Origin: Thalassospiraceae bacterium LMO-SO8
GTDB taxonomy: Bacteria > Pseudomonadota > Alphaproteobacteria > Rhodospirillales > Casp-alpha2
DNA length: 64,000 nucleotides
Reading direction: 5' to 3'
Assembly (NCBI GenBank): GCA_031655335.1
Contig: CP134226.1
Location: forward strand, 620,001 to 684,000
Shown here: one piece after another, positions 1 to 64,000 of the stretch
Layout of the letters: the number at the start of each line of letters is the position of its first letter
Position numbering within the stretch: the stretch's first letter is position 1
Notes under the pieces: generated by a model
Told to the model about the DNA's origin: nothing
Database searches by the model: none
What the model saw: only the letters and a program-made list of their open reading frames with translations
Translations under genes and position numbers: made by a program

Positions 1-1
1 G

Positions 2-880
2 ATGACCGCCATGGCCGACGCCGTCACCATCTACGAAGTCGGGCCCCGCGACGGCCTGCAAAACGAGAAGCGCCTGATCCCGGCCGCCGACAAGGTACGC
101 CTGATCGACCTTCTGGCCGAGGCCGGCTTCACCAAGATCGAGGCGACCAGTTTCGTGTCGCCCAAATGGGTGCCGCAGATGGCCGACGCCGCCGAGGTCA
201 TGGCCGCGATCACCCGCAGGCCCGGGGTGACCTACGCCGCCCTGACCCCCAACATGAAGGGATACGAGGGAGCCCGCGCGGCCAAGGTCGACGAGGTCGC
301 CGTGTTCGCCGCCGCCTCGGAAGCCTTCAGCCAAAAGAACATCAACTGCTCGATCGACGAAAGCCTGGCGCGCTTCCGGCCCCTGACCGAAGCCGCCCGG
401 GCCGACGGCATTCCCGTGCGGGGATACGTATCCTGCGTCACCGACTGCCCCTATTCCGGCGCCGTGCCGCCGGAGGCCGCCGCCCGCGTGACCGAGGCGT
501 TGTTCGCCCTCGGCTGTTATGAGGTCTCCCTCGGTGACAGCATCGGCAAGGCGGCGCCCGAGGCCGTCGCCGCCATGCTGGACGCGGTGCTGAATGTCGC
601 CGACGCCGCCGACCTGGCGGGCCATTTCCACGACACGGGCGGCCGCGCGCTCGACAACATCGCGGTCAGCCTGGACAAGGGGCTGCGCACCTTCGATTCC
701 TCCGTCGGCGGCCTGGGCGGCTGCCCCTACGCGCCGGGGGCCAAGGGCAACGTGGCGACGGGCCGCGTGGTCGATTTCCTGGACCGCGCCGGCCATGCCA
801 CCGGCATCGACCGGGCCGGCCTGGCCGCCGCCGAGGCCTTCGTCGCCGGTCTGGCGCTGGGCGAGACAAATCGCGGGTGA
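2..880 (+). CDS. mvaB: Hydroxymethylglutaryl-CoA lyase
   Basis: The 292-residue product fits the family length of about 300 and is predicted to cleave HMG-CoA to acetoacetate and acetyl-CoA, the last step of leucine catabolism. The N-terminal EVGPRDGLQNE motif (R16, D17 catalytic) starts a TIM barrel. HFHDT (H208, H210) supplies divalent-metal ligands, and GGLGGCPYAPGAKGN carries the catalytic loop cysteine C241. The first ATG is at base 2, at the window edge, so no ribosome binding site is visible; an ATG at 11 would also fit. The rest of a leucine or isovalerate operon would lie to the left, outside the window. It ends 115 bases before a histidine kinase gene and probably belongs to a different transcription unit. 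Confidence 0.93.
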   Translation: MTAMADAVTIYEVGPRDGLQNEKRLIPAADKVRLIDLLAEAGFTKIEATSFVSPKWVPQMADAAEVMAAITRRPGVTYAALTPNMKGYEGARAAKVDEVAVFAAASEAFSQKNINCSIDESLARFRPLTEAARADGIPVRGYVSCVTDCPYSGAVPPEAAARVTEALFALGCYEVSLGDSIGKAAPEAVAAMLDAVLNVADAADLAGHFHDTGGRALDNIAVSLDKGLRTFDSSVGGLGGCPYAPGAKGNVATGRVVDFLDRAGHATGIDRAGLAAAEAFVAGLALGETNRG

Positions 881-995
881 AATTCCCCGGCAAACGGATA
901 TGCTGGACCTTGGCCGCATCCCGGTATATGCGGTTTATGACATGGTCCGAAACGGACCGCCGACCCGCGCAGAAGAACGCGGGCGCTCTTGATGG

Positions 996-2369
996 ATGGC
1001 GCTGTTGAACAACCGCCAACTGATCGCGTTGTACGGTGCGACCCTGGCCGCCGTGTTCGGGCTCGCGTACCTATGGGAATTCAGGGTTGCAGGCGATGCC
1101 GCCGAGACGCTCGCCCAAGGATCACCGCATGTGCAACGGATCGACCGCTGGGAACACGTCCTGACGGCCACCGCCTTCGCCGCCGTCGCCATGCTCGTGC
1201 CGGCCGGGATCATCGGCTGGATTCTCAAGAAACAGAAGGCGGCCGAAGACGCCTACCGCCGCAGCGAAGGCACCTTGCGCGCCTTCATCGACCACGCGCC
1301 GGCGCTGGTCGCGCTCAAGCACGCCGACGGCCGCTACCTTTTGATGAACAAGGAATACACCAACCAGTTGGGCCTGGACCCCGCCAAGGCCGAAGGCCTG
1401 GACGCCAGCAACGTGTTTCCGACCGGCCTTGCCCAGGAATTCCGGGCTCAGGAACGCCGGGCCATCGAAACCCGCCAGGACGTGACCGAGGAACACGTCA
1501 TCCCCCACACGGACGGCGACCATGTGCATCTGTGCACCAAGTTTCCCGTCATGGGGGAAGACGGCACGGTCGTCGGCATCGGCACCTTTTCCACGGACAT
1601 TACGGAGCAGAAGGCCGCAGAACGGCATATCAACGACGCCCTGATGGACGCCGAGCGCGCCAACCGCGCGAAGTCCGAGTTTCTCGCCAACATGAGCCAC
1701 GAACTGCGCACGCCGCTGAATTCGATCATCGGGTTTTCCCAGGTCATGTCCTTGGGCGAGGGCCTGAGGCTGCCCCCCGGCAAACATGTGGAATACGCCC
1801 GCGACATCCAGCGGTCGGCCGAACACCTGTTGCAACTCATCAACGACCTGTTGGACCTGTCCAAGATCGAAGCCGGCCAGATCACCCTGAACGAGGACGA
1901 AATCTATCTGCCGGAAACCCTTGAACAGGCCTGCCACATGCTCGAGACCGAGGCCGAAGCCAAGGCCTTGACCCTGACCTGCGCCTGCGAAGCCGGGACC
2001 CCAAGACTGTTCGCCGACACCCGCTATGTCATGCAGGTGGTCCTGAACCTGTTGTCGAACGCCGTGAAATTCAACCGTCCGGGCGGACGGGTGGATGTCT
2101 CCGCACGGGTCGAGGATGACGGCCGTATCGCCATCGACATCGCCGACACGGGCATCGGTATCGCGGCCGAAGACATTCCCCTGGTTCTGGAGCCTTTCGG
2201 ACAGGTCGGCACATCGTCGGACCGCAGCCATATCGGCACCGGCCTGGGCCTGTCCGTCTCCAAACAGCTGGTCGAACTGCACGGCGGCAGCCTGACCCTG
2301 ATCAGCACCCCGGACATCGGCACGACCGTCACCGTCCGTTTACCAGCCAGCCGCGCAATCGGCACATGA
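996..2369 (+). CDS. PAS-domain membrane sensor histidine kinase
   Basis: This 457-residue kinase has two N-terminal membrane segments (about residues 8-26 and 53-75) flanking a very short periplasmic loop. A PAS domain follows (about 95-220), then HisKA with the phospho-accepting H235 in the motif SHELRTPLNS. The ATPase domain carries the N box (NLLSNAVKFN), G1 (DTGIGI) and G2 (GTGLGLS). It lacks a receiver domain and no response regulator gene is adjacent, so the output partner is unknown. The small external loop suggests that sensing is membrane-borne or through the cytoplasmic PAS domain. The ATG at 996 has only a weak ribosome binding site. It is followed after 103 bases by a second kinase of similar design, possibly a duplicated pair. 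Confidence 0.9.
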   Translation: MALLNNRQLIALYGATLAAVFGLAYLWEFRVAGDAAETLAQGSPHVQRIDRWEHVLTATAFAAVAMLVPAGIIGWILKKQKAAEDAYRRSEGTLRAFIDHAPALVALKHADGRYLLMNKEYTNQLGLDPAKAEGLDASNVFPTGLAQEFRAQERRAIETRQDVTEEHVIPHTDGDHVHLCTKFPVMGEDGTVVGIGTFSTDITEQKAAERHINDALMDAERANRAKSEFLANMSHELRTPLNSIIGFSQVMSLGEGLRLPPGKHVEYARDIQRSAEHLLQLINDLLDLSKIEAGQITLNEDEIYLPETLEQACHMLETEAEAKALTLTCACEAGTPRLFADTRYVMQVVLNLLSNAVKFNRPGGRVDVSARVEDDGRIAIDIADTGIGIAAEDIPLVLEPFGQVGTSSDRSHIGTGLGLSVSKQLVELHGGSLTLISTPDIGTTVTVRLPASRAIGT

Positions 2370-2472
2370 CCGCCATCCGGTCTCAAAAATCCGCGAGTCC
2401 GCCGCGAAGGTTGCAACTCAACCGACAAATGTGGAAGTCTTTGTCTAGGGGGAAATCGAGCCGGACCACCTG

Positions 2473-3969
2473 ATGTTGGAGTATTTCGCACCTATATCTT
2501 ATTGGGTGGTGACCGTTCTGTGGCTGGTCATCCTCATTCTTTATGTGGTCAAGCTGCGTCAATCCAAGCTGGTGGGCGGCGGCATCGCGGTGTTGCTGGT
2601 CATCCTGTCGATCGACGCCTTCCGCACGGTGCTGGAAAACGTCTATTTCGGCGCCTTCCACAATTCGCGATTGGGCCTGCTGCCGGCAAGCTGGGCCGAA
2701 GTCCTAGGCGATCCATCGTTATTGCTGTTCCCCAAGGGCGTGAACATCGCCGCCGGCGTGTTGGTTCTGGTTCTGCTGATCCGCCACTGGCTGCCTCGGG
2801 AACTGCGCGAAGGCGAGGAACTGCGCCGCAAGGACGCGGTGCTGCGCAGCGTGTTCGACAACGCCGCCGTGGGCATGGTCCTGCACGCGGCCGACGGATC
2901 GACCCGCGAACGCGTCAACGACGCCTTCTGCAACCTTGTCGGATACTCGCAGGCCGAACTGCTGAACAACCCCTACGAGGCCCTGACCCACCCCGACGAC
3001 CTGTTGCACAGCCTGGAACTGCGCCGGCGTCTCGCCGACGGCGAGGTCGAGGTCATCACCATGGAGAAACGCTACCTGCACAAGGACGGGCATGCGGTCT
3101 GGGGCAGTGTGTCGTCGTCGGTCATCCGCGGCGACGACGGCGAGGTTCTCAACTATGTCTCGTTCATCCAGGACATCTCGGCGCGCAAGGCCGCCGAACA
3201 ATCACTGCGCGAGGCGACGGAAAGCGCGATCGAGGCCAACCGCGCGAAATCCCAGTTCCTGGCCACCATGAGCCACGAGTTCCGCACGCCGCTGAACGCG
3301 ATTCTCGGTTTCAGCCAGCTTCTCGGCAACGAGATCTTCGGGCCGCTCGGCGACAAGCGCTACAAGGGATATGCCGACAACATCCGCGATTCCGGCGAAC
3401 TGATGCTGGCGCTCGTCAACGACGTGCTGGATATCTCGACCATCGAGGCGGGCAAGCGGTTGCTGATCATGGAACCGATCAATCTGCGTGTCGTGATCGA
3501 GGACTGCGTGCGCACCTTCGCCACCATGGCCGAGGACAAGGCCATCACCGTCGAGACCGACATCGCACAGGATATCCCGGCGTTGACCGCCGACCGCCGC
3601 GCGGTGGTGCAAATCACCCTCAACCTCCTGTCCAACGCCATCAAGTTCACCGATCCCGGCGGCCGCGTCACCGTGAACGTGACACGGATCGGCGACACTC
3701 TGTCACTCATGGTCGAGGACACGGGAGTCGGCATTCCGGAAGGCGCGCTTGCGACGGTCACCGAACCCTTCACCCGCAGCCATTCCAACCCGCACCTGTC
3801 ACAGACGGGCACCGGGCTGGGCCTGTCCATCGTCAAATCCCTGACCGAGGCCCATGACGGCACATTGACCATCGACAGCACGCCGGGCGAAGGGACCCTG
3901 GTCACCGCGCGGTTTCCGCTGCATCCGGGCGGCGGCGATCAGCCGCCGTTGCGCGCCGTTTCGGCCTGA
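2473..3969 (+). CDS. PAS-domain membrane sensor histidine kinase
   Basis: This 498-residue kinase has about three N-terminal hydrophobic segments (roughly residues 8-28, 36-50 and 88-106), a PAS/PAC region (about 125-240), a HisKA domain with H268 in SHEFRTPLNA, and a complete ATPase domain (NLLSNAIKFT, DTGVGIP, GTGLGLS). The PAS region contains the typical closing segment followed by DISARKAAEQ. No receiver domain or adjacent response regulator was seen. The central HisKA-ATPase part resembles that of the kinase just upstream, so the two may be paralogues feeding a shared regulator elsewhere. A purine-rich AGGGGG lies too far from the ATG at 2473 to be an optimal ribosome binding site, so the exact start is moderately certain. 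Confidence 0.9.
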   Translation: MLEYFAPISYWVVTVLWLVILILYVVKLRQSKLVGGGIAVLLVILSIDAFRTVLENVYFGAFHNSRLGLLPASWAEVLGDPSLLLFPKGVNIAAGVLVLVLLIRHWLPRELREGEELRRKDAVLRSVFDNAAVGMVLHAADGSTRERVNDAFCNLVGYSQAELLNNPYEALTHPDDLLHSLELRRRLADGEVEVITMEKRYLHKDGHAVWGSVSSSVIRGDDGEVLNYVSFIQDISARKAAEQSLREATESAIEANRAKSQFLATMSHEFRTPLNAILGFSQLLGNEIFGPLGDKRYKGYADNIRDSGELMLALVNDVLDISTIEAGKRLLIMEPINLRVVIEDCVRTFATMAEDKAITVETDIAQDIPALTADRRAVVQITLNLLSNAIKFTDPGGRVTVNVTRIGDTLSLMVEDTGVGIPEGALATVTEPFTRSHSNPHLSQTGTGLGLSIVKSLTEAHDGTLTIDSTPGEGTLVTARFPLHPGGGDQPPLRAVSA

Positions 3970-3992
3970 ACCGCCCGCCGCGCCCCCTGTCC

Positions 3993-4020
3993 TTGACGTC
4001 CGGGCGTTAACCGTTAGGCT
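3993..4020 (+). promoter_or_regulatory. Candidate sigma70-type promoter
   Basis: TTGACG (3993-3998) and TAGGCT (4015-4020) are separated by 16 bases and lie about 50 bases upstream of the ATG at 4072. The -35 box is close to consensus and the -10 box is weak. This is pattern recognition only. Confidence 0.35.
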
Positions 4021-4071
4021 GCTGGGCCAACGAGATCAATCATCCGAATTCCAGTCCCTAAGGGGGAGACC

Positions 4072-4962
4072 ATGGCCAAGATCAACATCCAATTCACCCT
4101 GTTCTCGGCGTTCTATTCGCCGCTCATTTCCACCATGTCCGGCGGCTTCCTCAAGGCCGAGGGCCTTGAGCCGAACTGGTCCGTGTCGCCGCCGGGCAAG
4201 TCGGCGATCGACGCCCTGCTCGACGGCTCCGCCGATGTGGTGCAATCGGCGCTGTCCCAAGGCTTCACGACGCTCGGCAAGGGCGAGACGCCCAAGGTCA
4301 AGCATTTCGCCCAGATCAACGAAATGGACGGCTTCTTCGTCACCGGGCGCGCGGCCGATCCCGATTTCACCTGGAAAAAGCTCGAAGGGGCCGACCTCGT
4401 CTGTTTCGGCGGCGGACAGCCGCGCGCCATGTTCATGTACGCCTGTCACAAGGCCGGCATCGATTTTTCCAAGATCAATCTGATCACCCCCGGGGGTGCG
4501 GCCGACATCGACAAGGCCTTCCGCGACGGCCTCGGCGACTATGTGCAGCAACAAGGCCCGTTCCCGCAGCAGTTGGAAAAGGACGGCGTCGGCCATGTCG
4601 TCGCCCAGGTCGGCCCGCAGATCGGCCCCAACGGCTTCTCCAGCCTGTGCGCCACGCCAGAATGGCTGGCGACGGACATGGCCAAGGCCTTCATGCGCGC
4701 CTACAAGAAAACCCGCGTCTACATGAACGAGACCCCGGCCATCGAGATCGCCAAGGCGGAAAGCTCTTATTTCCCCGAGATCGACGAAGACGTTCTGGCC
4801 GACTGCATCGCGACCTATCAGAAACTCGGATGCTGGACACCCCATGTCGAAATCACCAAGGAAGCCTACGCGGTGACCCAGGACGTGTTCGAACACTTCG
4901 GCACCCTGAAGGAACGCTATCCCTACGAGGCGGTGTGCTGCCTGCCGCCCGAGACCGATTGA
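4072..4962 (+). CDS. NMT1/THI5-like substrate-binding protein without signal peptide
   Basis: The 296-residue protein has the fold signature of NMT1/SsuA-type periplasmic binding proteins. An N-terminal lobe opens with FSAFYSPLISTMSGGFLKAEGL, followed by a segment on a small number of gene copies or residues typical of the family (DALLDGSADVVQSALSQGF). Unlike transporter-associated members it has no hydrophobic signal peptide; the start at 4072 is fixed by GGGGGAGA just upstream, and the mature fold begins within a few residues. No permease or ATPase gene is adjacent. It may act in the cytoplasm as an enzyme-like or sensory member of the family, or be exported by an unrecognised route. A glutathione transferase gene follows after 43 bases. 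The ligand cannot be read from the sequence. Confidence 0.75.
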   Translation: MAKINIQFTLFSAFYSPLISTMSGGFLKAEGLEPNWSVSPPGKSAIDALLDGSADVVQSALSQGFTTLGKGETPKVKHFAQINEMDGFFVTGRAADPDFTWKKLEGADLVCFGGGQPRAMFMYACHKAGIDFSKINLITPGGAADIDKAFRDGLGDYVQQQGPFPQQLEKDGVGHVVAQVGPQIGPNGFSSLCATPEWLATDMAKAFMRAYKKTRVYMNETPAIEIAKAESSYFPEIDEDVLADCIATYQKLGCWTPHVEITKEAYAVTQDVFEHFGTLKERYPYEAVCCLPPETD

Positions 4963-5005
4963 GGATAGCCGCCGAACCACGCAACCAGGGCCGGGAGACG
5001 ACGCC

Positions 5006-5707
5006 ATGCCGGAAACATTCCACCTGATCAGCGCCGTCACCTGCCCCTGGGTGCAGCGGGCCGTCATCATGCTGCGCGCCAAGGGCGTGGATTTCGACGT
5101 CACCTACGTGAACCTGCGCGACAAGCCGGACTGGTTCCTGGAGCTCTCGCCTCACGGTAAGGTGCCGGTGCTGAAGGTCGACGGCGAGGTTCTGTTCGAA
5201 TCCAACGCCATCGCCGAATACCTGGACGAGGTGTTCGAACCCCGCCTGCACCCGGCAGACCCCGTCAAGCGGGCCAAGAACCGGGCCTGGACCGACTTCC
5301 TGCCGACCTTCGCCTGGGGCCCCGGGCTGAACAACCTGTCCTATTGCGAGTCCAAGGACGCCCTGGCCGGGGCGCTGGAAACAGCGCGCCAGCGGGTCGC
5401 CCGCCTGGAAGCCGCCATCGCCAAGGAACGCGGCAACGACGGCCCCTATTTCAACGGTCCCGACATGTGCCTGGTCGACGCCGCCTACGCCCCCTTCTTC
5501 CAGCGTTTCATGCTGTGCGAGGAACACCTGAAGACCGGGCTGCTGGACGATTTCCCCCTGGTCGCCGCTTGGGTCGATGCATTGCTCGCGACCGACGCCG
5601 TGACCGGGTCGGTTCCGCCGGAGTTTCCCCAAGCCTTCGACGAAAACCTGGAACGCCGGGGGGCGTTGGCCTGGGGGTTGAAGACAGAGGCCCGGGCGGC
5701 GGAGTAA
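5006..5707 (+). CDS. Glutathione S-transferase family protein, omega-like
   Basis: This 233-residue protein has a thioredoxin-fold N-terminal domain (about 1-85) and an all-helical C-terminal domain. The active-site motif CPWVQR (C13) matches the cysteine-type omega/glutathionyl-hydroquinone-like classes, which do thiol transfer or reductive deglutathionylation rather than classic conjugation. The glutathione-binding elements KVPVL and ESNAIAEYL are present. The ATG at 5006 follows CGGGAGA. It may share a transcript with the binding protein upstream. It is convergent with the minus-strand gene ending at 5719, only 11 bases away. The substrate is unknown. Confidence 0.88.
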   Translation: MPETFHLISAVTCPWVQRAVIMLRAKGVDFDVTYVNLRDKPDWFLELSPHGKVPVLKVDGEVLFESNAIAEYLDEVFEPRLHPADPVKRAKNRAWTDFLPTFAWGPGLNNLSYCESKDALAGALETARQRVARLEAAIAKERGNDGPYFNGPDMCLVDAAYAPFFQRFMLCEEHLKTGLLDDFPLVAAWVDALLATDAVTGSVPPEFPQAFDENLERRGALAWGLKTEARAAE

Positions 5708-5718
5708 GCGGCCGCCTT

Positions 5719-6402
5719 TTAGGGCCGCAGGCAGGTGTTCATCTGCCGCGTCATCGGCGGATTGCATTCCCAATCGTTGCCGGTACGGTCGAGGTGCGCG
5801 TTTTGCGGCACCTGGACTTCGGCGCAGGCGCCGTTCTCAAGGCGGTATCCGCGCTCGCACTTCCAGCCTTCGCCGTAGGACGTATCGACGAAATAGGCGT
5901 TGTTCGGAACCTTGACGGCGACACAGACGCCGTCGGACTCGCGGTATCCCCGCTCACACTCCCATCCGGCACCGTGGCTGACGTTGGTCAGGTAGCCGTT
6001 CTTGGGCACCTTGATCTCGACACAAGCTTCGCCGTCGCGGCGGTAGGTCCGCGCGCACTCCCAGGTGTCGCCATAGGCGCTGAGGAAGGCATGGGGCGGA
6101 ATCACGACCGCGACGCAGGTTTCGCCCTTTTCCCTATAACCGCGCAGGCATTCCCAACCCCGGCCGTAGGACACGTTGGTCATGAAGGCGTTGTCCGGCA
6201 CCGATACGGCAGCGCAGGCGCCGTCGATCTTGCGGAAGCCCTCGTCGCATTCCCAACCCCGGCCCAGGCCGTCGCCGTGGGCGTTGGCCGGAAGAGGGGC
6301 GGCAACCGTCTGAGCCGACAATGGCGCAGGGGCGGCAAACCAGGCCGCGAGAACGATCAAGACAAGGGCACAGGACCGCAGGGCGGGCATAACAGGCAAC
6401 AT
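5719..6402 (-). CDS. Secreted cysteine-repeat protein, function unknown
   Basis: The 227-residue product begins with a clear signal peptide (hydrophobic core about residues 10-30, cleavage probably after LSA near residue 30). It then consists almost wholly of tandem units of about 34-38 residues. Each unit has a WEC motif, GY/F-R, a second cysteine, and a V-P-x-N/H-A-linker ending in a glycine-rich turn. Five near-complete units and a terminal WEC...C half unit are visible, giving two cysteines per unit, presumably disulfide-bonded outside the cytoplasm. I do not recognise a named domain; the arrangement recalls EGF-like modules only in general form. It lies 47 bases downstream of the protease gene on the same strand and may be co-transcribed. 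Confidence 0.8.
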   Translation of the reverse strand: MLPVMPALRSCALVLIVLAAWFAAPAPLSAQTVAAPLPANAHGDGLGRGWECDEGFRKIDGACAAVSVPDNAFMTNVSYGRGWECLRGYREKGETCVAVVIPPHAFLSAYGDTWECARTYRRDGEACVEIKVPKNGYLTNVSHGAGWECERGYRESDGVCVAVKVPNNAYFVDTSYGEGWKCERGYRLENGACAEVQVPQNAHLDRTGNDWECNPPMTRQMNTCLRP

Positions 6403-6449
6403 TTTCGGGTCGCTTTCGTTTTTGGCCGGATCGGGTCCGGCGGGTTTAT

Positions 6450-7190
6450 TTAGACCGGGTTGTCTTTCGGTTCCGTCAGGGGCATCAGGATATCGGCGTA
6501 CCAGGCGCAGTTGAGGCCCAGGGCTTCGTCCAGCTTAAGATCGCGCGTGCCGATGTCGAGCCGGGCCGAATGAACGCCCAGCAATTTCCAGGGCAGAACG
6601 CCCAGGTCGCCGTCGCCGACCCGCATGACCACCGGCGCACCGCTGGTCCCGCGATGGGTGCGGGCGTCGGTCAGGAAATAGCCCTCGCCCTGAAAGCGCA
6701 GCCCGTAGGACGACGCAACGACCGCCTGACGAACCACGGGCAGATGGTGCAGCGTATCGTGAAAGCCCAAGGGAAAGCCCACCACCAGCAGGGAACTGCC
6801 GATTTCCACGTGCTCGTCCGAGCCGACCAGATGATCCGGGGTAAAGGCCTGAATGACCGCCGTCTTGGGCAGCGCCGCGCGGTCGACCTCGATCACGGCG
6901 ATGTCGACGACCCCTTTGCCGTCGGCCCCGTCGCGCCAAATGCTTTTGCCGTCCTGGTACAACAGCATCGACAGGCCGGTGGATTCGGCCAGGTTGCCCG
7001 CGTTGGTGTGAATTTCGATTTCGATGCGGTTGGGGAAGTGCTCACTCGGCGCGTCGTGCACGACATGACGGCTGGTCACCAGGAACAGCCGGTCGTCGCG
7101 GGCGAAGAAAAAACCGCTCGCGTTGGTCAGATGGCGGTCATGCTCGAAGGTGAACAGACGGGGGGACGTGAACAGCAGGGGGTCGATCAT
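6450..7190 (-). CDS. Trypsin-like serine peptidase, cytoplasmic-type
   Basis: The 246-residue protein has a complete chymotrypsin-fold triad: H42 in TSRHVVHD, D96 in VVDIAVIEVD and S183 in RGTSGAPV. The start at 7190 was chosen over an in-frame upstream codon because GGGAGA lies 9 bases before it and the family homology begins there. No signal peptide or PDZ domain is evident, so it is neither a DegP-type nor a conventionally secreted protease. It closes a minus-strand series of small genes (8485 to 7249) with short gaps or overlaps. The shared operon suggests that it acts together with these uncharacterised small proteins, perhaps in stress proteolysis. Confidence 0.8.
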   Translation of the reverse strand: MIDPLLFTSPRLFTFEHDRHLTNASGFFFARDDRLFLVTSRHVVHDAPSEHFPNRIEIEIHTNAGNLAESTGLSMLLYQDGKSIWRDGADGKGVVDIAVIEVDRAALPKTAVIQAFTPDHLVGSDEHVEIGSSLLVVGFPLGFHDTLHHLPVVRQAVVASSYGLRFQGEGYFLTDARTHRGTSGAPVVMRVGDGDLGVLPWKLLGVHSARLDIGTRDLKLDEALGLNCAWYADILMPLTEPKDNPV

Positions 7191-7248
7191 CGTCCGGCAT
7201 CTCCCGCCGCACCTTGCGCTCCCATTCCCGGGAAAATGTTGCACCAAC

Positions 7249-7518
7249 TCAAAACTGCGCCTCCGTCAGGACAAAAATGTCGGACCGTTCGCGGTTTCCT
7301 TTATACGCCTTCCGCGCGGCGTCATGAATGCGCTCGATCATGGTGTCAAAAGCCTTAAGAAGGCCGGCCTCGCCATCCCCGCAATCGGGGCAGAGCCTGG
7401 CCAGCAGGCCGCTGTCCACGAAAAAGGTGATTTCCAGGGCGCTGTCATAGCCCCAGAACCGCACTCGGTTGCGCTTTGCCTCGAAACTGCGGCTGACGTT
7501 GGGAAAATTCAGACTCAT
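7249..7518 (-). CDS. DUF1488-family protein
   Basis: This 89-residue protein matches my recollection of the DUF1488 family, whose N-terminus reads like MSLNFPNVSRSFE followed by a RFWGYDSALEITFFV-type core. Its C-terminal half contains the CPDCG segment and a helix rich in charged residues. An in-frame codon further upstream (7581) exists, but the family start at 7518 is preferred and leaves a 16-base gap to the previous gene. Function is not known for this family. It sits between a 58-residue small protein gene and the serine peptidase gene. Confidence 0.75.
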   Translation of the reverse strand: MSLNFPNVSRSFEAKRNRVRFWGYDSALEITFFVDSGLLARLCPDCGDGEAGLLKAFDTMIERIHDAARKAYKGNRERSDIFVLTEAQF

Positions 7519-7534
7519 CCGTGGCCGTCCCCGC

Positions 7535-7711
7535 CTAGCCTTCGCGCGCGGCGCGCTGCGCCTGGGCCACGGCACCTTCAAGATTGGTGTAGCGGTATTT
7601 GCCGATGCAATAGTACTCGATCGTCATTTTCGTGATCCCGTGCGCCGCCATTTCCTCAACCTCGGAAATGAACTCGGCTTTCTTCGGCTTCTTCCTGTCC
7701 ACATTCTTCAT
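7535..7711 (-). CDS. Small conserved-looking protein, 58 residues
   Basis: The open frame encodes 58 residues, beginning MKNVDRKKPKKAEF and ending AQRAAREG, and is preceded by GAGGAG about 6 bases before the ATG, which strongly supports translation. It is basic at the N-terminus, has a central segment with IEYYCIGKYRY, and an alanine-rich helix at the end. It sits between a 66-residue gene and the DUF1488 gene with short gaps, consistent with one operon. No domain was recognised. Confidence 0.65.
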   Translation of the reverse strand: MKNVDRKKPKKAEFISEVEEMAAHGITKMTIEYYCIGKYRYTNLEGAVAQAQRAAREG

Positions 7712-7769
7712 GATGACTCCTCAAAATTTGACGCGTGATCCACGGCCCGACCGACCGGATGATCCGGGG

Positions 7770-7970
7770 TCAGCGCTTTGCACCGGCCCGAAAGATGCGA
7801 TCGCCGCGGATCAGGTTCTTCAGTTCCGAAGACAACTGAAACAAAGACTTTTCCGCCGGCGCCGCCGGTGTTGCCGGCACGGCTGCGGCCGCATCGTCCG
7901 GATGGCGCAAATGATCTTCCAGTGAAGCGTCCCGCGCCGTGCGGTCCCGAGTGTCCTGATCGGTGATCAT
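7770..7970 (-). CDS. Small hypothetical protein, 66 residues
   Basis: This 66-residue acidic-then-basic protein has a central alanine/proline-rich linker and a C-terminal amphipathic segment (SLFQLSSELKNLIRG). Its ATG at 7970 overlaps the stop codon of the preceding gene in a TGATG-type arrangement, which supports translational coupling. An overlapping longer frame (to 8052) is judged a shadow. No family is recognised. Confidence 0.6.
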   Translation of the reverse strand: MITDQDTRDRTARDASLEDHLRHPDDAAAAVPATPAAPAEKSLFQLSSELKNLIRGDRIFRAGAKR

Positions 7971-8299
7971 CAGCGGCCCTCCGCAGGCATGGGTCCCGTT
8001 TGAGGCGGCCCCTGATCACGGACCAAGGCCGCATCAAGGTCGTTGGGATCAATCGTCAGGGCGCGGGCGTTTCGCGCGGCGTTGATCCCGCGATGCAGGT
8101 AGATAACGCTGCGCACCCGGTGAAACACCGGGAACGACAGGGATTGCAGGAGCTCTTCATCCGTTTCGACCCTGTAATCGCCCGCCGGCAACACTTCGTC
8201 AAAGCCGTCCAGAACGAACGGGCGCGCGAATGTCACCGTCTTTTCGGTTGTGCGTATTGTCACTGTCGGCCTCCAGGCGGGCATCTCGTTGCCCGCCAT
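7970..8299 (-). CDS. Hypothetical protein, 109 residues
   Basis: The protein has a plausible globular core: TVTFARPFVLDGFDEVLPAG then a YRVETDEELLQSLSF segment and a YLHRGI-containing strand. This looks like a small beta-rich domain found in alphaproteobacterial hypothetical proteins. The last codons overlap the start of the 66-residue gene by one base, so the two are probably coupled. An alternative start, M6, is possible. The function is unknown. Confidence 0.65.
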   Translation of the reverse strand: MAGNEMPAWRPTVTIRTTEKTVTFARPFVLDGFDEVLPAGDYRVETDEELLQSLSFPVFHRVRSVIYLHRGINAARNARALTIDPNDLDAALVRDQGPPQTGPMPAEGR

Positions 8300-8359
8300 C
8301 CATCTTTCCGCAATACCGGCGGAAAACGGCCTATTTCTCCTTGCCCTCCGCGGGCAGGG

Positions 8360-8485
8360 TCACTTGCTGGCCGGTATGTCCGCAGCAGGCTTGGCGGCGG
8401 GCTTGGTCGCGGCGTCGGTGGCTTTATCGGCGGCGTCGGTGGGTTTTGCAGGCTTATTGCCCGTTGAAAAATCCTTGAAGGACAT
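8360..8485 (-). CDS. Small alanine/lysine-rich protein, 41 residues
   Basis: A 41-residue frame begins MSFKDFSTGNKPAKP and continues as alternating DAADKATDAATKPAAK, a low-complexity, hydrophilic and probably disordered tail. An AAAGGAATT sequence lies about 8 bases before the ATG. It is the first gene of the minus-strand small-gene series, 60 bases before the 109-residue gene. An AT-rich stretch (8490-8640) immediately upstream is a likely promoter region. Confidence 0.55.
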   Translation of the reverse strand: MSFKDFSTGNKPAKPTDAADKATDAATKPAAKPAADIPASK

Positions 8486-8489
8486 TGTT

Positions 8490-8640
8490 TAATTCCTTTG
8501 ATAAGCGGAAATATATCCGTTTTAATCATATGGTATTTGATAATCTAATTTTCAATACACATATGACTTTTATTTTATAATTTTCAGACAATAACTTTAT
8601 GAACATTTTATATTTTCTGCCGACGGGCCACAGACAGCCA
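8490..8640. promoter_or_regulatory. AT-rich divergent intergenic region
   Basis: This region is strikingly A/T-rich against the G/C-rich surroundings. It separates the minus-strand small-gene operon (first gene at 8485) from the plus-strand TRIC gene (8698). It is the only plausible promoter region for the small-gene operon. I could not assign a single -10/-35 pair. Confidence 0.4.
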
Positions 8641-8697
8641 CCATATCCCCCTGCTCTTGAGGTTGCGGCGGCGGCGTGAATCCGCGACAGTCGCGTC

Positions 8698-9321
8698 ATG
8701 CAATCCGTCCTCTCCCTTCTCGATCTGCTCGGCGTCTGCGTGTTCGCGGCGTCCGGCGCGCTGGTCGCCAGCCGCAAGGAAATGGACCTTGTCGGCTTCG
8801 GCCTGATGGCCTGCCTGACCGGCGTCGGCGGCGGCACCCTGCGTGACCTGCTGCTGGGCCGCGCCGTGTTCTGGATCGCCGATCCCAAGCCCATCGTCAT
8901 CTGTCTGACCGTCGCAACGCTGCTGTTCTTCACCGCCCATGTGATCCAGCGCCGCCATGCCCTGCTGCTCTGGGCCGACGGCCTGGGCATCGCGCTCTAC
9001 GGCGTCATGGGGGCCGAACTGGCGCTTCAGACCGGAGCCAGCCCACTTATCGCCATCATCATGGGCATGATGACGGCGACCTTCGGCGGGCTGATCCGCG
9101 ACGTGGTCTGCCACGAAACGCCGCTGATCCTGCGCAAGGAGGTCTACGCCACCTGCGCGGCGCTGGCGGCCACGGTCTATGTCGTGCTCGTTGGCCTCGA
9201 CGTGCCCAAGGAAGCCGCCGTCGCCATGGGCTTCACGGCCGGCTTCGCGCTGCGCGCCCTGGGCATCGCCCGGGGCCTGTCTCTGCCCGTCTATCGGCCA
9301 CGGCCGGGGCGGGAGTATTAA
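8698..9321 (+). CDS. TRIC-family (UPF0126) membrane protein
   Basis: The 207-residue protein has about seven hydrophobic segments and an internal duplication, with glycine-rich GVGGGTLRD in the first half and ATFGGLIRD in the second. This duplicated GG-x-x-RD signature is typical of the bacterial trimeric intracellular cation (TRIC) channel family (YicG/YadS), which are homotrimeric potassium-permeable channels. The length agrees with the family. It appears to be monocistronic and is convergent with the ABC transporter ATPase gene ending at 9338. Confidence 0.9.
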   Translation: MQSVLSLLDLLGVCVFAASGALVASRKEMDLVGFGLMACLTGVGGGTLRDLLLGRAVFWIADPKPIVICLTVATLLFFTAHVIQRRHALLLWADGLGIALYGVMGAELALQTGASPLIAIIMGMMTATFGGLIRDVVCHETPLILRKEVYATCAALAATVYVVLVGLDVPKEAAVAMGFTAGFALRALGIARGLSLPVYRPRPGREY

Positions 9322-9337
9322 CAGCGGACCGGCGCCC

Positions 9338-10185
<848 letters not shown>

Positions 10186-10189
<4 letters not shown>

Positions 10190-11004
10190 GACCACCAGAC
10201 GGCCTTTTCCGCGAACACGGCGAACAGCTTGTCGGCAGCGGCCGAGATCACGCCGAGCATGACCAGGCCGCCCATCATCTGACCCATCTGCAGGTTCTGC
10301 TGGGCGATGTCGATGCGGTAGGCCAGGCCCGCGAAGGTCCCGGCCAGTTCGGCCGCGACCAGGGTGTAGAAGGAAATGCTGACCGAGGTGCGCAGCCCGA
10401 CGAAGATATACGGCAGCGCCCCCGGCAGCAGAATTTCGCGCAGCATGCGTTTCTCCGGCGTGCCCAGCACACGGGCCGCGCGGATCAGTTTTTCGTCAAC
10501 CCGCTGCACGCCCAGGTGGGCGGCGATCCACACGGTGAAGAACACGCCCCAGACGACCAGGAAGTACTTGCCGGTTTCGCCCAGCCCGAACCACAGGATC
10601 ACGATGGGCACGAAGGCGATCGGCGGGATCGGGCGAAGCAGTTGGAACACGGGGCTGAGCAGACTGGAAAGCAGCCGGTAGCGGCCGGTCAGGATGCCGA
10701 CCAGGGCGCCCAGAACGGCGCCGACGAAGAAGCCGACGACGACGCGCGACGCGCTCATCCCGAAATCGATCAGAAGCTGGCCGCTTTCGAGCCAGTCCAG
10801 CAGGGCGCCGAGCACCGTCGACGGCGGTGGAAACAGGATCACGTTGACGACGCCGGAGCGCGACACGATCTCCCACAAACCGAAGAACAGCGGCAGCGAG
10901 GCGGCGAGGACGAGGCGGTTGACCGCCTCGCCCTGCCAGAACCTTGCGGCCCGCTTGCTTGCCGGGCCGTCTGCCGCGGCGATATTTTCGACGGGTCCCG
11001 GCAT
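10186..11004 (-). CDS. ABC transporter permease, NitT/TauT (SsuC) type
   Basis: This 272-residue permease has about six membrane segments and the inner-membrane binding-protein-dependent transport motif (AARVLGTPEKRMLREILLPGALP region) that docks to the ATPase. Its N-terminus is short and cytoplasmic. It is separated by one base from the upstream binding protein gene and overlaps the ATPase gene by four bases, a typical tight operon. Function follows from the gene set: import of the ligand captured by the binding protein at 11006. Confidence 0.92.
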
Positions 11005-11005
11005 C

Positions 11006-11989
11006 TTAGGGGATCGTCACCCGGTCGGGGGCGACGGCCTTCAGCGGGCCGGGCACGATGACCGTGGAGAAATCGGGCATGGTGGCACCCGGCGGGTGGT
11101 TGCCGGATTCGAGCCGCCAGGCGGCATGAGCGGTCAGCACGTCCAACTGCTTCTGGTCGAGGACGACGTTATAGACGTAGTCCTTCCAGATGGCGGCCAG
11201 GGCGTCGGCCTTCATGCCCGCGACCTTGGCGACCGTCGCGATGGCTTCTTCCGGGTTCGCCTTCATCCAGGCCTCGGCCTCGAGCAGCGCCTTGAGGAAG
11301 GCGGAAATCAGCTCGGGGTTGTCCTTCAGGTAGGATTTCATCACGACGATGTTGAAGGTTTCCGCGTAGATGCCCTTGGTATCCAGTTCGGCGACCTTCG
11401 CCCCCATGGCCTTGACGCCGTTGCTGACGTGCGGCTCCCAGGTGTTGTAGGCGTCGATGTCCCCGGCCGACAACGCCGGCAGCATGTCCTGCGGGCGCAG
11501 GTTGGTCAGCTTCACATCCGATTTGCTGAGCCCCGCCTTCTTGAGCAGCGCGACCGTATAGACCTCGCTGCCGGTGCCGGCGGTGAAGGCGATCTTCTTG
11601 CCCTTGAGGTCGGCCAGGCTTTTGATGCCCGAAGCGGCCGCGGTCAGGGTCTTGAGGTCGGAATATTCCATGCGGGCGAGAAACGCGATGGGCTGCTTCG
11701 ACATGGCGGCGGCGGTGGTCGGCGCCTCGGCCGTGGTCGCGATGTCGGCGGCGCCGCCGAGCACGGCGTTCAGGCACTGCTTGCCCGAGGTGAAGCCGCT
11801 GACGGAAATATCCAGGCCGTGCTTTTCGAAGAACCCCTTGTCCTTGGCGACGATCGTGACGCCGGAAATCGGCGACATGTTCTGCGCCAGGGTCGCCTTG
11901 AACTTCGCGGCCTCCGCGGGCCCGGCGAAAAGCACCGCCGCAAGCGCCGCCGCCAGTCCGCCGGCCTTCAATCTGGAAATCATGGGCAT
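11006..11989 (-). CDS. NMT1/SsuA-type ABC substrate-binding protein
   Basis: The 327-residue precursor begins with a signal peptide (hydrophobic core about residues 8-22, cleavage after AEA). The mature part starts KFKATLAQNMSPISGVTIVAKDKGFFEKHGL, typical of nitrate/sulfonate/hydrocarbon-binding proteins. The start at 11989 is supported by AAGGAG 7-8 bases upstream; a longer frame to 12106 would bury the signal peptide. The gene heads the three-gene transporter operon and is preceded, 145 bases upstream, by a GCAAATATTTGC palindrome (12134-12145). Two neighbouring operons carry the identical palindrome, which links uptake to the nitrile hydratase-like and amidase genes. The ligand cannot be read directly. 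Confidence 0.9.
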   Translation of the reverse strand: MPMISRLKAGGLAAALAAVLFAGPAEAAKFKATLAQNMSPISGVTIVAKDKGFFEKHGLDISVSGFTSGKQCLNAVLGGAADIATTAEAPTTAAAMSKQPIAFLARMEYSDLKTLTAAASGIKSLADLKGKKIAFTAGTGSEVYTVALLKKAGLSKSDVKLTNLRPQDMLPALSAGDIDAYNTWEPHVSNGVKAMGAKVAELDTKGIYAETFNIVVMKSYLKDNPELISAFLKALLEAEAWMKANPEEAIATVAKVAGMKADALAAIWKDYVYNVVLDQKQLDVLTAHAAWRLESGNHPPGATMPDFSTVIVPGPLKAVAPDRVTIP

Positions 11990-12133
11990 CTGCTGTCTCC
12001 TTCCTGCCTTCGCGTCGGCGAAGGTGCGTGAACCAGGGCGGTGTTTCCCCCGAACGGACCTTGAGCGGGATCGTTGCCCCGCCGGCCCGGTTGTTATGCC
12101 GCCCATGAGACGGGAAAGCCCGGCGGCGGATAA

Positions 12134-12145
12134 GCAAATATTTGC
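12134..12145 (-). promoter_or_regulatory. GCAAATATTTGC palindrome, copy 1
   Basis: A perfect 12-base palindrome lies between the end of the nitrile hydratase-like operon (12174) and the start of the ABC transporter binding protein (11989). The same 12 bases occur at 15838-15849 and 16772-16783. The symmetry and size suit a dimeric Crp/Fnr-family regulator, one of which is encoded at 15983-16744 between the other two copies. The assignment of the regulator is inference. Confidence 0.7.
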
Positions 12146-12173
12146 CTTTTCCGGAAAACAATCGGCGGATCGG

Positions 12174-12788
12174 TCACGGCGCCCCTGGGACAGTGACGCC
12201 GATCAGGTCATCGCGCGAAACCAGGGCGGCAAGTTCATCGGTTGTCAGGTGAGAGGTGCCCGGCGGCCGCAGCGGCAGCACCATGTAGCGCATGTCGGCC
12301 GTGCTATCCATGACACGGATTTCGGTATTCTCGGGAAGTTCCGTACCGAACTTGCGCAGGATCGCCCTGGGCTCGATGACCATGCGCGACCGATAGGCGA
12401 AGCTTTTATACCACTCCGGCGGCAACCCGAGGACCGCCTTGGGATAGCACGAGCAGAGCGTGCAAACGATGACGTGATGCCGGTCCGGCGTGTTCTCGAC
12501 GACGACGAATTCAGGCCCCTGGGAAATGCGGATGCCCAGTTCGTCGAACACGGCCTGCTTGGCGTCGGTCAGCAGCAGGTCGCGGAACCGATCATCCGTC
12601 CAGGCCCGCGCCGCCAGGCGCGCGCCGAGCATCGGTTGGCGCGTATCGATCTCCCGGCGGACGGCGTCGAGGCGCCCGGCATCGATCAGATCCTTGCGGA
12701 TCAGCAGATTGACGACCGCCTGCATAAGCAGGGCGGACCGGCCCTCCTGCATGATCCGCGCGGTCAATCCGTCCTGCACCGCGTTCAT
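12174..12788 (-). CDS. Cobalt-type nitrile hydratase alpha / thiocyanate hydrolase gamma subunit
   Basis: The 204-residue protein carries the metal-claw motif VCTLCSCYP (cysteines at about 109, 112 and 114). In this family these ligate non-corrin iron or cobalt, and threonine after the first cysteine is the cobalt form. The following LGLPPEWYKSFAYRSR and the C-terminal RVMDSTADMRYMVLPLRP/LIGV segment resemble thiocyanate hydrolase gamma as I recall it, as well as nitrile hydratase alpha. The start at 12788 is preferred because GGAGG lies 7 bases upstream and it overlaps the previous stop in ATGA form. The subunit works with the two split beta-like proteins encoded immediately upstream. Substrate (nitrile, thiocyanate or other cyano compound) is undetermined. 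Confidence 0.85.
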   Translation of the reverse strand: MNAVQDGLTARIMQEGRSALLMQAVVNLLIRKDLIDAGRLDAVRREIDTRQPMLGARLAARAWTDDRFRDLLLTDAKQAVFDELGIRISQGPEFVVVENTPDRHHVIVCTLCSCYPKAVLGLPPEWYKSFAYRSRMVIEPRAILRKFGTELPENTEIRVMDSTADMRYMVLPLRPPGTSHLTTDELAALVSRDDLIGVTVPGAP

Positions 12789-13111
12789 GTCATTTCCTCC
12801 AGCCATTGATCGAATAGATCGGCGACGATCATCGTGTTGCCCGACGGCTCCGAAAGGGCAGGCCCCCAGACCTCGTCATACTCAAACTGGACTTGGTACA
12901 AGCGACAGGCCTCGGGACGTTCCGCGCCGACGGCCAGGGCCGTCGGATCGAGGAAGACGCCGAAATACCGGACCACCCGTCCCCGCTTGCCGCGCAGGTA
13001 ATACGGCGTGCGCACATGCCCTTTGTCCGGAAAGCGCGCGGCAACGCGCACGGCCGCGCCAATATCCAACGGCTTTCCAGGCGGTGCGGCGGTCCCGTCA
13101 GCGCGCGCCAT
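12785..13111 (-). CDS. Nitrile hydratase beta C-terminal-domain protein (thiocyanate hydrolase alpha-like)
   Basis: The 108-residue protein corresponds to only the C-terminal SH3-like half of nitrile hydratase beta. It has a GAAVRVAARFP segment, TPYYLRGKRGRVVRYFGVFLDP, YQVQFEYDEVWG and a closing LFDQWLEEM. In thiocyanate hydrolase this half is a separate alpha subunit. The preferred ATG at 13111 overlaps the upstream gene by 14 bases; an ATG at 13141 would give 118 residues, but that extension reads the upstream gene in another frame. Its stop overlaps the gamma-like gene start, indicating translational coupling. The gene order (beta-like, alpha-like, gamma-like) equals scnB-scnA-scnC. Confidence 0.8.
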   Translation of the reverse strand: MARADGTAAPPGKPLDIGAAVRVAARFPDKGHVRTPYYLRGKRGRVVRYFGVFLDPTALAVGAERPEACRLYQVQFEYDEVWGPALSEPSGNTMIVADLFDQWLEEMT

Positions 13112-13439
13112 CGCCGATCCCGTCCGCTTCCAGCCGCGCAATCTCGCGCGAAATCTCGTCCTCGTCCAACATCCCCTTTTCGATAAGGATGTTGGTTACG
13201 CCGAACAGCCAGCGTTCATAATAGGTTGCGTCGAAGTAAATCTCCGGCGGCAGTTCCTCGATGCCCCGCCGCCGCTCGTCGGGACGGACAAGGCCGGTTT
13301 CCTTGAGGGCGAGCAGATTGACCAGGGCGTCGACATCCTTGTCGAAATCCGACGGCGCATGTTCGGAGACGAAGAACTCGCCATGATCCTGGCCACCCAG
13401 GTCGTGCATGGCCCGGTGGTGGGAATGATCATGCTCCAC
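13098..13439 (-). CDS. Nitrile hydratase beta N-terminal-domain protein (thiocyanate hydrolase beta-like)
   Basis: The 113-residue protein matches the N-terminal helical half of nitrile hydratase beta: MHDLGGQDHG, then a helical region, LPPEIYFDATYYERWLFGVTNILIEKGML, which follows the conserved Y-x-x-WL-x-x-x-x-x-L(I/V)EKG pattern. A histidine-rich start (MEHDHSHHRAMHD) could bind metal. It starts 16 bases after the ModC gene, so mod and scn-like genes are probably co-transcribed. It could instead be a beta-homologous activator protein of the family, but the complementary C-terminal half immediately downstream favours a split beta subunit. Confidence 0.8.
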   Translation of the reverse strand: MEHDHSHHRAMHDLGGQDHGEFFVSEHAPSDFDKDVDALVNLLALKETGLVRPDERRRGIEELPPEIYFDATYYERWLFGVTNILIEKGMLDEDEISREIARLEADGIGDGAR

Positions 13440-13455
13440 GGCGCGTCTCCTTCAT

Positions 13456-14145
13456 CTATACGGCTTCTTTCATGGTCGCCGTCTTGAGGACCGGAAGAAT
13501 TTCATCGACGTGACCGAATGCGGTGACGACGCCGTTCTTCATCACGACCACGTTGTTGGCCAGGCGCTCCACCTCCTGGGTCGAGTGCGTGACGTAGACG
13601 ATCGGCGTGTAGAATTCGTCCCGGATGCGCTTGATGAAGGGGATGATCTCCTCCTTGCGCAATTCGTCGAGGGCCGAGAGCGGCTCATCCATCAACAGAA
13701 GGTCCGGATTGGTCAACAGCGCCCGGCCGATCGCCACGCGCTGTTTTTCGCCGCCGGACAGGTGGTGGGGCCGGCGCTTGAGGAGATGCCCCACGCCGAG
13801 AAGCTCGACCACCTCGTCAAAGACGATCTGGCCGCCCTCGCGGTACCCGTAGCGCAGGTTGCCCGTCACGGTCAGGTGGGGAAACAGGCGGCTTTCCTGG
13901 AAGATGTAGCCCATCCGCCGCTCATAGGGCGGCACGGAGATTCTTTTTTCGGAATCGAACAGGACGCGGTCATGGATCTTGATGAAGCCCTTGTCGGGCC
14001 GCATCATTCCGGACAACAGATTGATGACGCTTGTTTTTCCGGAGCCGGAGGGACCGAAGAACACGGTCACCCCGCTGTTGGGAAGCTCGACGTCGACCTT
14101 GAGATGAATGCCGCCGAGAACCTTGTCGAGGATGATGGAAATCAT
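13456..14145 (-). CDS. modC: Molybdate-type ABC transporter ATPase, short form
   Basis: The 229-residue ATPase contains GPSGSGKTS (Walker A), LSGGEKQR (signature), [12 protein letters not shown] (Walker B) and VTHSTQEVE (H-loop). It shows a ModC-type arrangement, including the [17 protein letters not shown] segment. Classical ModC is about 350 residues with a C-terminal molybdate-binding MOP/TOBE domain, which is absent here; the protein ends soon after the AFGHVDEIL segment. Start M at 14145 is supported by the ModC-like beginning; a longer frame to 14403 is a shadow of modB. It follows ModB after 10 bases and precedes the split nitrile hydratase genes after 16 bases. Confidence 0.85.
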
Positions 14146-14155
14146 GTCGTGTCCG

Positions 14156-14845
14156 CTACCCGTTGAGGATTTTGGCAAGCCGCTTGTTGAGGAATTCCGC
14201 GCCGACCAGCGCCACCATGGCCAGGACCAGGGAAATCGCGACCAGCCGCCCGGCCATGGCGTCGCCGTCCGGTTGCTGGACCAGGTTGTAGATGGCGATG
14301 GGGATGGTCCGGGTTTCACCTGGGATGTTGGAGACGAAGGTGACGGTCGCCCCGAATTCACCCAGACAGCGGGCGTAGGCCAGGATGCAGCCGGCGAGGA
14401 CACCGGGCAGAATCAACGGCAGGGTGATCGTGAAGAACACGCGAAACGGCCGGGCCCCCAGGGTATAGGCGGCGGCCTCCAGCTTGCGGTCCATGGCTTC
14501 GTAGCTGAGCCGGATGGTCCGCACCATCAACGGAAAGGACACCACCGCCGCCGCCAACGCCGCGCCGCGCCAGGAGAACACGAAGGTGATCCCGAACCAT
14601 TCCTTGAGCGGGGCGCCCAGGAAACCGTTGGAGCCGAAGGACACAAGCAGAAGATAGCCCATGACCACCGGCGGCAGGACCAACGGCAGGTGGATGATGC
14701 CGTTCAGAACGTTCTTGCCGATGAATTCCTTGCGCGCCAGTAGCCAGGACACGGGAAGGGCCAGCGGCAGGCAGACGAGAACCGCCCATAACGAGACCTT
14801 CAAGCTCAGATAGATGGCTTCGCTTTCAACGTCTGTCAGTTCCAT
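14156..14845 (-). CDS. modB: Molybdate ABC transporter permease
   Basis: This 229-residue permease has five or six membrane segments and the ModB-type loop [36 protein letters not shown], followed by [21 protein letters not shown], typical of molybdate permeases. Predicted function is passage of molybdate (or a related oxyanion) delivered by the ModA-like protein. It lies 63 bases downstream of modA and 10 bases upstream of modC on the same strand. The transporter operon is probably controlled by the palindrome at 15838-15849. Confidence 0.9.
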
Positions 14846-14908
14846 ACCGCAGGCCCTTTCCCGTTTCTTTGGTCATCGTTCATGGCCGCCATTGGACGGG
14901 GCCCGTGC

Positions 14909-15688
14909 CTATTCCATGATCGGCTTGAAGCCGTACTTCGAAAAGGCGGCCTTGGCCGGCGCGGTCTTGAGGAACGCATAGAACTTCGCAACGTCCGGGT
15001 TGCTTGAGGTTTTGACCTGAGCAATCGGATAGGTGATCGGACCATGGGATTCCTGGGGGAAATCGCCGACGATCTCGACCTTGTCGCTGACCAGGCCCGA
15101 GGTCTTGAAAACGATCCCCGCGCCGACTTCGCCGCGTTCGACCATGGTCAGGCCCGCGCGCACGCTGGGCGCCATGGCCAGGGTCGGCTCGACCTCTTCC
15201 CAGATGCCCAGGTACTTGGCGGCGTCCTTGAAGTAGAGCCCGACCGCCGTGTGGTCCGTGTCGCCCACGGCCATGCGCTTGCCCTTCAGCGCGTCCTTCA
15301 GCTTCATGCCTTTCTCGATCTTGATCATCGGGAAATCCGAGCCCTTGGGTTTGACCAGGGACAGCGAATTGGCGACCACGGGGACGCGGGTCTCGCTTTT
15401 GATGAATCCGGCCTTCTCGAGCCTGTCCATCCACTTGTTGTCGGCCGAAAGAAAGATATCCGCCGGCGCGCCGTTCTCGATCTGCTTGGCCAGGGTCGAG
15501 GTGGCGCCGAACGATACCCGGATCTCGCCGCCGCTTTTCTTGTAGGCGGCGATGATTTCCTTCATGGCGTTGGTCGTGCTGACGGCGGAAAAAATCGTGA
15601 GAACGTCGGCCCGGGCCGCGCCGACCGTGCCCGCGACGATGGCCAGAGCCAGGATTCCCTTGTTCAGGGTGGTGATAAAGCTGCGCAT
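14909..15688 (-). CDS. modA: Molybdate-binding periplasmic protein
   Basis: The 259-residue precursor has a signal peptide (about residues 1-26, cleavage after ARA). The mature sequence follows ModA closely: SAVSTTNAMKEI, SFGATSTLAKQIENGAPADIFLSADNKWMD, AVGDTDHTAVG and a C-terminal KYGFKP. The ATG at 15688 follows TGGAGG; a longer frame to 15883 exists but adds no domain. It starts a mod operon whose promoter region carries the second copy of the GCAAATATTTGC palindrome 150 bases upstream. The unusual feature is its co-location with nitrile hydratase-like genes downstream rather than with molybdoenzymes, so the true oxyanion could differ. Confidence 0.9.
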   Translation of the reverse strand: MRSFITTLNKGILALAIVAGTVGAARADVLTIFSAVSTTNAMKEIIAAYKKSGGEIRVSFGATSTLAKQIENGAPADIFLSADNKWMDRLEKAGFIKSETRVPVVANSLSLVKPKGSDFPMIKIEKGMKLKDALKGKRMAVGDTDHTAVGLYFKDAAKYLGIWEEVEPTLAMAPSVRAGLTMVERGEVGAGIVFKTSGLVSDKVEIVGDFPQESHGPITYPIAQVKTSSNPDVAKFYAFLKTAPAKAAFSKYGFKPIME

Positions 15689-15835
15689 TGGTGCCTCCAC
15701 ATCTTCGAAAAAGGTTGCCTTTGATGCTTCCTTGAAGATGCCGGCGGACTTTTTTGCCGCGATTGTGCATCGGGCGGTCCGCTCTGCGCGCTGACATCGT
15801 CGCATGGGATAGAAGCGGCTGAATGGCATGCCGTA

Positions 15836-15851
15836 ACGCAAATATTTGCGT
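15836..15851. promoter_or_regulatory. GCAAATATTTGC palindrome, copy 2 (extended)
   Basis: The core 12 bases (15838-15849) are embedded in a perfect 16-base palindrome, ACGCAAATATTTGCGT, the longest of the three copies. It lies in the divergent region between modA (15688) and the Crp/Fnr gene (15983), 150 and 133 bases from the two starts. It may control one or both of these genes. Confidence 0.7.
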
Positions 15852-15982
15852 CTTCCCGGGCGAACACCGTCATATCTGCCCAAAAATTCACCACAGCCAA
15901 TATGTTGCGCATAATTCAGTCAGTATGATAGCGTTTTTGCAGTGCAGCAAGAATTACCCCGTAGTCAGGCCCGCCCCTTTTC

Positions 15983-16744
15983 ATGACCCCCGACGAAACG
16001 CCGCCGACATACGATCTTGCCGACCGCGCCCCGGAAGCGTCGTTGAGCGCCGTCCTGCGCCTGACCGAGGACGGCCTGCCCGTCGACAGCGGCCCGAACA
16101 TTCTCGAACTGCTGACGCCGGCGGAACTGGACCGCCTGGTCGGCGCCGGCCGCGAGACCGCATACAAGGCGGGCGACTATTTTTTTCAGCAGGGCGACGC
16201 CCACGACGGCATCCATTTCATCCGCGCCGGGCGGGTGCGCTCCTATTACACCTCGCCCAGCGGCCGCGAGATCACCCTGGCCTACTGGCCCAAGGGCCAT
16301 TTCGTCGGCGCCCCCCAGATACTGGGCGGCGGCGAACACATGTGGTCGTCGGTCGCGGTCGAGGCATCGGTCGGCCTGTGGCTGCCGGGCATGGTGCTGC
16401 GCGGCCTGATCCGCGACACCCCCAACCTGGCGATCGCCCTGATCGAAGGCCTGACCTACAAAAGCATGTGCTACACGGCCCTGTTGCAGATCATGGGCAC
16501 GCAGTCGAAGACCAGCCGCCTCGGTCACCTGCTGTTGACCCTGGCCGCCCCCGCGGTGGACGGCGGCAACGGCGCCCACCTGCATCAGCATTTCACGCAG
16601 GAGGAACTGGCCAACCTGATCGGCTCGACCCGGCAGTCGATTTCGACCTCCCTCGACAAGTTCGAGAAGAAACGCCTGATCGACCGCCGCGGCGACGCCA
16701 TCCGCATCATCGACGTCCAGGGCCTGCGCGCCCTCTGCGACTGA
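15983..16744 (+). CDS. Crp/Fnr-family transcriptional regulator
   Basis: The 253-residue protein has an extended N-terminal tail, a cyclic-nucleotide-binding-type beta barrel (about residues 50-165, including AGDYFFQQGDAHDGIHFIRAGRVR), a long dimerisation helix and a C-terminal winged helix with FTQEELANLIGSTRQSISTSLDKF as the recognition region. No cysteine cluster for an iron-sulfur or haem cofactor of classic FNR type is evident. It sits between two copies of the GCAAATATTTGC palindrome, which flank its gene, and is thus the natural candidate to bind them. Effector unknown. Confidence 0.88.
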   Translation: MTPDETPPTYDLADRAPEASLSAVLRLTEDGLPVDSGPNILELLTPAELDRLVGAGRETAYKAGDYFFQQGDAHDGIHFIRAGRVRSYYTSPSGREITLAYWPKGHFVGAPQILGGGEHMWSSVAVEASVGLWLPGMVLRGLIRDTPNLAIALIEGLTYKSMCYTALLQIMGTQSKTSRLGHLLLTLAAPAVDGGNGAHLHQHFTQEELANLIGSTRQSISTSLDKFEKKRLIDRRGDAIRIIDVQGLRALCD

Positions 16745-16771
16745 CGCCAAGCTCCCTCTCTTCCCTCCACC

Positions 16772-16783
16772 GCAAATATTTGC
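16772..16783 (+). promoter_or_regulatory. GCAAATATTTGC palindrome, copy 3
   Basis: The third identical 12-base palindrome lies in the 149-base gap between the Crp/Fnr gene (ends 16744) and the amidase gene (starts 16894), 110 bases before the amidase start. The flanks do not extend the symmetry. Confidence 0.7.
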
Positions 16784-16893
16784 TCGCCGACCTGCGCGGC
16801 GATCGGCCATGAGTCGGATCAGACGCCGGTGCCTGATCTTCGCCGCCGGCATGACGGATCGCCCATGTTCGAGACAGCCCGTTCGAGACAGCC

Positions 16894-18297
16894 ATGACCC
16901 CACTGACCATCACCCTAGAGTTCACGGCCCTCCGGGCGGCCTACGCCGCGGGCGACGTCACGCCCGTCGACGTCGCGGCCCATGTCCTCGGCACGATTGA
17001 GGCACGCGGCGATGACGGCGTGTGGATTTACAAGGTGCCCGGCGAAACCGTCCTGGCCCGCGCCAGCGCGCTGGCCGCCCTGCCGCCGGCCGACCGGGCG
17101 GCCCTGCCGCTTTACGGCATCCCGTTCAGCGTCAAGGACTGCATCGACATCGCCGGCCTGCCGACGACCTCGGCCTGCCCGGCCTATGCCTATACGGCAG
17201 AGCGCACCAATCTGGCCGTGCAGCGCGCGCTGGACGCCGGCGCCGTCCTGATCGGCAAGACCAACATGGACCAGTTCGCGACCGGCGTGGTCGGCGTGCG
17301 CACGCCCTACGGCGTCGCCCGCAATCCGTTCGACGCCGACTACATCCCGGGCGGCTCCAGCTCCGGCGCCGCCGTCTCCGTGTCGTCCGGGCTGTGCGGC
17401 TTCGCCTTCGGCTCCGACACCGGCGGCTCGGGCCGCGTGCCCGCCAGCTACAACAACGTGGTCGGGCTCAAGCCGACATTGGGCCTGTTTCCGCGCACCG
17501 CCATGGTCAACGCCAGCCCGTCGTTCGACACGGTCTCGGTCTATGCCCTGACGGCGGCCGACGCGCTCCGCGTGCTGGAAACCTGCCAGGCCGTCGACCC
17601 GGACGACGTCTACGGCCGCGCGGCCCCTGCCCAGCCCCCCGTGCAGGACGCGGGCGTGCCGCTCCGCATCGCGGTGCCGGGCAAGGCCAGCCGCACCTTC
17701 TTCGGCAATGCCGAGGCCGAAGCCCTGTTCGACCGGGGCCTGGCCGAACTCACCGCCATGGGCCACGCCCTGACCGAGATCGATTTCGACGTGTTCTTCG
17801 AGACCAGCCGCATGATGTTCGAAGGCCCCTGGATCGCCGAACGGGACGCCATGGTCGGCGACTTCATCCGCGCCAATCCGGACGCCGCCGACCCCGTCGT
17901 CCGCCAGGTCATCACCGCGGCCGGGCGCTATACGGCGGCCGAGGCGTTCCAGGCCATGTACCGCCTGCACCGCAACGCCCGCGAAATCCGCCGCACCTTC
18001 GACGACGCCGACCTGATCGCCGTGCCCACGGTCGGCACCGTCTACACGGTGGCCCAGGTCATGGCCGACCCGATCCCGACCAACGCCAGCAACGGCTATT
18101 ACCTGAACTTTGCCTCCATGGCCGACCTCGCCGCCATCGCCGTGCCCAACGGCTTCCTGCCGTCGGGCCTGCCCATGGGCATGACCTTCGTCGGCCCCGC
18201 GTTCAGCGACCCGTTCCTCGCGGCCTTCGCCGACGGCTTCCACCGGCGGCGAGTCGACACCCTGGGCGCCACGGGGCAGGCCTTTCCCGGAGCGTGA
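16894..18297 (+). CDS. Amidase-signature hydrolase, allophanate hydrolase-like
   Basis: The 467-residue protein has the full Ser-cisSer-Lys triad of the amidase-signature family: K81 in PFSVKDCIDIAGLPTT, S155 in PGGSSSGAAV and S179 in DTGGSGRVP. Similarity to the AtzF/allophanate hydrolase amidase domain is suggested by LYGIPFSVKD, TSACPAYAYT, GKTNMDQFATGVVGVRTPYG and the FALTAADAL-like segment. Classical AtzF is about 600 residues and has an additional C-terminal decarboxylating domain, which is absent. It probably hydrolyses an amide to acid and ammonia. It is preceded by the third GCAAATATTTGC palindrome, linking it to the nitrile hydratase-like genes, for which it would be the second step. 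Confidence 0.85.
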   Translation: MTPLTITLEFTALRAAYAAGDVTPVDVAAHVLGTIEARGDDGVWIYKVPGETVLARASALAALPPADRAALPLYGIPFSVKDCIDIAGLPTTSACPAYAYTAERTNLAVQRALDAGAVLIGKTNMDQFATGVVGVRTPYGVARNPFDADYIPGGSSSGAAVSVSSGLCGFAFGSDTGGSGRVPASYNNVVGLKPTLGLFPRTAMVNASPSFDTVSVYALTAADALRVLETCQAVDPDDVYGRAAPAQPPVQDAGVPLRIAVPGKASRTFFGNAEAEALFDRGLAELTAMGHALTEIDFDVFFETSRMMFEGPWIAERDAMVGDFIRANPDAADPVVRQVITAAGRYTAAEAFQAMYRLHRNAREIRRTFDDADLIAVPTVGTVYTVAQVMADPIPTNASNGYYLNFASMADLAAIAVPNGFLPSGLPMGMTFVGPAFSDPFLAAFADGFHRRRVDTLGATGQAFPGA

Positions 18298-18329
18298 CGG
18301 AGGGTTAATCCCTGATCGGGCTTGAGGCA

Positions 18330-18346
18330 CTGACGACACCCGTCAG
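18330..18346 (+). terminator. Candidate terminator hairpin downstream of amidase
   Basis: CTGACG (18330-18335) pairs with CGTCAG (18341-18346) around the loop ACACC. It is followed by a modest T-containing stretch (GTGGTTTGTTT). It ends the amidase unit before the convergent restriction-modification gene. Confidence 0.45.
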
Positions 18347-18379
18347 AAGTGGTTTGTTTACGCCGCCGGCGACGGCTGA

Positions 18380-21300
18380 TTACTTCAGCGGCCAGCCACC
18401 ATGATCGTCAATAACGGCGTCAATATCCGCCATCAACTTAATTGTGCGAGCCAATGCAGAAACGATACTTTGGTAATGCTGCTGATCATCAAATGACAAT
18501 TCACGCCCCATGCGATCCTTCAGCCATTTATGACAGACTTGGTATCCGCCAACATGGAAATCCCAAACAGCCTGTGGAATACCTTCAAAATACTGGGCCT
18601 TGTTGATCCAAACCCGTGCCGGTTGCCTGCCCTTAGCCGTAGTAAACTGAACCTGATCTACCACATGATCGCCTTCAGCAGGATATGATGTAACCGACTT
18701 AATTTTGTTCCCCATCAAATGGAGATCGATCAGTTCTTCTCCGAAATTACAAAGCGCGCGGAATAACTTGACGTCACGGGTCAACGGCAAGCGAGGAAAA
18801 TCAATCTCCAGAAAATCAGCATATCGCCGTCTGTATTCAGGACTGTGAAGAACCGCGTACACGTATGCGGCGACATTTTCAGGTCCAAAAGTTTTTTTCA
18901 GATCAGTACGACCATCGACGATCCAATCAAGACCTGTTTTGCTAATAATTTTCGAAATAAACCGCACAGTGAAATTAGGTTTTCTTCCGCCAGGACTATC
19001 TGAATCACCATCCGGAAGATCAAAAAGATCCTCCTTTTCGTCCTTCGGATAGAGATACGTAGGGAAATATTGGATGCCACCACGCCGAAAAAGATTGGTA
19101 TTCGCAACATGCTGGCCAACGGTGACAAGATTCCATGTGTCATCCCCAACGGCCAGCCCTTGCCGGCCCACCGCAATACAATAATTTTCATGCAAAGCAT
19201 GACGGCCGGTTTCAAATCGAGGCCAATCCATCATTACTGAATCGTAATATGTGTAGCGTTGATCAAGTGGCTGGTATAGGCAAGGAACTATACGATCTTG
19301 GATACTTTTCTTATTTCTTAATTTTTGCAATGCATCAGAAAAATTCCAATCCCTAGTATCTGGGAGTTTGTATATTTCCCTCAAATCTCTCAAAGAAACG
19401 TTGGCAGTCCGAAGAGAATTTATACGGTCATGAATTTCCTGCTCCGTGAAAGCGACAGCAAAATGATCTCGGTGCGTCTTGAAGCCGTTCGTGCTGACCT
19501 CGTAAATGTCTAAAACACTATCAAGCCCCATGTATTCTGGATAAAGCGTACCATCCATTGGTTTAAAAAGGTACCATTCACTCTCAGGATTTACTTTATT
19601 CCATTTTGTATTTGATACATTGTGTTTGTATAGCCAATCGTACTTACCTCCCATGGGGATTTGCTTTTCACCGATCCAAGAGACACCATCGCGTGACCCC
19701 CAAAGCTCGGCATGCTTTACAGAAGTAGTTTTGTCAGATTTTCCGTTCTTCTTTTTTACAAATATTCCAATGCTGACACCTTGCTGGATATCAAACACAT
19801 TTTTATCTGCCGAGCCGTCGGGCGCTTTCTCTTTTTTCTTTGTATTTCCGTGCAGGTCGAGGACGTAAATGTCGTCAAACGTGGACATCAAGCTCTGACG
19901 CATACCTCGGAATGTTGGATTGTCGAGGTAACCGTGATTCGTGATGAACGCCAGTATACCGTGGCCGGTTTGTTCGATGCGCCATTGAGAAAATCGAATG
20001 AATTTCACATAGTCGTCGTTTAGGTATTTCGGGTTCCGCTCCCTAAGTTTTTGCCCGTCAACCTCAAAGTAATTTTCGGTCTTTGATCCCGTGATGATGT
20101 CCTCGCCACGCACCAATTTGTGAATCCACGGCCCATTATTGGCCGAATGACCGGAATAAGGTGGATTACCCAATACCACCATCACGGGGTGGTCCTGCTT
20201 GGCTTCGCCAGCTTCAAACGCCTCCCGAGCAATTTCCCCAGCAAACAACGGCAAACCTGTCATTTCGTGCGCTTCCTGCAACGAATTGGTCAGATAAACC
20301 CGCAAACGCTCATTAGCTTTGAAGTCATACCCCATGTCTGCCAACTGTAGGCCGAGCTTCATGTGGCATACGGCATAGGGCGCCATCAGCAGTTCAAACC
20401 CAAAAATGCGCGGGAGTAGATGTTGAGAGACGTAACTGCTCCAACTTCCGGTTTGCCCGGTCGACTCAATATGCGCACGTATCATTCGGATGACTTCATG
20501 CAGGAAGGTGCCGGTACCAGTGGCCGGGTCCAAGATCGTGACCTTGTGCGCCTCTTTCTTTCCGCCGGTCAGCGTTTTTGGGACTTTGACCTTGCTGTAG
20601 TCAGCTAAACCATCGGCGATTTTGAAGTCGCGCTTCAAAATCTCATCAACGCTTTTCACGATATAGCTGACGACAGGCTCCGGCGTGTAATAGACGCCGC
20701 GCCTTTCTCGCATTGCCGGATCGTATTCCGCCAGGAAGGTTTCGTAAAAATGGACCACGGGATCTTCGCGCCGTGTCCGGCGCCCGAAATCCTTCAAAAT
20801 ACTTTTGATATCGGTTCGTTCCAGGAGCTCGACCAAATCATCGACAATCCAGGTGACACGCTCGTCGAGGCCCGGTCCGGCGATATGATCAAAAATCTTG
20901 CGCAGAAAAGGATTGGTCTTGGGCAGTTCATGCGCCGCCTTGTAGCGGGAAAAAGGCTCTTTTCCTTTATGGTTACACCGCGCGGCAAAAAGCCCATAAC
21001 AGATCGTCTGCGCATACATATCGGCGAAGTCGTCTTCGCTCAAATCGTCAATTAGTACTGCGCGAAAACCTTTCAACTGGTTGTGTAATTCACCGCCTTT
21101 ATCCTCAGCCTTGAACGCCAAGCGAATGCTGTCGCGCATCAGGCGGGCCAGTCCTCCCATTCGTTCGGCAAGGTTCGAAGCCGATGAAATCGTTTTGATT
21201 TTTGTCTTGAGGAATTCAGAGATAAGGTTGTGAACTTCATCGCCCCCGTCGCCGCTATTTCTGTCAAGGGTTGCCGTCATTCGGTGTTCGCCGAAAACGT

Positions 21301-21640
21301 ACCAGCGGAATTCCAGGTAGTCCGTGAGGATTAGGTTGGGCAGACCTTCTAAGTAACGCTTTAACTGATCCGTTTTTTCGACAACGTCCAAATCCTTGCC
21401 CACATCCTTAGCCTCGATATGGCCAAGTGGGATGGAATTCGCCGTGACTACATAATCCGGGGCGCCACAAGCCTCCTGCTTGGGCTCATTGGTGGCAACC
21501 ACCGTCATCTTGTTCGAAGATGCAACTGCTTCAATCAGAGTTTTTAAGGCGGGGCGGTGTGTGTGTTCCGTTGCCGTGCCAGCCTTCAAGGCACTGTTGA
21601 TTGCGGAAAGGTAAGCCGAGATTGCCTTGTCGCCCGCCAT
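18380..21640 (-). CDS. Type ISP/IIG-like restriction-modification enzyme
   Basis: This single polypeptide of 1086 residues combines a nuclease and an adenine methyltransferase. Near residues 62-78, a PD...E-A-K arrangement (D62 in GAPDY, E76 and K78 in HIEAKDVG) fits the PD-(D/E)XK nuclease type. The methyltransferase motif LDPATGTGTFLHEV is near residue 370 and NPPYSGHS near 490. The C-terminal third is the presumed target-recognition part. Compared with translocating type ISP enzymes of about 1500 residues it lacks a helicase block. Start at 21640 is supported by GGGGAG upstream. The gene is clearly AT-richer than its neighbours and uses different codons, consistent with horizontal acquisition. 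No separate methyltransferase or immunity gene is adjacent. Confidence 0.88.
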   Translation of the reverse strand: MAGDKAISAYLSAINSALKAGTATEHTHRPALKTLIEAVASSNKMTVVATNEPKQEACGAPDYVVTANSIPLGHIEAKDVGKDLDVVEKTDQLKRYLEGLPNLILTDYLEFRWYVFGEHRMTATLDRNSGDGGDEVHNLISEFLKTKIKTISSASNLAERMGGLARLMRDSIRLAFKAEDKGGELHNQLKGFRAVLIDDLSEDDFADMYAQTICYGLFAARCNHKGKEPFSRYKAAHELPKTNPFLRKIFDHIAGPGLDERVTWIVDDLVELLERTDIKSILKDFGRRTRREDPVVHFYETFLAEYDPAMRERRGVYYTPEPVVSYIVKSVDEILKRDFKIADGLADYSKVKVPKTLTGGKKEAHKVTILDPATGTGTFLHEVIRMIRAHIESTGQTGSWSSYVSQHLLPRIFGFELLMAPYAVCHMKLGLQLADMGYDFKANERLRVYLTNSLQEAHEMTGLPLFAGEIAREAFEAGEAKQDHPVMVVLGNPPYSGHSANNGPWIHKLVRGEDIITGSKTENYFEVDGQKLRERNPKYLNDDYVKFIRFSQWRIEQTGHGILAFITNHGYLDNPTFRGMRQSLMSTFDDIYVLDLHGNTKKKEKAPDGSADKNVFDIQQGVSIGIFVKKKNGKSDKTTSVKHAELWGSRDGVSWIGEKQIPMGGKYDWLYKHNVSNTKWNKVNPESEWYLFKPMDGTLYPEYMGLDSVLDIYEVSTNGFKTHRDHFAVAFTEQEIHDRINSLRTANVSLRDLREIYKLPDTRDWNFSDALQKLRNKKSIQDRIVPCLYQPLDQRYTYYDSVMMDWPRFETGRHALHENYCIAVGRQGLAVGDDTWNLVTVGQHVANTNLFRRGGIQYFPTYLYPKDEKEDLFDLPDGDSDSPGGRKPNFTVRFISKIISKTGLDWIVDGRTDLKKTFGPENVAAYVYAVLHSPEYRRRYADFLEIDFPRLPLTRDVKLFRALCNFGEELIDLHLMGNKIKSVTSYPAEGDHVVDQVQFTTAKGRQPARVWINKAQYFEGIPQAVWDFHVGGYQVCHKWLKDRMGRELSFDDQQHYQSIVSALARTIKLMADIDAVIDDHGGWPLK

Positions 21641-21805
21641 GTGCGCTCCCCACATCAACATGCATTATCACGATTTCTTTGTAGACGAATCAAATCAGTC
21701 CCGGAACTTCTATAATTCCAAAACGTGTGAAACTAAAAGCCCAACACGCGCGATGGCCAACCCGGCCATCCCCATCGCGCTTGAGAATTCCGCTGCCATG
21801 CCGCC

Positions 21806-21831
21806 CCGTTATGTCCACTTGTAAATAACGG
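21806..21831 (+). promoter_or_regulatory. ModE-like inverted repeat
   Basis: CCGTTAT (21806-21812) and ATAACGG (21825-21831) form an inverted repeat with a 12-base spacer. The half-sites CGTTAT-N12-ATAACG and their spacing agree with the ModE box as I recall it from enterobacterial molybdate operons. It lies 25 bases before the start of the HTH/binding-protein fusion regulator (21856), which suggests autoregulation. Whether this regulator or a ModE encoded elsewhere binds it is unknown. Confidence 0.5.
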
Positions 21832-21855
21832 ACCTTTCCGCAAAACTGCGGCCCC

Positions 21856-22776
21856 ATGACCGAATACATGACCACCAAGGAACTGGCGGACTTTCTGCGC
21901 ATCAAGCAGCGTAAGGTCTATGACCTGGCCGCCACGGGGCGGATTCCGTGTTCCCGCGCCATGGGCAAGCTGTTGTTTCCCCGCGCCGAGATCGAGGCCT
22001 GGGTCGCCCGCGGCATGGCCGGCGACGGGGCGGCGGCCGCCATGGAGACCGCATCCACGAAACCGGCCAGGGTGCTTCCGGGCGTGTTCCTGGGCTCCCA
22101 CGATCCGCTGCTGGATTGGGCGCTGCGCCAGTCGCGCTGCGGGCTCGCGACCTTTTTCGACGGCTCCGCCGACGGGCTGGCGCGGTTCGCCGATTGCGAA
22201 GGCATCGCCGCCGGCCTGCACATGTTCGATCCCGAGGCCGGAAACAGCGGCGACGACGCGGCCTGGAACATCGGCTGGGTCCGCCGTTACGCGGCGGCGG
22301 CGCCCTGCGTGCTGGTCGAATTCGCCTGGCGCGAGCGGGGATTGATCGTCGATCCCATATCCGCCGATCAGTTCAAAACCATCGCCGACCTGCGCGGCCG
22401 CCTGATCGTGCCGCGCCAGGCCGAGGCCGGCACCCAGGCGCTTTTGGAACATCTTCTGGCCGAGGCCGGGATCGGCCCCGAGGACTGCGTGATGACCGAG
22501 CCCGCGCGCACGGAAACGGACGCGGCCCAGGTCGTCGCCGACCACATGGGCGAGGTCACGCTGGGCCTGCGCGCCACGGCCGCGCCGCTGAAGCTGGAAT
22601 TCGTGCCGCTGCTGCGCGAACGCTTCGACCTGCTGGTCGACCGCAAGGCCTGGTTCGAGCCGCCGATGCAGGCGTTCCTGGATTTCTGCCGCTCCGAAGC
22701 CTTCCGCTTCAAGGCCTTGACCATGGGCGGCTACGACATCACCGGCCTGGGCAAGGTGCATTTCGTGGGGGCGTGA
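21856..22776 (+). CDS. Excisionase-type HTH fused to periplasmic-binding-protein-like domain, oxyanion regulator
   Basis: The 306-residue protein has an N-terminal helix-turn-helix of the excisionase/MerR type (TTKELADFLRIKQRKVYDLAATGRIP, about residues 6-50). After a linker comes a domain resembling type II periplasmic binding proteins (about 75-300: GLHMFDPEAGN, RGLIVDPISADQFKTIADLRG, RLIVPRQAEAGTQALLEHLL). In known fusions of this kind the binding domain senses a small oxyanion such as molybdate or tungstate. It is convergent with the tungstate-transport operon and ends 72 bases from it, so tungstate/molybdate-dependent control of tupBCA is likely. A ModE-like box precedes its own gene. 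Confidence 0.78.
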   Translation: MTEYMTTKELADFLRIKQRKVYDLAATGRIPCSRAMGKLLFPRAEIEAWVARGMAGDGAAAAMETASTKPARVLPGVFLGSHDPLLDWALRQSRCGLATFFDGSADGLARFADCEGIAAGLHMFDPEAGNSGDDAAWNIGWVRRYAAAAPCVLVEFAWRERGLIVDPISADQFKTIADLRGRLIVPRQAEAGTQALLEHLLAEAGIGPEDCVMTEPARTETDAAQVVADHMGEVTLGLRATAAPLKLEFVPLLRERFDLLVDRKAWFEPPMQAFLDFCRSEAFRFKALTMGGYDITGLGKVHFVGA

Positions 22777-22795
22777 GCGGCCCACCGAATAAGAA

Positions 22796-22823
22796 AAAGG
22801 GCGGACCCGAAGGCCCGCCCTTT
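22796..22823. terminator. Bidirectional terminator between the fusion regulator and tupA
   Basis: A nine-base stem, AAAGGGCGG with CCGCCCTTT, spans 22796-22823 with a ten-base loop. Its A-rich left arm and T-rich right arm allow it to act for both convergent genes. Confidence 0.75.
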
Positions 22824-22848
22824 CCCGATCGCATGAACGTCCCTGCCG

Positions 22849-23688
22849 TTACGACGACTTGCCGTTCGGGAAGAACAGCTGCAAGCCGTTCAGCTTGTAG
22901 GACGCGATGGTGTCCTGGCCGTCCTTGGACAAAATCCAGTCGATGAAGACCTGGCCTTCGGCCTGCTTCACCTTGGGGCACTTCTTCGGGTTGACCAGGA
23001 TGATGCCGTACTGGTTGAACAGCTGCTTGTCGCCCTCGACCTGGATCTTGTAGTCGCCCTTGTTCTTGAAGCTGATCCAGGTGGCGCGGTCGGTCAGGGC
23101 ATAGGCGCCCATGCCGACGGCGGCGTTGAGGGTGGCGCCCATGCCGCTGCCGGTTTCCCGGTACCAGCCGCCCGACGCCTTCTTGATGTCGACGGCGGCG
23201 GCCTTCCACAGGCGGACTTCCTTCTTATGCGTGCCGGAATTGTCGCCGCGCGAGGCAAAGGTCGCCTTGGCGTCGGCGATCATCTTGAACGCCTTGGGCG
23301 CGTCCTTCATGCCGCCGACCTTGGCCGGGTCCTTGGGCGGGCCGACGACGATGAAGTCGTTGTACATGACGTCGGAACGCGTCACGCCGTAGCCTTCCTT
23401 GACGAACTTTTCCTCCGCCGGCTTGGCGTGGACCAGCAGCACGTCGCCGTCGCAGTTCTGGGCGTTCTTGATCGCCTGGCCGGTGCCGACGGCGACCACG
23501 TTGACCTTGATGCCCGTCTTCTTTTCGAAGATCGGCAGCATGTAGCCGTACAGGCCCGAATTCTGGGTCGAGGTCGTCGACTGCACGATGATCGACTTGC
23601 CGTCGGCCTGGGCCGGGGCGGCGGCGACCGCCGCCACGGCAAGGGCGAGGGCCGCCGCGCCGAAAGTGATCCGTTTAACTGTTTTCAT
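22849..23688 (-). CDS. tupA: Tungstate-type ABC substrate-binding protein
   Basis: The 279-residue precursor has a signal peptide (about 1-28, cleavage after AQA), followed by the TTSTQNSGL motif typical of the oxyanion-binding site in TupA-like proteins. Further conserved elements are VGTGQAIKNAQNCDGDVLLVHAKPAEEKF, FASRGDNSGTHKKE and GMGATLNAA. It is predicted to bind tungstate (or molybdate) with high affinity. The start at 23688 follows AGGGAGATATCC. It is the last gene of a permease-ATPase-binding-protein operon (B-C-A order), 68 bases after the ATPase gene. Confidence 0.88.
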   Translation of the reverse strand: MKTVKRITFGAAALALAVAAVAAAPAQADGKSIIVQSTTSTQNSGLYGYMLPIFEKKTGIKVNVVAVGTGQAIKNAQNCDGDVLLVHAKPAEEKFVKEGYGVTRSDVMYNDFIVVGPPKDPAKVGGMKDAPKAFKMIADAKATFASRGDNSGTHKKEVRLWKAAAVDIKKASGGWYRETGSGMGATLNAAVGMGAYALTDRATWISFKNKGDYKIQVEGDKQLFNQYGIILVNPKKCPKVKQAEGQVFIDWILSKDGQDTIASYKLNGLQLFFPNGKSS

Positions 23689-23756
23689 GGATATCTCCCT
23701 GATTGCTGGTTCCGTTTGATGGTTGCTGGGTTGATCGGTCTCGTTGGGCGGCCGGA

Positions 23757-24527
23757 TCACAGGATGATCTTGCCCGCCATGTAGTCGCCGGCCTCGGCCG
23801 AGGACGGTTGATTGAAAAACGCCGCCGCCGGGCTGTGCTCCAGCACCTTGCCCCGGTGCATGAACACCACGTCGTCGGCCAGGCGGCGGGCCTGGCCCAT
23901 GTCGTGGGTGATGAAGACGATCTTGGTGCCGCGGTCGCGGGCCGCCTTGGTGATGTCCTCGATCACCAGGGTCGAGGCCGGGTCCAGGTTCGACGTCGGC
24001 TCGTCCATGAACAGCACGTCCGGCTCCGTGGCCAGGGCCCGGGCGAGGGCCAGGCGCTGCTGTTCGCCGCCGGACAACAGCCGCGCCGGCTGGTCGGCCT
24101 GGGCCGCGAGGCCCGCGTGTTCCAGGATTTCCCGCCGCCGGGCCGGGTCGGCACGGCCGCGCAGGCGCAGCACGAAATCGATGTTGGCGGCGACGGAGCG
24201 GCGCAGCATCACCGCGCGCTGGAACACCATGGCCTGACGGCGGCGGACGGCCTCGTCGAGCGGATGGCCGCCCCAGGTGACGCCGCCGCCCGAGGGCTCC
24301 AGCAGCCCGTGCATGAGCCGCAGCAGCAGGCTTTTCCCGGCCCCGTTGGGGCCCATGATGACGGTCACGCCATGGGCGTCCAGGGTCAGGTCGATACCCT
24401 TGATCAGCACCGCGCCGCCGGCCTGATAGGTCAGGTCCTCGATGGCGACGGGAAACAGGTCGGCCCCGGTGCCGCCGTCCCGTGGATTGCGGAGATCGAT
24501 AACGTTCGCGGGGCGCAACTCACGCAT
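23757..24527 (-). CDS. tupC: Tungstate-type ABC transporter ATPase
   Basis: The 256-residue ATPase contains MGPNGAGKSLLLR (Walker A), LLSGGEQQRLALAR (signature), VLFMDEPTSNLDP (Walker B) and FITHDMGQARRLADDVVFMHRGK (H-loop). An N-terminal extension of about 25 residues precedes the ATPase fold. No C-terminal oxyanion-binding domain is present, as in other TupC. It overlaps the permease gene by eight bases on the upstream side, indicating coupled translation. Its role is to energise uptake by TupB. Confidence 0.88.
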   Translation of the reverse strand: MRELRPANVIDLRNPRDGGTGADLFPVAIEDLTYQAGGAVLIKGIDLTLDAHGVTVIMGPNGAGKSLLLRLMHGLLEPSGGGVTWGGHPLDEAVRRRQAMVFQRAVMLRRSVAANIDFVLRLRGRADPARRREILEHAGLAAQADQPARLLSGGEQQRLALARALATEPDVLFMDEPTSNLDPASTLVIEDITKAARDRGTKIVFITHDMGQARRLADDVVFMHRGKVLEHSPAAAFFNQPSSAEAGDYMAGKIIL

Positions 24528-25227
24528 AGGCCTGCCTTTTCGCCGTGGCGTTCAAGCCCATGACGCCCGCGTTGATGGCGAGTGCGATGGTCAGCAGCAC
24601 GACGCCGAGGCCGAGCGCCAGGGGCAGGTCGCCCTTTGACGTCTCCAGCGCGATGGTCGTCGTCATGACGCGGGTCAGATGGTTGATGTTGCCGCCGACG
24701 ATGATGACCGCGCCGACCTCGGCCATGGCGCGGCCGAGCCCGGCCAGCATGACCGTGAGCAGGGAATAGCGCGCGTCCCACAGCAACTCCGTCATCATGC
24801 GGCCCGTGGGCACGCAGAACGAGCGGAACTGGTCGGCGTATTCATTGTGCAGGTCCTCGATCACCTGGCGCGACAGGGCGGCGATGATCGGCAGGATCAG
24901 GACCGCCTGGGCGATGATCATCGCCGTGGGGGTATAGAGCAGCCCCATGAAACCGAGCGGCCCGGCGTTGGACAGCAGCATGTAGATGATCAGGCCGACC
25001 ACCACCGGCGGCAGGCCCATCATGGAATTGACGACGACCAGCGCCACGCCGCGGCCGGGGAACCGCGTCACGGCCAGCAAGGCCCCGATGCTGAGGCCGA
25101 TCACCCCCGCCGCCAGCAGGGCCGTCAGGCTGACCCGCAGCGACAGCCCGATGACTTCCATCAGGTCCGCGTCGAAGCTGAACAGCAATGAGAAGGCCGT
25201 GAGGAAGGCCTGGCCGAAATCCTGCAT
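24520..25227 (-). CDS. tupB: Tungstate-type ABC transporter permease
   Basis: This 235-residue permease has about five membrane segments with the conserved GLPPVVVGLIIYMLLSNAGPLG region and a cytoplasmic docking loop around ALSRQVIEDLHNEY and RYSLLTVMLAGLGRAMAEVGA. These features are characteristic of TupB-type permeases. It is the first gene of the operon; its ribosome binding site is weak and distant (GGGAGCGGG), so a slightly later ATG is conceivable. A perfect hairpin (25261-25283) and an AT-rich palindrome (25292-25305) lie just upstream. Confidence 0.88.
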   Translation of the reverse strand: MQDFGQAFLTAFSLLFSFDADLMEVIGLSLRVSLTALLAAGVIGLSIGALLAVTRFPGRGVALVVVNSMMGLPPVVVGLIIYMLLSNAGPLGFMGLLYTPTAMIIAQAVLILPIIAALSRQVIEDLHNEYADQFRSFCVPTGRMMTELLWDARYSLLTVMLAGLGRAMAEVGAVIIVGGNINHLTRVMTTTIALETSKGDLPLALGLGVVLLTIALAINAGVMGLNATAKRQAYA

Positions 25228-25260
25228 CGTCTGGCTGTCCGCCCGCTCCCATTCCCAGGA

Positions 25261-25283
25261 CGCGGAGGACGTGTTCCTCCGCG
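25261..25283 (-). promoter_or_regulatory. Perfect hairpin upstream of tupB
   Basis: CGCGGAGGA (25261-25269) and TCCTCCGCG (25275-25283) form a nine-base perfect stem with a five-base loop. It lies 34-56 bases before the tupB start, between the AT-rich region and the gene, so it is likely transcribed as part of the leader. It could be an RNA control element or a protein-binding site. It is much shorter than the known molybdenum-cofactor riboswitch. Confidence 0.4.
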
Positions 25284-25291
25284 ATTCCGTA

Positions 25292-25305
25292 AATTATGCA
25301 TAATT
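25292..25305 (-). promoter_or_regulatory. AT-rich 14-base palindrome in the tup promoter region
   Basis: AATTATGCATAATT is a perfect 14-base palindrome in the A/T-rich stretch upstream of tupB. It is a candidate operator overlapping the promoter. No CGTTAT half-site like that before the fusion regulator was found here. Confidence 0.45.
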
Positions 25306-25422
25306 ATTCGTATTTGTCGTAATTTTGCACAAATTCCGGGGAGGTGCAAGCATCCCCGGCGGCCCGGAAAGGCCGTGGGCGGGGCCGGTTCAGCCGTTGT
25401 CTCAAGAAGGGGTTGGCGGCGC

Positions 25423-26103
25423 TTAGCCGCCCTCGGCCCAGCGCCGCATCAGGCTGTTGAACACCCGTTGCGCGGTCAGGGCGGCCGGGCTGTTGGCCGC
25501 TGTCTGGTGCAGGTGATGGGCGACGCCGTTGGCTTCGGCCAGAATCTCGCGCCGCTCGGCGGAGGCGACCCGGCTTTGGATCCAGGTCACGGCGACCCGC
25601 CGCTCGCCCCTTGTCACGACCTCGACCCGGTGATGCCAGCCGGTCGGATAGACCACGGCGGCGCCCCGAGGCAGCTTGACCTTGACCTCGCCGCCGGGGG
25701 CCAGGATGACCAGCTCGCCGCCGTCGTAATCCTCGGGCGCATTCAGGAACAGCGTGCAGGATACGTCGGCGCGGATCGATTCCGGGTTGCCGATGAAGGG
25801 GTTGTCCGTGTGCAGGCCATACCCCGCGCCCACGCCGTAACGGGCGTAAAGCGGGCGCATGACCCGGTGCGGGAAGGTCCCGTTGCGGATCGGCGCAGAC
25901 TGCCCGACCGCGCCCATGACCAGGCGGTCGGCCGGCGCCAGGGCATCGCCGGCGGCGGCGCGGTCGGCCTGGCGGTTTCGCTTCACGGCCTTGATGTCGC
26001 CGCGCATTCCGTCCGCCCCGTCGATCCAGGGGACATCGTCGAGAATGGCGTCGATTTCGCCGAGCCCGCCGTCATCGAGCAGTTTTTCCACGTGGATGAT
26101 CAT
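25423..26103 (-). CDS. PKHD-type Fe(II)/2-oxoglutarate dioxygenase
   Basis: The 226-residue protein is the size of PKHD-type hydroxylases (PiuC/YbiX). The iron-binding triad is H98-x-D100 in YGLHTDN and H158 in PTGWHHRVEVV; R169 in the RGERRVAVTW strand fits the 2-oxoglutarate contact. The family occurs near siderophore and iron-uptake genes, though none is adjacent here. The start at 26103 fits the family N-terminus (MIIHVEKLL) and follows GGGGAG at about 12 bases; a longer frame to 26238 is low-complexity. The upstream 327 bases are AT-rich and hold no other gene on this strand. Substrate unknown. Confidence 0.88.
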   Translation of the reverse strand: MIIHVEKLLDDGGLGEIDAILDDVPWIDGADGMRGDIKAVKRNRQADRAAAGDALAPADRLVMGAVGQSAPIRNGTFPHRVMRPLYARYGVGAGYGLHTDNPFIGNPESIRADVSCTLFLNAPEDYDGGELVILAPGGEVKVKLPRGAAVVYPTGWHHRVEVVTRGERRVAVTWIQSRVASAERREILAEANGVAHHLHQTAANSPAALTAQRVFNSLMRRWAEGG

Positions 26104-26224
26104 CGTCTCGCCAACTCCCCTGCCCCCGCGCACCCCACGCCCACGGCAACGGACCGATGATAGCACGCGGGACAGCCGCAGTCGGCGGAAACCGCCCGCA
26201 GAGCAGCCCCCAGCCTTCCTTAAT

Positions 26225-26345
26225 TTTACATGATTCACTTAAACACATAATTTTATACACACTCATTAACGCTATTTTTATAATGAAATCAGCATTTAAG
26301 TTGCCGCGTAAAAAGAAAAGTGTAATATTAACAATACGCAATCCG
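26225..26345. promoter_or_regulatory. AT-rich intergenic region
   Basis: In the 327 bases between the PKHD dioxygenase (26103) and the small peptide gene (26431), bases 26225-26345 are strongly A/T-rich and are the likely promoter region for the downstream peptide transcript. No binding site could be defined and no further gene is seen. Confidence 0.4.
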
Positions 26346-26430
26346 GCACCCGCCGGTCGCCTGTCGAAGATCGGCCCGCCGGCCTTCACGCAAGGCGTTG
26401 ATTTACGGATTTCATAATGGGAGAGCAGTC

Positions 26431-26511
26431 ATGGGCAAAATCAATAAAGCGTTCCTGATCCTGCCGGTTGTCTTCGCGATTCTGATCGCGGTCGGCATTC
26501 TGACCAGCTAG
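26431..26511 (+). CDS. 26-residue membrane micropeptide
   Basis: The open frame encodes MGKINKAFLILPVVFAILIA followed by VGILTS. It has a positively charged start (K3, K6) and one hydrophobic segment of about 18 residues, the layout of a single-pass inner-membrane micropeptide. GGGAGAG lies about 5 bases before the ATG. A strong Rho-independent terminator (26541-26571) follows 29 bases after the stop, giving a compact independent transcript. An AT-rich region of about 200 bases lies upstream. No known family is recognised. The transcript could also function as a small RNA. Confidence 0.6.
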   Translation: MGKINKAFLILPVVFAILIAVGILTS

Positions 26512-26540
26512 GTCTTAATCGTCCCAAAGACTGGTGATCG

Positions 26541-26571
26541 AGCGCGGGTCTTACGGACCCGCGCTTTTTTT
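26541..26571 (+). terminator. Strong Rho-independent terminator
   Basis: AGCGCGGGTC (26541-26550) pairs perfectly with GACCCGCGCT (26556-26565) around TTACG and is followed by a run of T to 26571. It ends the micropeptide transcript. The gene to its right (26601) is on the minus strand. Confidence 0.9.
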
Positions 26572-26600
26572 GTCCGCGTCCCTGCCCCTTGGGACGTCCG

Positions 26601-28265
26601 TCAGTCGGAAAGCGACGCGGCCTGCTTGCGGGCCGCCTTAAGGGCCGATTTATCCGGCGCCGGCGCCCCGCGCTCGACGGCATGGATGAGGGTCGGGTGG
26701 GCCCGCTGAGCGCAATCTGTCCGTTCGCACAGCCGGCAAGTCACGCCGACGGGCAGGAAGGTCTCCGACCGCGTCAGGTCCAGGCCGCCCGAATAGACCA
26801 GCTCGCCCGCGTCCTCCAGCCGGCAGCCCAGCGCCAGCGCATAGCTGCCGTCGGGCGCATTGTACCCGGACCCGGGCCGGCGCTGACCGAAGGCGACGGA
26901 AAGATAGGCGCTGCCGTCGGCCAATTGCAGAACCTGAGCATCGACGGTGCCCGGCCGCCCACTGGCCGCATGCACGTTCCAGCGCGGGCAGATTCCCGCG
27001 AACCGGGGAATCGGCAGGCCCGAACCGGGCACCCGCCGGAACACGTTGCCCGCACTGTCGATGCGCAGGAAGTGGAAGCGCACGCCTTCCTCGCCCGGGC
27101 GACGCAGGGTCGCGAGACGCCGGCAGGCCTGTTCCAGGCTGACGCCGAAGGCCTGACTCAGGCGCTCCACGTCGTAGCGATAGGCGCGCGCGCGGTCGAG
27201 AAAGGCGCCATAGGGCATCAGCACCGCGGCGGCGAAATACCCCGCCAGATAGTCGCGGCATAAATCCTCGGACGCGGGGGACAATCCCGCTTCCTCGACC
27301 CAGGCGTCGATCAGGTCGGCGGCCGCGCGGCGGCCCGTCTCGCGGGCCAGATGGAAGCGCAGACTGGGCAGGGCCAAATCGTCGCGCACGACCAACCGCC
27401 CGCCGCCGCCCCCCGCCCCGGACTCCAGGCGCACCGCCGGGACCACGGCGCCCCCCCGGCCCGCATCCCCGATGCCCGTGGTTTCGACCTCGATCCCGAA
27501 ACGGTCCCGCAACACCTCGGACAGGCGCGAAAACAACCCCACGGTCTCCATCCCGATTTCGGCGCGCAGCGCCTCCGCCCGGCGGTCCAGATCGTCGAAG
27601 AAATTGTCGTTACGTTCGGTGAAGTCGCCGACCTCTTCCGTCGGCGTGCGGCTTTCAAGAAGGTTGTCGAGGTTCTCGCCGGTAATGAAGCGGAGCAATT
27701 CGTCGACCTGCAAAGTGAGTTTTTCCGTGCCGTCGACGACGATGCCGAGGAACTGTTGACGCTCGGCCGCGGCCAGATCGATGTTGTCGAGCAGGATTTC
27801 CGAGAAGCTGCGGACCGAGGTCAGCAGGGTCCGCACGGAATGGCTGGAGGCCACCAGATAGGGGCTGGAGGCCAGCTTGTCCGTCAGCGCCTCCACATCC
27901 TCGCGGCTGTTGCGGTAGGATCGATAGAGCCGCAGGAACGAACGGCAGATGTCGGGTACGGAGGTCACGAACTCGTCCAGCTCCGCCGCCGAGGGACGGG
28001 TGCCGCCGAACATGGGATCGGACAGGGCCTCTTCCAGGTCGCTTTTGATGCGCACCTCGTCGCCCGCGGAAAAGTCCCGCAGATCGACGCCGAGGGCTTC
28101 CGAAAGCTTGAGCAGCAGCGACACGGTCAAGGGCCGGTCGTTGTGCTCGATCATGTTCAGGTAACTGGGCGAGATGCCGAGAATTTCGGCGAGCTTAACC
28201 TGCGTCAGTCCACGGTCCTTGCGGAGCCGCCGAAGGCGCGCGCCCAACATTGGCGATCGCGGCAT
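26601..28265 (-). CDS. XRE/ImmA-type short-chain fatty-acyl regulator (ScfR/RamB-like)
   Basis: The 554-residue protein has an N-terminal XRE helix-turn-helix (about 8-62, LGARLRRLRKDRGLTQVKLAEILGISPSYLNMIE). A long helical region follows, then a domain resembling the inactive ImmA/IrrE (M78) fold and a C-terminal cysteine-bearing domain (CRLCERTDCAQR near the end). This architecture is that of the short-chain fatty-acyl-responsive regulators ScfR, RamB and PrpR-like proteins, which control acyl-CoA and glyoxylate or propionate metabolism. An inverted repeat (28277-28292) immediately before the start overlaps the ribosome binding region and could mediate autoregulation. It is monocistronic, with 223 non-coding bases to the next gene. 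Confidence 0.85.
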   Translation of the reverse strand: MPRSPMLGARLRRLRKDRGLTQVKLAEILGISPSYLNMIEHNDRPLTVSLLLKLSEALGVDLRDFSAGDEVRIKSDLEEALSDPMFGGTRPSAAELDEFVTSVPDICRSFLRLYRSYRNSREDVEALTDKLASSPYLVASSHSVRTLLTSVRSFSEILLDNIDLAAAERQQFLGIVVDGTEKLTLQVDELLRFITGENLDNLLESRTPTEEVGDFTERNDNFFDDLDRRAEALRAEIGMETVGLFSRLSEVLRDRFGIEVETTGIGDAGRGGAVVPAVRLESGAGGGGGRLVVRDDLALPSLRFHLARETGRRAAADLIDAWVEEAGLSPASEDLCRDYLAGYFAAAVLMPYGAFLDRARAYRYDVERLSQAFGVSLEQACRRLATLRRPGEEGVRFHFLRIDSAGNVFRRVPGSGLPIPRFAGICPRWNVHAASGRPGTVDAQVLQLADGSAYLSVAFGQRRPGSGYNAPDGSYALALGCRLEDAGELVYSGGLDLTRSETFLPVGVTCRLCERTDCAQRAHPTLIHAVERGAPAPDKSALKAARKQAASLSD

Positions 28266-28276
28266 AATATTCCCCC

Positions 28277-28292
28277 TCGTGGAAATCCACGA
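28277..28292 (-). promoter_or_regulatory. Inverted repeat at the start of the ScfR-like gene
   Basis: TCGTGG (28277-28282) and CCACGA (28287-28292) form a six-base inverted repeat with an AAAT spacer, 12-27 bases upstream of the start. It could be an operator or an RNA hairpin beside the GAGGGGGAA ribosome binding site. Confidence 0.4.
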
Positions 28293-28488
28293 AATAGTTG
28301 CCCTGTCCCGGGTCTAACGTTCCGCCCGGGTGTAGGTTTGGGGCATATTAACCGATGTTCACCTGTCTGTCTTCGGGATTTCAGCCGCCAAAATCAAGTA
28401 ATAATAAGAAGAACTGCGATATTTTGGTGAATTGTTCACGCACCCTGAACGGCGCGTTCCACAAGGGGGAAGAGACCCGCCGGTCCCG

Positions 28489-28926
28489 TTAGGCCGGCGG
28501 ATTCGGCGGATGTCCGAGCGCGTCGCTCAGTCCGGCCATGACCTTGTCCAACGCGCCGGCGAGATCGGTCAGCAGCGGCCCGATGTCCGGGCCTTCGGGG
28601 GCGGCCTTCAAGGCCGCTTCGAGGGCTTTCGCCGCCTCGAACACCTCCGTCGCACGGATGTTGCCGCTGACGCCCTTCAACGCATGGGCGTCGCCGATGG
28701 CGCGTTGAAAATTGCCCGCCGCCACGTCGGCCCCGATCTCCGCCGCCTTGCCCCCATAGGCGTCGAGAAACTTGCCCAGCAGCTTGTGGATCATGTCGTC
28801 GTTGCCGCGAACCATCTCACGGAACGCGCCCATATCGATCCCCGGCAGGGTATCGGGCAGGCGACGGGACGGCGCAGGCGCGGCAAGCCGACTGTCTTCG
28901 TTATCCGGTGGTGGCGTTTCTGTCAT
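28489..28926 (-). CDS. Histidine phosphotransfer (Hpt) domain protein
   Basis: The 145-residue protein has a proline-rich N-terminal tail followed by an Hpt four-helix domain. The phospho-accepting histidine is in the DAHALKGVSGNIRA motif, with the classic H-x-L-K-G-x-(S/A) form. It is encoded 37 bases after the symporter-kinase gene on the same strand. Because that kinase has no receiver or Hpt domain of its own, this protein and the response regulator encoded upstream (31982) could complete a phosphorelay. The start at 28926 is preferred; a longer frame to 29067 overlaps the kinase. Confidence 0.85.
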   Translation of the reverse strand: MTETPPPDNEDSRLAAPAPSRRLPDTLPGIDMGAFREMVRGNDDMIHKLLGKFLDAYGGKAAEIGADVAAGNFQRAIGDAHALKGVSGNIRATEVFEAAKALEAALKAAPEGPDIGPLLTDLAGALDKVMAGLSDALGHPPNPPA

Positions 28927-28963
28927 CGATGCCCTCGATAAATCATGGCGGCATGGACGCCGC

Positions 28964-31711
28964 TCAGCATGCCGCGTCCACGGCCGATGCCGGCAGCGTG
29001 AAACGGAATACGGAGCCCCGCCCCGGCGCCGGCTCGACCCATATCTTGCCGCCGAAACGCTCGACAATCTCGCGGCAAATGGCGAGTCCCAATCCCGTGC
29101 CCTTGGGCTTGTTGGTCAGGGTTTCGCCCGATCCGCCCTGCTGGAAACGTTCGAAAATGCGGTCCCGTTCGCCGGGCGCCACGCCGGGACCGTTGTCGAT
29201 CACGTCGACGGTGGCGTGGCCGGCGTCCGCCGTGGCGGTAATGCGGATATGCCCCTCGTTCGGATCGCAGAATTTCACGGCATTGGAAATCAGGTTGACC
29301 AGAACCTGGATCAGCCGGTCACGGTCGGCATGAACCCGGGGCAGACCACCGGGAAGGTCCAGGTCCAGGCGCACGCCCTCGGCCTGGACCAGAGGCGACG
29401 CCGCGGCCGCGGCCGCCTCGATGGTCGCCGCCAGGTCGAGCGGCGCCATCCGCCATTCCAAATTCCCCGCCTCCATCTTCGAAAGATCGAGAAGCTGGTC
29501 GATCAGGCGCGTCAGGCGCTGGGTTTCGGCGACGACGACGCTGTAGAAACGGTCGCGCTCCGCCCCGCGCAGAGCCGGGTTGTCGGACAGGATTTCTCCC
29601 GCCGCGCGAATCGATGTCAACGGCGTGCGGAACTCATGGCCCACGGTGGTGATGAAGTTGTCCTTCATGCGGTCCAGTTCCTTAAGCCGCTCGTTGGCCG
29701 CCCGCAGCTCGGCCGTGGTTTCCTCAAGCGCCTTGGATTTTTCCTCGAGCTCGTGGGAGTACTCGATGACCTGCGACGTTTCGTCGAGAATGCGCATCAG
29801 GTCCTCGGTGCTGACGACCTCACCCTTGGTCACGCTGGCCACCACGGCCTGGGCCGAGGCCGCGCCGATGACCCCCGCCAACTGCCGTTCGGCGAAAGAC
29901 ACCAGCGCCGGCGCCGCCTCCGCCCGGGGATCGAGGTTAAGGCCCTGGCGTTCGGCGAAGCCGGCGAGCGCCGCCCCCGCCCGATCGTTACCCAGAAAGC
30001 GCCGCAGCACGGCCTTCAGTTCGCCGACCGGGGCGGAACCACGCCACACGGTGACCGGCTTCGCCCCCGGGCTGTCCAACTTCTGCACGAACTCGCCGGC
30101 CTGCAACTGCTCCAAATCGCTGGCCCGGCTGAGCAGCGACACCCAGACGAAGCCGCCGATATTGACCAGCATCGACCAGAACAGGGAATGGGACAGATGG
30201 TCGATCCCGTCGAGCCCGAACAGGGCATAGGGCTTCAGGAACTCGATGCCGTAGGGGCCCAATTCGATCAGGCTCATGTCGACCCAGCCCGACCGCGCGA
30301 AGGACGGCAACACCAGGGTGTAGAACCACATGGCGGTGCCCAACAATAGGCCGGTCATGGCGCCGGCCCGCGTGCCGCCCTTCCAGAATATCCCGCCCAG
30401 CAGCGACGGCGCGAACTGCGCCGCCGCGGCGAAGGACACCAGGCCGATGGTGACCAGGGCGTAGGATTCCCCGATCAGCCGCATGTAGGTATAGGCGAGC
30501 AGCAGCACGAACAGGATCGCGCTGCGCCGGACGAACAAAAGGAAGGCCGACAGGTCGCCCGTGAACCGGGCCTGGAACCACCGCATGCGCAGCAGCACCG
30601 GCACCACAAGATCGTTGCACACCATGGTCGACAGCGCGATGGTCGCGACGATCAGCATGCCCGTGGCCGCCGACAGACCGCCGATATAGGCGAACAGAGC
30701 CATGCCCTCGTTCTGATTGGCCATGGCCACGGTCAAGACGAAGGTATCCGCGTCGACGCCGCCGTCGGGAAACTGCAACAGGCCGCCGATGGCGATGGGC
30801 AGCACGAACACGTTGATCAGGATCAGATAGAGCGGGAACAGCCAGGCCGCCTTGCGCACATGGTCCGGGTTGACGTTCTCGACCACGCCGACTTGGAATT
30901 GGCGCGGCAGGCAGACGATGGCGAACATGGACAGCACCAGCAGGGTCGACCATTGCGCATAGCCCCCGGCCCCGACCTGGTGGAACAGTTGGGAGATCTC
31001 GGGCACCGCGTTGCCTTTGGCGAACAGGTCGCCGAACCCGTCGAACACGCCGTAGGTGACGTAAAACCCGACGGCAAGGAACGCCAGCAGCTTGATGATC
31101 GATTCGAAGGCGACGGCGATCACCATGCCTTCGTGATGTTCCGAGGCGTCGATGTGGCGGGTGCCGAACAGGATCGCGAACAGGGCCATGATCAGGGCCA
31201 CGAAAAAGGCCGTGTCCTGGAACAGCGGCACGCGGCCCAGATGGCGCGGCATGACGATTTCCGGATACTGAATCAGCACGGTGAAACTGGTCGACACGGC
31301 CTTAAGCTGTAGCGCGATGTAGGGCAGGATGCCGAACACCACGATCACCGTGACGAGGCCGCCGAGATAGATGCTTTTGCCGTATCGCGAGGCGATGAAA
31401 TCGGCGATCGAGGTGATGCGGTTTTCCGCCGAGATGCGGACCATCTTTTCCAGCACGAAGGGCCACAGCACCAGCACCAGGGTCGGCCCCAGATAGATCG
31501 GCAGGAAATCCAGGCCCGAGGTCGCGGCCCGGCCGACACTGCCGTAGAAGGTCCAGCTCGTGCAATAGACCGCCATGGACAGCGCGTAGATATAGGGATT
31601 GTTGAGGATCGAGCGCCCGGCATCCGCCCGCTTGTCGCCCCAGAAGGCGATGGCGAACAGCAGGCCGAGATAGGCCACCGACGCGATGAAGATGACCCAG
31701 CCTTCGAGCAC
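28964..31711 (-). CDS. Sodium:solute symporter / histidine kinase hybrid (CbrA-like)
   Basis: This large hybrid of about 915 residues fuses an SSF-family symporter (about 13 membrane segments, residues 1 to roughly 560) to a linker and a HisKA-ATPase module. The phosphorylatable histidine is H692 in VGHEFRTPLTS, with LVNLISNAVKF, DNGPGVA and GTGLGLAI in the ATPase domain. Such proteins, as in CbrA, couple nutrient transport to gene control. I prefer the GTG at 31711, directly after the stop of the preceding small gene, because the family N-terminus (WVIFIASVAYLGLLF) starts here; a TTG at 31753 would add 14 residues. It is the third gene of a response regulator, small protein, kinase and Hpt operon. 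The solute is unknown. Confidence 0.88.
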   Translation of the reverse strand: MLEGWVIFIASVAYLGLLFAIAFWGDKRADAGRSILNNPYIYALSMAVYCTSWTFYGSVGRAATSGLDFLPIYLGPTLVLVLWPFVLEKMVRISAENRITSIADFIASRYGKSIYLGGLVTVIVVFGILPYIALQLKAVSTSFTVLIQYPEIVMPRHLGRVPLFQDTAFFVALIMALFAILFGTRHIDASEHHEGMVIAVAFESIIKLLAFLAVGFYVTYGVFDGFGDLFAKGNAVPEISQLFHQVGAGGYAQWSTLLVLSMFAIVCLPRQFQVGVVENVNPDHVRKAAWLFPLYLILINVFVLPIAIGGLLQFPDGGVDADTFVLTVAMANQNEGMALFAYIGGLSAATGMLIVATIALSTMVCNDLVVPVLLRMRWFQARFTGDLSAFLLFVRRSAILFVLLLAYTYMRLIGESYALVTIGLVSFAAAAQFAPSLLGGIFWKGGTRAGAMTGLLLGTAMWFYTLVLPSFARSGWVDMSLIELGPYGIEFLKPYALFGLDGIDHLSHSLFWSMLVNIGGFVWVSLLSRASDLEQLQAGEFVQKLDSPGAKPVTVWRGSAPVGELKAVLRRFLGNDRAGAALAGFAERQGLNLDPRAEAAPALVSFAERQLAGVIGAASAQAVVASVTKGEVVSTEDLMRILDETSQVIEYSHELEEKSKALEETTAELRAANERLKELDRMKDNFITTVGHEFRTPLTSIRAAGEILSDNPALRGAERDRFYSVVVAETQRLTRLIDQLLDLSKMEAGNLEWRMAPLDLAATIEAAAAAASPLVQAEGVRLDLDLPGGLPRVHADRDRLIQVLVNLISNAVKFCDPNEGHIRITATADAGHATVDVIDNGPGVAPGERDRIFERFQQGGSGETLTNKPKGTGLGLAICREIVERFGGKIWVEPAPGRGSVFRFTLPASAVDAAC

Positions 31712-31712
31712 C

Positions 31713-31982
31713 TCAGTCGTCCCGTGGGGCCGAGCGGTCGACGCGTTCGGCAATCAGGTAGATCGCGGCGACGACGCCGATCCAAACGGCGAACAGAACC
31801 ACAAAAATCCGCGGCAGCCCGAACAGGTCGGCCGCCCCTTCGCCGAGGGTCACCAGCGGCGGCAGAAACAGCAGCGTGGCGACCAAAAACAGCGACACGG
31901 AAAAAGCGCCGACCCGGCTTGTTCCCCGCTCCGGGGCACCCGCCCGGCGTGGCTCGGGATCGCGTGCCGGGCCGCCCGCCAT
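31713..31982 (-). CDS. Small two-pass membrane protein of the symporter-kinase operon
   Basis: The 89-residue protein has a charged N-terminus and two membrane segments (about 27-44 and 57-78). Its start overlaps the response regulator stop by one base (TGATG) and its stop precedes the kinase start by one base, so translation is coupled. The layout recalls the small subunit genes placed before many solute symporters (DUF4212-like), although I cannot assign a family from the sequence. It may assist the symporter domain of the hybrid kinase. Confidence 0.7.
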   Translation of the reverse strand: MAGGPARDPEPRRAGAPERGTSRVGAFSVSLFLVATLLFLPPLVTLGEGAADLFGLPRIFVVLFAVWIGVVAAIYLIAERVDRSAPRDD

Positions 31983-32359
31983 CAGTCCACGGCCAACCCA
32001 ACGGCGGCCTTGACCCTGGTGACCAGGTCGCGGGTGGAAAACGGTTTGGTGATGAAGTCGTCTGCCCCGGCGGACAGGCCCTTTTCGCGGTCCGCCTCGC
32101 GCCCCTTGGCCGTCAGCATGATGATGTGAACGTCGGACCAGGCGCTGTTGCCGCGTATTTCCTCGCACACGGAAAAGCCGTCCCGCTCCGGCAGCATGAC
32201 GTCCAACAGCACGACGTCCGGTTTGGCCGCGCGCATTTCGCCGAGCGCCGCATTCCCGTCGCCGACGACGCGCGTCGCGAACCCCGACTTTTCGAGCAGG
32301 AATTTCAGCGACAGGACAATGTTGTCGTCGTCTTCGACCACCAGAACGGAGTGATCCAT
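31982..32359 (-). CDS. Single-domain response regulator (CheY-like)
   Basis: The 125-residue receiver contains the acidic pair in VVEDDDN, the phospho-acceptor aspartate in VVLLDVMLP (D53), a conserved T in MLTAKG and the lysine in TKPF. No output domain is present. It heads the operon with the small membrane protein and the symporter-kinase, and probably receives phosphate from the kinase and passes it to the Hpt protein encoded at 28489. The ATG at 32359 follows GGGAGA. The divergent OPT transporter gene starts 175 bases to the right. Confidence 0.9.
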   Translation of the reverse strand: MDHSVLVVEDDDNIVLSLKFLLEKSGFATRVVGDGNAALGEMRAAKPDVVLLDVMLPERDGFSVCEEIRGNSAWSDVHIIMLTAKGREADREKGLSAGADDFITKPFSTRDLVTRVKAAVGLAVD

Positions 32360-32534
32360 GAACGTCTCCCATTATTTTCGGCGCGTGATCCGCGCACGCG
32401 TGCCGTCACCGGCTTTTGCCCGATTATACTCCGTAGATCCGCCGCCGCCGCAAGATTTCTGACACCATCCCGGCCAAGCCTGGTTTGACGCCCCGGTTTG
32501 ACAGACGGAACCCCGTCTGCAAAGCCTGGACGGC

Positions 32535-34244
32535 ATGAAACAGGAAAGTCCCGTCGAGTTCACCCGCCGCGCGGTTCTGACCGGCATGCTTCTGGGCGCG
32601 GCCCTGACCCCCTGCAACGTCTATTCAGGGCTCAAGATCGGCTGGTCCTTCAACATGTCGATCGCCGCCGGGCTGCTGGCCGTGGGGGCCTGGCGCCTGG
32701 CCGAACGCGGCCTCGGCACGGCGCCTTTGGGCCTCAGGGAAAACAACATCAACCAGACGGCGGCCTCGGCCTCGGCCTCCATCGTGTCGGGCGGGCTGGT
32801 CGCGCCGATTCCGGCCCTGACGCTGCTGACCGGGCAGACCCTGCAATGGCCCGTGCTGGCGTTCTGGGTGTTCTGTGTGTCGATCCTGGGCGTGGTTGTC
32901 GCCGCCGGCCTGCGCCGCCAGATGATCGAGCACGAGAACCTCGCCTTTCCCGCCGGTCTGGCGACGGCGGAAACCCTGAAACGTATTCACGGCAAGGGCC
33001 GCGAACAGACGGCCCGCCTGCACGCCCTGCTGGCGGCGGCCGGGGTCTCGGCGGCGGTCAAACTGGCCGTCGATCTGGCGGCGGCGGTGCCACGTCTGGC
33101 CCTGCCGGGATCACTTGCCGGGGGCGTGACCTTCAAGAACCTGGGCATGTCCTTCGACCCGTCGCTGCTGATGATCGGCTTCGGGGCGCTGATCGGCCCG
33201 CGCGCGGGGCTGTCGTTGCTGCTCGGCGCGGGCGCATCCTGGGGCGTGCTCGCCCCCTGGGTGCTGGACCGGGGGTGGGCCCAGGCGGGCGCACCCGGCA
33301 CGGTCTGGTTTTCCGAACTGGTCGCCTGGTTGTTGTGGCCGGGGGTGACCCTGACGGTCACGGCGGCCCTGACGTCCTTCGCGATTTCGGTCCTGCGCAT
33401 CCGCCGGCGGCTGATCGGCGCGGATCGGCGGATGGGACGCGGCTACGCCCTGGCGCTGGCCGGGGTGACGGCGTTGATCTGCATCGCCGGATGGGCCCTG
33501 TTCGGCCTGCCGGTCTGGGTGTCGGTGCTGGCCGTGGCGCTCAGCTATGTCCTCGCCGTGATCGCCGCCCGGGTGTCGGGGGAAACGGGGGTCACGCCTG
33601 TGGGTGCCTTGGGCAAGGTGACGCAATTGACCTACGGCGCCGTCACGCCCGGCGACATGGCGGCCAACCTGATGACCGCCAACATCACCGGCGGCGCCGC
33701 CGGGCAATGCGCCGACATGATGCACGATCTGAAGACCGGATCCCTGGTCGGCGCGACGCCGCGGTTGCAGATCTATGCGCAGGCGCTGGGCGTGCTGACC
33801 GGATCGCTGGCCGGGGCGGCGGTCTATCTCGCCCTGATCCCCGACCCCGCCGCCATGCTGATGACGCCCGACTGGCCGGCCCCCGCCGTGGCGACCTGGA
33901 AGGCCGTGGCCGAGGTGATGTCGGCGGGCCTGAGTGCTATTCCCGAGGGGGCGGCGCCCGCCATGGCCGTGGCGGCGGTGCTGGGCGTGATCCTGGGCGC
34001 GGCCGACCGCTTGGCACCCGAGCGCGTCTCCCGCTTTCTGCCCAGCGCCCCCGCCGCCGGAGTCGCCTTCGTCATTCCCGCGTGGAATTCGATCTCGCTG
34101 TGCCTGGGCGCGGTCATCGCGGCCGGGGCCGCGCGCCTCAATCCCGAATGGACGGAACGCAACGGCACGGCCGTCGCCGCCGGTCTGGTCGCCGGAGAAA
34201 GCCTGATCGGCGTCGCCCTGGCGCTCGCCCGCATGGCGGGCTGA
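32535..34244 (+). CDS. OPT-family oligopeptide/metal-chelate transporter
   Basis: The 569-residue membrane protein has about 14-16 predicted membrane segments. The family signatures include PCNVYSGLKIGWSFNMS near the start, NNINQTAASASASI, a NLAFPAGLATAETL segment and NLMTANITGGAAGQCADMMHDLKTG. OPT transporters import oligopeptides or metal chelates such as iron-siderophore type compounds with protons. The neighbouring divergent phosphorelay operon might control it (inference from position). The ATG at 32535 has no strong ribosome binding site. Confidence 0.88.
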   Translation: MKQESPVEFTRRAVLTGMLLGAALTPCNVYSGLKIGWSFNMSIAAGLLAVGAWRLAERGLGTAPLGLRENNINQTAASASASIVSGGLVAPIPALTLLTGQTLQWPVLAFWVFCVSILGVVVAAGLRRQMIEHENLAFPAGLATAETLKRIHGKGREQTARLHALLAAAGVSAAVKLAVDLAAAVPRLALPGSLAGGVTFKNLGMSFDPSLLMIGFGALIGPRAGLSLLLGAGASWGVLAPWVLDRGWAQAGAPGTVWFSELVAWLLWPGVTLTVTAALTSFAISVLRIRRRLIGADRRMGRGYALALAGVTALICIAGWALFGLPVWVSVLAVALSYVLAVIAARVSGETGVTPVGALGKVTQLTYGAVTPGDMAANLMTANITGGAAGQCADMMHDLKTGSLVGATPRLQIYAQALGVLTGSLAGAAVYLALIPDPAAMLMTPDWPAPAVATWKAVAEVMSAGLSAIPEGAAPAMAVAAVLGVILGAADRLAPERVSRFLPSAPAAGVAFVIPAWNSISLCLGAVIAAGAARLNPEWTERNGTAVAAGLVAGESLIGVALALARMAG

Positions 34245-34252
34245 TTAACGCC

Positions 34253-34513
34253 TCAGTGCAGGCGCATCATCCCGCCGACCAGACGGAATTCCGCCGGCTT
34301 GACCAGCGCCGCCGAGGCGACGCGCACGGAATGCAGGGGGCCCTCCAGATTGTTTTCCCAGAAGTCCAGGAACCGGCGCAGCACGGGAAAGTCCGGGGCG
34401 ATGTCCATATCCTGCCAAATGTAATCCTGAAGGAGGTGAAGGTGGTCCGGGCGCCGGTAGGTGATTTCGGCGGTGGTCAGGCGATAGCCTGAAAGCTGTA
34501 CTTCCAATGACAT
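34253..34513 (-). CDS. usg: Usg family protein
   Basis: The 86-residue protein agrees with the alphaproteobacterial Usg family over its whole length: MSLEVQLSGYRLTTAEITYR, PDHLHLLQDYIWQD, APDFPVLRRFLDFWENNLEG and VKPAEFRLV. Usg genes in Caulobacter and relatives neighbour trpF and encode a protein of unknown function; trp genes are not adjacent here. The start at 34513 is chosen for the family N-terminus; a longer frame to 34588 is unsupported. Confidence 0.85.
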   Translation of the reverse strand: MSLEVQLSGYRLTTAEITYRRPDHLHLLQDYIWQDMDIAPDFPVLRRFLDFWENNLEGPLHSVRVASAALVKPAEFRLVGGMMRLH

Positions 34514-34620
34514 GTGAGACCCTCCGTCTTGAGCGCGCGTCTTGCATGTCCTCCCTGGACGCCTGAATTGTCGCCCGAAATTTTCCAATGCGTCAATAAT
34601 TATTGCGTAAAAACAATGGA

Positions 34621-34647
34621 TTAGCAGCCTCCGGCGGAGAGTGCTGC
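34621..34647 (+). promoter_or_regulatory. Degenerate CIRCE element (HrcA operator)
   Basis: TTAGCAGCC (34621-34629), a nine-base spacer and GAGTGCTGC (34639-34647) resemble the CIRCE consensus TTAGCACTC-N9-GAGTGCTAA, with two mismatches per arm. It lies 163 bases before groES. CIRCE is bound by HrcA, which represses groESL. A possible heat-shock sigma -35 (CTTGAAG at 34688) also precedes groES. Confidence 0.65.
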
Positions 34648-34809
34648 CAATCGCGCGCCGGCCGGTGAATTTTTCTGCCCGAAGGGGCTTGAAGGCGCGG
34701 GATCGGCGACTAAATTTTTTCGCGGAAACGGGGGGAAATGCCGGATTCCCAAGGGTTTTCTCCCGTCATTTGCTTGCTCAACCAAGGAATGTTCAAGAGG
34801 AGCCATCGC

Positions 34810-35127
34810 ATGTTCAAACCTCTTCACGACCGGGTTCTCGTCCGCCGCATCGAACAGGACGAAAAGACCAAGGGCGGGATCATCATCCCCGACACGGCCA
34901 AGGAAAAGCCCATGGAGGGCGAGGTCATCGCCGTCGGTTCGGGCCATAAGGCCGAGGACGGCACGGTCACGCCGCTGGACGTCAAGGCCGGCGACCGGGT
35001 CCTGTTCGGCAAATGGTCGGGCACGGAAGTGACCATCGACGGCGAGGAACTTCTGATCATGAAGGAGTCCGACATCCTCGGCGTCATCGAGGCCACCCAG
35101 GCCGCGAAAACCAAGAAGGCCGCCTAA
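34810..35127 (+). CDS. groES: GroES co-chaperonin
   Basis: The 105-residue protein begins [14 protein letters not shown] and contains the mobile loop ([19 protein letters not shown]) that contacts GroEL, and the core [15 protein letters not shown] ring of seven subunits caps GroEL and closes the folding chamber. The ATG at 34810 follows AGAGGAGCC; a longer frame from 34738 is not needed. groEL starts 67 bases after its stop, forming the standard groESL operon behind the CIRCE-like element. Confidence 0.97.
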
Positions 35128-35188
35128 GGCGTCCGATCCCACATCAACCCATCAGCAATTTGAAAGCTGCCTCTCTTAAAAGGAGTGA

Positions 35189-36835
<1,647 letters not shown>

Positions 36836-36862
36836 CTCTCCGCCAATACCCAAGTGAGCCCT

Positions 36863-36897
36863 GGCCGCCGGTCATATGGACCGGCGGCCTTTCTTTT
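36863..36897 (+). terminator. Rho-independent terminator of groESL
   Basis: An eleven-base stem, GGCCGCCGGTC with GACCGGCGGCC, loop ATATG, spans 36863-36889 and is followed by TTTCTTTT. It ends groESL. Confidence 0.9.
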
Positions 36898-36964
36898 GTG
36901 GCATCCGGACGCGGCGCTGGTTATGTAGGGATTGAGGATCAACCGACCCGGGACACCCGCCACC

Positions 36965-37858
36965 ATGGACAGCACCGCCGCGCCGAAAATCTGGCTCGAC
37001 TACGACCAGGCCGAACTGGACCGCCAATACGACCAACGCTCCCTGGTGCCCGACGGCGACGCCTATGTCGCCGAGAACGCCACCGCCAGCGTCCGCGCGC
37101 GGGCCGATCTGGATTGCCGCCTCGACATCGCCTACGGCGACGGCCCGGACGAAACCCTGGATATCTTCCCCGCCGCTACCCCCGGCGCGCCGGTCGCGGT
37201 GTTCTATCACGGCGGCGCCTGGACGCGCGGCGACAAGGCCAACGAAAGCCACCTCGCCCCGGCCCTGGTCGCGGCGGGGGCGGCGGTGGCCTTCATCAAC
37301 TTCACCCTGGCGCCCAAGGCCTCGCTCGACCAAATCGTCGACCAGAGCCGCCGAGCCCTGGCCTGGGTCCACGCCCATGCGGCGGACATGAATGCCGACG
37401 CAAACCGCCTGATCGCCGCCGGGCATTCCTCGGGCGCCCATCAGGCGGCAATGATGGCGGTGACGAATTGGACCTCCCCGGGCGAAGCCTGGGGCGGCCT
37501 GCCCGCCGACACGGTCAAGGGCACGGTCATCACCAGCGGCATTTACGAACTGACGCCGCCGCGCCTGAGCTATCGCAACGGCTATCTTAACCTGGACGAC
37601 GACGCGGTCGCGCGGAACAGCCCGATCCGCCACCTGCGCCCGGGCCTGCCGCCCGTCGATCTGTTCTACGGCGACGGCGAGCTGGCCGAATTCCGTCGCC
37701 AGGGCCGGGATTTCGCCCAGGCGATGCGGGACGCCGGGCTGACGGTCCGCGAAACGGACTTGCCCGGCATCCACCATTTCACCATGAGCCGTGAACTGGG
37801 CCGGCCGGAAAGCCCGGTCCACCAGGCGGCGCTGCGCCTGCTGGGATTAGCCATGTAA
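36965..37858 (+). CDS. Alpha/beta hydrolase, arylformamidase-like
   Basis: The 297-residue protein has an HGGAW oxyanion-hole motif (near residue 82), the nucleophile elbow GHSSGAH (near residue 155) and a C-terminal histidine in GIHHFTM. The N-terminal YDQRSLVPDGDAYV segment resembles bacterial kynurenine formamidase-like hydrolases. No tryptophan-degradation genes are adjacent, so the actual ester or amide substrate is unknown. The ATG at 36965 is used because the non-ATG upstream extension is unsupported. It precedes the SorC regulator gene by about 96 bases. Confidence 0.85.
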   Translation: MDSTAAPKIWLDYDQAELDRQYDQRSLVPDGDAYVAENATASVRARADLDCRLDIAYGDGPDETLDIFPAATPGAPVAVFYHGGAWTRGDKANESHLAPALVAAGAAVAFINFTLAPKASLDQIVDQSRRALAWVHAHAADMNADANRLIAAGHSSGAHQAAMMAVTNWTSPGEAWGGLPADTVKGTVITSGIYELTPPRLSYRNGYLNLDDDAVARNSPIRHLRPGLPPVDLFYGDGELAEFRRQGRDFAQAMRDAGLTVRETDLPGIHHFTMSRELGRPESPVHQAALRLLGLAM

Positions 37859-37954
37859 TCCATACCAGGGACGCCCAATGCCCCGATGGCCGGAAGGCAG
37901 CATTTTCAAGCCATTGTAGCTCGCCTGGCGCCATCCAGAAGGCTAGGATACGGC

Positions 37955-38929
37955 ATGGCAAGAAGGCCCAAAAACAGCACCTCCGGCGCCCGCTACGCCG
38001 CCGTCGATCCGGCGCTCGTCGCACGCATCTGCTGGTACCACTTCCGCGAGGGACAGACACAGCAGGAAGTGGCCGACCGCGTGAGGCTCAATCGCGCCAC
38101 TGTGAACCGAATCATCAACGAAGCGCGGCGGGAGGGCCATGTCCGCGTGACCCTAAACCTGCCTTTGGCGCCCTGCCTCGAGGCGGAGAATGCGCTGCGC
38201 AACCGTTTTGGCCTAAAGGATGCCGTGGTCGTCCCCGCCCCCATCGACGAGGATGACGTGCGCCGCGTCGTCGGCTTGGCGGCAGGACAATACGTATCCG
38301 GTGTCTTGGCGCCCGATGCGCTTCTGGGTCTCGGCTGGGGGGCGACCATCCACGCCGCCGGCCAAACCCTGATCCCGCGCGAGGGCGCGACAAACACCGT
38401 CGTTTCCCTATCAGGCGGCCTGTCGCAAAGCGGCGCCATCAATCCCTATGACAACGCGGCCGCCTTCGCCCGGGTGCTGGATGCCCGGTGCTACTACATG
38501 ACGGCGCCGATGATCGCCGAGACCGCGGCCGCCCGCGCCGCCTTTGCGGACAGCGCGCCTGTGCGTCAGGTCTATGCCATCGCCGAACGTTGCGGGGTCG
38601 CGCTGATTTCGGCGGTCGATCTGTCCGCCAAGACGAAGATGGTGGAATACGGCGTCCTGACACACGATCAGGTAGCGGACCTGAAAGATGCAGGGTCGGT
38701 CGGCAATATCTGCGACTATTTCATCGACGCGGACGGACGGATGATCGATCACGAGATCAATGCCCGCACCCTGTCGGTGCCTTTCGACACGTTGCGCCGC
38801 ATTCCCAATGTCATCCTTGCGGCCGGCGGCACGTTCAAGGCCGAGATCGTGCGCGCCGCCCTGGCCGCCGGTCTGGCCAATACGTTGATCACGGACGAGA
38901 AGTGCGCGGCGGTGCTGCTGCGCGATTAG
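37955..38929 (+). CDS. SorC/DeoR-type sugar-binding transcriptional regulator
   Basis: This 324-residue regulator has an N-terminal helix-turn-helix (about residues 20-55, GQTQQEVADRVRLNRATVNRIINEAR) and a C-terminal sugar-phosphate-binding domain of the SorC type (LGLGWGATIHAAGQTL, VSLSGGL, YMTAPMIAETAAARAAF, near-terminal LAAGGTFKAEIVRAALAAGLANTLITDE). Members repress sugar or polyol operons and respond to phosphorylated sugars. It is convergent with the ArsJ gene, which ends 11 bases away. No sugar operon is adjacent, so its target is unknown. The start at 37955 was chosen for the conserved HTH; an upstream ATG (37886) is less likely. Confidence 0.85.
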   Translation: MARRPKNSTSGARYAAVDPALVARICWYHFREGQTQQEVADRVRLNRATVNRIINEARREGHVRVTLNLPLAPCLEAENALRNRFGLKDAVVVPAPIDEDDVRRVVGLAAGQYVSGVLAPDALLGLGWGATIHAAGQTLIPREGATNTVVSLSGGLSQSGAINPYDNAAAFARVLDARCYYMTAPMIAETAAARAAFADSAPVRQVYAIAERCGVALISAVDLSAKTKMVEYGVLTHDQVADLKDAGSVGNICDYFIDADGRMIDHEINARTLSVPFDTLRRIPNVILAAGGTFKAEIVRAALAAGLANTLITDEKCAAVLLRD

Positions 38930-38940
38930 GGGCTGCTTCT

Positions 38941-40161
38941 TTACGCCGTGTGCAACGCGCGCTTGTCGCTGAGGAGCGACGTAAAGACCGTGGCGGCGGC
39001 AAGGAACGCGAACGCGGCCATCAGGCATCCGTCGATCCCCGCCCATTGATAGGAAATGCCGGACAACAGGGTTCCCAGCAGGCGCCCGGTGGCGTTGGCG
39101 CCGTAGTAGAACCCCACGTTCATGGTCACGCCCTCGTTCTCCGAGAGCGCCAGAATCAGATAGGAATGCACGGCGGAATTCACGGCGAACACGATTCCGA
39201 ACACGGCCAGACCGGCGATCAAGGCGATCGCCGGATCGACGCCGATGCGCAACGCCGCAATGATCACCACGACGGTCAGGGCGAGCATGACCAGCCAGAC
39301 CCTTGCGGCGCGGACTTCGGTGCTCAACCCGTCGGGCGACCGCGACGTCAGTTTCGGCGCGATTGCCTGCACGAAACCATAGCCGATCACCCAGGCGGCC
39401 ATGAAGGCGCCGACCTGATTGAAGGTCCAACCCAATTGGTCGTACAGGAACACGGGTACGCCGACGACGAACCACACGTCGCGGGCGCCGAACAGGAACA
39501 CCCGCGCCGCCGACAGCAGGTTGATCTCCCGCGACTTGGAGAAAATCTCGGTGAACTTGGCCTTCTTCTTGGCCTTGCCCATGCCCTTTTCGACCGACAG
39601 GACGGCGCCCATCAGGATGACCGTAAGAAAACCGGCCATCAGCCACAGGCCGCCCTTGAACCCGGCGACGGACAGCAGCAGCGCGCCGATGAAGAAACCC
39701 AGCCCCTTGATGGCGTTCTTGGAGCCCGTCAACAAGGCGACCCAGCGGTAAAGTCCGCCGGTTTCGTTCTCCGGCACGACGAATTTGAGCGCGCTTTTCG
39801 AGCTCATCTTCGTCAGGTCCTTGGCGACGCCGGACAGGCCCTGAACCACGAGAACGAACAGCACGGACGCCTCCTTGGGCCAGGCGGGGTCGAGCGCGGA
39901 GAGGGAGAGCAGGGCAACAACCTGAAGCAACAGGCCGCCGGTTAACGTCAGTTTCAACCCGAACCGCGACGCCACCCAGCCGCCACCGGCGTTGGTGACG
40001 ATGCCCATGAGTTCATAGGCAAGGAACAGCACCGCCAGTTCGAACGGGGTGTAGCCCAGCCGGTGGAAGTGCAGCAGCACGAGCATGCGCAAGGCGCCGT
40101 CCGTGAGCATGAAGCCCCAATAGGCGGCGGTGACGACGGCGTATTTTCGAACATCCAACAT
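38941..40161 (-). CDS. arsJ: ArsJ-type MFS efflux permease
   Basis: The 406-residue, about 12-segment MFS protein closely matches the ArsJ family as I recall it: GFMLTDGALRMLVLLHFHRLGYTPFELA near the start, GLSGVAKDLTKMSSKSALK, TGSKNAIKGLGFFIG and NVGFYYGANATGRLLGTLLSG near the end. ArsJ exports 1-arseno-3-phosphoglycerate made by a partner GAPDH, giving arsenate resistance. The partner gene is immediately upstream (27-base gap). Start 40161 is chosen over a longer frame reaching 40467. It is the last gene of the four-gene minus-strand operon starting at 43244. Confidence 0.9.
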   Translation of the reverse strand: MLDVRKYAVVTAAYWGFMLTDGALRMLVLLHFHRLGYTPFELAVLFLAYELMGIVTNAGGGWVASRFGLKLTLTGGLLLQVVALLSLSALDPAWPKEASVLFVLVVQGLSGVAKDLTKMSSKSALKFVVPENETGGLYRWVALLTGSKNAIKGLGFFIGALLLSVAGFKGGLWLMAGFLTVILMGAVLSVEKGMGKAKKKAKFTEIFSKSREINLLSAARVFLFGARDVWFVVGVPVFLYDQLGWTFNQVGAFMAAWVIGYGFVQAIAPKLTSRSPDGLSTEVRAARVWLVMLALTVVVIIAALRIGVDPAIALIAGLAVFGIVFAVNSAVHSYLILALSENEGVTMNVGFYYGANATGRLLGTLLSGISYQWAGIDGCLMAAFAFLAAATVFTSLLSDKRALHTA

Positions 40162-40187
40162 CGCTTGATGCTCCAAGGCGGGCCGGA

Positions 40188-41252
40188 TCAGTTGATCGAC
40201 CGCGCCACCTTCTCCGTCAGTTCGTACAGGCGGTGGGCATAGCCCATCTCGTTGTCGTACCAGGCGATGATCTTCACCTGGGTGCCGTCCGTGACCATGG
40301 TCGACGGCGCGTCGATGATGGACGAATGGGTGTCGCTCTTGAAGTCGCTGGACACCAGGGGCCGGTCCTCGACATCGAGAATGCCCGCAAGCGGCCCGTC
40401 GGCCGCCCGGCGCAACAGGCCATTGATCTCTTCCACCGTCGTCTTGCGCGACACTTCGAACACACAATCCGTGATGGAGGCGTTGAGCAGAGGAACGCGC
40501 ACGGCGATGCCGTCCAGTTTCCCTTTCAGTTCCGGGAAGATCATGGTGATCGCCGTGGCCGACCCGGTCGAGGTGGGGATCAGGTTGGCGAGCGCCGAGC
40601 GCGCCCGGCGCATGTCCTTCATGGGCTTGTCGATCACCGTCTGCGTGTTGGTGACGTCGTGGATGGTGGTGATCATGCCGTGGTCGATGCCGATGCCTTC
40701 ATGGATCACCTTGACCACAGGCGCCAGACAGTTGGTGGTGCAGGACGCCGCGGTCACCAGATCGTGGACCTTGGGATCGTAGAGATCGTCGTTGACGCCC
40801 ATGACGATGTTGAGCGCGTCGCCCTTCACCGGCGCGGAGACGACGACCTTCCTGACCCCGGCGGCGTAATAGGGCTTCACGGCGTCGCGGGTCTTGAACT
40901 TGCCGGAACATTCCAGCACCAGATCCACGCCCAGGGCGGCCCAGTCGATTTCAGCCGGTTTCGAGGCGCTGGAATATCCGATCCGCCGGTTGCCGAGGAC
41001 GACGGCATCCGCGCCGTCCGCCCGCGCCGCGACCGGCCAGCGGCCATGCACGCTGTCGAACGCCATCAGGTGTGCCGCCATCTCCGCCGTGCCGCCGGGC
41101 TCGTTGATGTGGACGATGTCGATGTCGCCCTTGCCCCAGGCCCCGCCGGGGCCTTGCAGGCTGGCCGGCCGGGCCGGATCGAACCCCCAGGCCGCGCGCA
41201 GGGCCAGACGGCCCATGCGGCCGAAGCCGTTGATTGCAACGCGTACGGTCAT
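40188..41252 (-). CDS. ArsJ-associated glyceraldehyde-3-phosphate dehydrogenase
   Basis: The 354-residue enzyme has the NAD-binding GFGRMGRL, the catalytic cysteine C171 in [16 protein letters not shown] and the C-terminal [12 protein letters not shown]. It belongs to the GAPDH family. With arsenate it can form 1-arseno-3-phosphoglycerate, which ArsJ exports. A central glycolytic GAPDH usually sits with pgk/tkt, which are not here. TAGGAGAAG precedes the ATG at 41252. The metallo-hydrolase gene lies 15 bases upstream. Confidence 0.9.
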
Positions 41253-41267
41253 GTCTTCTGTCTTCTC

Positions 41268-42008
41268 CTAAAGGTTCACGACCAGCCCGTCATAAGCCGT
41301 TTCCTCGGGCACCTCGTCCTTGTGCGGCATCATCTCGCGGCTGAAATGGGTCAGGATCATGCGTTTGGGCGTCAGATCGTCCCGATGCTCGACAATATCG
41401 GGGTAGTTCATGTGGAACTTGATGGGCTTGCCGTAAAAATAGCATTCGCAGATGAACAGGTCGGCATCCCGGGCCAGCGCCGGCATGTGCTTGGTCCAGG
41501 CGCTGTCGCCCGTATAAGACACGACTTTCCCGGCGATCTCCGTGCGCAGGCTGGTGGGATTGGTCTCCCCCGTATGCGCCGCCGGATAGGGGGTGACCGT
41601 CAACGGGCCGATCTGTGATTCCTGCATGACCGGCATTTCTACATAACTAAGTTGAAACTTTGGTGACATGGCGTGCATGCCCGGCATCAAAGCCTCGCAG
41701 ATTCCCGCGATGCGGACCTGGGTGTCGCGCGGCCCGGCGATCACCAGGGGTTTCGTCCGCTTGGCGCCCAACATGGAATCCATCAGGAAAAAGGGCAGGC
41801 CGCCGCAATGGTCGCCGTGGATATGGGTCAGCACCACGGCATCGATGGTGGTGTGGTCGATGCCCAGTTGGTTCAAGGCGGTCATGCTGGTGGCGCCGAA
41901 ATCGATGACGTAGCGAAAGCCCGGCGCATCGACCATGTAACAGGTCTGGAACCTGCCGCCGGCGCCGAAGGCATCGCCCGACCCGACAAAAGTGACTGTC
42001 ACGCTCAT
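41268..42008 (-). CDS. Metallo-beta-lactamase-fold hydrolase, RNase Z/PhnP-like
   Basis: The 246-residue protein contains the metal-binding THIHGDHCGG motif (H62, H64, D66, H67), a second ligand histidine in YPAAHTGETN and a C-terminal LTHFSREM. The overall form, a beta-lactamase fold with a short insertion, resembles RNase Z/PhnP-type phosphodiesterases; the real substrate is unknown. It lies between the CoA transferase (12-base gap) and the ArsJ-associated GAPDH (15-base gap) and is probably co-transcribed with both. Confidence 0.85.
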   Translation of the reverse strand: MSVTVTFVGSGDAFGAGGRFQTCYMVDAPGFRYVIDFGATSMTALNQLGIDHTTIDAVVLTHIHGDHCGGLPFFLMDSMLGAKRTKPLVIAGPRDTQVRIAGICEALMPGMHAMSPKFQLSYVEMPVMQESQIGPLTVTPYPAAHTGETNPTSLRTEIAGKVVSYTGDSAWTKHMPALARDADLFICECYFYGKPIKFHMNYPDIVEHRDDLTPKRMILTHFSREMMPHKDEVPEETAYDGLVVNL

Positions 42009-42020
42009 GGAATGTTCCTC

Positions 42021-43244
42021 CTAGATGATTTCGTCGGCGCGCAGACGGGAAATCTCGTCATGCGACAGGCCGAACACGTCGTTCAGGACTTCGTCGGTGT
42101 GCTCGCCCAGGGCCGGCGGCGGGCGGCGGTAGGATACGGGCGTTCCCGACATCTTGATGGGATTGCCGATCATGTCCACCGGCCGGCCGCCGGCGGCGCC
42201 ATGGGGCATGGATATCTTCATGCCACGGGCCTGCACGTGGGGATCGGCGAACACCTGATTCAGATCGTTGATCGGACAGACGGGCAGACTCGCCTCGCTC
42301 AGGTCCTCGATCCATTCAGCGCTGGTCCGCCGATGCATGATTTCCTGCACCTTGGCGATAAGGACGTCGCGGTTCTTGAGCCGGTCCGGGTTGGTTGCGA
42401 AGCGCGGGTCAGTGGCCAGTTCCGGTTCGCCGGCCATGTCGCAAAAGCGCCGGAACTGATCGTCGTTGTTGGCGCCCATGATGACGAAACCGTCCTGCGT
42501 CTCGAACGCCTGATAAGGCACCGTGTTGGGATGGGCGGTGCCCAGGCGTTCCGGGATCGTGCCGCCGATCAAATAGTTCATGCCCTGGTTGTAGAGCCAG
42601 CCGACCTGAACATCGAGCAGGCCCAGGTCGATGTGCTGGCCCTCGCCGGTGGCGTCCCGATGACGCAGCGCCGCCAGGATGGCGACCGCCGCGTACATAC
42701 CGGTCATCACGTCGTTGACGGCGATCGGCACCTTGACCGGAAGCCTGCCGGGTTCGCCGGTCATGCTGATCAGCCCCCCCAATCCCTGCGCCATCATGTC
42801 GTATCCGGGGCGCGGTGCGTAGGGGCCGGTCTGGCCATAGCCGGTGATCGAGCAATAGACGAGACCGGGGAAATCGGCCTTCAGATCATCGTACCCCAGG
42901 CCGTATTTCGCCATGCCGCCGACCTTCAGGTTTTCGATCAGCACGTCCGACTTGGCCAGCATGCGGCGGACCAGGGCGACGCCCTCCGGCTTGGCGATGT
43001 CGACCGTGACGGACCGCTTGTTGCGGTTGGCCGACAGGTAGTAGGCGCTTTCGCTGCTGTCGTTGCCGTGGGCATCCTTCATATAGGGCGGCCCCCAGGT
43101 GCGGGTTTCATCACCGACGCCGCGGCGTTCCACCTTGATGACCTCGGCGCCGAGATCGCCGAGCAGTTGGGTCGATGAAGGGCCGGCAAGGACGCGGCTC
43201 ATGTCGAGCACGGTGATTCCCTGCAAGGCGCTGCGTGTTGTCAT
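42021..43244 (-). CDS. CaiB/BaiF (family III) CoA transferase
   Basis: The 407-residue enzyme has the family core LDMSRVLAGPSSTQLLGDLGAEVIKVER at the N-terminus and GEGQHIDLGLLDVQVG with the catalytic aspartate D211 that forms the acyl-anhydride intermediate. It transfers CoA between organic acids; the acid is unknown. CTCGGGAGG precedes the ATG at 43244. It is the first gene of the operon with the hydrolase, GAPDH and ArsJ, and 34-60 bases upstream lies a duplicated ACATATGT site. Confidence 0.9.
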   Translation of the reverse strand: MTTRSALQGITVLDMSRVLAGPSSTQLLGDLGAEVIKVERRGVGDETRTWGPPYMKDAHGNDSSESAYYLSANRNKRSVTVDIAKPEGVALVRRMLAKSDVLIENLKVGGMAKYGLGYDDLKADFPGLVYCSITGYGQTGPYAPRPGYDMMAQGLGGLISMTGEPGRLPVKVPIAVNDVMTGMYAAVAILAALRHRDATGEGQHIDLGLLDVQVGWLYNQGMNYLIGGTIPERLGTAHPNTVPYQAFETQDGFVIMGANNDDQFRRFCDMAGEPELATDPRFATNPDRLKNRDVLIAKVQEIMHRRTSAEWIEDLSEASLPVCPINDLNQVFADPHVQARGMKISMPHGAAGGRPVDMIGNPIKMSGTPVSYRRPPPALGEHTDEVLNDVFGLSHDEISRLRADEII

Positions 43245-43277
43245 GCCTGCCTCCCGAGTTGGTTTATCGGGATAATA

Positions 43278-43304
43278 ACATATGTTATTTAAATAAACAT
43301 ATGT
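43278..43304 (-). promoter_or_regulatory. Duplicated ACATATGT operator-like site
   Basis: Two perfect palindromes, ACATATGT, at 43278-43285 and 43297-43304 are centred 19 bases apart, with the A/T-rich ATTTAAAT-type centre between them. They lie 34-60 bases before the CoA transferase start and so would overlap its promoter. The arrangement suggests two dimers of a repressor on one face of DNA. The regulator is unknown. Confidence 0.55.
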
Positions 43305-43336
43305 AACTTCACGTAAGGCCGTCGGCCCTTGCGCGC

Positions 43337-44335
43337 CTAACGCGGGCGGCGCGACTGCGGGCTGTCCCAGACCTCAGGGTTTAAGGGAAACGGCGGCATC
43401 TCACCTTGTAAGGCCGTGGTGATCTGCTGGGCCGCCGAGATGGCGAGCGCCTTCGACGCCTCCTGAGTCACCCCCGCCGTATGCGGCGTGAAGATGACCT
43501 TGGGGTTCTTGAGCAGTGCATGGTCGGCCGGCAGCGGTTCCGGGAACACGACGTCGAGCCCGGCCGCCCGGATGTGGCCGGCGGCGAGCGCCGCGTCGAG
43601 CGCGTTCAGATCGATCAATTGTCCCCGCGCCGCGTTGACGACCACGGCGCCTTCGGGAAGCGCCGCCAATTCGGCCGCGCCGATCATGTTGCGGGTTTCG
43701 TCGGTCAGTTCCGCCGCCATGGCCAGCGCGTCGCACTGGGCCAGCATGGCGTGGAGGTCTGTACACATTTCCACCCCCGTCACCAGGGCCAGGCGCGCGT
43801 TGACGTAGGGGTCATAGGCCAGGACCCGGCAATTGAAGGCGAGGCGCAGCTTCTTCGCCAGTTCCGAGCCGATATAGCCGAGCCCGACGATGCCGACCGT
43901 GCGGCCCTCGAGTTCATACACCTGGAGGCCCTGGCGCTGCGACCAGGCGGTGCCGTCGCGGGCCGCGCGGTCGCCCCAGGTCAGTTGTTTCAGGCAGGCC
44001 AGCAGCAGCATCACCGTATGTTCGGCCACGGGCGTGCGCCCGAAGCCCAGGTGGTTGACCACCAGGATGCCGCGCGCCGTGGCGGCGGGAATGTCGATGT
44101 TGTCGGTGCCGAAGCCGGAGGTCGAGATCACGGTCAGGCCCGGGGCGGCGTCCATGATCTCGGCGGTCACCCGTTCGGGCGTGCGCACCCAAAGGGCGTT
44201 GGCGTTGCCGAGGGCTGCCTTGACCTGCTCGGCGTCGGGGCTGTCGACGACGACGGGCTCGATCCCGGCGGCGCGCAGAAGGTCGTGGCCGCCCGGGTCG
44301 TACATCGGGCGCCAAAGAACGGCTTTCATGGACAT
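43337..44335 (-). CDS. D-isomer-specific 2-hydroxyacid dehydrogenase
   Basis: The 332-residue protein contains the NAD-binding motif GLGYIGSELA, catalytic arginine in VVNAARGQLID, glutamate in VFPEPLP and histidine in TPHTAG. It resembles phosphoglycerate dehydrogenase-like members, although the lack of an ACT domain and the neighbours suggest a catabolic hydroxyacid. Start M at 44335 follows GGGAGG; the longer frame to 44434 is unsupported. It ends 92 bases upstream of the CoA transferase gene; the duplicated palindrome lies in this gap, so it is probably a separate unit. Substrate unknown. Confidence 0.88.
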   Translation of the reverse strand: MSMKAVLWRPMYDPGGHDLLRAAGIEPVVVDSPDAEQVKAALGNANALWVRTPERVTAEIMDAAPGLTVISTSGFGTDNIDIPAATARGILVVNHLGFGRTPVAEHTVMLLLACLKQLTWGDRAARDGTAWSQRQGLQVYELEGRTVGIVGLGYIGSELAKKLRLAFNCRVLAYDPYVNARLALVTGVEMCTDLHAMLAQCDALAMAAELTDETRNMIGAAELAALPEGAVVVNAARGQLIDLNALDAALAAGHIRAAGLDVVFPEPLPADHALLKNPKVIFTPHTAGVTQEASKALAISAAQQITTALQGEMPPFPLNPEVWDSPQSRRPR

Positions 44336-44477
44336 GGCGGGTGCTTCCTCCCAAAGGATTGTCGTTTCTTGTGATGCCCCCATCTGCCGCCATTTAGGAG
44401 TCAGCGGCGGGCGAGAATCAAGCGGGTCTTTCACCGCAGGCGGCGAAAACCGGCGGGCGGCGGCCTTCCTACATTTA

Positions 44478-44492
44478 TTGTGCAGTGCACAA
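44478..44492 (+). promoter_or_regulatory. TGC-rich inverted repeat upstream of the phasin gene (PhaR-like site 1)
   Basis: TTGTGCA-G-TGCACAA is a perfect inverted repeat around a central G, 130-144 bases before the phasin start. In alphaproteobacteria PhaR represses phasin genes by binding TGC-rich inverted repeats. A second site (44537-44550) is closer to the gene. Confidence 0.5.
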
Positions 44493-44536
44493 AAATATCC
44501 TTGACGGTGGCGGATCAGTTGGGCATATTAGCAATG

Positions 44537-44550
44537 TTGCATCGCAGCAA
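44537..44550 (+). promoter_or_regulatory. TTGC/GCAA inverted repeat upstream of the phasin gene (PhaR-like site 2)
   Basis: TTGC-atcgca-GCAA lies about 72-85 bases before the phasin start. It is shorter than site 1 and is offered as the second of a pair. Confidence 0.4.
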
Positions 44551-44621
44551 TTGTGGCGGTGCCGATGATCGGGCCGCCCGACAAACCCCTTTTCGCCACA
44601 TTGGGAAACAGGAGAATTGAT

Positions 44622-45119
44622 ATGGCTACCAAGAAAACGACTTCCACCGACCCCTTCGCCCCCGTTCGGGAAACCATCCTGGAAGCGGTGAACACCGCCA
44701 AGACGCAGCAGGAAAAGATCGCTTCCGCCGCCCAGGCCGAAACCGACAAGGCCCGCGCCGCGGCCACCGAAGGGTTCGAGCAGGCCGTCACGGCCTATCG
44801 CGAGAATTTCGAAGCCGCCGTCGCCGCCACCAAGGCCGCGGCCGGCAACCTGAGCAAGATCGAAGAGCTGACCCGTTCCCAGGCGACCGAGCTCGCCGAA
44901 GACCGCGTCGCCGTGATCTTCAAGGCGATGTCGATCACCGACCCGTCCGAGCTGATGAAGCTGCAGGCCGACCTGATCGCCGCCGAGCAGAAGAAGGCCC
45001 AGGCCATGGCCAAGGAAACGGTCGCGCTTTACCAGGGCGTCGCCAAGGACCTGTTCGCGCCGATCCAGGCGCAGATGACCAAGGCCTTCGAAGCGGCTTC
45101 CAAGTTCAAGCCCGTCTAA
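44622..45119 (+). CDS. Phasin family protein
   Basis: The 165-residue protein is an almost continuous amphipathic helix rich in Ala, Glu, Lys and Gln (for example TAKTQQEKIASAAQAETDKARAA and LQADLIAAEQKKAQAMAKE), as in phasins that coat polyhydroxyalkanoate granules. GGAGAATTG precedes the ATG at 44622. A PHA-pathway gene is not adjacent, but two TGC-rich repeats upstream suggest control by a PhaR-type regulator. A strong terminator follows at 45153-45182. The upstream 286-base gap back to the dehydrogenase contains only these sites. Confidence 0.85.
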   Translation: MATKKTTSTDPFAPVRETILEAVNTAKTQQEKIASAAQAETDKARAAATEGFEQAVTAYRENFEAAVAATKAAAGNLSKIEELTRSQATELAEDRVAVIFKAMSITDPSELMKLQADLIAAEQKKAQAMAKETVALYQGVAKDLFAPIQAQMTKAFEAASKFKPV

Positions 45120-45152
45120 GCTGAGTTCGCCCAAATCCACTTGCTGAAAATT

Positions 45153-45182
45153 GGCCCCGCGGAAACGCGGGGCCCTTTTTTT
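45153..45182 (+). terminator. Rho-independent terminator of the phasin gene
   Basis: GGCCCCGCG (45153-45161) pairs with CGCGGGGCC (45166-45174) around GAAA and is followed by a T run to 45182. Bases 45120-45424, the gap before ccoN, hold this terminator and the FNR-type box. Confidence 0.9.
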
Positions 45183-45314
45183 GTCCGCGCCCCCGCGATT
45201 GCCGACATTTGTTAGTTACGGTTTTCCTGATACGTTGCCCGTGGGGAGTGCCGCGCGGCGGTTTGTTCAATTTATATGCACCGCAACAAATTTTGCCCCG
45301 CCAAAGGGCCCGGG

Positions 45315-45328
45315 TTGACCTAGATCAA
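45315..45328 (+). promoter_or_regulatory. FNR/FixK box upstream of ccoN
   Basis: TTGAC-CTAG-ATCAA matches the FNR/FixK consensus TTGAY-N4-RTCAA. It lies about 97 bases before the ccoN start. cco/fixN operons are commonly activated by FnrL or FixK at low oxygen. Confidence 0.85.
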
Positions 45329-45424
45329 GAAGCCCGTCGGGTGAATTTTGTAGGTAGGAGGACGATTTCAGTGCCGCCAGTCAGGCCGGCGCGCAGGTTG
45401 TGTGCAATCGATAGAGGCAGAGCC

Positions 45425-47050
45425 ATGACATTCCTCGTATTCCTGCCATTGGGCCTGATCGGCCTGCTCGGGCTGTCCCTCGCGGCCGGTGCCGACGACG
45501 CCGTCATGTACGGTCACGGCCTGCTGATGGCCGCGTTCGGGTTTCTCGGCATCTTCTGGGTCATCGCCCGCGACGGCGACATGGGCGGCCCGGCCAAGGC
45601 CGTCCCCGGCGGGATCAACTACAACGACGGCGTCATCCGCGCCGGCGTCGTCGCCTCGACCTTCTGGGGCGTCGTCGGGTTCTCGGTCGGCCTCGTGATC
45701 GCGTTGCAACTCGCCTTTCCGGTGCTCAACTTCGACCTGCCCTGGACCAATTTCGGCCGTCTGCGCCCGCTGCATACCTCGGCGGTGATCTTCGCCTTCG
45801 GCGGCAACGTCCTGATGATGACCTCGTTCCATGTGGTGCAACGCACCTGCCAGGCCCGCCTGGCCGGCGGCTGGGCGCCGTGGTTCGTGTTCTGGGGATA
45901 TCAGCTGTTCCTGCTGATGGCCGCCTCGGGCTATGTCCTGGGCGTCACCCAGTCCAAGGAATACGCCGAACCGGAATGGTACGTCGATCTGTGGCTGACC
46001 ATCGTCTGGGTGGCCTACCTGCTGGTCTTCATGGGCACCCTGTGGCGCCGCAAGGAGCCGCATATCTACGTCGCCAACTGGTTCTATCTGGCGTTCATCG
46101 TGACCATCGCCATGCTGCACATCATCAACAACCTGGCGGTGCCGATCAGCCTGACGTCGACCAAAAGCTACGCGCTGTTCTCCGGCGTGCAGGACGCCCT
46201 GACCCAGTGGTGGTACGGCCACAACGCGGTCGGCTTCTTCCTGACCGCCGGCTTCCTCGGCATCATGTACTACTATGTGCCGAAGCAGGCCGAACGGCCG
46301 GTCTATTCCTACCGCCTGTCGATCGTCCACTTCTGGTCGCTGATCTTCCTCTATATCTGGGCCGGTCCGCACCACCTGCATTACACGGCCCTGCCCGACT
46401 GGGCGCAGACCCTGGGCATGACGTTCTCGATCATGCTGTGGATGCCGTCCTGGGGCGGCATGATCAACGGCCTGATGACCCTGTCCGGCGCCTGGGACAA
46501 GCTGCGCACGGACCCGGTCCTGCGTCTGCTGGCGATCTCCATCGCGTTCTACGGCATGTCGACCTTCGAAGGGCCGCTGATGTCGATCAAGGCGGTGAAC
46601 GGCCTCAGCCACTACACGGACTGGACCATCGGCCACGTTCATTCGGGGGCCTTGGGCTGGGTCGGCATGGTCAGCTTCGGCGCCATCTACTATCTGGCGC
46701 CGCGCATGTTCGCGGCGGAAAAGCTCTATTCCCTGCGTCTGGTGTCCGTCCACTTCTGGCTGGCGACCGTGGGCATCGTGCTCTACGCCTCCGCCATGTG
46801 GGTTTCCGGGATCATGCAGGGGCTGATGTGGCGGGCCTACGACTCGCTCGGCTTCCTCGAATACTCCTTCGCGGAAACGGTCGAGGCCATGCATCCCTTC
46901 TACTTCATCCGGGCCCTGGGCGGGTTGCTCTACGTGGTCGGCGGACTGGTCATGGCGTGGAACGTCTACCAGACCGCGCAGGGACGCATCCGCGACGAAC
47001 GCCCCTATGAAACGACACCGTCCGCCCCCCTGACGGCACCCGCCGAATAA
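45425..47050 (+). CDS. ccoN: cbb3-type cytochrome c oxidase subunit I
   Basis: The 541-residue haem-copper subunit has about 13-14 membrane segments, one more at the N-terminus than the shortest members ([19 protein letters not shown]). It carries the histidine ligand sites of the low-spin haem b (LHTSAV region), of CuB and of high-spin haem ([18 protein letters not shown]). It couples oxygen reduction to proton pumping at low oxygen. The ATG at 45425 follows GAGGCAGAGCC; a longer reading to 45209 would include the promoter. It heads ccoNOQP-ccoGHIS behind the FNR box. Confidence 0.95.
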
Positions 47051-47073
47051 CGCCGCCCGGCAAGGAGACCCTC

Positions 47074-47799
47074 ATGTTCGATCATTCGAAGCTCGAAAAG
47101 AACTCGATCCTGATGCTGATCGGGATCCTGATCGTCGTGTCCATCGGCGGCCTGGTGGAAATCGCCCCCCTGTTCTACCTGGAAAGCACCATCGAGAAGG
47201 TCAAGGGCATGCGCCCCTACACCCCGCTTGAGCTGGCCGGCCGCAACATCTACATCCGCGAAGGCTGCTACAACTGCCACAGCCAGATGGTCCGTCCGTT
47301 CCGCGACGAGGTGGAACGCTACGGCCATTATTCCCTGGCCGCGGAAAGCATGTACGACCATCCGTTCCAGTGGGGCTCCAAGCGCACGGGCCCGGACCTG
47401 GCGCGGGTCGGCGGCAAGTATTCCGACGAATGGCACAAGACGCATCTGATCGACCCGCGCTCCCTGGTCCCGGAATCGGTCATGCCGGGCTATCCGTTCC
47501 TGGCCACGACGCAGCTCAAGTACAAGGACATCCAGGACCACCTGACCGCCAACAAGATGGTCGGCGTGCCCTATGACGCGGCCATGATCGAAGCCGCCAA
47601 GGCGGACCTGGAAGCCCAGGTCAATCCCGACAGTGACGGCGTCGAGGCGATGCAGAAGCGCTATCCCGGCGCCCAGGCCCGCAACTTCGACGCCCAGCCG
47701 GGCGTGCCGACGGAAATGGACGCCCTGATCGCCTATCTCCAGGTGCTCGGCACCATGGTCGACTTCAAGGCCTACAAGGCCGAAGACAACTACCGCTAG
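47074..47799 (+). CDS. ccoO: cbb3-type oxidase subunit II, monohaem cytochrome c
   Basis: The 241-residue subunit has one N-terminal membrane anchor (about residues 9-30) and a c-type haem site CYNCH (C65-H69), followed by [10 protein letters not shown] and a methionine ligand in VMPGYPFL. It passes electrons to CcoN. It lies 24 bases after ccoN and 11 bases before ccoQ. Confidence 0.95.
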
Positions 47800-47810
47800 G
47801 AGGACGCGCC

Positions 47811-47975
47811 ATGCAAACCACCGGCACGACCTTCGAACAGGTCGCCATGTTCGCCCAGACCTGGGGCCTCGTGTACCTCGCGGTCCTGTTCGCCGGGGTC
47901 CTGATCTATGCCCTGCGGCCCAGCGCCAAGAAGAAATTCCAGGACGCCGCCCAGATTCCGTTCAAGGAGGACTGA
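47811..47975 (+). CDS. ccoQ: cbb3-type oxidase small subunit CcoQ
   Basis: The 54-residue protein has one membrane segment (about 19-33, GLVYLAVLFAGVLIYALRP) followed by a short charged tail. It starts at 47811 after TAGGAGGACG and ends two bases before the ccoP start region. CcoQ stabilises the oxidase complex. Confidence 0.85.
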   Translation: MQTTGTTFEQVAMFAQTWGLVYLAVLFAGVLIYALRPSAKKKFQDAAQIPFKED

Positions 47976-47977
47976 TC

Positions 47978-48850
47978 ATGTCTGATCACCGTCATGTTGA
48001 TGAATTCACCGGCATCGAGACGACCGGCCACGAATGGAACGGCATCCGCGAACTGGACAACCCCCTGCCGCGCTGGTGGCAATGGGTGTTCTGGGCCTGC
48101 GTGGTATGGTCGATCGGTTACTGGGTCGTCTATCCCGCCTGGCCGCTGGTCTCCTCGCACACCAAGGGCATGATCGGCTATTCCTCGCGGGCCGAAGTCG
48201 CCCAGGAGATCAAGACGGCGACGGCGGGCATGGCGGGGCAGCTGGAGCGCATCCGCAAGGCGCCGCTCGAACAGATCCGCACCGACGCGGGCCTGCGTGA
48301 ATTCGCGCTGGCCGGCGGTCGGTCGGCCTTCGCCGTCAACTGTTCGCAGTGCCATGGTTCGGGCGCCCAGGGCTTCAAGGGCTTCCCCAACCTGAACGAC
48401 GACGAATGGATCTGGGGCGGCACCATCGACGCCATCTTCCGGACCATCACCCACGGCATCCGCAACACCGAGGACGAACAGGCCCATCAGTCGGAGATGC
48501 CCGCCTTCGGACGCGACGGCATCCTGACCAAGGCGCAGGTCTCCGACGTGGCCGAGTTCGTGCTGTCCCTGTCCGGGCAGGCGGCGGACAGCGCCGCGGC
48601 CGCCCGCGGCAAGCCCCTGTTCACGGACAACTGCGCCGCCTGTCACGGTGACAACGGCCAGGGCAGCGCCGAGTTCGGCGCCCCCGCGTTGAACAACGAC
48701 ATCTGGCTCTATGGCGGCGACAAGGCGACCATTGTCGAGACGATCACCAACAGCCGCCGCGGCGTCATGCCGGCCTGGGGGCGTCACCTGGACGAAGCCA
48801 CGGTCAAGCAACTGGCCATCTATGTCCACTCGCTAGGGGGCGGCAAGTAG
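47978..48850 (+). CDS. ccoP: cbb3-type oxidase subunit III, dihaem cytochrome c
   Basis: The 290-residue protein has an N-terminal region with one clear membrane segment (PRWWQWVFWACVVWSIGYW) and two haem c motifs: CSQCH (C122-H126) and CAACH (C219-H223), each followed by the usual methionine-bearing loop. It accepts electrons from soluble cytochrome c and passes them to CcoO. It lies two bases after ccoQ. Confidence 0.95.
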   Translation: MSDHRHVDEFTGIETTGHEWNGIRELDNPLPRWWQWVFWACVVWSIGYWVVYPAWPLVSSHTKGMIGYSSRAEVAQEIKTATAGMAGQLERIRKAPLEQIRTDAGLREFALAGGRSAFAVNCSQCHGSGAQGFKGFPNLNDDEWIWGGTIDAIFRTITHGIRNTEDEQAHQSEMPAFGRDGILTKAQVSDVAEFVLSLSGQAADSAAAARGKPLFTDNCAACHGDNGQGSAEFGAPALNNDIWLYGGDKATIVETITNSRRGVMPAWGRHLDEATVKQLAIYVHSLGGGK

Positions 48851-48928
48851 CCCACGTTTCAGGAAACACCACCGGCTCGGGGAGGGAGCCGATCGTTCCG
48901 GGAACAGGAACACCTTGGGGTAAAACGA

Positions 48929-50428
48929 ATGCGCAGCATGGGAAGTCTGTTGGACGCGGCCATCGACGCCCCGGAAATCCGGGAATACGACGTCGAAGCC
49001 GTCAACCGCAAGGAAACGCGGCCGCCGCTTTACGTGCCGCGCAAGAAGATTCACCCGCGCCGCACCCACGGCTTTTTCCGCACCTTCAAATGGTGGGTCA
49101 TGGCCGTCACCCTGGGCATCTATTACGTGACGCCCTGGCTGCGCTGGGACCGCGGGCCGGGGGCGCCCGATCAGGCCGTGCTGGTCGATATTCCGGGCCG
49201 GCGCTTCTATTTCTTCTTCATCGAGATCTGGCCCCAGGAATTCTATTACATCGCGGGCCTACTGATCATGGCGGGCCTCGGCCTGTTCCTGATCACCTCC
49301 GTGGTCGGCCGGGCGTGGTGCGGCTATACCTGCCCGCAAACCGTATGGACGGACCTGTTCATCTGGGTTGAACGCATGGTCGAAGGCGACCGGTCGGCGC
49401 GCATCCGCCTGGACAAGGAGCCGATGTCGGCGTCCAAACTGTCCAAGCGGATCACCAAATACGTGATCTGGCTGATCATCGCCATGGGCACCGGAGGTGC
49501 GTGGGTGTTCTATTTCGCCGACGCGCCGACGCTGCTGACCGATCTGGTCACCGGCCAGGCCGCCACGGTCGCCTATGCCACCGTCGGCGTACTGACCTTC
49601 ACCACCTTCACCCTGGGCGGCTTCATGCGCGAACAGGTCTGCACCTACATGTGCCCCTGGCCGCGCATCCAGGCGGCGATGATGGACGAGGAAAGCCTGA
49701 CCGTCACCTACCGCACGGACCGGGGCGAACCGCGCCGCCCGTTCGAAAAGAACGCCGACTGGGACACCCGCGGCGACTGCATCGACTGCAAGGCCTGCGT
49801 CGTGGTCTGCCCCATGGGCATCGACATCCGTGACGGCCAGCAGCTGGAATGCATCACCTGCGCGCTGTGCATCGACGCCTGCGACGACGTCATGGGCAAG
49901 ATCGGCCGCCCGCGCGGGCTGATCGACTATGATTCCATCGCCAATGACGAACGCCGCCGCGAGGGCAAGGAAACCAAGCTGCGCCTGTTCCGCCCGCGCA
50001 CCTTGTTCTATTTCGCGCTCTGGGCATTGATCGGGCTCGGCATGGTCTATGTGCTGCTGACCCGCTCCGACCTCGACATCAACGTGATCCATGACCGCAA
50101 CCCGCTGTACACGACGCTCAGCGACGGCAGCATCCGCAACGGCTACACCTTCAAGATTCTCAACAAGGCGCGCGAGCAGCGCACGTTGACCCTGCATGCC
50201 TCGGGCCTGCACGGGGCGAAGCTGAAGGTCGTGGGCTCCGAGGACATGGGCGACAGCCCCGATCCCTACTTCACCGTGAAGCCCGACCGCCTGCAATCGT
50301 TCCGCCTGCTGGTCACCGTGCCGCCGGGCACCCTGAAGAGCGACGCCGCCGACCTGCGGTTCGTGCTGAAGGAAATCAACACGGGCCAGACCGCGTCCTA
50401 CAACAGCCTGTTCCGGGGGCCGCAGTGA
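48929..50428 (+). CDS. ccoG: cbb3 oxidase accessory ferredoxin-like membrane protein
   Basis: The 499-residue protein has several membrane segments, the cysteine pairs WCGYTCPQ and CTYMCPW, and two ferredoxin-type clusters: CIDCKACVVVCPMG and CITCALCIDACDD. A C-terminal soluble domain has the immunoglobulin-like form seen in CcoG. It is the FixG-type accessory protein, proposed to reduce copper for cbb3 oxidase. A second ATG at residue 4 is possible. Its stop overlaps the ccoH start (TGATG). Confidence 0.93.
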   Translation: MRSMGSLLDAAIDAPEIREYDVEAVNRKETRPPLYVPRKKIHPRRTHGFFRTFKWWVMAVTLGIYYVTPWLRWDRGPGAPDQAVLVDIPGRRFYFFFIEIWPQEFYYIAGLLIMAGLGLFLITSVVGRAWCGYTCPQTVWTDLFIWVERMVEGDRSARIRLDKEPMSASKLSKRITKYVIWLIIAMGTGGAWVFYFADAPTLLTDLVTGQAATVAYATVGVLTFTTFTLGGFMREQVCTYMCPWPRIQAAMMDEESLTVTYRTDRGEPRRPFEKNADWDTRGDCIDCKACVVVCPMGIDIRDGQQLECITCALCIDACDDVMGKIGRPRGLIDYDSIANDERRREGKETKLRLFRPRTLFYFALWALIGLGMVYVLLTRSDLDINVIHDRNPLYTTLSDGSIRNGYTFKILNKAREQRTLTLHASGLHGAKLKVVGSEDMGDSPDPYFTVKPDRLQSFRLLVTVPPGTLKSDAADLRFVLKEINTGQTASYNSLFRGPQ

Positions 50429-50940
50429 TGAGCCGCGCCCTGCCGTCCGCCCCCCGGCCGATCACCGGCAAGATGGTGCTGATCTGGATCGTCGCCTTCT
50501 TCGCCGTAATCATCGCGGTCAACCTGACCTTCGTCTATTTCGCGCTCGACAGCTGGCCGGGCCTGACCACCCAGAAGGCCTATGAAGAAGGCATCGCCTA
50601 CAACAAGACCCTGGAAAGCGCCGCCCGCCAGGATGCCATGGGCTGGCGATCCCACGTTGTCCTGGGCCCGTCGACGCCCAAGGGAACCCGCATGCTGACC
50701 CTGACCATGACCGGCCCCGACGGCGTCCTTGCCGGTCTGGCCGCCCAAGCCCGCCTCACCCGTCCGCTGGGCGAGGGTCTGACCGTGGAGGTCAGGCTGG
50801 CCGAGGACCGCCCGGGCCTCTACGCCGCCCTGTTGCGGCTTCCGGCCCTGGGCCGTTGGCAGGTCGAGGTCACCGCCCGGGCCCCCGACGGCCGCAGTTT
50901 CCGCATGGTCCACGAGATCCAGGCCGGGGACGCGAAATGA
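50428..50940 (+). CDS. ccoH: cbb3 oxidase accessory protein CcoH
   Basis: The 170-residue protein has one N-terminal membrane segment (about residues 16-37, MVLIWIVAFFAVIIAVNLTFVY) with YFALDSWPGLTTQKAYEEGIAYNK following, the classic CcoH/FixH start. Its periplasmic domain is beta-rich. It is needed for cbb3 assembly. Its stop overlaps the ccoI start (ATGA). Confidence 0.9.
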   Translation: MSRALPSAPRPITGKMVLIWIVAFFAVIIAVNLTFVYFALDSWPGLTTQKAYEEGIAYNKTLESAARQDAMGWRSHVVLGPSTPKGTRMLTLTMTGPDGVLAGLAAQARLTRPLGEGLTVEVRLAEDRPGLYAALLRLPALGRWQVEVTARAPDGRSFRMVHEIQAGDAK

Positions 50941-53132
50941 ACCAGGTCACCGCCGCCACCCCGGCCCCCGCCGCCGAGGCCACGACCGCGTCGCCCGAGA
51001 CCCTCCACCTGATGGTCGAGAACGTTCATTGCGCGGGCTGCATCAAGCGGATCGAGGGCACGCTGGCGAAGATGCCGGGCGTCGCCGCGTCGCGCGTCAA
51101 TCTGTCGACCAAGCGCCTGCGGGTCGACTGGCTGCCCGGCCAGACCACCCCCGACGCCATCGCCGAGACGGTCACGGACCTGGGCTTTCCCGCCCGCGCC
51201 TTCGACCCCGCGGCCTTGGAAGACGGCGGCGAGGCCGAGGACAAACGCCTTTTGAAGGCCATGGCCGTGGCCGGGTTCGCCGCCGCCAACGTGATGCTGC
51301 TGTCCGTGTCCGTGTGGTCCGGACATTTCTCGGGCATGGGCGGGGCGACCCGTGATCTGTTCCATTGGGTGTCGGCGCTGATCGCCCTGCCCGCCGTGGT
51401 CTATGCGGGGATGCCGTTCTTCGCCTCCGCCGCGCGGGCACTCGTCAACCGTGCCCTCAACATGGATGTGCCGATCTCGCTGGCCGTGATCCTGGCCGCG
51501 GGCATGAGCCTGCAACAGACCATGAAGGGCGCGGAGCACGCCTATTTCGACGCCTCGGTGACACTGCTGTTCTTCCTGTTGATCGGCCGCTACCTGGACC
51601 GCCGGGCGCGGACCAAGGCGCGGTCCGCCGCGACCCGTCTGCTCGGCCTGCGCGCCGCGACCGCCATGGTCGTGGGCGCGGACGGCAAACAGCGCGCCGT
51701 CGCGACCACGAGCCTCGTCCCCGGCATGGTGTTGGCCGTGGCGGCCGGGGAGCGTCTGGCCGCCGACGGTGAGATCGTCACCGGCCGCACGGACATGGAC
51801 ACTTCCCTGGTCACCGGCGAAAGTCTGCCGCATGACGCCGCCCCCGGCGACGCCGTCTACGCGGGGACGCTCAACCTGACCGCCCCGGTCGAGGTGCGCA
51901 TCACGGCCGCCGGCGAGGACACCCTGCTGGCCGAGATCGTGCGCCTGATGGAGGCCGCCGAACAGGGCCGCGCCAAGTACGTGCGGCTCGCCGACAGGGC
52001 CGCCCGCATCTACGCCCCGGCCGTACATATCCTGGCCGCCGGGACGCTGGCCGGATGGTGGTGGGCGACCGGCGATTGGGAACGGTCGCTGCTGACCGCC
52101 GTGGCCGTGCTCATCATCACCTGCCCCTGCGCGCTCGGCCTCGCCGTACCGGCGGTGCAGGTCGTCGCCTCGGGCCGGCTGTTGCAGCGCGGCGTGCTGC
52201 TCAAGGCCGCCGACGGGCTGGAACGCCTGGCCCAGGCGGACCATGTGGTGTTCGACAAGACCGGCACCCTGACCCTGGGTGAGGCGTCCCTGGTCAACGC
52301 CGGCGAGATTCCGCCCGATACCCTGCGTCTGGCCGCCGCCCTGGCCGCCCACAGCCGCCATCCGCTCGCCCGCGCCCTGGTCAAGGCCGCCGCCCAAGAC
52401 GATGCCGTCCGGATCGACCTTGCCGACGTCACGGAAACGCCCGGCTGCGGCCTGTCCGCCCGTCACGGCGGCCGCCCGCTGCGCCTCGGCAGCGCGGCTT
52501 GGTGCCATGCCGAGGCAACGGCAACCGACACAGGTGCTCCCGCCGGTCCCGAATTCTGGCTGGCCGACGGCGACGACGCCCCCGTGCGCTTCGTCTTCGC
52601 CGACCGGCTGCGCGACGATGCCCGCGACACCATCGCGCGGCTGCGGGCCATGGGGCTCGGCATTGAATTGCTTTCCGGCGACCGGGAAGACGTCGTGCGC
52701 GCCGTCGCGGACGAACTCGGCATCGGCGACTGGCGGGCCCAATGCCCGCCCGCCGCCAAGGTCCAGCGCCTGAAGGACCTAGCCGCCCAGGGCCGCACGG
52801 TAGTGATGGTCGGCGACGGGCTGAACGACGCCCCCGCCCTGGCGGCGGGCCATGCCTCGCTGTCGCCCGCGACCGCCGCCGACATCAGCCAGACCGCCGC
52901 CGACATGGTGTTCCAGGGCCGCTCCCTCGCCCCCGTGGCCGAAGCCGTCGCCGTTGCCCGCGCCGCGACCCGGCATGTGAAACAGAATTTCGCCTTGGCC
53001 CTGCTCTACAACGTCATCGCCGTGCCCGTCGCCGTGGCCGGGCTGGCGACGCCGCTGGTCGCCGCTGTCGCCATGTCGTCGTCGTCGATCCTGGTGACGC
53101 TCAATGCGCTCCGCCTGAAACTCGTGAAGTAG
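50937..53132 (+). CDS. ccoI: Copper-translocating P-type ATPase of cbb3 assembly
   Basis: The 731-residue ATPase has an N-terminal metal-binding domain (HCAGCIKRIE), eight membrane segments, CPC in ITCPCALGLAVP, the phosphorylation site FDKTGTLTLG and GDGLNDAPAL. As CcoI/CopA2 it exports copper to the periplasm for assembly of the oxidase. Start 50937 is chosen from the ATGA overlap and homology of the N-terminus; a longer frame from 50856 is not needed. ccoS follows after 10 bases. Confidence 0.93.
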   Translation: MNQVTAATPAPAAEATTASPETLHLMVENVHCAGCIKRIEGTLAKMPGVAASRVNLSTKRLRVDWLPGQTTPDAIAETVTDLGFPARAFDPAALEDGGEAEDKRLLKAMAVAGFAAANVMLLSVSVWSGHFSGMGGATRDLFHWVSALIALPAVVYAGMPFFASAARALVNRALNMDVPISLAVILAAGMSLQQTMKGAEHAYFDASVTLLFFLLIGRYLDRRARTKARSAATRLLGLRAATAMVVGADGKQRAVATTSLVPGMVLAVAAGERLAADGEIVTGRTDMDTSLVTGESLPHDAAPGDAVYAGTLNLTAPVEVRITAAGEDTLLAEIVRLMEAAEQGRAKYVRLADRAARIYAPAVHILAAGTLAGWWWATGDWERSLLTAVAVLIITCPCALGLAVPAVQVVASGRLLQRGVLLKAADGLERLAQADHVVFDKTGTLTLGEASLVNAGEIPPDTLRLAAALAAHSRHPLARALVKAAAQDDAVRIDLADVTETPGCGLSARHGGRPLRLGSAAWCHAEATATDTGAPAGPEFWLADGDDAPVRFVFADRLRDDARDTIARLRAMGLGIELLSGDREDVVRAVADELGIGDWRAQCPPAAKVQRLKDLAAQGRTVVMVGDGLNDAPALAAGHASLSPATAADISQTAADMVFQGRSLAPVAEAVAVARAATRHVKQNFALALLYNVIAVPVAVAGLATPLVAAVAMSSSSILVTLNALRLKLVK

Positions 53133-53142
53133 GAACCACGCC

Positions 53143-53325
53143 ATGGATGTCCTGATCTACCTGATTCCCGCCGCCCTGTTCCTTGGCCTGATCGGCCTGG
53201 GGGCGTTCTTCTGGGCGCTCAAATCGGGTCAGTTCGAGGACCTGGACGGCGCGGCGGAGCGCATCCTGATGGATGACGAGGACAAACCCGGGACCTGGTT
53301 CGGCATCCATCCACCCTGCCACTGA
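53143..53325 (+). CDS. ccoS: cbb3 oxidase assembly protein CcoS
   Basis: The 60-residue protein has one N-terminal membrane segment (about 4-26) followed by FFWALKSGQFEDLDGAAERILMDDED, the hallmark of CcoS. It is required for cofactor insertion into the cbb3 oxidase. It lies ten bases after ccoI and completes the ccoNOQP-ccoGHIS operon. Confidence 0.93.
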   Translation: MDVLIYLIPAALFLGLIGLGAFFWALKSGQFEDLDGAAERILMDDEDKPGTWFGIHPPCH

Positions 53326-53449
53326 CGAGACGTCCCGCCGGGCCCGGCCCGTTCCCGCCATTTCTGCGTTGAACCCGTTTGCTTTTGCACCGTATCCTAG
53401 GTCAGGCGGCACCGTCACCGCGTGCAGCCCACCAAAGGGGAATGGACGC

Positions 53450-54166
53450 ATGGGGCGCAGTGATCCAACCAAATCGGGCAATCTTGCCAAGACGGCGCAA
53501 AACCTGAACACCGTGTCGCTGCTGGACTGTCTAAGCGTGGCTGAACTGGCCGGGCTGGAACGCCAATGCCGTTGGATGGACTTCGGCCCCGGTGAAAAAA
53601 TCATCGAGCGGGGCGAGGAATATTCCAGCGTCTATTTCCTGATCACCGGCACCGCCCATGTCCTGAACTATTCGGAATCCGGGCGCGCCGTATCCTATGC
53701 CGCGCTGAAGGACGGCGACGTGTTCGGCGAACTAGCCGCCATCGACGGCCTGCCGCGCTCGGCCTGGGTCTGCACCATCACGCGCTGCATCGTCGGCGCC
53801 GTGCCCGGCCCGGCGTTCCTCGATCTCGTCACCAGCAACCGGGACATGGCGATGGCGCTGCTCAAGCGGTTGGCCGCCGTGATCCGCCTGGGCGACGAAC
53901 GGCTGGCCGACGTCAGCCTGCTGGGCGCCGAACAGCGGGTGTGCATGGAGTTGATCCGCATGGCCGAACCGGACCCCGAGGACCCCGGCCGTTATGTGGT
54001 GTTCCCGGTGCCGACCCAGACCAACTTCGCCAACATGATCGGCGCATCGCGCGAAACCGTGTCGCGCATCCTGGGCCGCCTGCGCGACGACGACATCGTT
54101 CAGCGCACGGACAAGGGTCTGGCGATCCCCGACCGGGGCCGCCTGGAACAGCGGGCGCTGATGTAA
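53450..54166 (+). CDS. Crp/Fnr-family regulator following the cco operon
   Basis: The 238-residue regulator has a beta-roll domain (about 30-140, GEKIIERGEEYSSVYFLITGTAHV), a dimer helix and a C-terminal winged helix (NFANMIGASRETVSRILGRLRDD). The N-terminal cysteines needed for a classic FNR iron-sulfur cluster are absent; only isolated cysteines are seen. It follows ccoS after 124 bases, with GGGG before the ATG at 53450. It is a candidate FixK-type or cAMP-type regulator, but whether it binds the FNR box upstream of ccoN is unknown. It is convergent with the next gene. Confidence 0.88.
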   Translation: MGRSDPTKSGNLAKTAQNLNTVSLLDCLSVAELAGLERQCRWMDFGPGEKIIERGEEYSSVYFLITGTAHVLNYSESGRAVSYAALKDGDVFGELAAIDGLPRSAWVCTITRCIVGAVPGPAFLDLVTSNRDMAMALLKRLAAVIRLGDERLADVSLLGAEQRVCMELIRMAEPDPEDPGRYVVFPVPTQTNFANMIGASRETVSRILGRLRDDDIVQRTDKGLAIPDRGRLEQRALM

Positions 54167-54170
54167 CGAG

Positions 54171-54557
54171 TTACCGGACCGCCACCCAGGCCCGCGCCTG
54201 CCTGAGCGTCCTGAAGATCATCAGGTCGTGATTGGGGCGCGAGCCACTTTCCACGAACGACTGCAAAAGAGATTTCAGCAATTCGTTGTCACACACGAAA
54301 GCCAGCTTGAACGGTCGGGCGAGATAATCCTGCGGCGGTCTGGCCGCCTCGTCGTCGGCGACGGCGCGCAGGATCGCATTGGTCCAGGACGCCACCGTAT
54401 CGGAATCGACTTCCGACAGATCGACGATCATGTAGGTGTGATGGTCACGGATATTCGCCGCCTCCCAGGCGGTAATCTCCATGACCTCGAAGGGGGCCGC
54501 AAAGCCGAAATGGCGAACATATACACCAATCGGCTCTTCGGTGATTTCATAGGGCAT
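54171..54557 (-). CDS. Hypothetical protein, 128 residues
   Basis: The 128-residue protein has a predicted mixed alpha/beta fold: YVRHFGFAAPFEVMEITAWEAA, an IVDLSEVD strand/turn, WTNAILRAV helix, and a C-terminal strand-helix FRTLRQARAWVAV. The layout recalls STAS- or SpoIIAA-like small domains, but I do not assign it. It ends four bases from the convergent Crp/Fnr gene. No partner is apparent. Confidence 0.6.
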   Translation of the reverse strand: MPYEITEEPIGVYVRHFGFAAPFEVMEITAWEAANIRDHHTYMIVDLSEVDSDTVASWTNAILRAVADDEAARPPQDYLARPFKLAFVCDNELLKSLLQSFVESGSRPNHDLMIFRTLRQARAWVAVR

Positions 54558-54674
54558 AAATCGCGCGCCTTCCGGAATCTGGAACGGCCATGACTCAAAA
54601 TGAGACCATTACTCCCAAGCCGGCGCAATGACATTATCCGCAAGTGCGAAAAAGAGACTTCGGAAACAGGCGGA

Positions 54675-55688
54675 TCAGCCCCAGGGCATCGTCGTGACGA
54701 TCATCCGCCACAAATCAGGCAGACGCGCGCGCACCGACTCGCGGTGCGTTTCGAAGGTGACATGTGCCTCCGGCGCGGCACCGGGCCTGAGACCGATCGA
54801 CCACAGGGGCGCGATCTCGTTCGGCACGAAGGAATAGCGCACGTCGATCACGCGGTCGGGGCGGACCGGATCACGGGCCACGTAACCGTCGCTGTATCGG
54901 GCGAACCGCGCGATATCGCGCGCCTGCCGTGACTCCGCCCGCAGCCACGGGAAATCCCGCGCCGGGTCGAGCCGCGGAACCGACATCCCCGGCATGACCA
55001 TGGCGCCGATGCCCGCGCGCACGGCATCCACGTGGAAGCGGTCGGCGGTCTCGTAGATCACCTTCCACACCAGGATGTTGGCGAAGCTGGGTTTGACCTC
55101 GAGCCGCAGCGGCGCGTGTCCCCGGTCGGCCGCAAGGGCATGGCCCATGGCCAGGGCATTGCGGTGCTGCACCGCGCCCAACCCCAGATAAACCAGCGCC
55201 CAGACGAGGGCCGCCCGGCCCCAGGCGCCGCTGCGCCGGACCATGCCGACGGCGGCGAACGTCAGGACCGGCAGCGTGAACAAGGGGTCGACGATGGAGA
55301 TGATGCTCCAGGAAAACCGTTCATCGCTGAACGGCCACAGCAGCACGGTCCCGTAGGACGTCGCCGTGTCGAGCAGCCCATGGGTGCCGTATCCCAGGGC
55401 GCAGAACATCCATGTCCGAAGGAACGTCAGGCCGTGCCATCGCCGAAACGGCCGATGCAGAAGCAGAGCGGCGATCAGCCCGCCCACGGGAATGAAGATC
55501 AGGGAGTGGGTGAACTGGCGGTGATATTCCAGGAACAGCAGGGTATCGGTCTGTGACCGGATCAGGACATCCAGGTCCGCCATCATCCCGGCGATGAAGC
55601 CGAGGCCACCGGCCACGGCGGCCTGGGTGCGCCGGCGCGTGGCAAGCGGAAGAACCGCGCCGAGGGCGCCCTGGCTGAGCGGGTCCAT
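54675..55688 (-). CDS. YdjM-like membrane-bound metal-dependent hydrolase
   Basis: The 337-residue protein has several membrane segments and conserved histidine motifs HRQFTHSLIF and GYGTHGLLDTATSYG, as in the YdjM/LexA-regulated membrane hydrolase family. Its C-terminal soluble part is less conserved. It ends the minus-strand operon of maturation genes (59699 to 54675), six bases after the scaffold gene, but its connection with molybdoenzyme maturation is not evident. Function uncertain. Confidence 0.8.
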   Translation of the reverse strand: MDPLSQGALGAVLPLATRRRTQAAVAGGLGFIAGMMADLDVLIRSQTDTLLFLEYHRQFTHSLIFIPVGGLIAALLLHRPFRRWHGLTFLRTWMFCALGYGTHGLLDTATSYGTVLLWPFSDERFSWSIISIVDPLFTLPVLTFAAVGMVRRSGAWGRAALVWALVYLGLGAVQHRNALAMGHALAADRGHAPLRLEVKPSFANILVWKVIYETADRFHVDAVRAGIGAMVMPGMSVPRLDPARDFPWLRAESRQARDIARFARYSDGYVARDPVRPDRVIDVRYSFVPNEIAPLWSIGLRPGAAPEAHVTFETHRESVRARLPDLWRMIVTTMPWG

Positions 55689-55694
55689 GGGGGA

Positions 55695-56132
55695 TCAGCC
55701 GTCCCGAGGTTCGGTCTGGTCAAGACAGGCGGCGAGCGCCTGGAACGGCAGCAGCACGCAGTCGTGGCGGTGCCTGGCATCATGGACCGGCGTGAAGGCG
55801 TTGAGCCCTTCCCAAGCACCCGTGGCCGGCGTGCCGTCGGCCATCAGGGCCTTGGCCTGTTCGATGCCGTTCATGAGGCCCGCCACATCCAAACCCGGCG
55901 CCGCCTGGGCGGCCAGGGCGGCGGCGGCCTGGGTCAAAAGACAGCCACGCACCTTGCCGCCCAGCGCCTTGATGCGGTCGCCGTCCCGCTCAACCTCGAC
56001 CGTGACCCGGTCACCGCAGAGGAAATTGTCGGCCTCGTGCCGGCAATCGGCGTGTTCGACCGGCCCCAGGTCGCGGGCCTTGGCCGCCAGTTCCTTGATG
56101 CGCGCGTCGTAAATGTCGTCGGCACCGTTCAT
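55695..56132 (-). CDS. IscU/SufU-like iron-sulfur scaffold protein
   Basis: The 145-residue protein has the three cysteines of IscU/SufU-type scaffolds at C39 (NFLCGDR), C64 (VRGCLLTQAAA) and C125 (RHDCVLLPF), with D41 near the first. It is encoded with the preceding cysteine desulfurase by a four-base overlap, so it probably accepts sulfur from it. In this neighbourhood it could serve Fe-S assembly or sulfur transfer to the molybdenum cofactor (inference). Confidence 0.85.
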   Translation of the reverse strand: MNGADDIYDARIKELAAKARDLGPVEHADCRHEADNFLCGDRVTVEVERDGDRIKALGGKVRGCLLTQAAAALAAQAAPGLDVAGLMNGIEQAKALMADGTPATGAWEGLNAFTPVHDARHRHDCVLLPFQALAACLDQTEPRDG

Positions 56133-57337
56133 GCCAGCACCTTCAATGTTTCATCCAGGGCGTCCGTGAAGGCGTCAATGTCGCCCTGCACGTTGTAGAG
56201 CGCCAGACTGGCCCGGGTCGTCGCCTCGATCCCGAAACGGTCCATCAACGGCTGGGCGCAATGATGGCCGCCGCGCAGGGCGATCCCCCGGGCCCCCATC
56301 AGTTCGCAAATATCGTGGGGATGGGCGTCGGTCACGGTGAAGGACAGGATCGGCAACCGCCTGGCATTGCCCCCCGGGCCGATGACCGTGACCCGCCCCA
56401 GGGCCGCGAGCCGTTCCATCAGGATGCCGAAAAGGACCTGTTCCTGAGCGCGGATTTCCGGCCAGTCCAGGCCCAACAACATATCCGCCGCCGCGCCCAG
56501 GCCGACGGCCTGGGTCACCGGCGGGGTGCCGGCCTCAAAGCGGTGGGGCGGCGGGGCATAAGTGGTTTCCGCGAAGGTGACGCGGCGGATCATTTCGCCG
56601 CCGCCCATGAACGGCGTCATGCCGTCCAGAACCTCCGCCCGCGCCCACAGCACGCCGACGCCCGTCGGCCCGAACATCTTGTGCCCGGTGACGACATAGA
56701 AATCGCAGCCCAGGGCCACCACATCGACAGGCCCATGGGCGGCCATCTGCGCGCCGTCGACCAGCACGCGCACGCCCTTGCCCCGCGCCTTGTCGCAGAT
56801 CGCCGCGACGTCGGTCACCGCCCCCGTGACGTTCGACGCATGGGTCACCGTGATCAGTCGGGTGCGCGCCGTCATCAGATCGTCCAGGGCATCCAACCGG
56901 GGATGGCCCGCGTCGTCGACCGGCAGCACCTTGAGAACCACGCCCGCGCGGTCGCGCAGCATCTGCCAGGGCACGATGTTGGCGTGATGTTCGGCCTCAC
57001 CGATGATGATTTCGTCACCCGCCGCCAAGCCGGCGCCGAAGCCCTGGGCGACAAGATTGATCGCCGCCGTGGCCCCGGATGTGAACACCACCTCGTTCGG
57101 GTTCCCTGCCCCCAGATAGCGCGCCAGGGCCGCCCGCGCGCCCTCGAAGGCCGCCGTCGCCTGCGTCGCCAGGGGATAGATGCCCCGCTTCACGTTGGCC
57201 CGGCCGCCGGTTTCGAAGGCCGCCATGCGCGCCAGCACGGGGCCCGCGATCTGGGTCATCGCCGCGTTGTCCAGATAGGTGCCGGCCAGACCCGAGGCCA
57301 GAGAGGGAAACTGATCGCGCAGGGACAACACGGGCAC
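56129..57337 (-). CDS. sufS: SufS-type cysteine desulfurase
   Basis: The 402-residue aminotransferase-fold enzyme has the PLP lysine K220 in VTGHKMFGPTG and the catalytic cysteine C360 in RGGHHCAQPLM, the class II (SufS) form. It converts cysteine to alanine with sulfur transfer. It starts with GTG at 57337, eight bases after the XdhC gene, and overlaps the scaffold gene. The usual sufBCD genes are absent; its position with xdhC, coxG and a MocA-like gene suggests it supplies sulfur for the molybdenum hydroxylase. Confidence 0.9.
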   Translation of the reverse strand: MPVLSLRDQFPSLASGLAGTYLDNAAMTQIAGPVLARMAAFETGGRANVKRGIYPLATQATAAFEGARAALARYLGAGNPNEVVFTSGATAAINLVAQGFGAGLAAGDEIIIGEAEHHANIVPWQMLRDRAGVVLKVLPVDDAGHPRLDALDDLMTARTRLITVTHASNVTGAVTDVAAICDKARGKGVRVLVDGAQMAAHGPVDVVALGCDFYVVTGHKMFGPTGVGVLWARAEVLDGMTPFMGGGEMIRRVTFAETTYAPPPHRFEAGTPPVTQAVGLGAAADMLLGLDWPEIRAQEQVLFGILMERLAALGRVTVIGPGGNARRLPILSFTVTDAHPHDICELMGARGIALRGGHHCAQPLMDRFGIEATTRASLALYNVQGDIDAFTDALDETLKVLA

Positions 57338-57345
57338 GGTCCGCC

Positions 57346-58365
57346 CTAGTCCGCGGCGCCGCGCATCCGGGCGATGATCTCGGCCAGGATGCTGACGGCG
57401 ATTTCCGCAGGCGACTGCGCCCCGATGCGCAGCCCGATGGGCCCGTGGATGCGCCGGATGGCGGCCTCATCGAACCCGACTTCGGCCAGACGCTCGACCC
57501 GTTTGGCCTGGGTCCGCGAACTGCCGAGAGAGCCGATATAGAACGCCGGTGAGCGCAGCGCCCGATCCAGGGCCGGGTCGTCCAGCTTGGGGTCATGGGT
57601 CAGGGTGACGATGGCCGTGCGGCTGTCGGGCTTCAGGTCGTCCAAGGCCTCGTCCGGCCAGTCCGTGCGCACGTCGACGCCGGGAAACCGCGTGTCGGAG
57701 GCATAGGCCCGGCGCGGATCGACGACCGTGACCCGGAACCCGGCCATGGCCGCCATGGGCACCAGGGCCTGGGCGATATGCACCGCGCCGACCACGATCA
57801 ACCGGCGCGGCGGGGCCACGATCTCGATGAACCAGTCGCCGTCGTCGCCGGAATAGGCGCGGGATTTGTCGTCCTTGAGCGCCTTGCGCGCGGCCTCGGC
57901 GACCGTGTCGGGAAGATCGCCCGCGCCCAGCGCCACCGTTTCACCGCTGTCCAGACGGGTGACCAAGGCCGACGGTTCGCCCGAGGCCAGAGCCGCGCGG
58001 GCCTGAGTGTACAACGGGATCAGGGGCACGAAATCGCGGACCAGCACCTTGACCGCCCCGCCGCACGCCAGACCCACGTCCCAGGCCTGCTGATCGGTGA
58101 CGCCGAAATCAAGGACCTGGGCCGGAGCACCCTTGAGAATGTCGAGGGCTTCCTTGACCACCGCGCCTTCAATGCAGCCGCCGGAGACGGACCCCGTCAT
58201 CTCGCCGTCGGCGGAAACCCCCAGGTGGCTTCCCGGCGGACGCGGCGACGACCCCCAGGTCGAGACCACGGTCGCCAACGCCACGGGCTTGCCGGCGTCC
58301 CGCCAGGCAAAGGCGGTATCGAACACGTCGTCGGCGGGCAGCATCTGATCCGTGGGCAGGGACAT
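57346..58365 (-). CDS. XdhC/CoxF-type molybdenum hydroxylase maturation protein
   Basis: The 339-residue protein has the N-terminal XdhC domain (ATVVSTWGSSPRPPGSHLGVSADG, GSVSGGCIEGAV) and a C-terminal Rossmann-like domain (RRLIVVGAVHIAQALVPMA). XdhC proteins bind the sulfurated molybdenum cofactor and insert it into xanthine dehydrogenase-family enzymes. It lies between CoxG and SufS genes (gaps of 14 and 8 bases). Its likely client is the CoxSML-type enzyme encoded divergently. Start M at 58365. Confidence 0.9.
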   Translation of the reverse strand: MSLPTDQMLPADDVFDTAFAWRDAGKPVALATVVSTWGSSPRPPGSHLGVSADGEMTGSVSGGCIEGAVVKEALDILKGAPAQVLDFGVTDQQAWDVGLACGGAVKVLVRDFVPLIPLYTQARAALASGEPSALVTRLDSGETVALGAGDLPDTVAEAARKALKDDKSRAYSGDDGDWFIEIVAPPRRLIVVGAVHIAQALVPMAAMAGFRVTVVDPRRAYASDTRFPGVDVRTDWPDEALDDLKPDSRTAIVTLTHDPKLDDPALDRALRSPAFYIGSLGSSRTQAKRVERLAEVGFDEAAIRRIHGPIGLRIGAQSPAEIAVSILAEIIARMRGAAD

Positions 58366-58379
58366 GGCCGGGCCCCGTC

Positions 58380-58991
58380 CTAGCCGAACAGCTTCATGGT
58401 CGACAGCACATAGGCCACGGCGACTGCGGCGGCGATGGCCACGGGAATCCAAAGCTTGCCGCCCAGACCGGACTCGGACGGGGGCGCCATGGGTTCGCCC
58501 GCGGGGGGGGCCGGCTGCGCCGGCGCCGCGTCGTCGGCGACACCCCCGGCGCGCTCGACGACCAGTTGCTCGAAGGTCGAAAAGAATTCGCCCGCCAGTT
58601 TCTTGGACGTCCCCTCGATCAGGCGGCCGCCGAGTTGCGCCAATTTACCGCCGACGTCGGCCTTGACCTCGTAATTCAACAGGGTGCCGTCGCCGTCCTC
58701 GACCAGGGTGATGACGGCCCCGCCCTTGGCGAAACCGGCGGCGCCGCCCTTGCCCTCGCCGGTGATGGTATAGCTTTCCGGCGGGTTGAGGTCCGACAGG
58801 GTGACCTGACCGTTGAACTTGGCGCGCACGGGCCCGACCTTGGCGGTCACGACGGCGGCGAATTCCGTGTCCGAAACCTTGTCCAGGCTTTCACAGCCGG
58901 GAATGGCCTTGGCCAGGATGTCCGGGTCGTTGAGGGCGGCGAACACGGCCTCCCTCGGGGCGGCGATGCGGCGTTGGTCCTTCAGATCCAT
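58380..58991 (-). CDS. CoxG-like SRPBCC-domain protein
   Basis: The 203-residue protein has an SRPBCC/CoxG domain (about 1-145, RRIAAPREAVFAALNDPDILAKAIPGCE and GKLAQLGGRLIEGTSKKLAGEFF). A proline/alanine-rich linker and one C-terminal membrane segment (about 180-197) follow. CoxG family proteins are associated with CO dehydrogenase-type enzymes and help attach them to membranes or in quinone-linked transport. It is encoded in the maturation operon. Confidence 0.88.
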   Translation of the reverse strand: MDLKDQRRIAAPREAVFAALNDPDILAKAIPGCESLDKVSDTEFAAVVTAKVGPVRAKFNGQVTLSDLNPPESYTITGEGKGGAAGFAKGGAVITLVEDGDGTLLNYEVKADVGGKLAQLGGRLIEGTSKKLAGEFFSTFEQLVVERAGGVADDAAPAQPAPPAGEPMAPPSESGLGGKLWIPVAIAAAVAVAYVLSTMKLFG

Positions 58992-59078
58992 GGGTCTTTC
59001 ACGTCCTTCTTGGGTTGTCTGCGGAATATCGTGGGCTCTTTATGCCTCGATATGTTTGAAAAGTCATGTCGGGAATAA

Positions 59079-59699
59079 TCAGGCACCGAGATCGGTGGGG
59101 GTGTCGATATCCATATGGATAGCGTCGGTGCCCACGTCCACCCCCAACACATCCGCCTTATGGCGGGCCAACAGCGGCTTGGCCCCGACGTCGCCGGAAA
59201 GCTCATCGAACTCGCCGAACAGGGTAGCGGGCCAAAGCACGGGATTGCCCGGCTTGCCATCGTAGCTGGGCTGACAGATTTTTGCCCCGCCCGCGCCTTC
59301 AAAAGCCCGGATCAAGGCATCGATCACCGCCGACGTGACCCCCGGCATGTCGCCGAGCAGAATGACCGCACCCGTGGCGTGCGGCCCCACGGCGGCGACC
59401 CCGGCCTTGACCGAGGACGCCAGGCCCGTCGCATAGTCCGGGTTGGCGACGAACCGCACCTCCAATCCGACAAGCGCCGCGCGCACGGCATCGGCGTCGT
59501 GGCCGGTGACGACCACGACCTCCGCCGCGCGGGACGCCAGGGCCGCCTCGGCCGCGTGCCGCACCAGGGCGGCCCCCTGGTAGTCGGCAGTCAGCTTGTT
59601 CACGGGCGCCATGCGGGTCGAGCGCCCCGCCGCCAGGATGACGGCGGCCACCCCCGAAGGGGCCGGATCGGCACCGTTATTTTGATCTGTAACTTGCAT
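59079..59699 (-). CDS. MocA/MobA-like molybdenum cofactor nucleotidyltransferase
   Basis: The 206-residue protein has the nucleotide-binding N-terminus [18 protein letters not shown], the LLGDMPGV motif and a C-terminal IDTPTDL. It resembles MocA, which makes molybdopterin-cytosine dinucleotide for xanthine dehydrogenase-like enzymes of the CoxL type. It is the first gene of the minus-strand maturation operon and is divergent from coxS (132-base gap). Confidence 0.87.
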
Positions 59700-59747
59700 C
59701 TCGGCCTGTTAGCGGGTTTTCCTGCTGGTGGAGTCCTGTTATATGAT

Positions 59748-59757
59748 TTGTATACAA
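59748..59757. promoter_or_regulatory. TTGTATACAA palindrome in the cox divergent promoter region
   Basis: A ten-base perfect palindrome lies 74 bases before the coxS start and 49 bases before the MocA-like start, within the 132-base divergent gap. Its T-G-T-A-T-A-C-A core is of the type bound by GntR-family regulators as I recall them. It is a candidate operator only. Confidence 0.45.
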
Positions 59758-59831
59758 TTATTCCAGGCGCGCAGACGCCATTCATCCAAAAAACATCCAG
59801 GACAAGCCCTGAACAAGGGTTTGAAGGGGCC

Positions 59832-60299
59832 ATGCCAGAAATATCCCTAACCGTAAACGGCGAGCAGATCACCAAGTCCGTCGAGGGCCGTACGTTGCTT
59901 GTCGAGTTCATCCGCGAGACCCTGAAACTGACGGGCACGCACATCGGCTGCGACACCAGCCAATGCGGCGCCTGCACCGTGCACCTGAACGGCCAGGCCG
60001 TGAAAAGCTGCACCATGCTGGCGGCCCAGGCCGACGGCGCCGAGATCACGACCATCGAAGGCCTGGCCCCGGAAGGTCAGTTGAACCCCATGCAGAAGGC
60101 CTTCAACGACCATCACGGCCTGCAATGCGGGTTCTGTACCCCCGGCATGGTGATGCGCGCCATGACCCTGGTGAAGGACAACCCGAACCCGACCGAGGCC
60201 GACGTCCGCCACGGGCTGGAAGGCAACATCTGCCGCTGCACGGGGTATCAGAACATCGTCGCCGCCGTCCTCGACGGCGCCAAGGCGCTTCGGGGCTGA
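59832..60299 (+). CDS. coxS: Molybdenum hydroxylase small iron-sulfur subunit
   Basis: The 155-residue protein has eight cysteines: the plant-type cluster at C40, C45, C48 and C60 ([11 protein letters not shown]...C) and the helical-domain cluster at C99, C102, C134 and C136 (CGFCTPG...CRCTG). It passes electrons from the molybdenum subunit to FAD. The start at 59832 follows GAAGGGGC. S-M-L gene order (not M-S-L) agrees with the form II group. Directly after it lies the FAD subunit gene (10-base gap). Confidence 0.93.
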
Positions 60300-60309
60300 G
60301 GAGAACGAC

Positions 60310-61116
60310 ATGGAAGATTTCAATTACATGCGGCCCGCGTCTTTGACCGATGCCACCGCCGCCCATTCCAACGCCGACGACGCCATGTACATGGCCGGCG
60401 GTCAGACGCTGATCCCGGTCCTCAAGCAGGGCCTGGCCATGCCCACGGACGTGGTCGACCTCAACGCCGTCGACGGCCTTGCGGGGATCGAGGTCGCGGG
60501 CGGCTTCGTGACCATCGGCGCCATGACCCGCCACGCGGTCGTCGCCGCCTCGGCCGAGGTCAAGGCCGCGATCCCGGCGCTGACGATCCTGGCCGGCGGC
60601 ATCGGCGACGCCCAGGTGCGCAACCGGGGCACCATCGGCGGTTCGCTCGCCAACAACGACCCCTCCGCCGACTATCCCTCGGCGGTCATGGGCCTGGGCG
60701 CGGCCATCGTCACCGACCGGCGCGAGATCGCCGCCGAGGACTATTTCGACGGCATGTTCGCGACCAACCTGGAGCCCGGCGAGATCATCAAGGCGGTCAA
60801 GTTCCCGGTCCCCGAAAAGGCCGGCTACGCCAAGTTCCCCAACCCGGCGTCGCGCTATGCCCTGGTCGGCGTGTTCGTCGCCAAGACCGCATCGGGTGTC
60901 CGCGTCGCGGTTACCGGGGCGGGCCAGGACGGCGTGTTCCGTGCAACGGAAATCGAAGACGCCTTGAACAACAGTTTTTCAGCCGACGCCCTGACCGGCG
61001 TCACCGTGCCCGCCGACGACCTGATGACCGACATGCATGCCGACGCGGCCTACCGCGCCAATCTGATCGGCGTCATGGCCAAACGGGCCGTCAATCAGGC
61101 CAACGGGCAAGGCTGA
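60310..61116 (+). CDS. coxM: Molybdenum hydroxylase FAD-binding subunit
   Basis: The 268-residue flavoprotein has the FAD-binding motifs MAGGQTLIPVLKQGL and TIGAMTRHAVV and the conserved GGIGDAQVRNRGTIGGSLANNDPSADYPSAV region. It accepts electrons from the iron-sulfur subunit. It is encoded between the small and large subunit genes with short gaps (10 and 17 bases). Confidence 0.93.
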   Translation: MEDFNYMRPASLTDATAAHSNADDAMYMAGGQTLIPVLKQGLAMPTDVVDLNAVDGLAGIEVAGGFVTIGAMTRHAVVAASAEVKAAIPALTILAGGIGDAQVRNRGTIGGSLANNDPSADYPSAVMGLGAAIVTDRREIAAEDYFDGMFATNLEPGEIIKAVKFPVPEKAGYAKFPNPASRYALVGVFVAKTASGVRVAVTGAGQDGVFRATEIEDALNNSFSADALTGVTVPADDLMTDMHADAAYRANLIGVMAKRAVNQANGQG

Positions 61117-61133
61117 AGGGGGAGTACGGAACA

Positions 61134-63494
61134 ATGAGCAACGTAAAAATCGGCGAATCCCTCAAGCGGTTCGAGGACCATCGTTTTCTGACCGGCCACG
61201 GCCGCTACATCGACGACATCAATCTGGACGGCCAGACCCGCGCCGTCGTGGTGCGCGCGGCCTATGCCCACGCCACCATCAACGCCATCGACACCTCGGC
61301 GGCCCTGGCCATGGACGGCGTGCTTCTGGTCGTCACCCGCGACGACTGGCTGCGCGAGGGCTTCAAGCCCATGCCGACCAAGTCCGGCGTGAAGAACAAC
61401 GCCGACGGCACGCCGCTGAAGGAACCGCCGCGTCATGCCCTGGCCATCGACCGGGTGCGCTACGTGGGTGAGCCGGTGGCCCTGGTCGTCGCCGAAACCC
61501 TTCAACAGGCCCAGGCGGCGGCGGAAGCGGTCGATGTCGATTACGACGAACTGCCCGCCGTGACCGATCCGGTCGAGGCGCTGAAGCCCGGCGCCCCCCA
61601 ATTGTGGGACGACATCCCGAACAACCTGTGCCTGAATTTCGAGCTGGGCGACAAGGCCGGCACGGACAAGGCCTTCGCCGAGGCCGACCACGTGGTCTCC
61701 CTCGACGTGCTGAACAACCGGGTCACCGCCGTGCCGATCGAAACACGCGGCTGCGTCGCCGCCTATGACGCAGCGGCAGACAAGTACACCCTGTGGAACG
61801 CCTCACAGAACGTGCACGCCAACCGCGACACCTTCGCCGAGGTCCTGAACATCGACAAAAGCCAGCTCGACCACATCGCCCCCGACGTGGGCGGCGGCTT
61901 CGGGGCCAAGAACTCGGGCTATCCGGAACCGTCCCTCTGCCTCTATGCGGCGAAGCGCCTGGGCCGCCCGGTGAAGTGGATCAATTCGCGCTCGGAAAGT
62001 TTCCTCTCGGACACCCACGGCCGCGGCCAGTCGTCCCGCGTGGAACTGGCGCTGACCAAGGACGGCAAGTTCCTCGCCCTGCGCACGACGACCGTCGGCG
62101 GCATCGGCGCCTATGCCTGGACCGTCGGGCCGTTCACGCCCACGGGGGGCTCCGCCCGCACCCAGGGCGGCCCGTACCATTTTCCGGCCATGCACTATTG
62201 GGGCCGCGCGGTGCTGACCAACACGGCCCCCATGGACCCCTACCGGGGGGCCGGCCGGCCGGAGGCGACGTTCCAGACCGAACGCATCGTCGAATACGCC
62301 GCGCGCAAGCTGGGGTTCGATCCCATCGAGCTGCGGCGCAAGAACCTGATGCCCAAGGAAATGCTGCCGCACAAGACGCCCATGGGCCTCGACGTGGACT
62401 CCGGCGACTTCCCGCTGTTGTTCGAAGAAACCCTCAAAATGGCGGAAAAGGCCGACCTGAACGCGCTGAAGGCCAAGGCCGAGGCCGCCGGCAAGAAATA
62501 CGGCTTCGCCATAGCCCCCTATCTGGAATGCACGGGCGGCGGGCCGAAGGAGCACGCGGGCGTGACCTTCAACAAGGACGGCTCGATCGACCTTGCCGTC
62601 GGCACGTCCTCCACGGGCATGGGGCACGAAACCTCCCTGGCCCAGATTCTCGCCGCCAACCTGGGCGTCGATATGGAGCGCATCAAATTCCGCCAGTCCG
62701 ATACGACGGCCACGCCCTTGGGCGGCGGCCATGGCGGCTCGCGCGGGATGGAGGTCGGCGGCAACGCCGTCCAGCAGGCCGCGCAGGAAATCATCGAACT
62801 GGCCAAGCCCGTCGCCGCCCGCCTGTTGCAGTCGGAAACGGACCAGGTCGAGTTCGAGGACGGCACCTTCAGGGCCGGGGCCTCGACGGTGTCCATGAAC
62901 GACGTGATCGACGCCTCCATGGACAAGGACAAGCTGCCCGAGGGCATGGACGAGGGCTGCCTGGACCATTCGTCGGTGTTCGAACGGGGCGTCATCTCGA
63001 TCCCCAACGGCGTTCATGCGGCGGCCGTCGCGGTCGACCCGGAAACGGGCACGGTCGAATTCCTGGGTTACTGGGTGATGGACGACTTCGGCACCATCAT
63101 CAACCCCATGCTGGCCGACGGCCAGGTCATGGGCGGCGTCGCCCAGGGCATCGGCCAGGCCTTCCTGGAAAACATCGTCTATGACCCGGATAATGGCCAG
63201 TTGGTGACCGGCTCGCTCATGGATTACGGCCTGCCCCATGCCGACGAGATCCCCAACATGGAGATCGGCTATTACGAGGGTGCTCCGACTAAGAAGAACC
63301 CGCTCGGCGTCAAGGGCGCGGGCGAAGCCGGCTGCGTCGGCGCCTGCCCGGCGGCGGTCAACGCGGTGCTCGACGCACTGAAGGATTACGGCGTCACCCA
63401 TATCGACATGCCGCTGACGCCGCAGAAGGTGTGGAAGGCGATCCAGGCCAAGGGCGCCTTCGATCCCAAGGGACTGCTCGGCGACGCCGCCTGA
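61134..63494 (+). CDS. coxL: Molybdenum hydroxylase large subunit, form II CODH-like
   Basis: The 786-residue subunit has the Mo-cofactor fold of the xanthine dehydrogenase family. The active-site loop reads PYRGAGRPEATF (near residues 369-380), the form II motif; the form I CO dehydrogenase would carry AYxCSFR with an active-site cysteine. The Mo-proximal glutamate is E731 in KGAGEAGCVG. Therefore the true substrate is uncertain: form II enzymes are often annotated as CODH but may hydroxylate other compounds. It follows coxM by 17 bases; the divergent operon supplies maturation proteins. Confidence 0.9.
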   Translation: MSNVKIGESLKRFEDHRFLTGHGRYIDDINLDGQTRAVVVRAAYAHATINAIDTSAALAMDGVLLVVTRDDWLREGFKPMPTKSGVKNNADGTPLKEPPRHALAIDRVRYVGEPVALVVAETLQQAQAAAEAVDVDYDELPAVTDPVEALKPGAPQLWDDIPNNLCLNFELGDKAGTDKAFAEADHVVSLDVLNNRVTAVPIETRGCVAAYDAAADKYTLWNASQNVHANRDTFAEVLNIDKSQLDHIAPDVGGGFGAKNSGYPEPSLCLYAAKRLGRPVKWINSRSESFLSDTHGRGQSSRVELALTKDGKFLALRTTTVGGIGAYAWTVGPFTPTGGSARTQGGPYHFPAMHYWGRAVLTNTAPMDPYRGAGRPEATFQTERIVEYAARKLGFDPIELRRKNLMPKEMLPHKTPMGLDVDSGDFPLLFEETLKMAEKADLNALKAKAEAAGKKYGFAIAPYLECTGGGPKEHAGVTFNKDGSIDLAVGTSSTGMGHETSLAQILAANLGVDMERIKFRQSDTTATPLGGGHGGSRGMEVGGNAVQQAAQEIIELAKPVAARLLQSETDQVEFEDGTFRAGASTVSMNDVIDASMDKDKLPEGMDEGCLDHSSVFERGVISIPNGVHAAAVAVDPETGTVEFLGYWVMDDFGTIINPMLADGQVMGGVAQGIGQAFLENIVYDPDNGQLVTGSLMDYGLPHADEIPNMEIGYYEGAPTKKNPLGVKGAGEAGCVGACPAAVNAVLDALKDYGVTHIDMPLTPQKVWKAIQAKGAFDPKGLLGDAA

Positions 63495-63516
63495 TCCCGC
63501 TTTCCGATCCGATACC

Positions 63517-63540
63517 CGGGCCGCCCTACGGGGCGGCCCG
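63517..63540 (+). terminator. Hairpin downstream of coxL
   Basis: CGGGCCGCCC (63517-63526) pairs with GGGCGGCCCG (63531-63540) around TACG. No T run follows, so it is a weak or Rho-dependent end, or an attenuating hairpin before the enolase-superfamily gene. Confidence 0.55.
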
Positions 63541-63578
63541 CTTCATCTGTGGCCATCTCAGTTGTTGAAAGACCGACC

Positions 63579-64000
63579 ATGAAGATCACGAAAATCACAC
63601 CCAAGCTGATCAGCAAGTACCTGTTCGTCGAGATCGAAACCGACGCCGGGATCACCGGCCTGGGCGAATGCGGCAGCTGGGGCCAGTTGGAAGCGGCCCA
63701 GACGGCGGTCGAGAAGTTCGCCGACTACCTGATCGGCAAGGACCCGGGACCGATCGAGCACCATTGGAACGTCATGCATCGGTTCAGCCATTTCCGGGGC
63801 GCGGCCATCTGCGGCGCGATTTCGGCCATCGACATCGCCCTTTGGGACATCAAGGGCCAGGCCCTGGGCCAGCCCATCCACGCGTTGCTGGGCGGGCCGA
63901 CCCGCACCAAGGCCCGCGTCTACGGCCATGTAAAGGCGGAAACCAAGGACGAGATGGTCGCCAACTGCAAGAAGATGCAGGATCTGGGTTTCACCGCGGT
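63579..64000 (+). CDS. Enolase-superfamily protein (mandelate racemase/muconate lactonizing type), truncated by window edge
   Basis: The first 140 codons encode MKITKITPKLISKYLFVEIE then DAGITGLGECG, followed by AISAIDIALWDIKGQALGQPIHALLGG. This is the N-terminal capping domain of the enolase superfamily, whose C-terminal barrel, with the catalytic residues, lies beyond the right edge. Members abstract a proton alpha to a carboxylate, as in sugar acid dehydratases. It follows the coxL hairpin and may or may not be co-transcribed. Confidence 0.8.
   Translation, partial: MKITKITPKLISKYLFVEIETDAGITGLGECGSWGQLEAAQTAVEKFADYLIGKDPGPIEHHWNVMHRFSHFRGAAICGAISAIDIALWDIKGQALGQPIHALLGGPTRTKARVYGHVKAETKDEMVANCKKMQDLGFTA

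Follow-up and report, generated by a model that had tools for sequence, protein, structure and literature searches.

In the 64,000-nt stretch of DNA that was analysed (the window), genes for a molybdate-type ABC transporter are joined to genes for a split, three-subunit hydratase of the nitrile hydratase family, in a module with its own CRP/FNR-family regulator, a short AtzF-like amidase and three copies of a palindrome, GCAAATATTTGC. We tentatively propose that the module quite possibly serves the regulated uptake and hydrolysis of a small anionic nitrile as nitrogen source.

Organization and conservation of the module

All six mod and hydratase genes lie on the minus strand of the window in the order modA-modB-modC-betaN-betaC-alpha, with the coordinates that a sequence-only reading of this DNA had described. 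The features of the module are as follows.

9338 to 10195, minus strand: ABC transporter ATPase, SsuB/TauB type (PF00005 123.4 bits; 45% identity to SsuB of the pMRAD01 operon)
10186 to 11004, minus strand: ABC transporter permease, SsuC type (PF00528 85.1 bits)
11006 to 11983, minus strand: ABC transporter substrate-binding protein, SsuA family (TIGR01728 164.0 bits, cut-off 163.5; NMT1 117.3 bits)
12134 to 12145: palindrome GCAAATATTTGC, putative operator upstream of the SsuA gene (counterpart downstream of alpha at 70 in G435/L142)
12174 to 12806, minus strand: alpha-like (gamma-like) subunit with claw CTLCSC, then Tyr-Pro-Lys (PF02979, NHase_alpha, 245.2 bits)
12785 to 13141, minus strand: C-terminal half of nitrile hydratase beta (betaC, ScnA-like), TTG start (PF02211, NHase_beta_C, 59.5 bits)
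13098 to 13439, minus strand: N-terminal half of nitrile hydratase beta (betaN, ScnB-like), GTG start (PF21006, NHase_beta_N, 58.4 bits)
13440 to 13455: gap of 16 bases between modC and betaN
13456 to 14145, minus strand: ModC-type ATPase, 229 residues, no TOBE domain found (TIGR02142 312.6 bits, cut-off 285.05)
14156 to 14845, minus strand: ModB-type permease (NF006939 349.3 bits, cut-off 262)
14909 to 15688, minus strand: ModA-type binding protein, Phe194 at the place of E. coli Tyr170 (TIGR01256 172.2 bits, cut-off 62.5)
15838 to 15849: palindrome GCAAATATTTGC, putative operator in the divergent modA/regulator promoter region (counterpart at 3884 in L142)
15983 to 16744, plus strand: CRP/FNR-family regulator (HTH_Crp_2 61.8 bits; cNMP_binding 51.3 bits)
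16772 to 16783: palindrome GCAAATATTTGC, putative operator upstream of the amidase (counterpart at 4820 in L142)
16894 to 18297, plus strand: short AtzF-like amidase, 467 residues, amidase domain only (NF006043 520.7 bits, cut-off 487)

The regulator, the amidase, the second importer and the palindromes lie beyond the six genes of the earlier reading. Its 16-base junction followed by overlapping genes was confirmed; this spacing would fit transcription of modABC and the hydratase genes as one unit, and the modABC-hydratase-amidase set is probably co-regulated. The two small proteins are, as stated there, the halves of nitrile hydratase beta, and the claw of the third indeed reads IVCTLCSC. The betaC frame has an in-frame ATG at 13111 besides its TTG start. 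The single beta chain of a two-subunit nitrile hydratase is represented here by two genes in different frames. Because the ends of these genes overlap and the split recurs in other genomes, it is not a chance or frameshift artefact; a frameshifted ordinary nitrile hydratase, which the earlier reading had named as an outcome that would refute it, was rejected, the same split and order being present in G435/L103 and L104/L105.

The modABC-hydratase block is kept in two further Rhodospirillaceae genomes, and the coupling of the hydratase to modABC, as first noticed in the window, is real, albeit found in three genomes only. The copy in G435/L103 includes the regulator and the amidase, its Mod proteins being 82-95% identical and alpha 71%, while no regulator lies near the copy in L104/L105. 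In a sample of eight genomes of the genus, a close importer and a close hydratase occur together in two and neither occurs in the other six. All eight carry an ordinary unsplit nitrile hydratase with Trp (the nitrile hydratase loci of six genus members were fetched for comparison); the module is therefore an addition and not the housekeeping nitrile hydratase. The cluster holds no activator gene, in agreement with the earlier reading; an activator-like protein (NHase_beta_N, 44.8 bits) is encoded beside the ordinary unsplit nitrile hydratase elsewhere in the genome. Among the literature matches listed, no link between modABC and a hydratase was found; nitrile hydratase and molybdate transport are mentioned together there only in one whole-genome paper (PMC3596284).

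Exactly three copies of the palindrome GCAAATATTTGC are present in the genome (3.98 Mb), always inside the module; a simple base-composition model predicts about 0.04 occurrences per genome. What is more, the sister contig (L142) has it at all three corresponding places. No site resembling the palindrome was found ahead of modA in L105; the one site preceding the amidase in L104 is degenerate, and 33 of 100 simulations equalled it.

The split hydratase and its relatives

By sequence, the enzyme is closest to cobalt nitrile hydratases (3qxe, 1ire), with which it shares PF02979 and, in either half of beta, one conserved Arg motif. It differs from them in that beta is split and precedes alpha, and in having Lys for Trp. 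The alpha-like subunit, with its C(T/S)LCSC claw, is far above the PF02979 cut-off of 27.2 but just under that of TIGR01323 for nitrile hydratase alpha (236.0 bits, cut-off 249.85). In the PDB it matches nitrile hydratase alpha at 189 bits versus 139 bits for 2dd4_C, and five annotated plasmid records name the split alpha as nitrile hydratase alpha.

The likeness to thiocyanate hydrolase that had been proposed stands as regards the plan but not as regards membership. Shared with ScnABC (2dd4) are the three subunits from a split beta, the Cys claw and, as placed by fragment scores, probably a basic residue after Cys-Tyr-Pro. Since betaN matches 2dd4 chain B and betaC chain A, both weakly (E 3.9e-4 and 0.011, respectively), the order fits scnB-scnA-scnC (beta-alpha-gamma), which we take to be the known gene order of thiocyanate hydrolase. 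The module differs by Lys instead of Arg at that residue, by the amidase and importer that accompany the hydratase, and by the alpha-like subunit's score of 162.3 bits with TIGR03887 (thiocyanate hydrolase gamma; cut-off 291.45), on which a true thiocyanate hydrolase was rejected; none of the 398 genomes of a phylum sample passes this model. The split plan had been equated with that of thiocyanate hydrolase; it is not peculiar to that enzyme, since in the set compared the split form belongs to one large clade. In a tree calculated with the residue masked, the split beta and Arg, Lys or Val in place of the Trp after the metal claw mark a single clade (78 rows, support 100/99), and the window hydratase, with Lys, falls inside it. 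The replaced position corresponds to gamma residue 136 of thiocyanate hydrolase, as read from the match scores of two 38-residue queries and not from a full alignment; at this place, located by fragment scores, the window protein is basic but not Arg. The scores of PDB entries 3vyg and 3vyh are those expected if they bore the reciprocal swap there.

The importer, the amidase and the biuret link

ModA, ModB and ModC each pass at least one molybdate-family cut-off, and the importer also passes that of TIGR02141 (244 bits); these scores it has in common with ModABC. Stricter models were missed, namely NF007958 for ModA (248.4 bits, cut-off 253) and NF008355 for ModC (303.4 bits, cut-off 434); with NF007958, the ModA of L103 falls just short at 249.1 bits and that of L105, which also has Phe, passes at 258.8 bits. 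The importer differs from ModABC in its tie to the hydratase within the genus sample, in ModA and in ModC. At the ligand position, which we take to be Tyr170 of E. coli in numbering and role, Phe is present in all three module copies and Tyr in 28 other ModAs of the same type (the 28 next-best only, taken as loci); the second ModA of the genome, 28% identical, has Ala at the aligned place. A profile search of the module ModC gave no TOBE match, although such a ModC may serve molybdate nonetheless. A second modABC in the genome passes all three TIGR molybdate models, and its ModC has a TOBE domain.

The amidase resembles AtzF in its NF006043 score, in its amidase-signature Lys and Ser motifs and in the Arg of the GPWxAER-type motif, which is common to AtzF proteins, is kept in the three module amidases and presumably binds a carboxylate. 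Its best PDB matches are the allophanate hydrolases 4gyr and 4cp8, and it scores 490.5 bits with TIGR02713 (cut-off 511.05). Unlike AtzF, it stops before the C-terminal domain and carries Phe where AtzF has Tyr in the GPW motif, and Gly where AtzF has Ala in the DT(G/A)GSG motif. No match to urea carboxylase in the window genome exceeds the cut-off; the two partial ones span roughly residues 1-440 of 1201 and resemble ordinary biotin carboxylases. A urea carboxylase source of allophanate is therefore missing, and this origin was ruled out.

Related split hydratases, of the same Arg/Lys/Val group, precede BiuH and AtzF of the biuret pathway in two genomes. In G057 (L244) the order is importer-betaN-betaC-alpha-BiuH-AtzF, and G434 (L240; BiuH 413.8 bits, cut-off 370) has the same order from the ATPase onward, where the contig begins. 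The window genome, in contrast, gave no BiuH at E 1e-60, and its own amidase is of the short type. BiuH is carried by 19 of 170 genomes, with a split hydratase within 1.5 kb only in G057. Some 1.9 changes per site separate the window clade from the BiuH-operon clade, and their substrate therefore need not be common. No general partner gene emerged for all split hydratases: of 55 examined, 3 have an AtzF-like gene no more than 8 kb away, two of these being module copies, and among 41 operon neighbours at most 4 belong to a common Pfam family. Aquaporin and cobalt-transporter genes stand beside split genes in plasmid records; they are absent from the fetched split regions of the sampled genomes, in which CbtAB is found beside unsplit genes.

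Proposed function and rival explanations

In the proposed pathway, the ModABC-derived importer, and perhaps the SsuABC-type importer too, would take in the anion. The three-subunit hydratase, predicted to be of the cobalt type, with Lys for the usual Trp beside the claw, would hydrate a C-N triple bond to an amide or ureide, which the short AtzF-like amidase would split into ammonia and an acid. The CRP-type regulator would bind GCAAATATTTGC at three promoters and switch the units jointly. A cyano compound serving as nitrogen source, as the earlier reading suggested, is a reasonable guess, still a predicted one. Because some related hydratases are linked to biuret and allophanate hydrolases, the likeliest substrate type would be an N-cyano compound giving one of these products, such as cyanourea or N-cyanocarbamate; 'cyanourea' was not found among the literature matches listed.

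It is somewhat unlikely that the importer is a real molybdate transporter, placed in an operon with a nitrile-degrading enzyme by drift or by a molybdenum enzyme in the pathway. Besides the curated cut-offs passed by all three Mod proteins, and by the L105 ModA for NF007958, this explanation would accommodate the MoaA-like gene that L103 carries some 2.3 kb away from its amidase, annotated plasmid ModAs 40-46% identical to the window ModA (12 matches listed) and solved ModAs matching it at up to 199.8 bits. Against it, a second modABC is already present, the ligand Tyr is Phe in every module ModA, the two genus members with the importer are also those with the hydratase, and the module shows no molybdenum enzyme. 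Import of thiocyanate by ModABC and its conversion to carbonyl sulfide and ammonia would suit an anion, the equal three-part plan and the basic residue that fragment scores place at gamma 136, but we consider it improbable: the TIGR03887 score is far below cut-off, nitrile hydratase chains outscore 2dd4_C and, as thiocyanate hydrolysis yields no amide, the conserved amidase would be left unexplained.

Two further explanations retain a nitrile substrate. Cyanoacetate, or a similar cyano-carboxylate, would be hydrated to malonamate and split by the amidase to malonate and ammonia. Malonamate is the carbon analogue of allophanate, the GPWxAER-type Arg is kept in the three amidases, and the amidase adjoining the module in L105 best matches malonamidase E2 (242 bits). 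Yet we know of no natural source of cyanoacetate, the module shows no malonate genes, and the PDB matches favor allophanate hydrolases, making this route decidedly improbable. Nitrile hydratase followed by amidase is the textbook nitrile pathway, and the alpha subunit is nearest to nitrile hydratase alpha in the PDB; an ordinary broad-range enzyme pair with neighbors of no meaning is nevertheless scarcely credible, given that the block is kept in three genomes, that all three sites of the palindrome fall within the module and none outside it, and that the Trp is changed throughout the clade.

A more specific form of the proposed anionic nitrile pathway is doubtful: three-subunit hydratases of the cobalt type, specialised for N-cyano anions, would turn cyanourea into biuret and N-cyanocarbamate into allophanate and would thereby feed the biuret/allophanate pathway, while in this lineage a molybdate transporter would have been re-tuned by the Tyr to Phe change to bring in the anion under a dedicated CRP-type regulator. 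The split hydratases are singled out by a changed residue by the metal and may act beyond common nitriles, and biuret is what the operon suggests in two of the genomes. Should an N-cyano compound prove to be the substrate, it would be a nitrogen source not recognised so far, equipped with an importer, an enzyme and a regulator of its own, and the module would also provide a case of a molybdate transporter with changed cargo. Anionic cyano compounds as nitrogen food would possibly be a new route.

Gene block and kind of hydratase

The features of the module in the window are as follows.

15688-13456, minus strand: ModA, ModB and ModC
13439-13098, minus strand: betaN, N-terminal half of nitrile hydratase (NHase) beta
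13141-12785, minus strand: betaC, C-terminal half of NHase beta
12806-12174, minus strand: alpha, the claw subunit
11983-9338, same direction as alpha and downstream of it: SsuABC-type importer
15983-16744, divergent from modA: CRP/FNR-family regulator (Pfam / NCBIfam)
16894-18297, beyond the regulator: allophanate-hydrolase-family amidase, 467 aa (Pfam / NCBIfam)

Pfam and NCBIfam agree on the ModABC, betaN, betaC and alpha assignments. The sequence-only reading had placed modC 16 bases before a beta-like gene and taken the two small proteins for the halves of NHase beta. The coordinates 13456 and 13439 bear out the spacing, and the domain models bear out the halves. Both proteins also have weak PDB matches to thiocyanate hydrolase 2dd4, betaN to its chain B and betaC to its chain A. 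In PDB alignments with NHase, one Arg is kept in the 'DE.R' stretch of betaN and one in the 'GH.R.P.Y.RG' stretch of betaC, a pair that we take to be the residues touching the metal centre. Directly beside the module, where GC content is low (0.50), lies a Type ISP/IIG restriction-methylase (18380-21661, minus strand; Type_ISP_C 286.5 bits, PADLOC 928 bits).

The residue after the claw Cys-Tyr-Pro was compared in 107 alpha relatives whose claw could be read, after removal of near-copies and claw-less rows; most rows were chosen for scoring best against the window's subunits, which biases the set towards the split type. Arg, Lys or Val was found in 77 of them. All 67 of these with both beta halves have them unfused and with a half before alpha; among the other ten, eight have one half, before alpha, L062 has none and L214 has one after alpha, its record also annotating an SH3-like protein just before alpha. 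Trp occurs in 29 relatives, 21 with both halves; alpha comes first in 20 of the 21, and the halves are fused in one frame in the 11 that the fusion test covered. One relative has Phe. In an alpha tree of 108 rows, computed with this residue masked, containing no thiocyanate hydrolase sequence and with a bootstrap not fully settled, a single branch (support 100/99) separates the Arg/Lys/Val group, 78 rows counting the window, from all other rows. The window forms its own group (100/100) with the copies in an uncultured Rhodospirillaceae sister genome (L103) and isolate SAT126 (L104).

Query-swap scores equate the residue with position 136 of thiocyanate hydrolase gamma: 2dd4_C scored 45.0 bits with the Arg query and 41.8 with the Trp query, 3vyg_C 41.0 and 47.2. 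The NHase entry 3vyh_A fell from 55.9 bits with Arg to 52.4 with Trp, and its printed alignment has Arg at this position. Judging by these scores and that Arg, 3vyg and 3vyh seem to carry a reciprocal residue swap. On Rhizobium, Agrobacterium, Microvirga and Streptomyces plasmids (L211, L213, L214, L215), split hydratases are followed by an aquaporin (in L214 seen by tblastn only) and CbtAB or HoxN-type metal transporters.

Distribution of the module and its palindrome

The importer and the window-type hydratase travel together, as an addition: in a genus sample of eight, including the window genome, a close alpha and ModA at threshold are both present in two and both absent in six. All eight carry an ordinary NHase, unsplit and with Trp following the claw. 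One of the six (G434) has another split hydratase. In an order search at E 1e-30, alpha matched in 94 of 317 genomes and ModA in 191 of 314; only G435, probably the genome that L103 comes from, was close (72% and 88%), the next best by score reaching 56% and 46%. The window genome's unsplit NHase locus (L001, G000:C1:3554061-3557606) comprises alpha, with Trp after the claw, beta and an activator-like gene, which could serve the split enzyme.

An alpha scan of named genomes, with a reach of close relatives only, gave four loci, and the modABC-betaN-betaC-alpha synteny recurs in three. L103 has the amidase, regulator, modABC, betaN, betaC and alpha at 67, 82, 88/95/82, 78, 61 and 71% identity. 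The two SAT126 contigs (L104, L105) carry the same alpha, in modABC-betaN-betaC-alpha plus a convergent AtzF-like amidase; no regulator lies near this copy, and a 44% relative is elsewhere in that genome. The fourth locus (L106) is a split hydratase without the module. Adjoining the module in L105 (4811-6100, minus strand) is an amidase best matching malonamidase E2 (242 bits); its neighbours include one more amidase and a further ABC importer.

The 12-base palindrome GCAAATATTTGC stands at three places: ahead of the SsuA gene, between modA and the regulator, and ahead of the amidase. These are its only three exact copies in the 3.98 Mb genome (~0.04 expected; probability of at least three ~1e-5 under a simple base-composition model), and one mismatch adds a single place. 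With two mismatches allowed in the 64 kb window, 17 of 100 shuffles also reach three matches, so that number is unremarkable; the weight of this evidence lies in the exactness and positions of the matches. L103 has exact palindromes at all three matching positions; none was found in L104 or L105. Around related regulators, GCAAN4TTGC sites number one in Cupriavidus, two in Rhizobium, three in Bradyrhizobium and none in Methylobacterium, counts reached by 37, 8, 1 and 100 of 100 simulated sequences; none of 100 reached that of G435. Given these uneven counts, support for a putative operator type common to such regulators is mixed. A 40% regulator paralogue (L242, G000:C1:1090000-1109500) has an NrtA-like importer and a flavoprotein as neighbours, an arrangement resembling that on Rhizobium and Bradyrhizobium plasmids.

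Importer and short amidase

The transporter had been called molybdate-type, and most curated cut-offs agree; the L105 ModA passes one model more than that of the window. Plain molybdate uptake is nevertheless rather unlikely. The position of E. coli ModA Tyr170, a ligand residue of that protein, is Phe in all three module copies but Tyr in 28 of 28 other ModAs (among the best 30 matches with loci) and in four of four aligned solved proteins. Moreover, no TOBE domain was found in the window ModC (229 aa), and a second modABC in the genome, near G000:C1:2,289,000, passes TIGR01256, TIGR02141 and TIGR02142 (219.6, 249.7 and 410.5 bits) with a TOBE-bearing ModC of 370 aa; the ModA of this second set belongs to another type and, by alignment, lacks the Tyr. 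A MoaA-like gene, so read from sequence, near the sister module (L103 1190-2188) could hint at molybdenum.

The amidase shares with AtzF the Lys motif, the Ser motif and the GPWxAER Arg. Three points set it apart: Tyr before that Arg is replaced by Phe, DTGGSG has Gly where AtzF has Ala, and the C-terminal domain is missing. The proteins of L103, of L104 and of a Methylobacterium radiotolerans plasmid show the same three differences, and the five full-length AtzF rows aligned do not. On that plasmid (pMRAD01, L219 6995-13455) a CRP-type regulator with 44% identity to the window's heads a row of M20 peptidase, SsuABC importer and short amidase that has no hydratase, showing that regulator, importer and amidase can co-occur without one.

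Possible biuret link and candidate substrates

G434, a member of the same genus, has an ABC ATPase followed by betaN, betaC, alpha, BiuH and AtzF (L240 377-5258; BiuH 413.8 bits, cut-off 370; AtzF 741.7, cut-off 511.05). In G057, which belongs to another family, SsuCAB precedes betaN, betaC, alpha, BiuH and AtzF (L244 6369-13144, minus strand); G298 has importer and hydratase without BiuH. BiuH converts biuret to allophanate (PMC5806882). The position of the hydratase gene directly before BiuH suggests biuret as the product and cyanourea as the substrate, and the two rows are predicted to form a route from nitrile through biuret to ammonia. Among the 19 of 170 searched genomes that carry BiuH, one has a split hydratase within 1.5 kb, and the window hydratase clade is distant from the BiuH-operon clade.

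For the window enzyme, thiocyanate, the substrate of the 2dd4 enzyme, is quite improbable. A small anionic nitrile would fit the basic residue at the active site, the anion-type importer and the amidase of allophanate type. N-cyano-urea compounds, being acidic, would suit all three; an N-cyano compound with a re-tuned importer is, as a specific proposal, unlikely. An anionic nitrile in general has somewhat under an even chance of being what the module's hydratase acts on.
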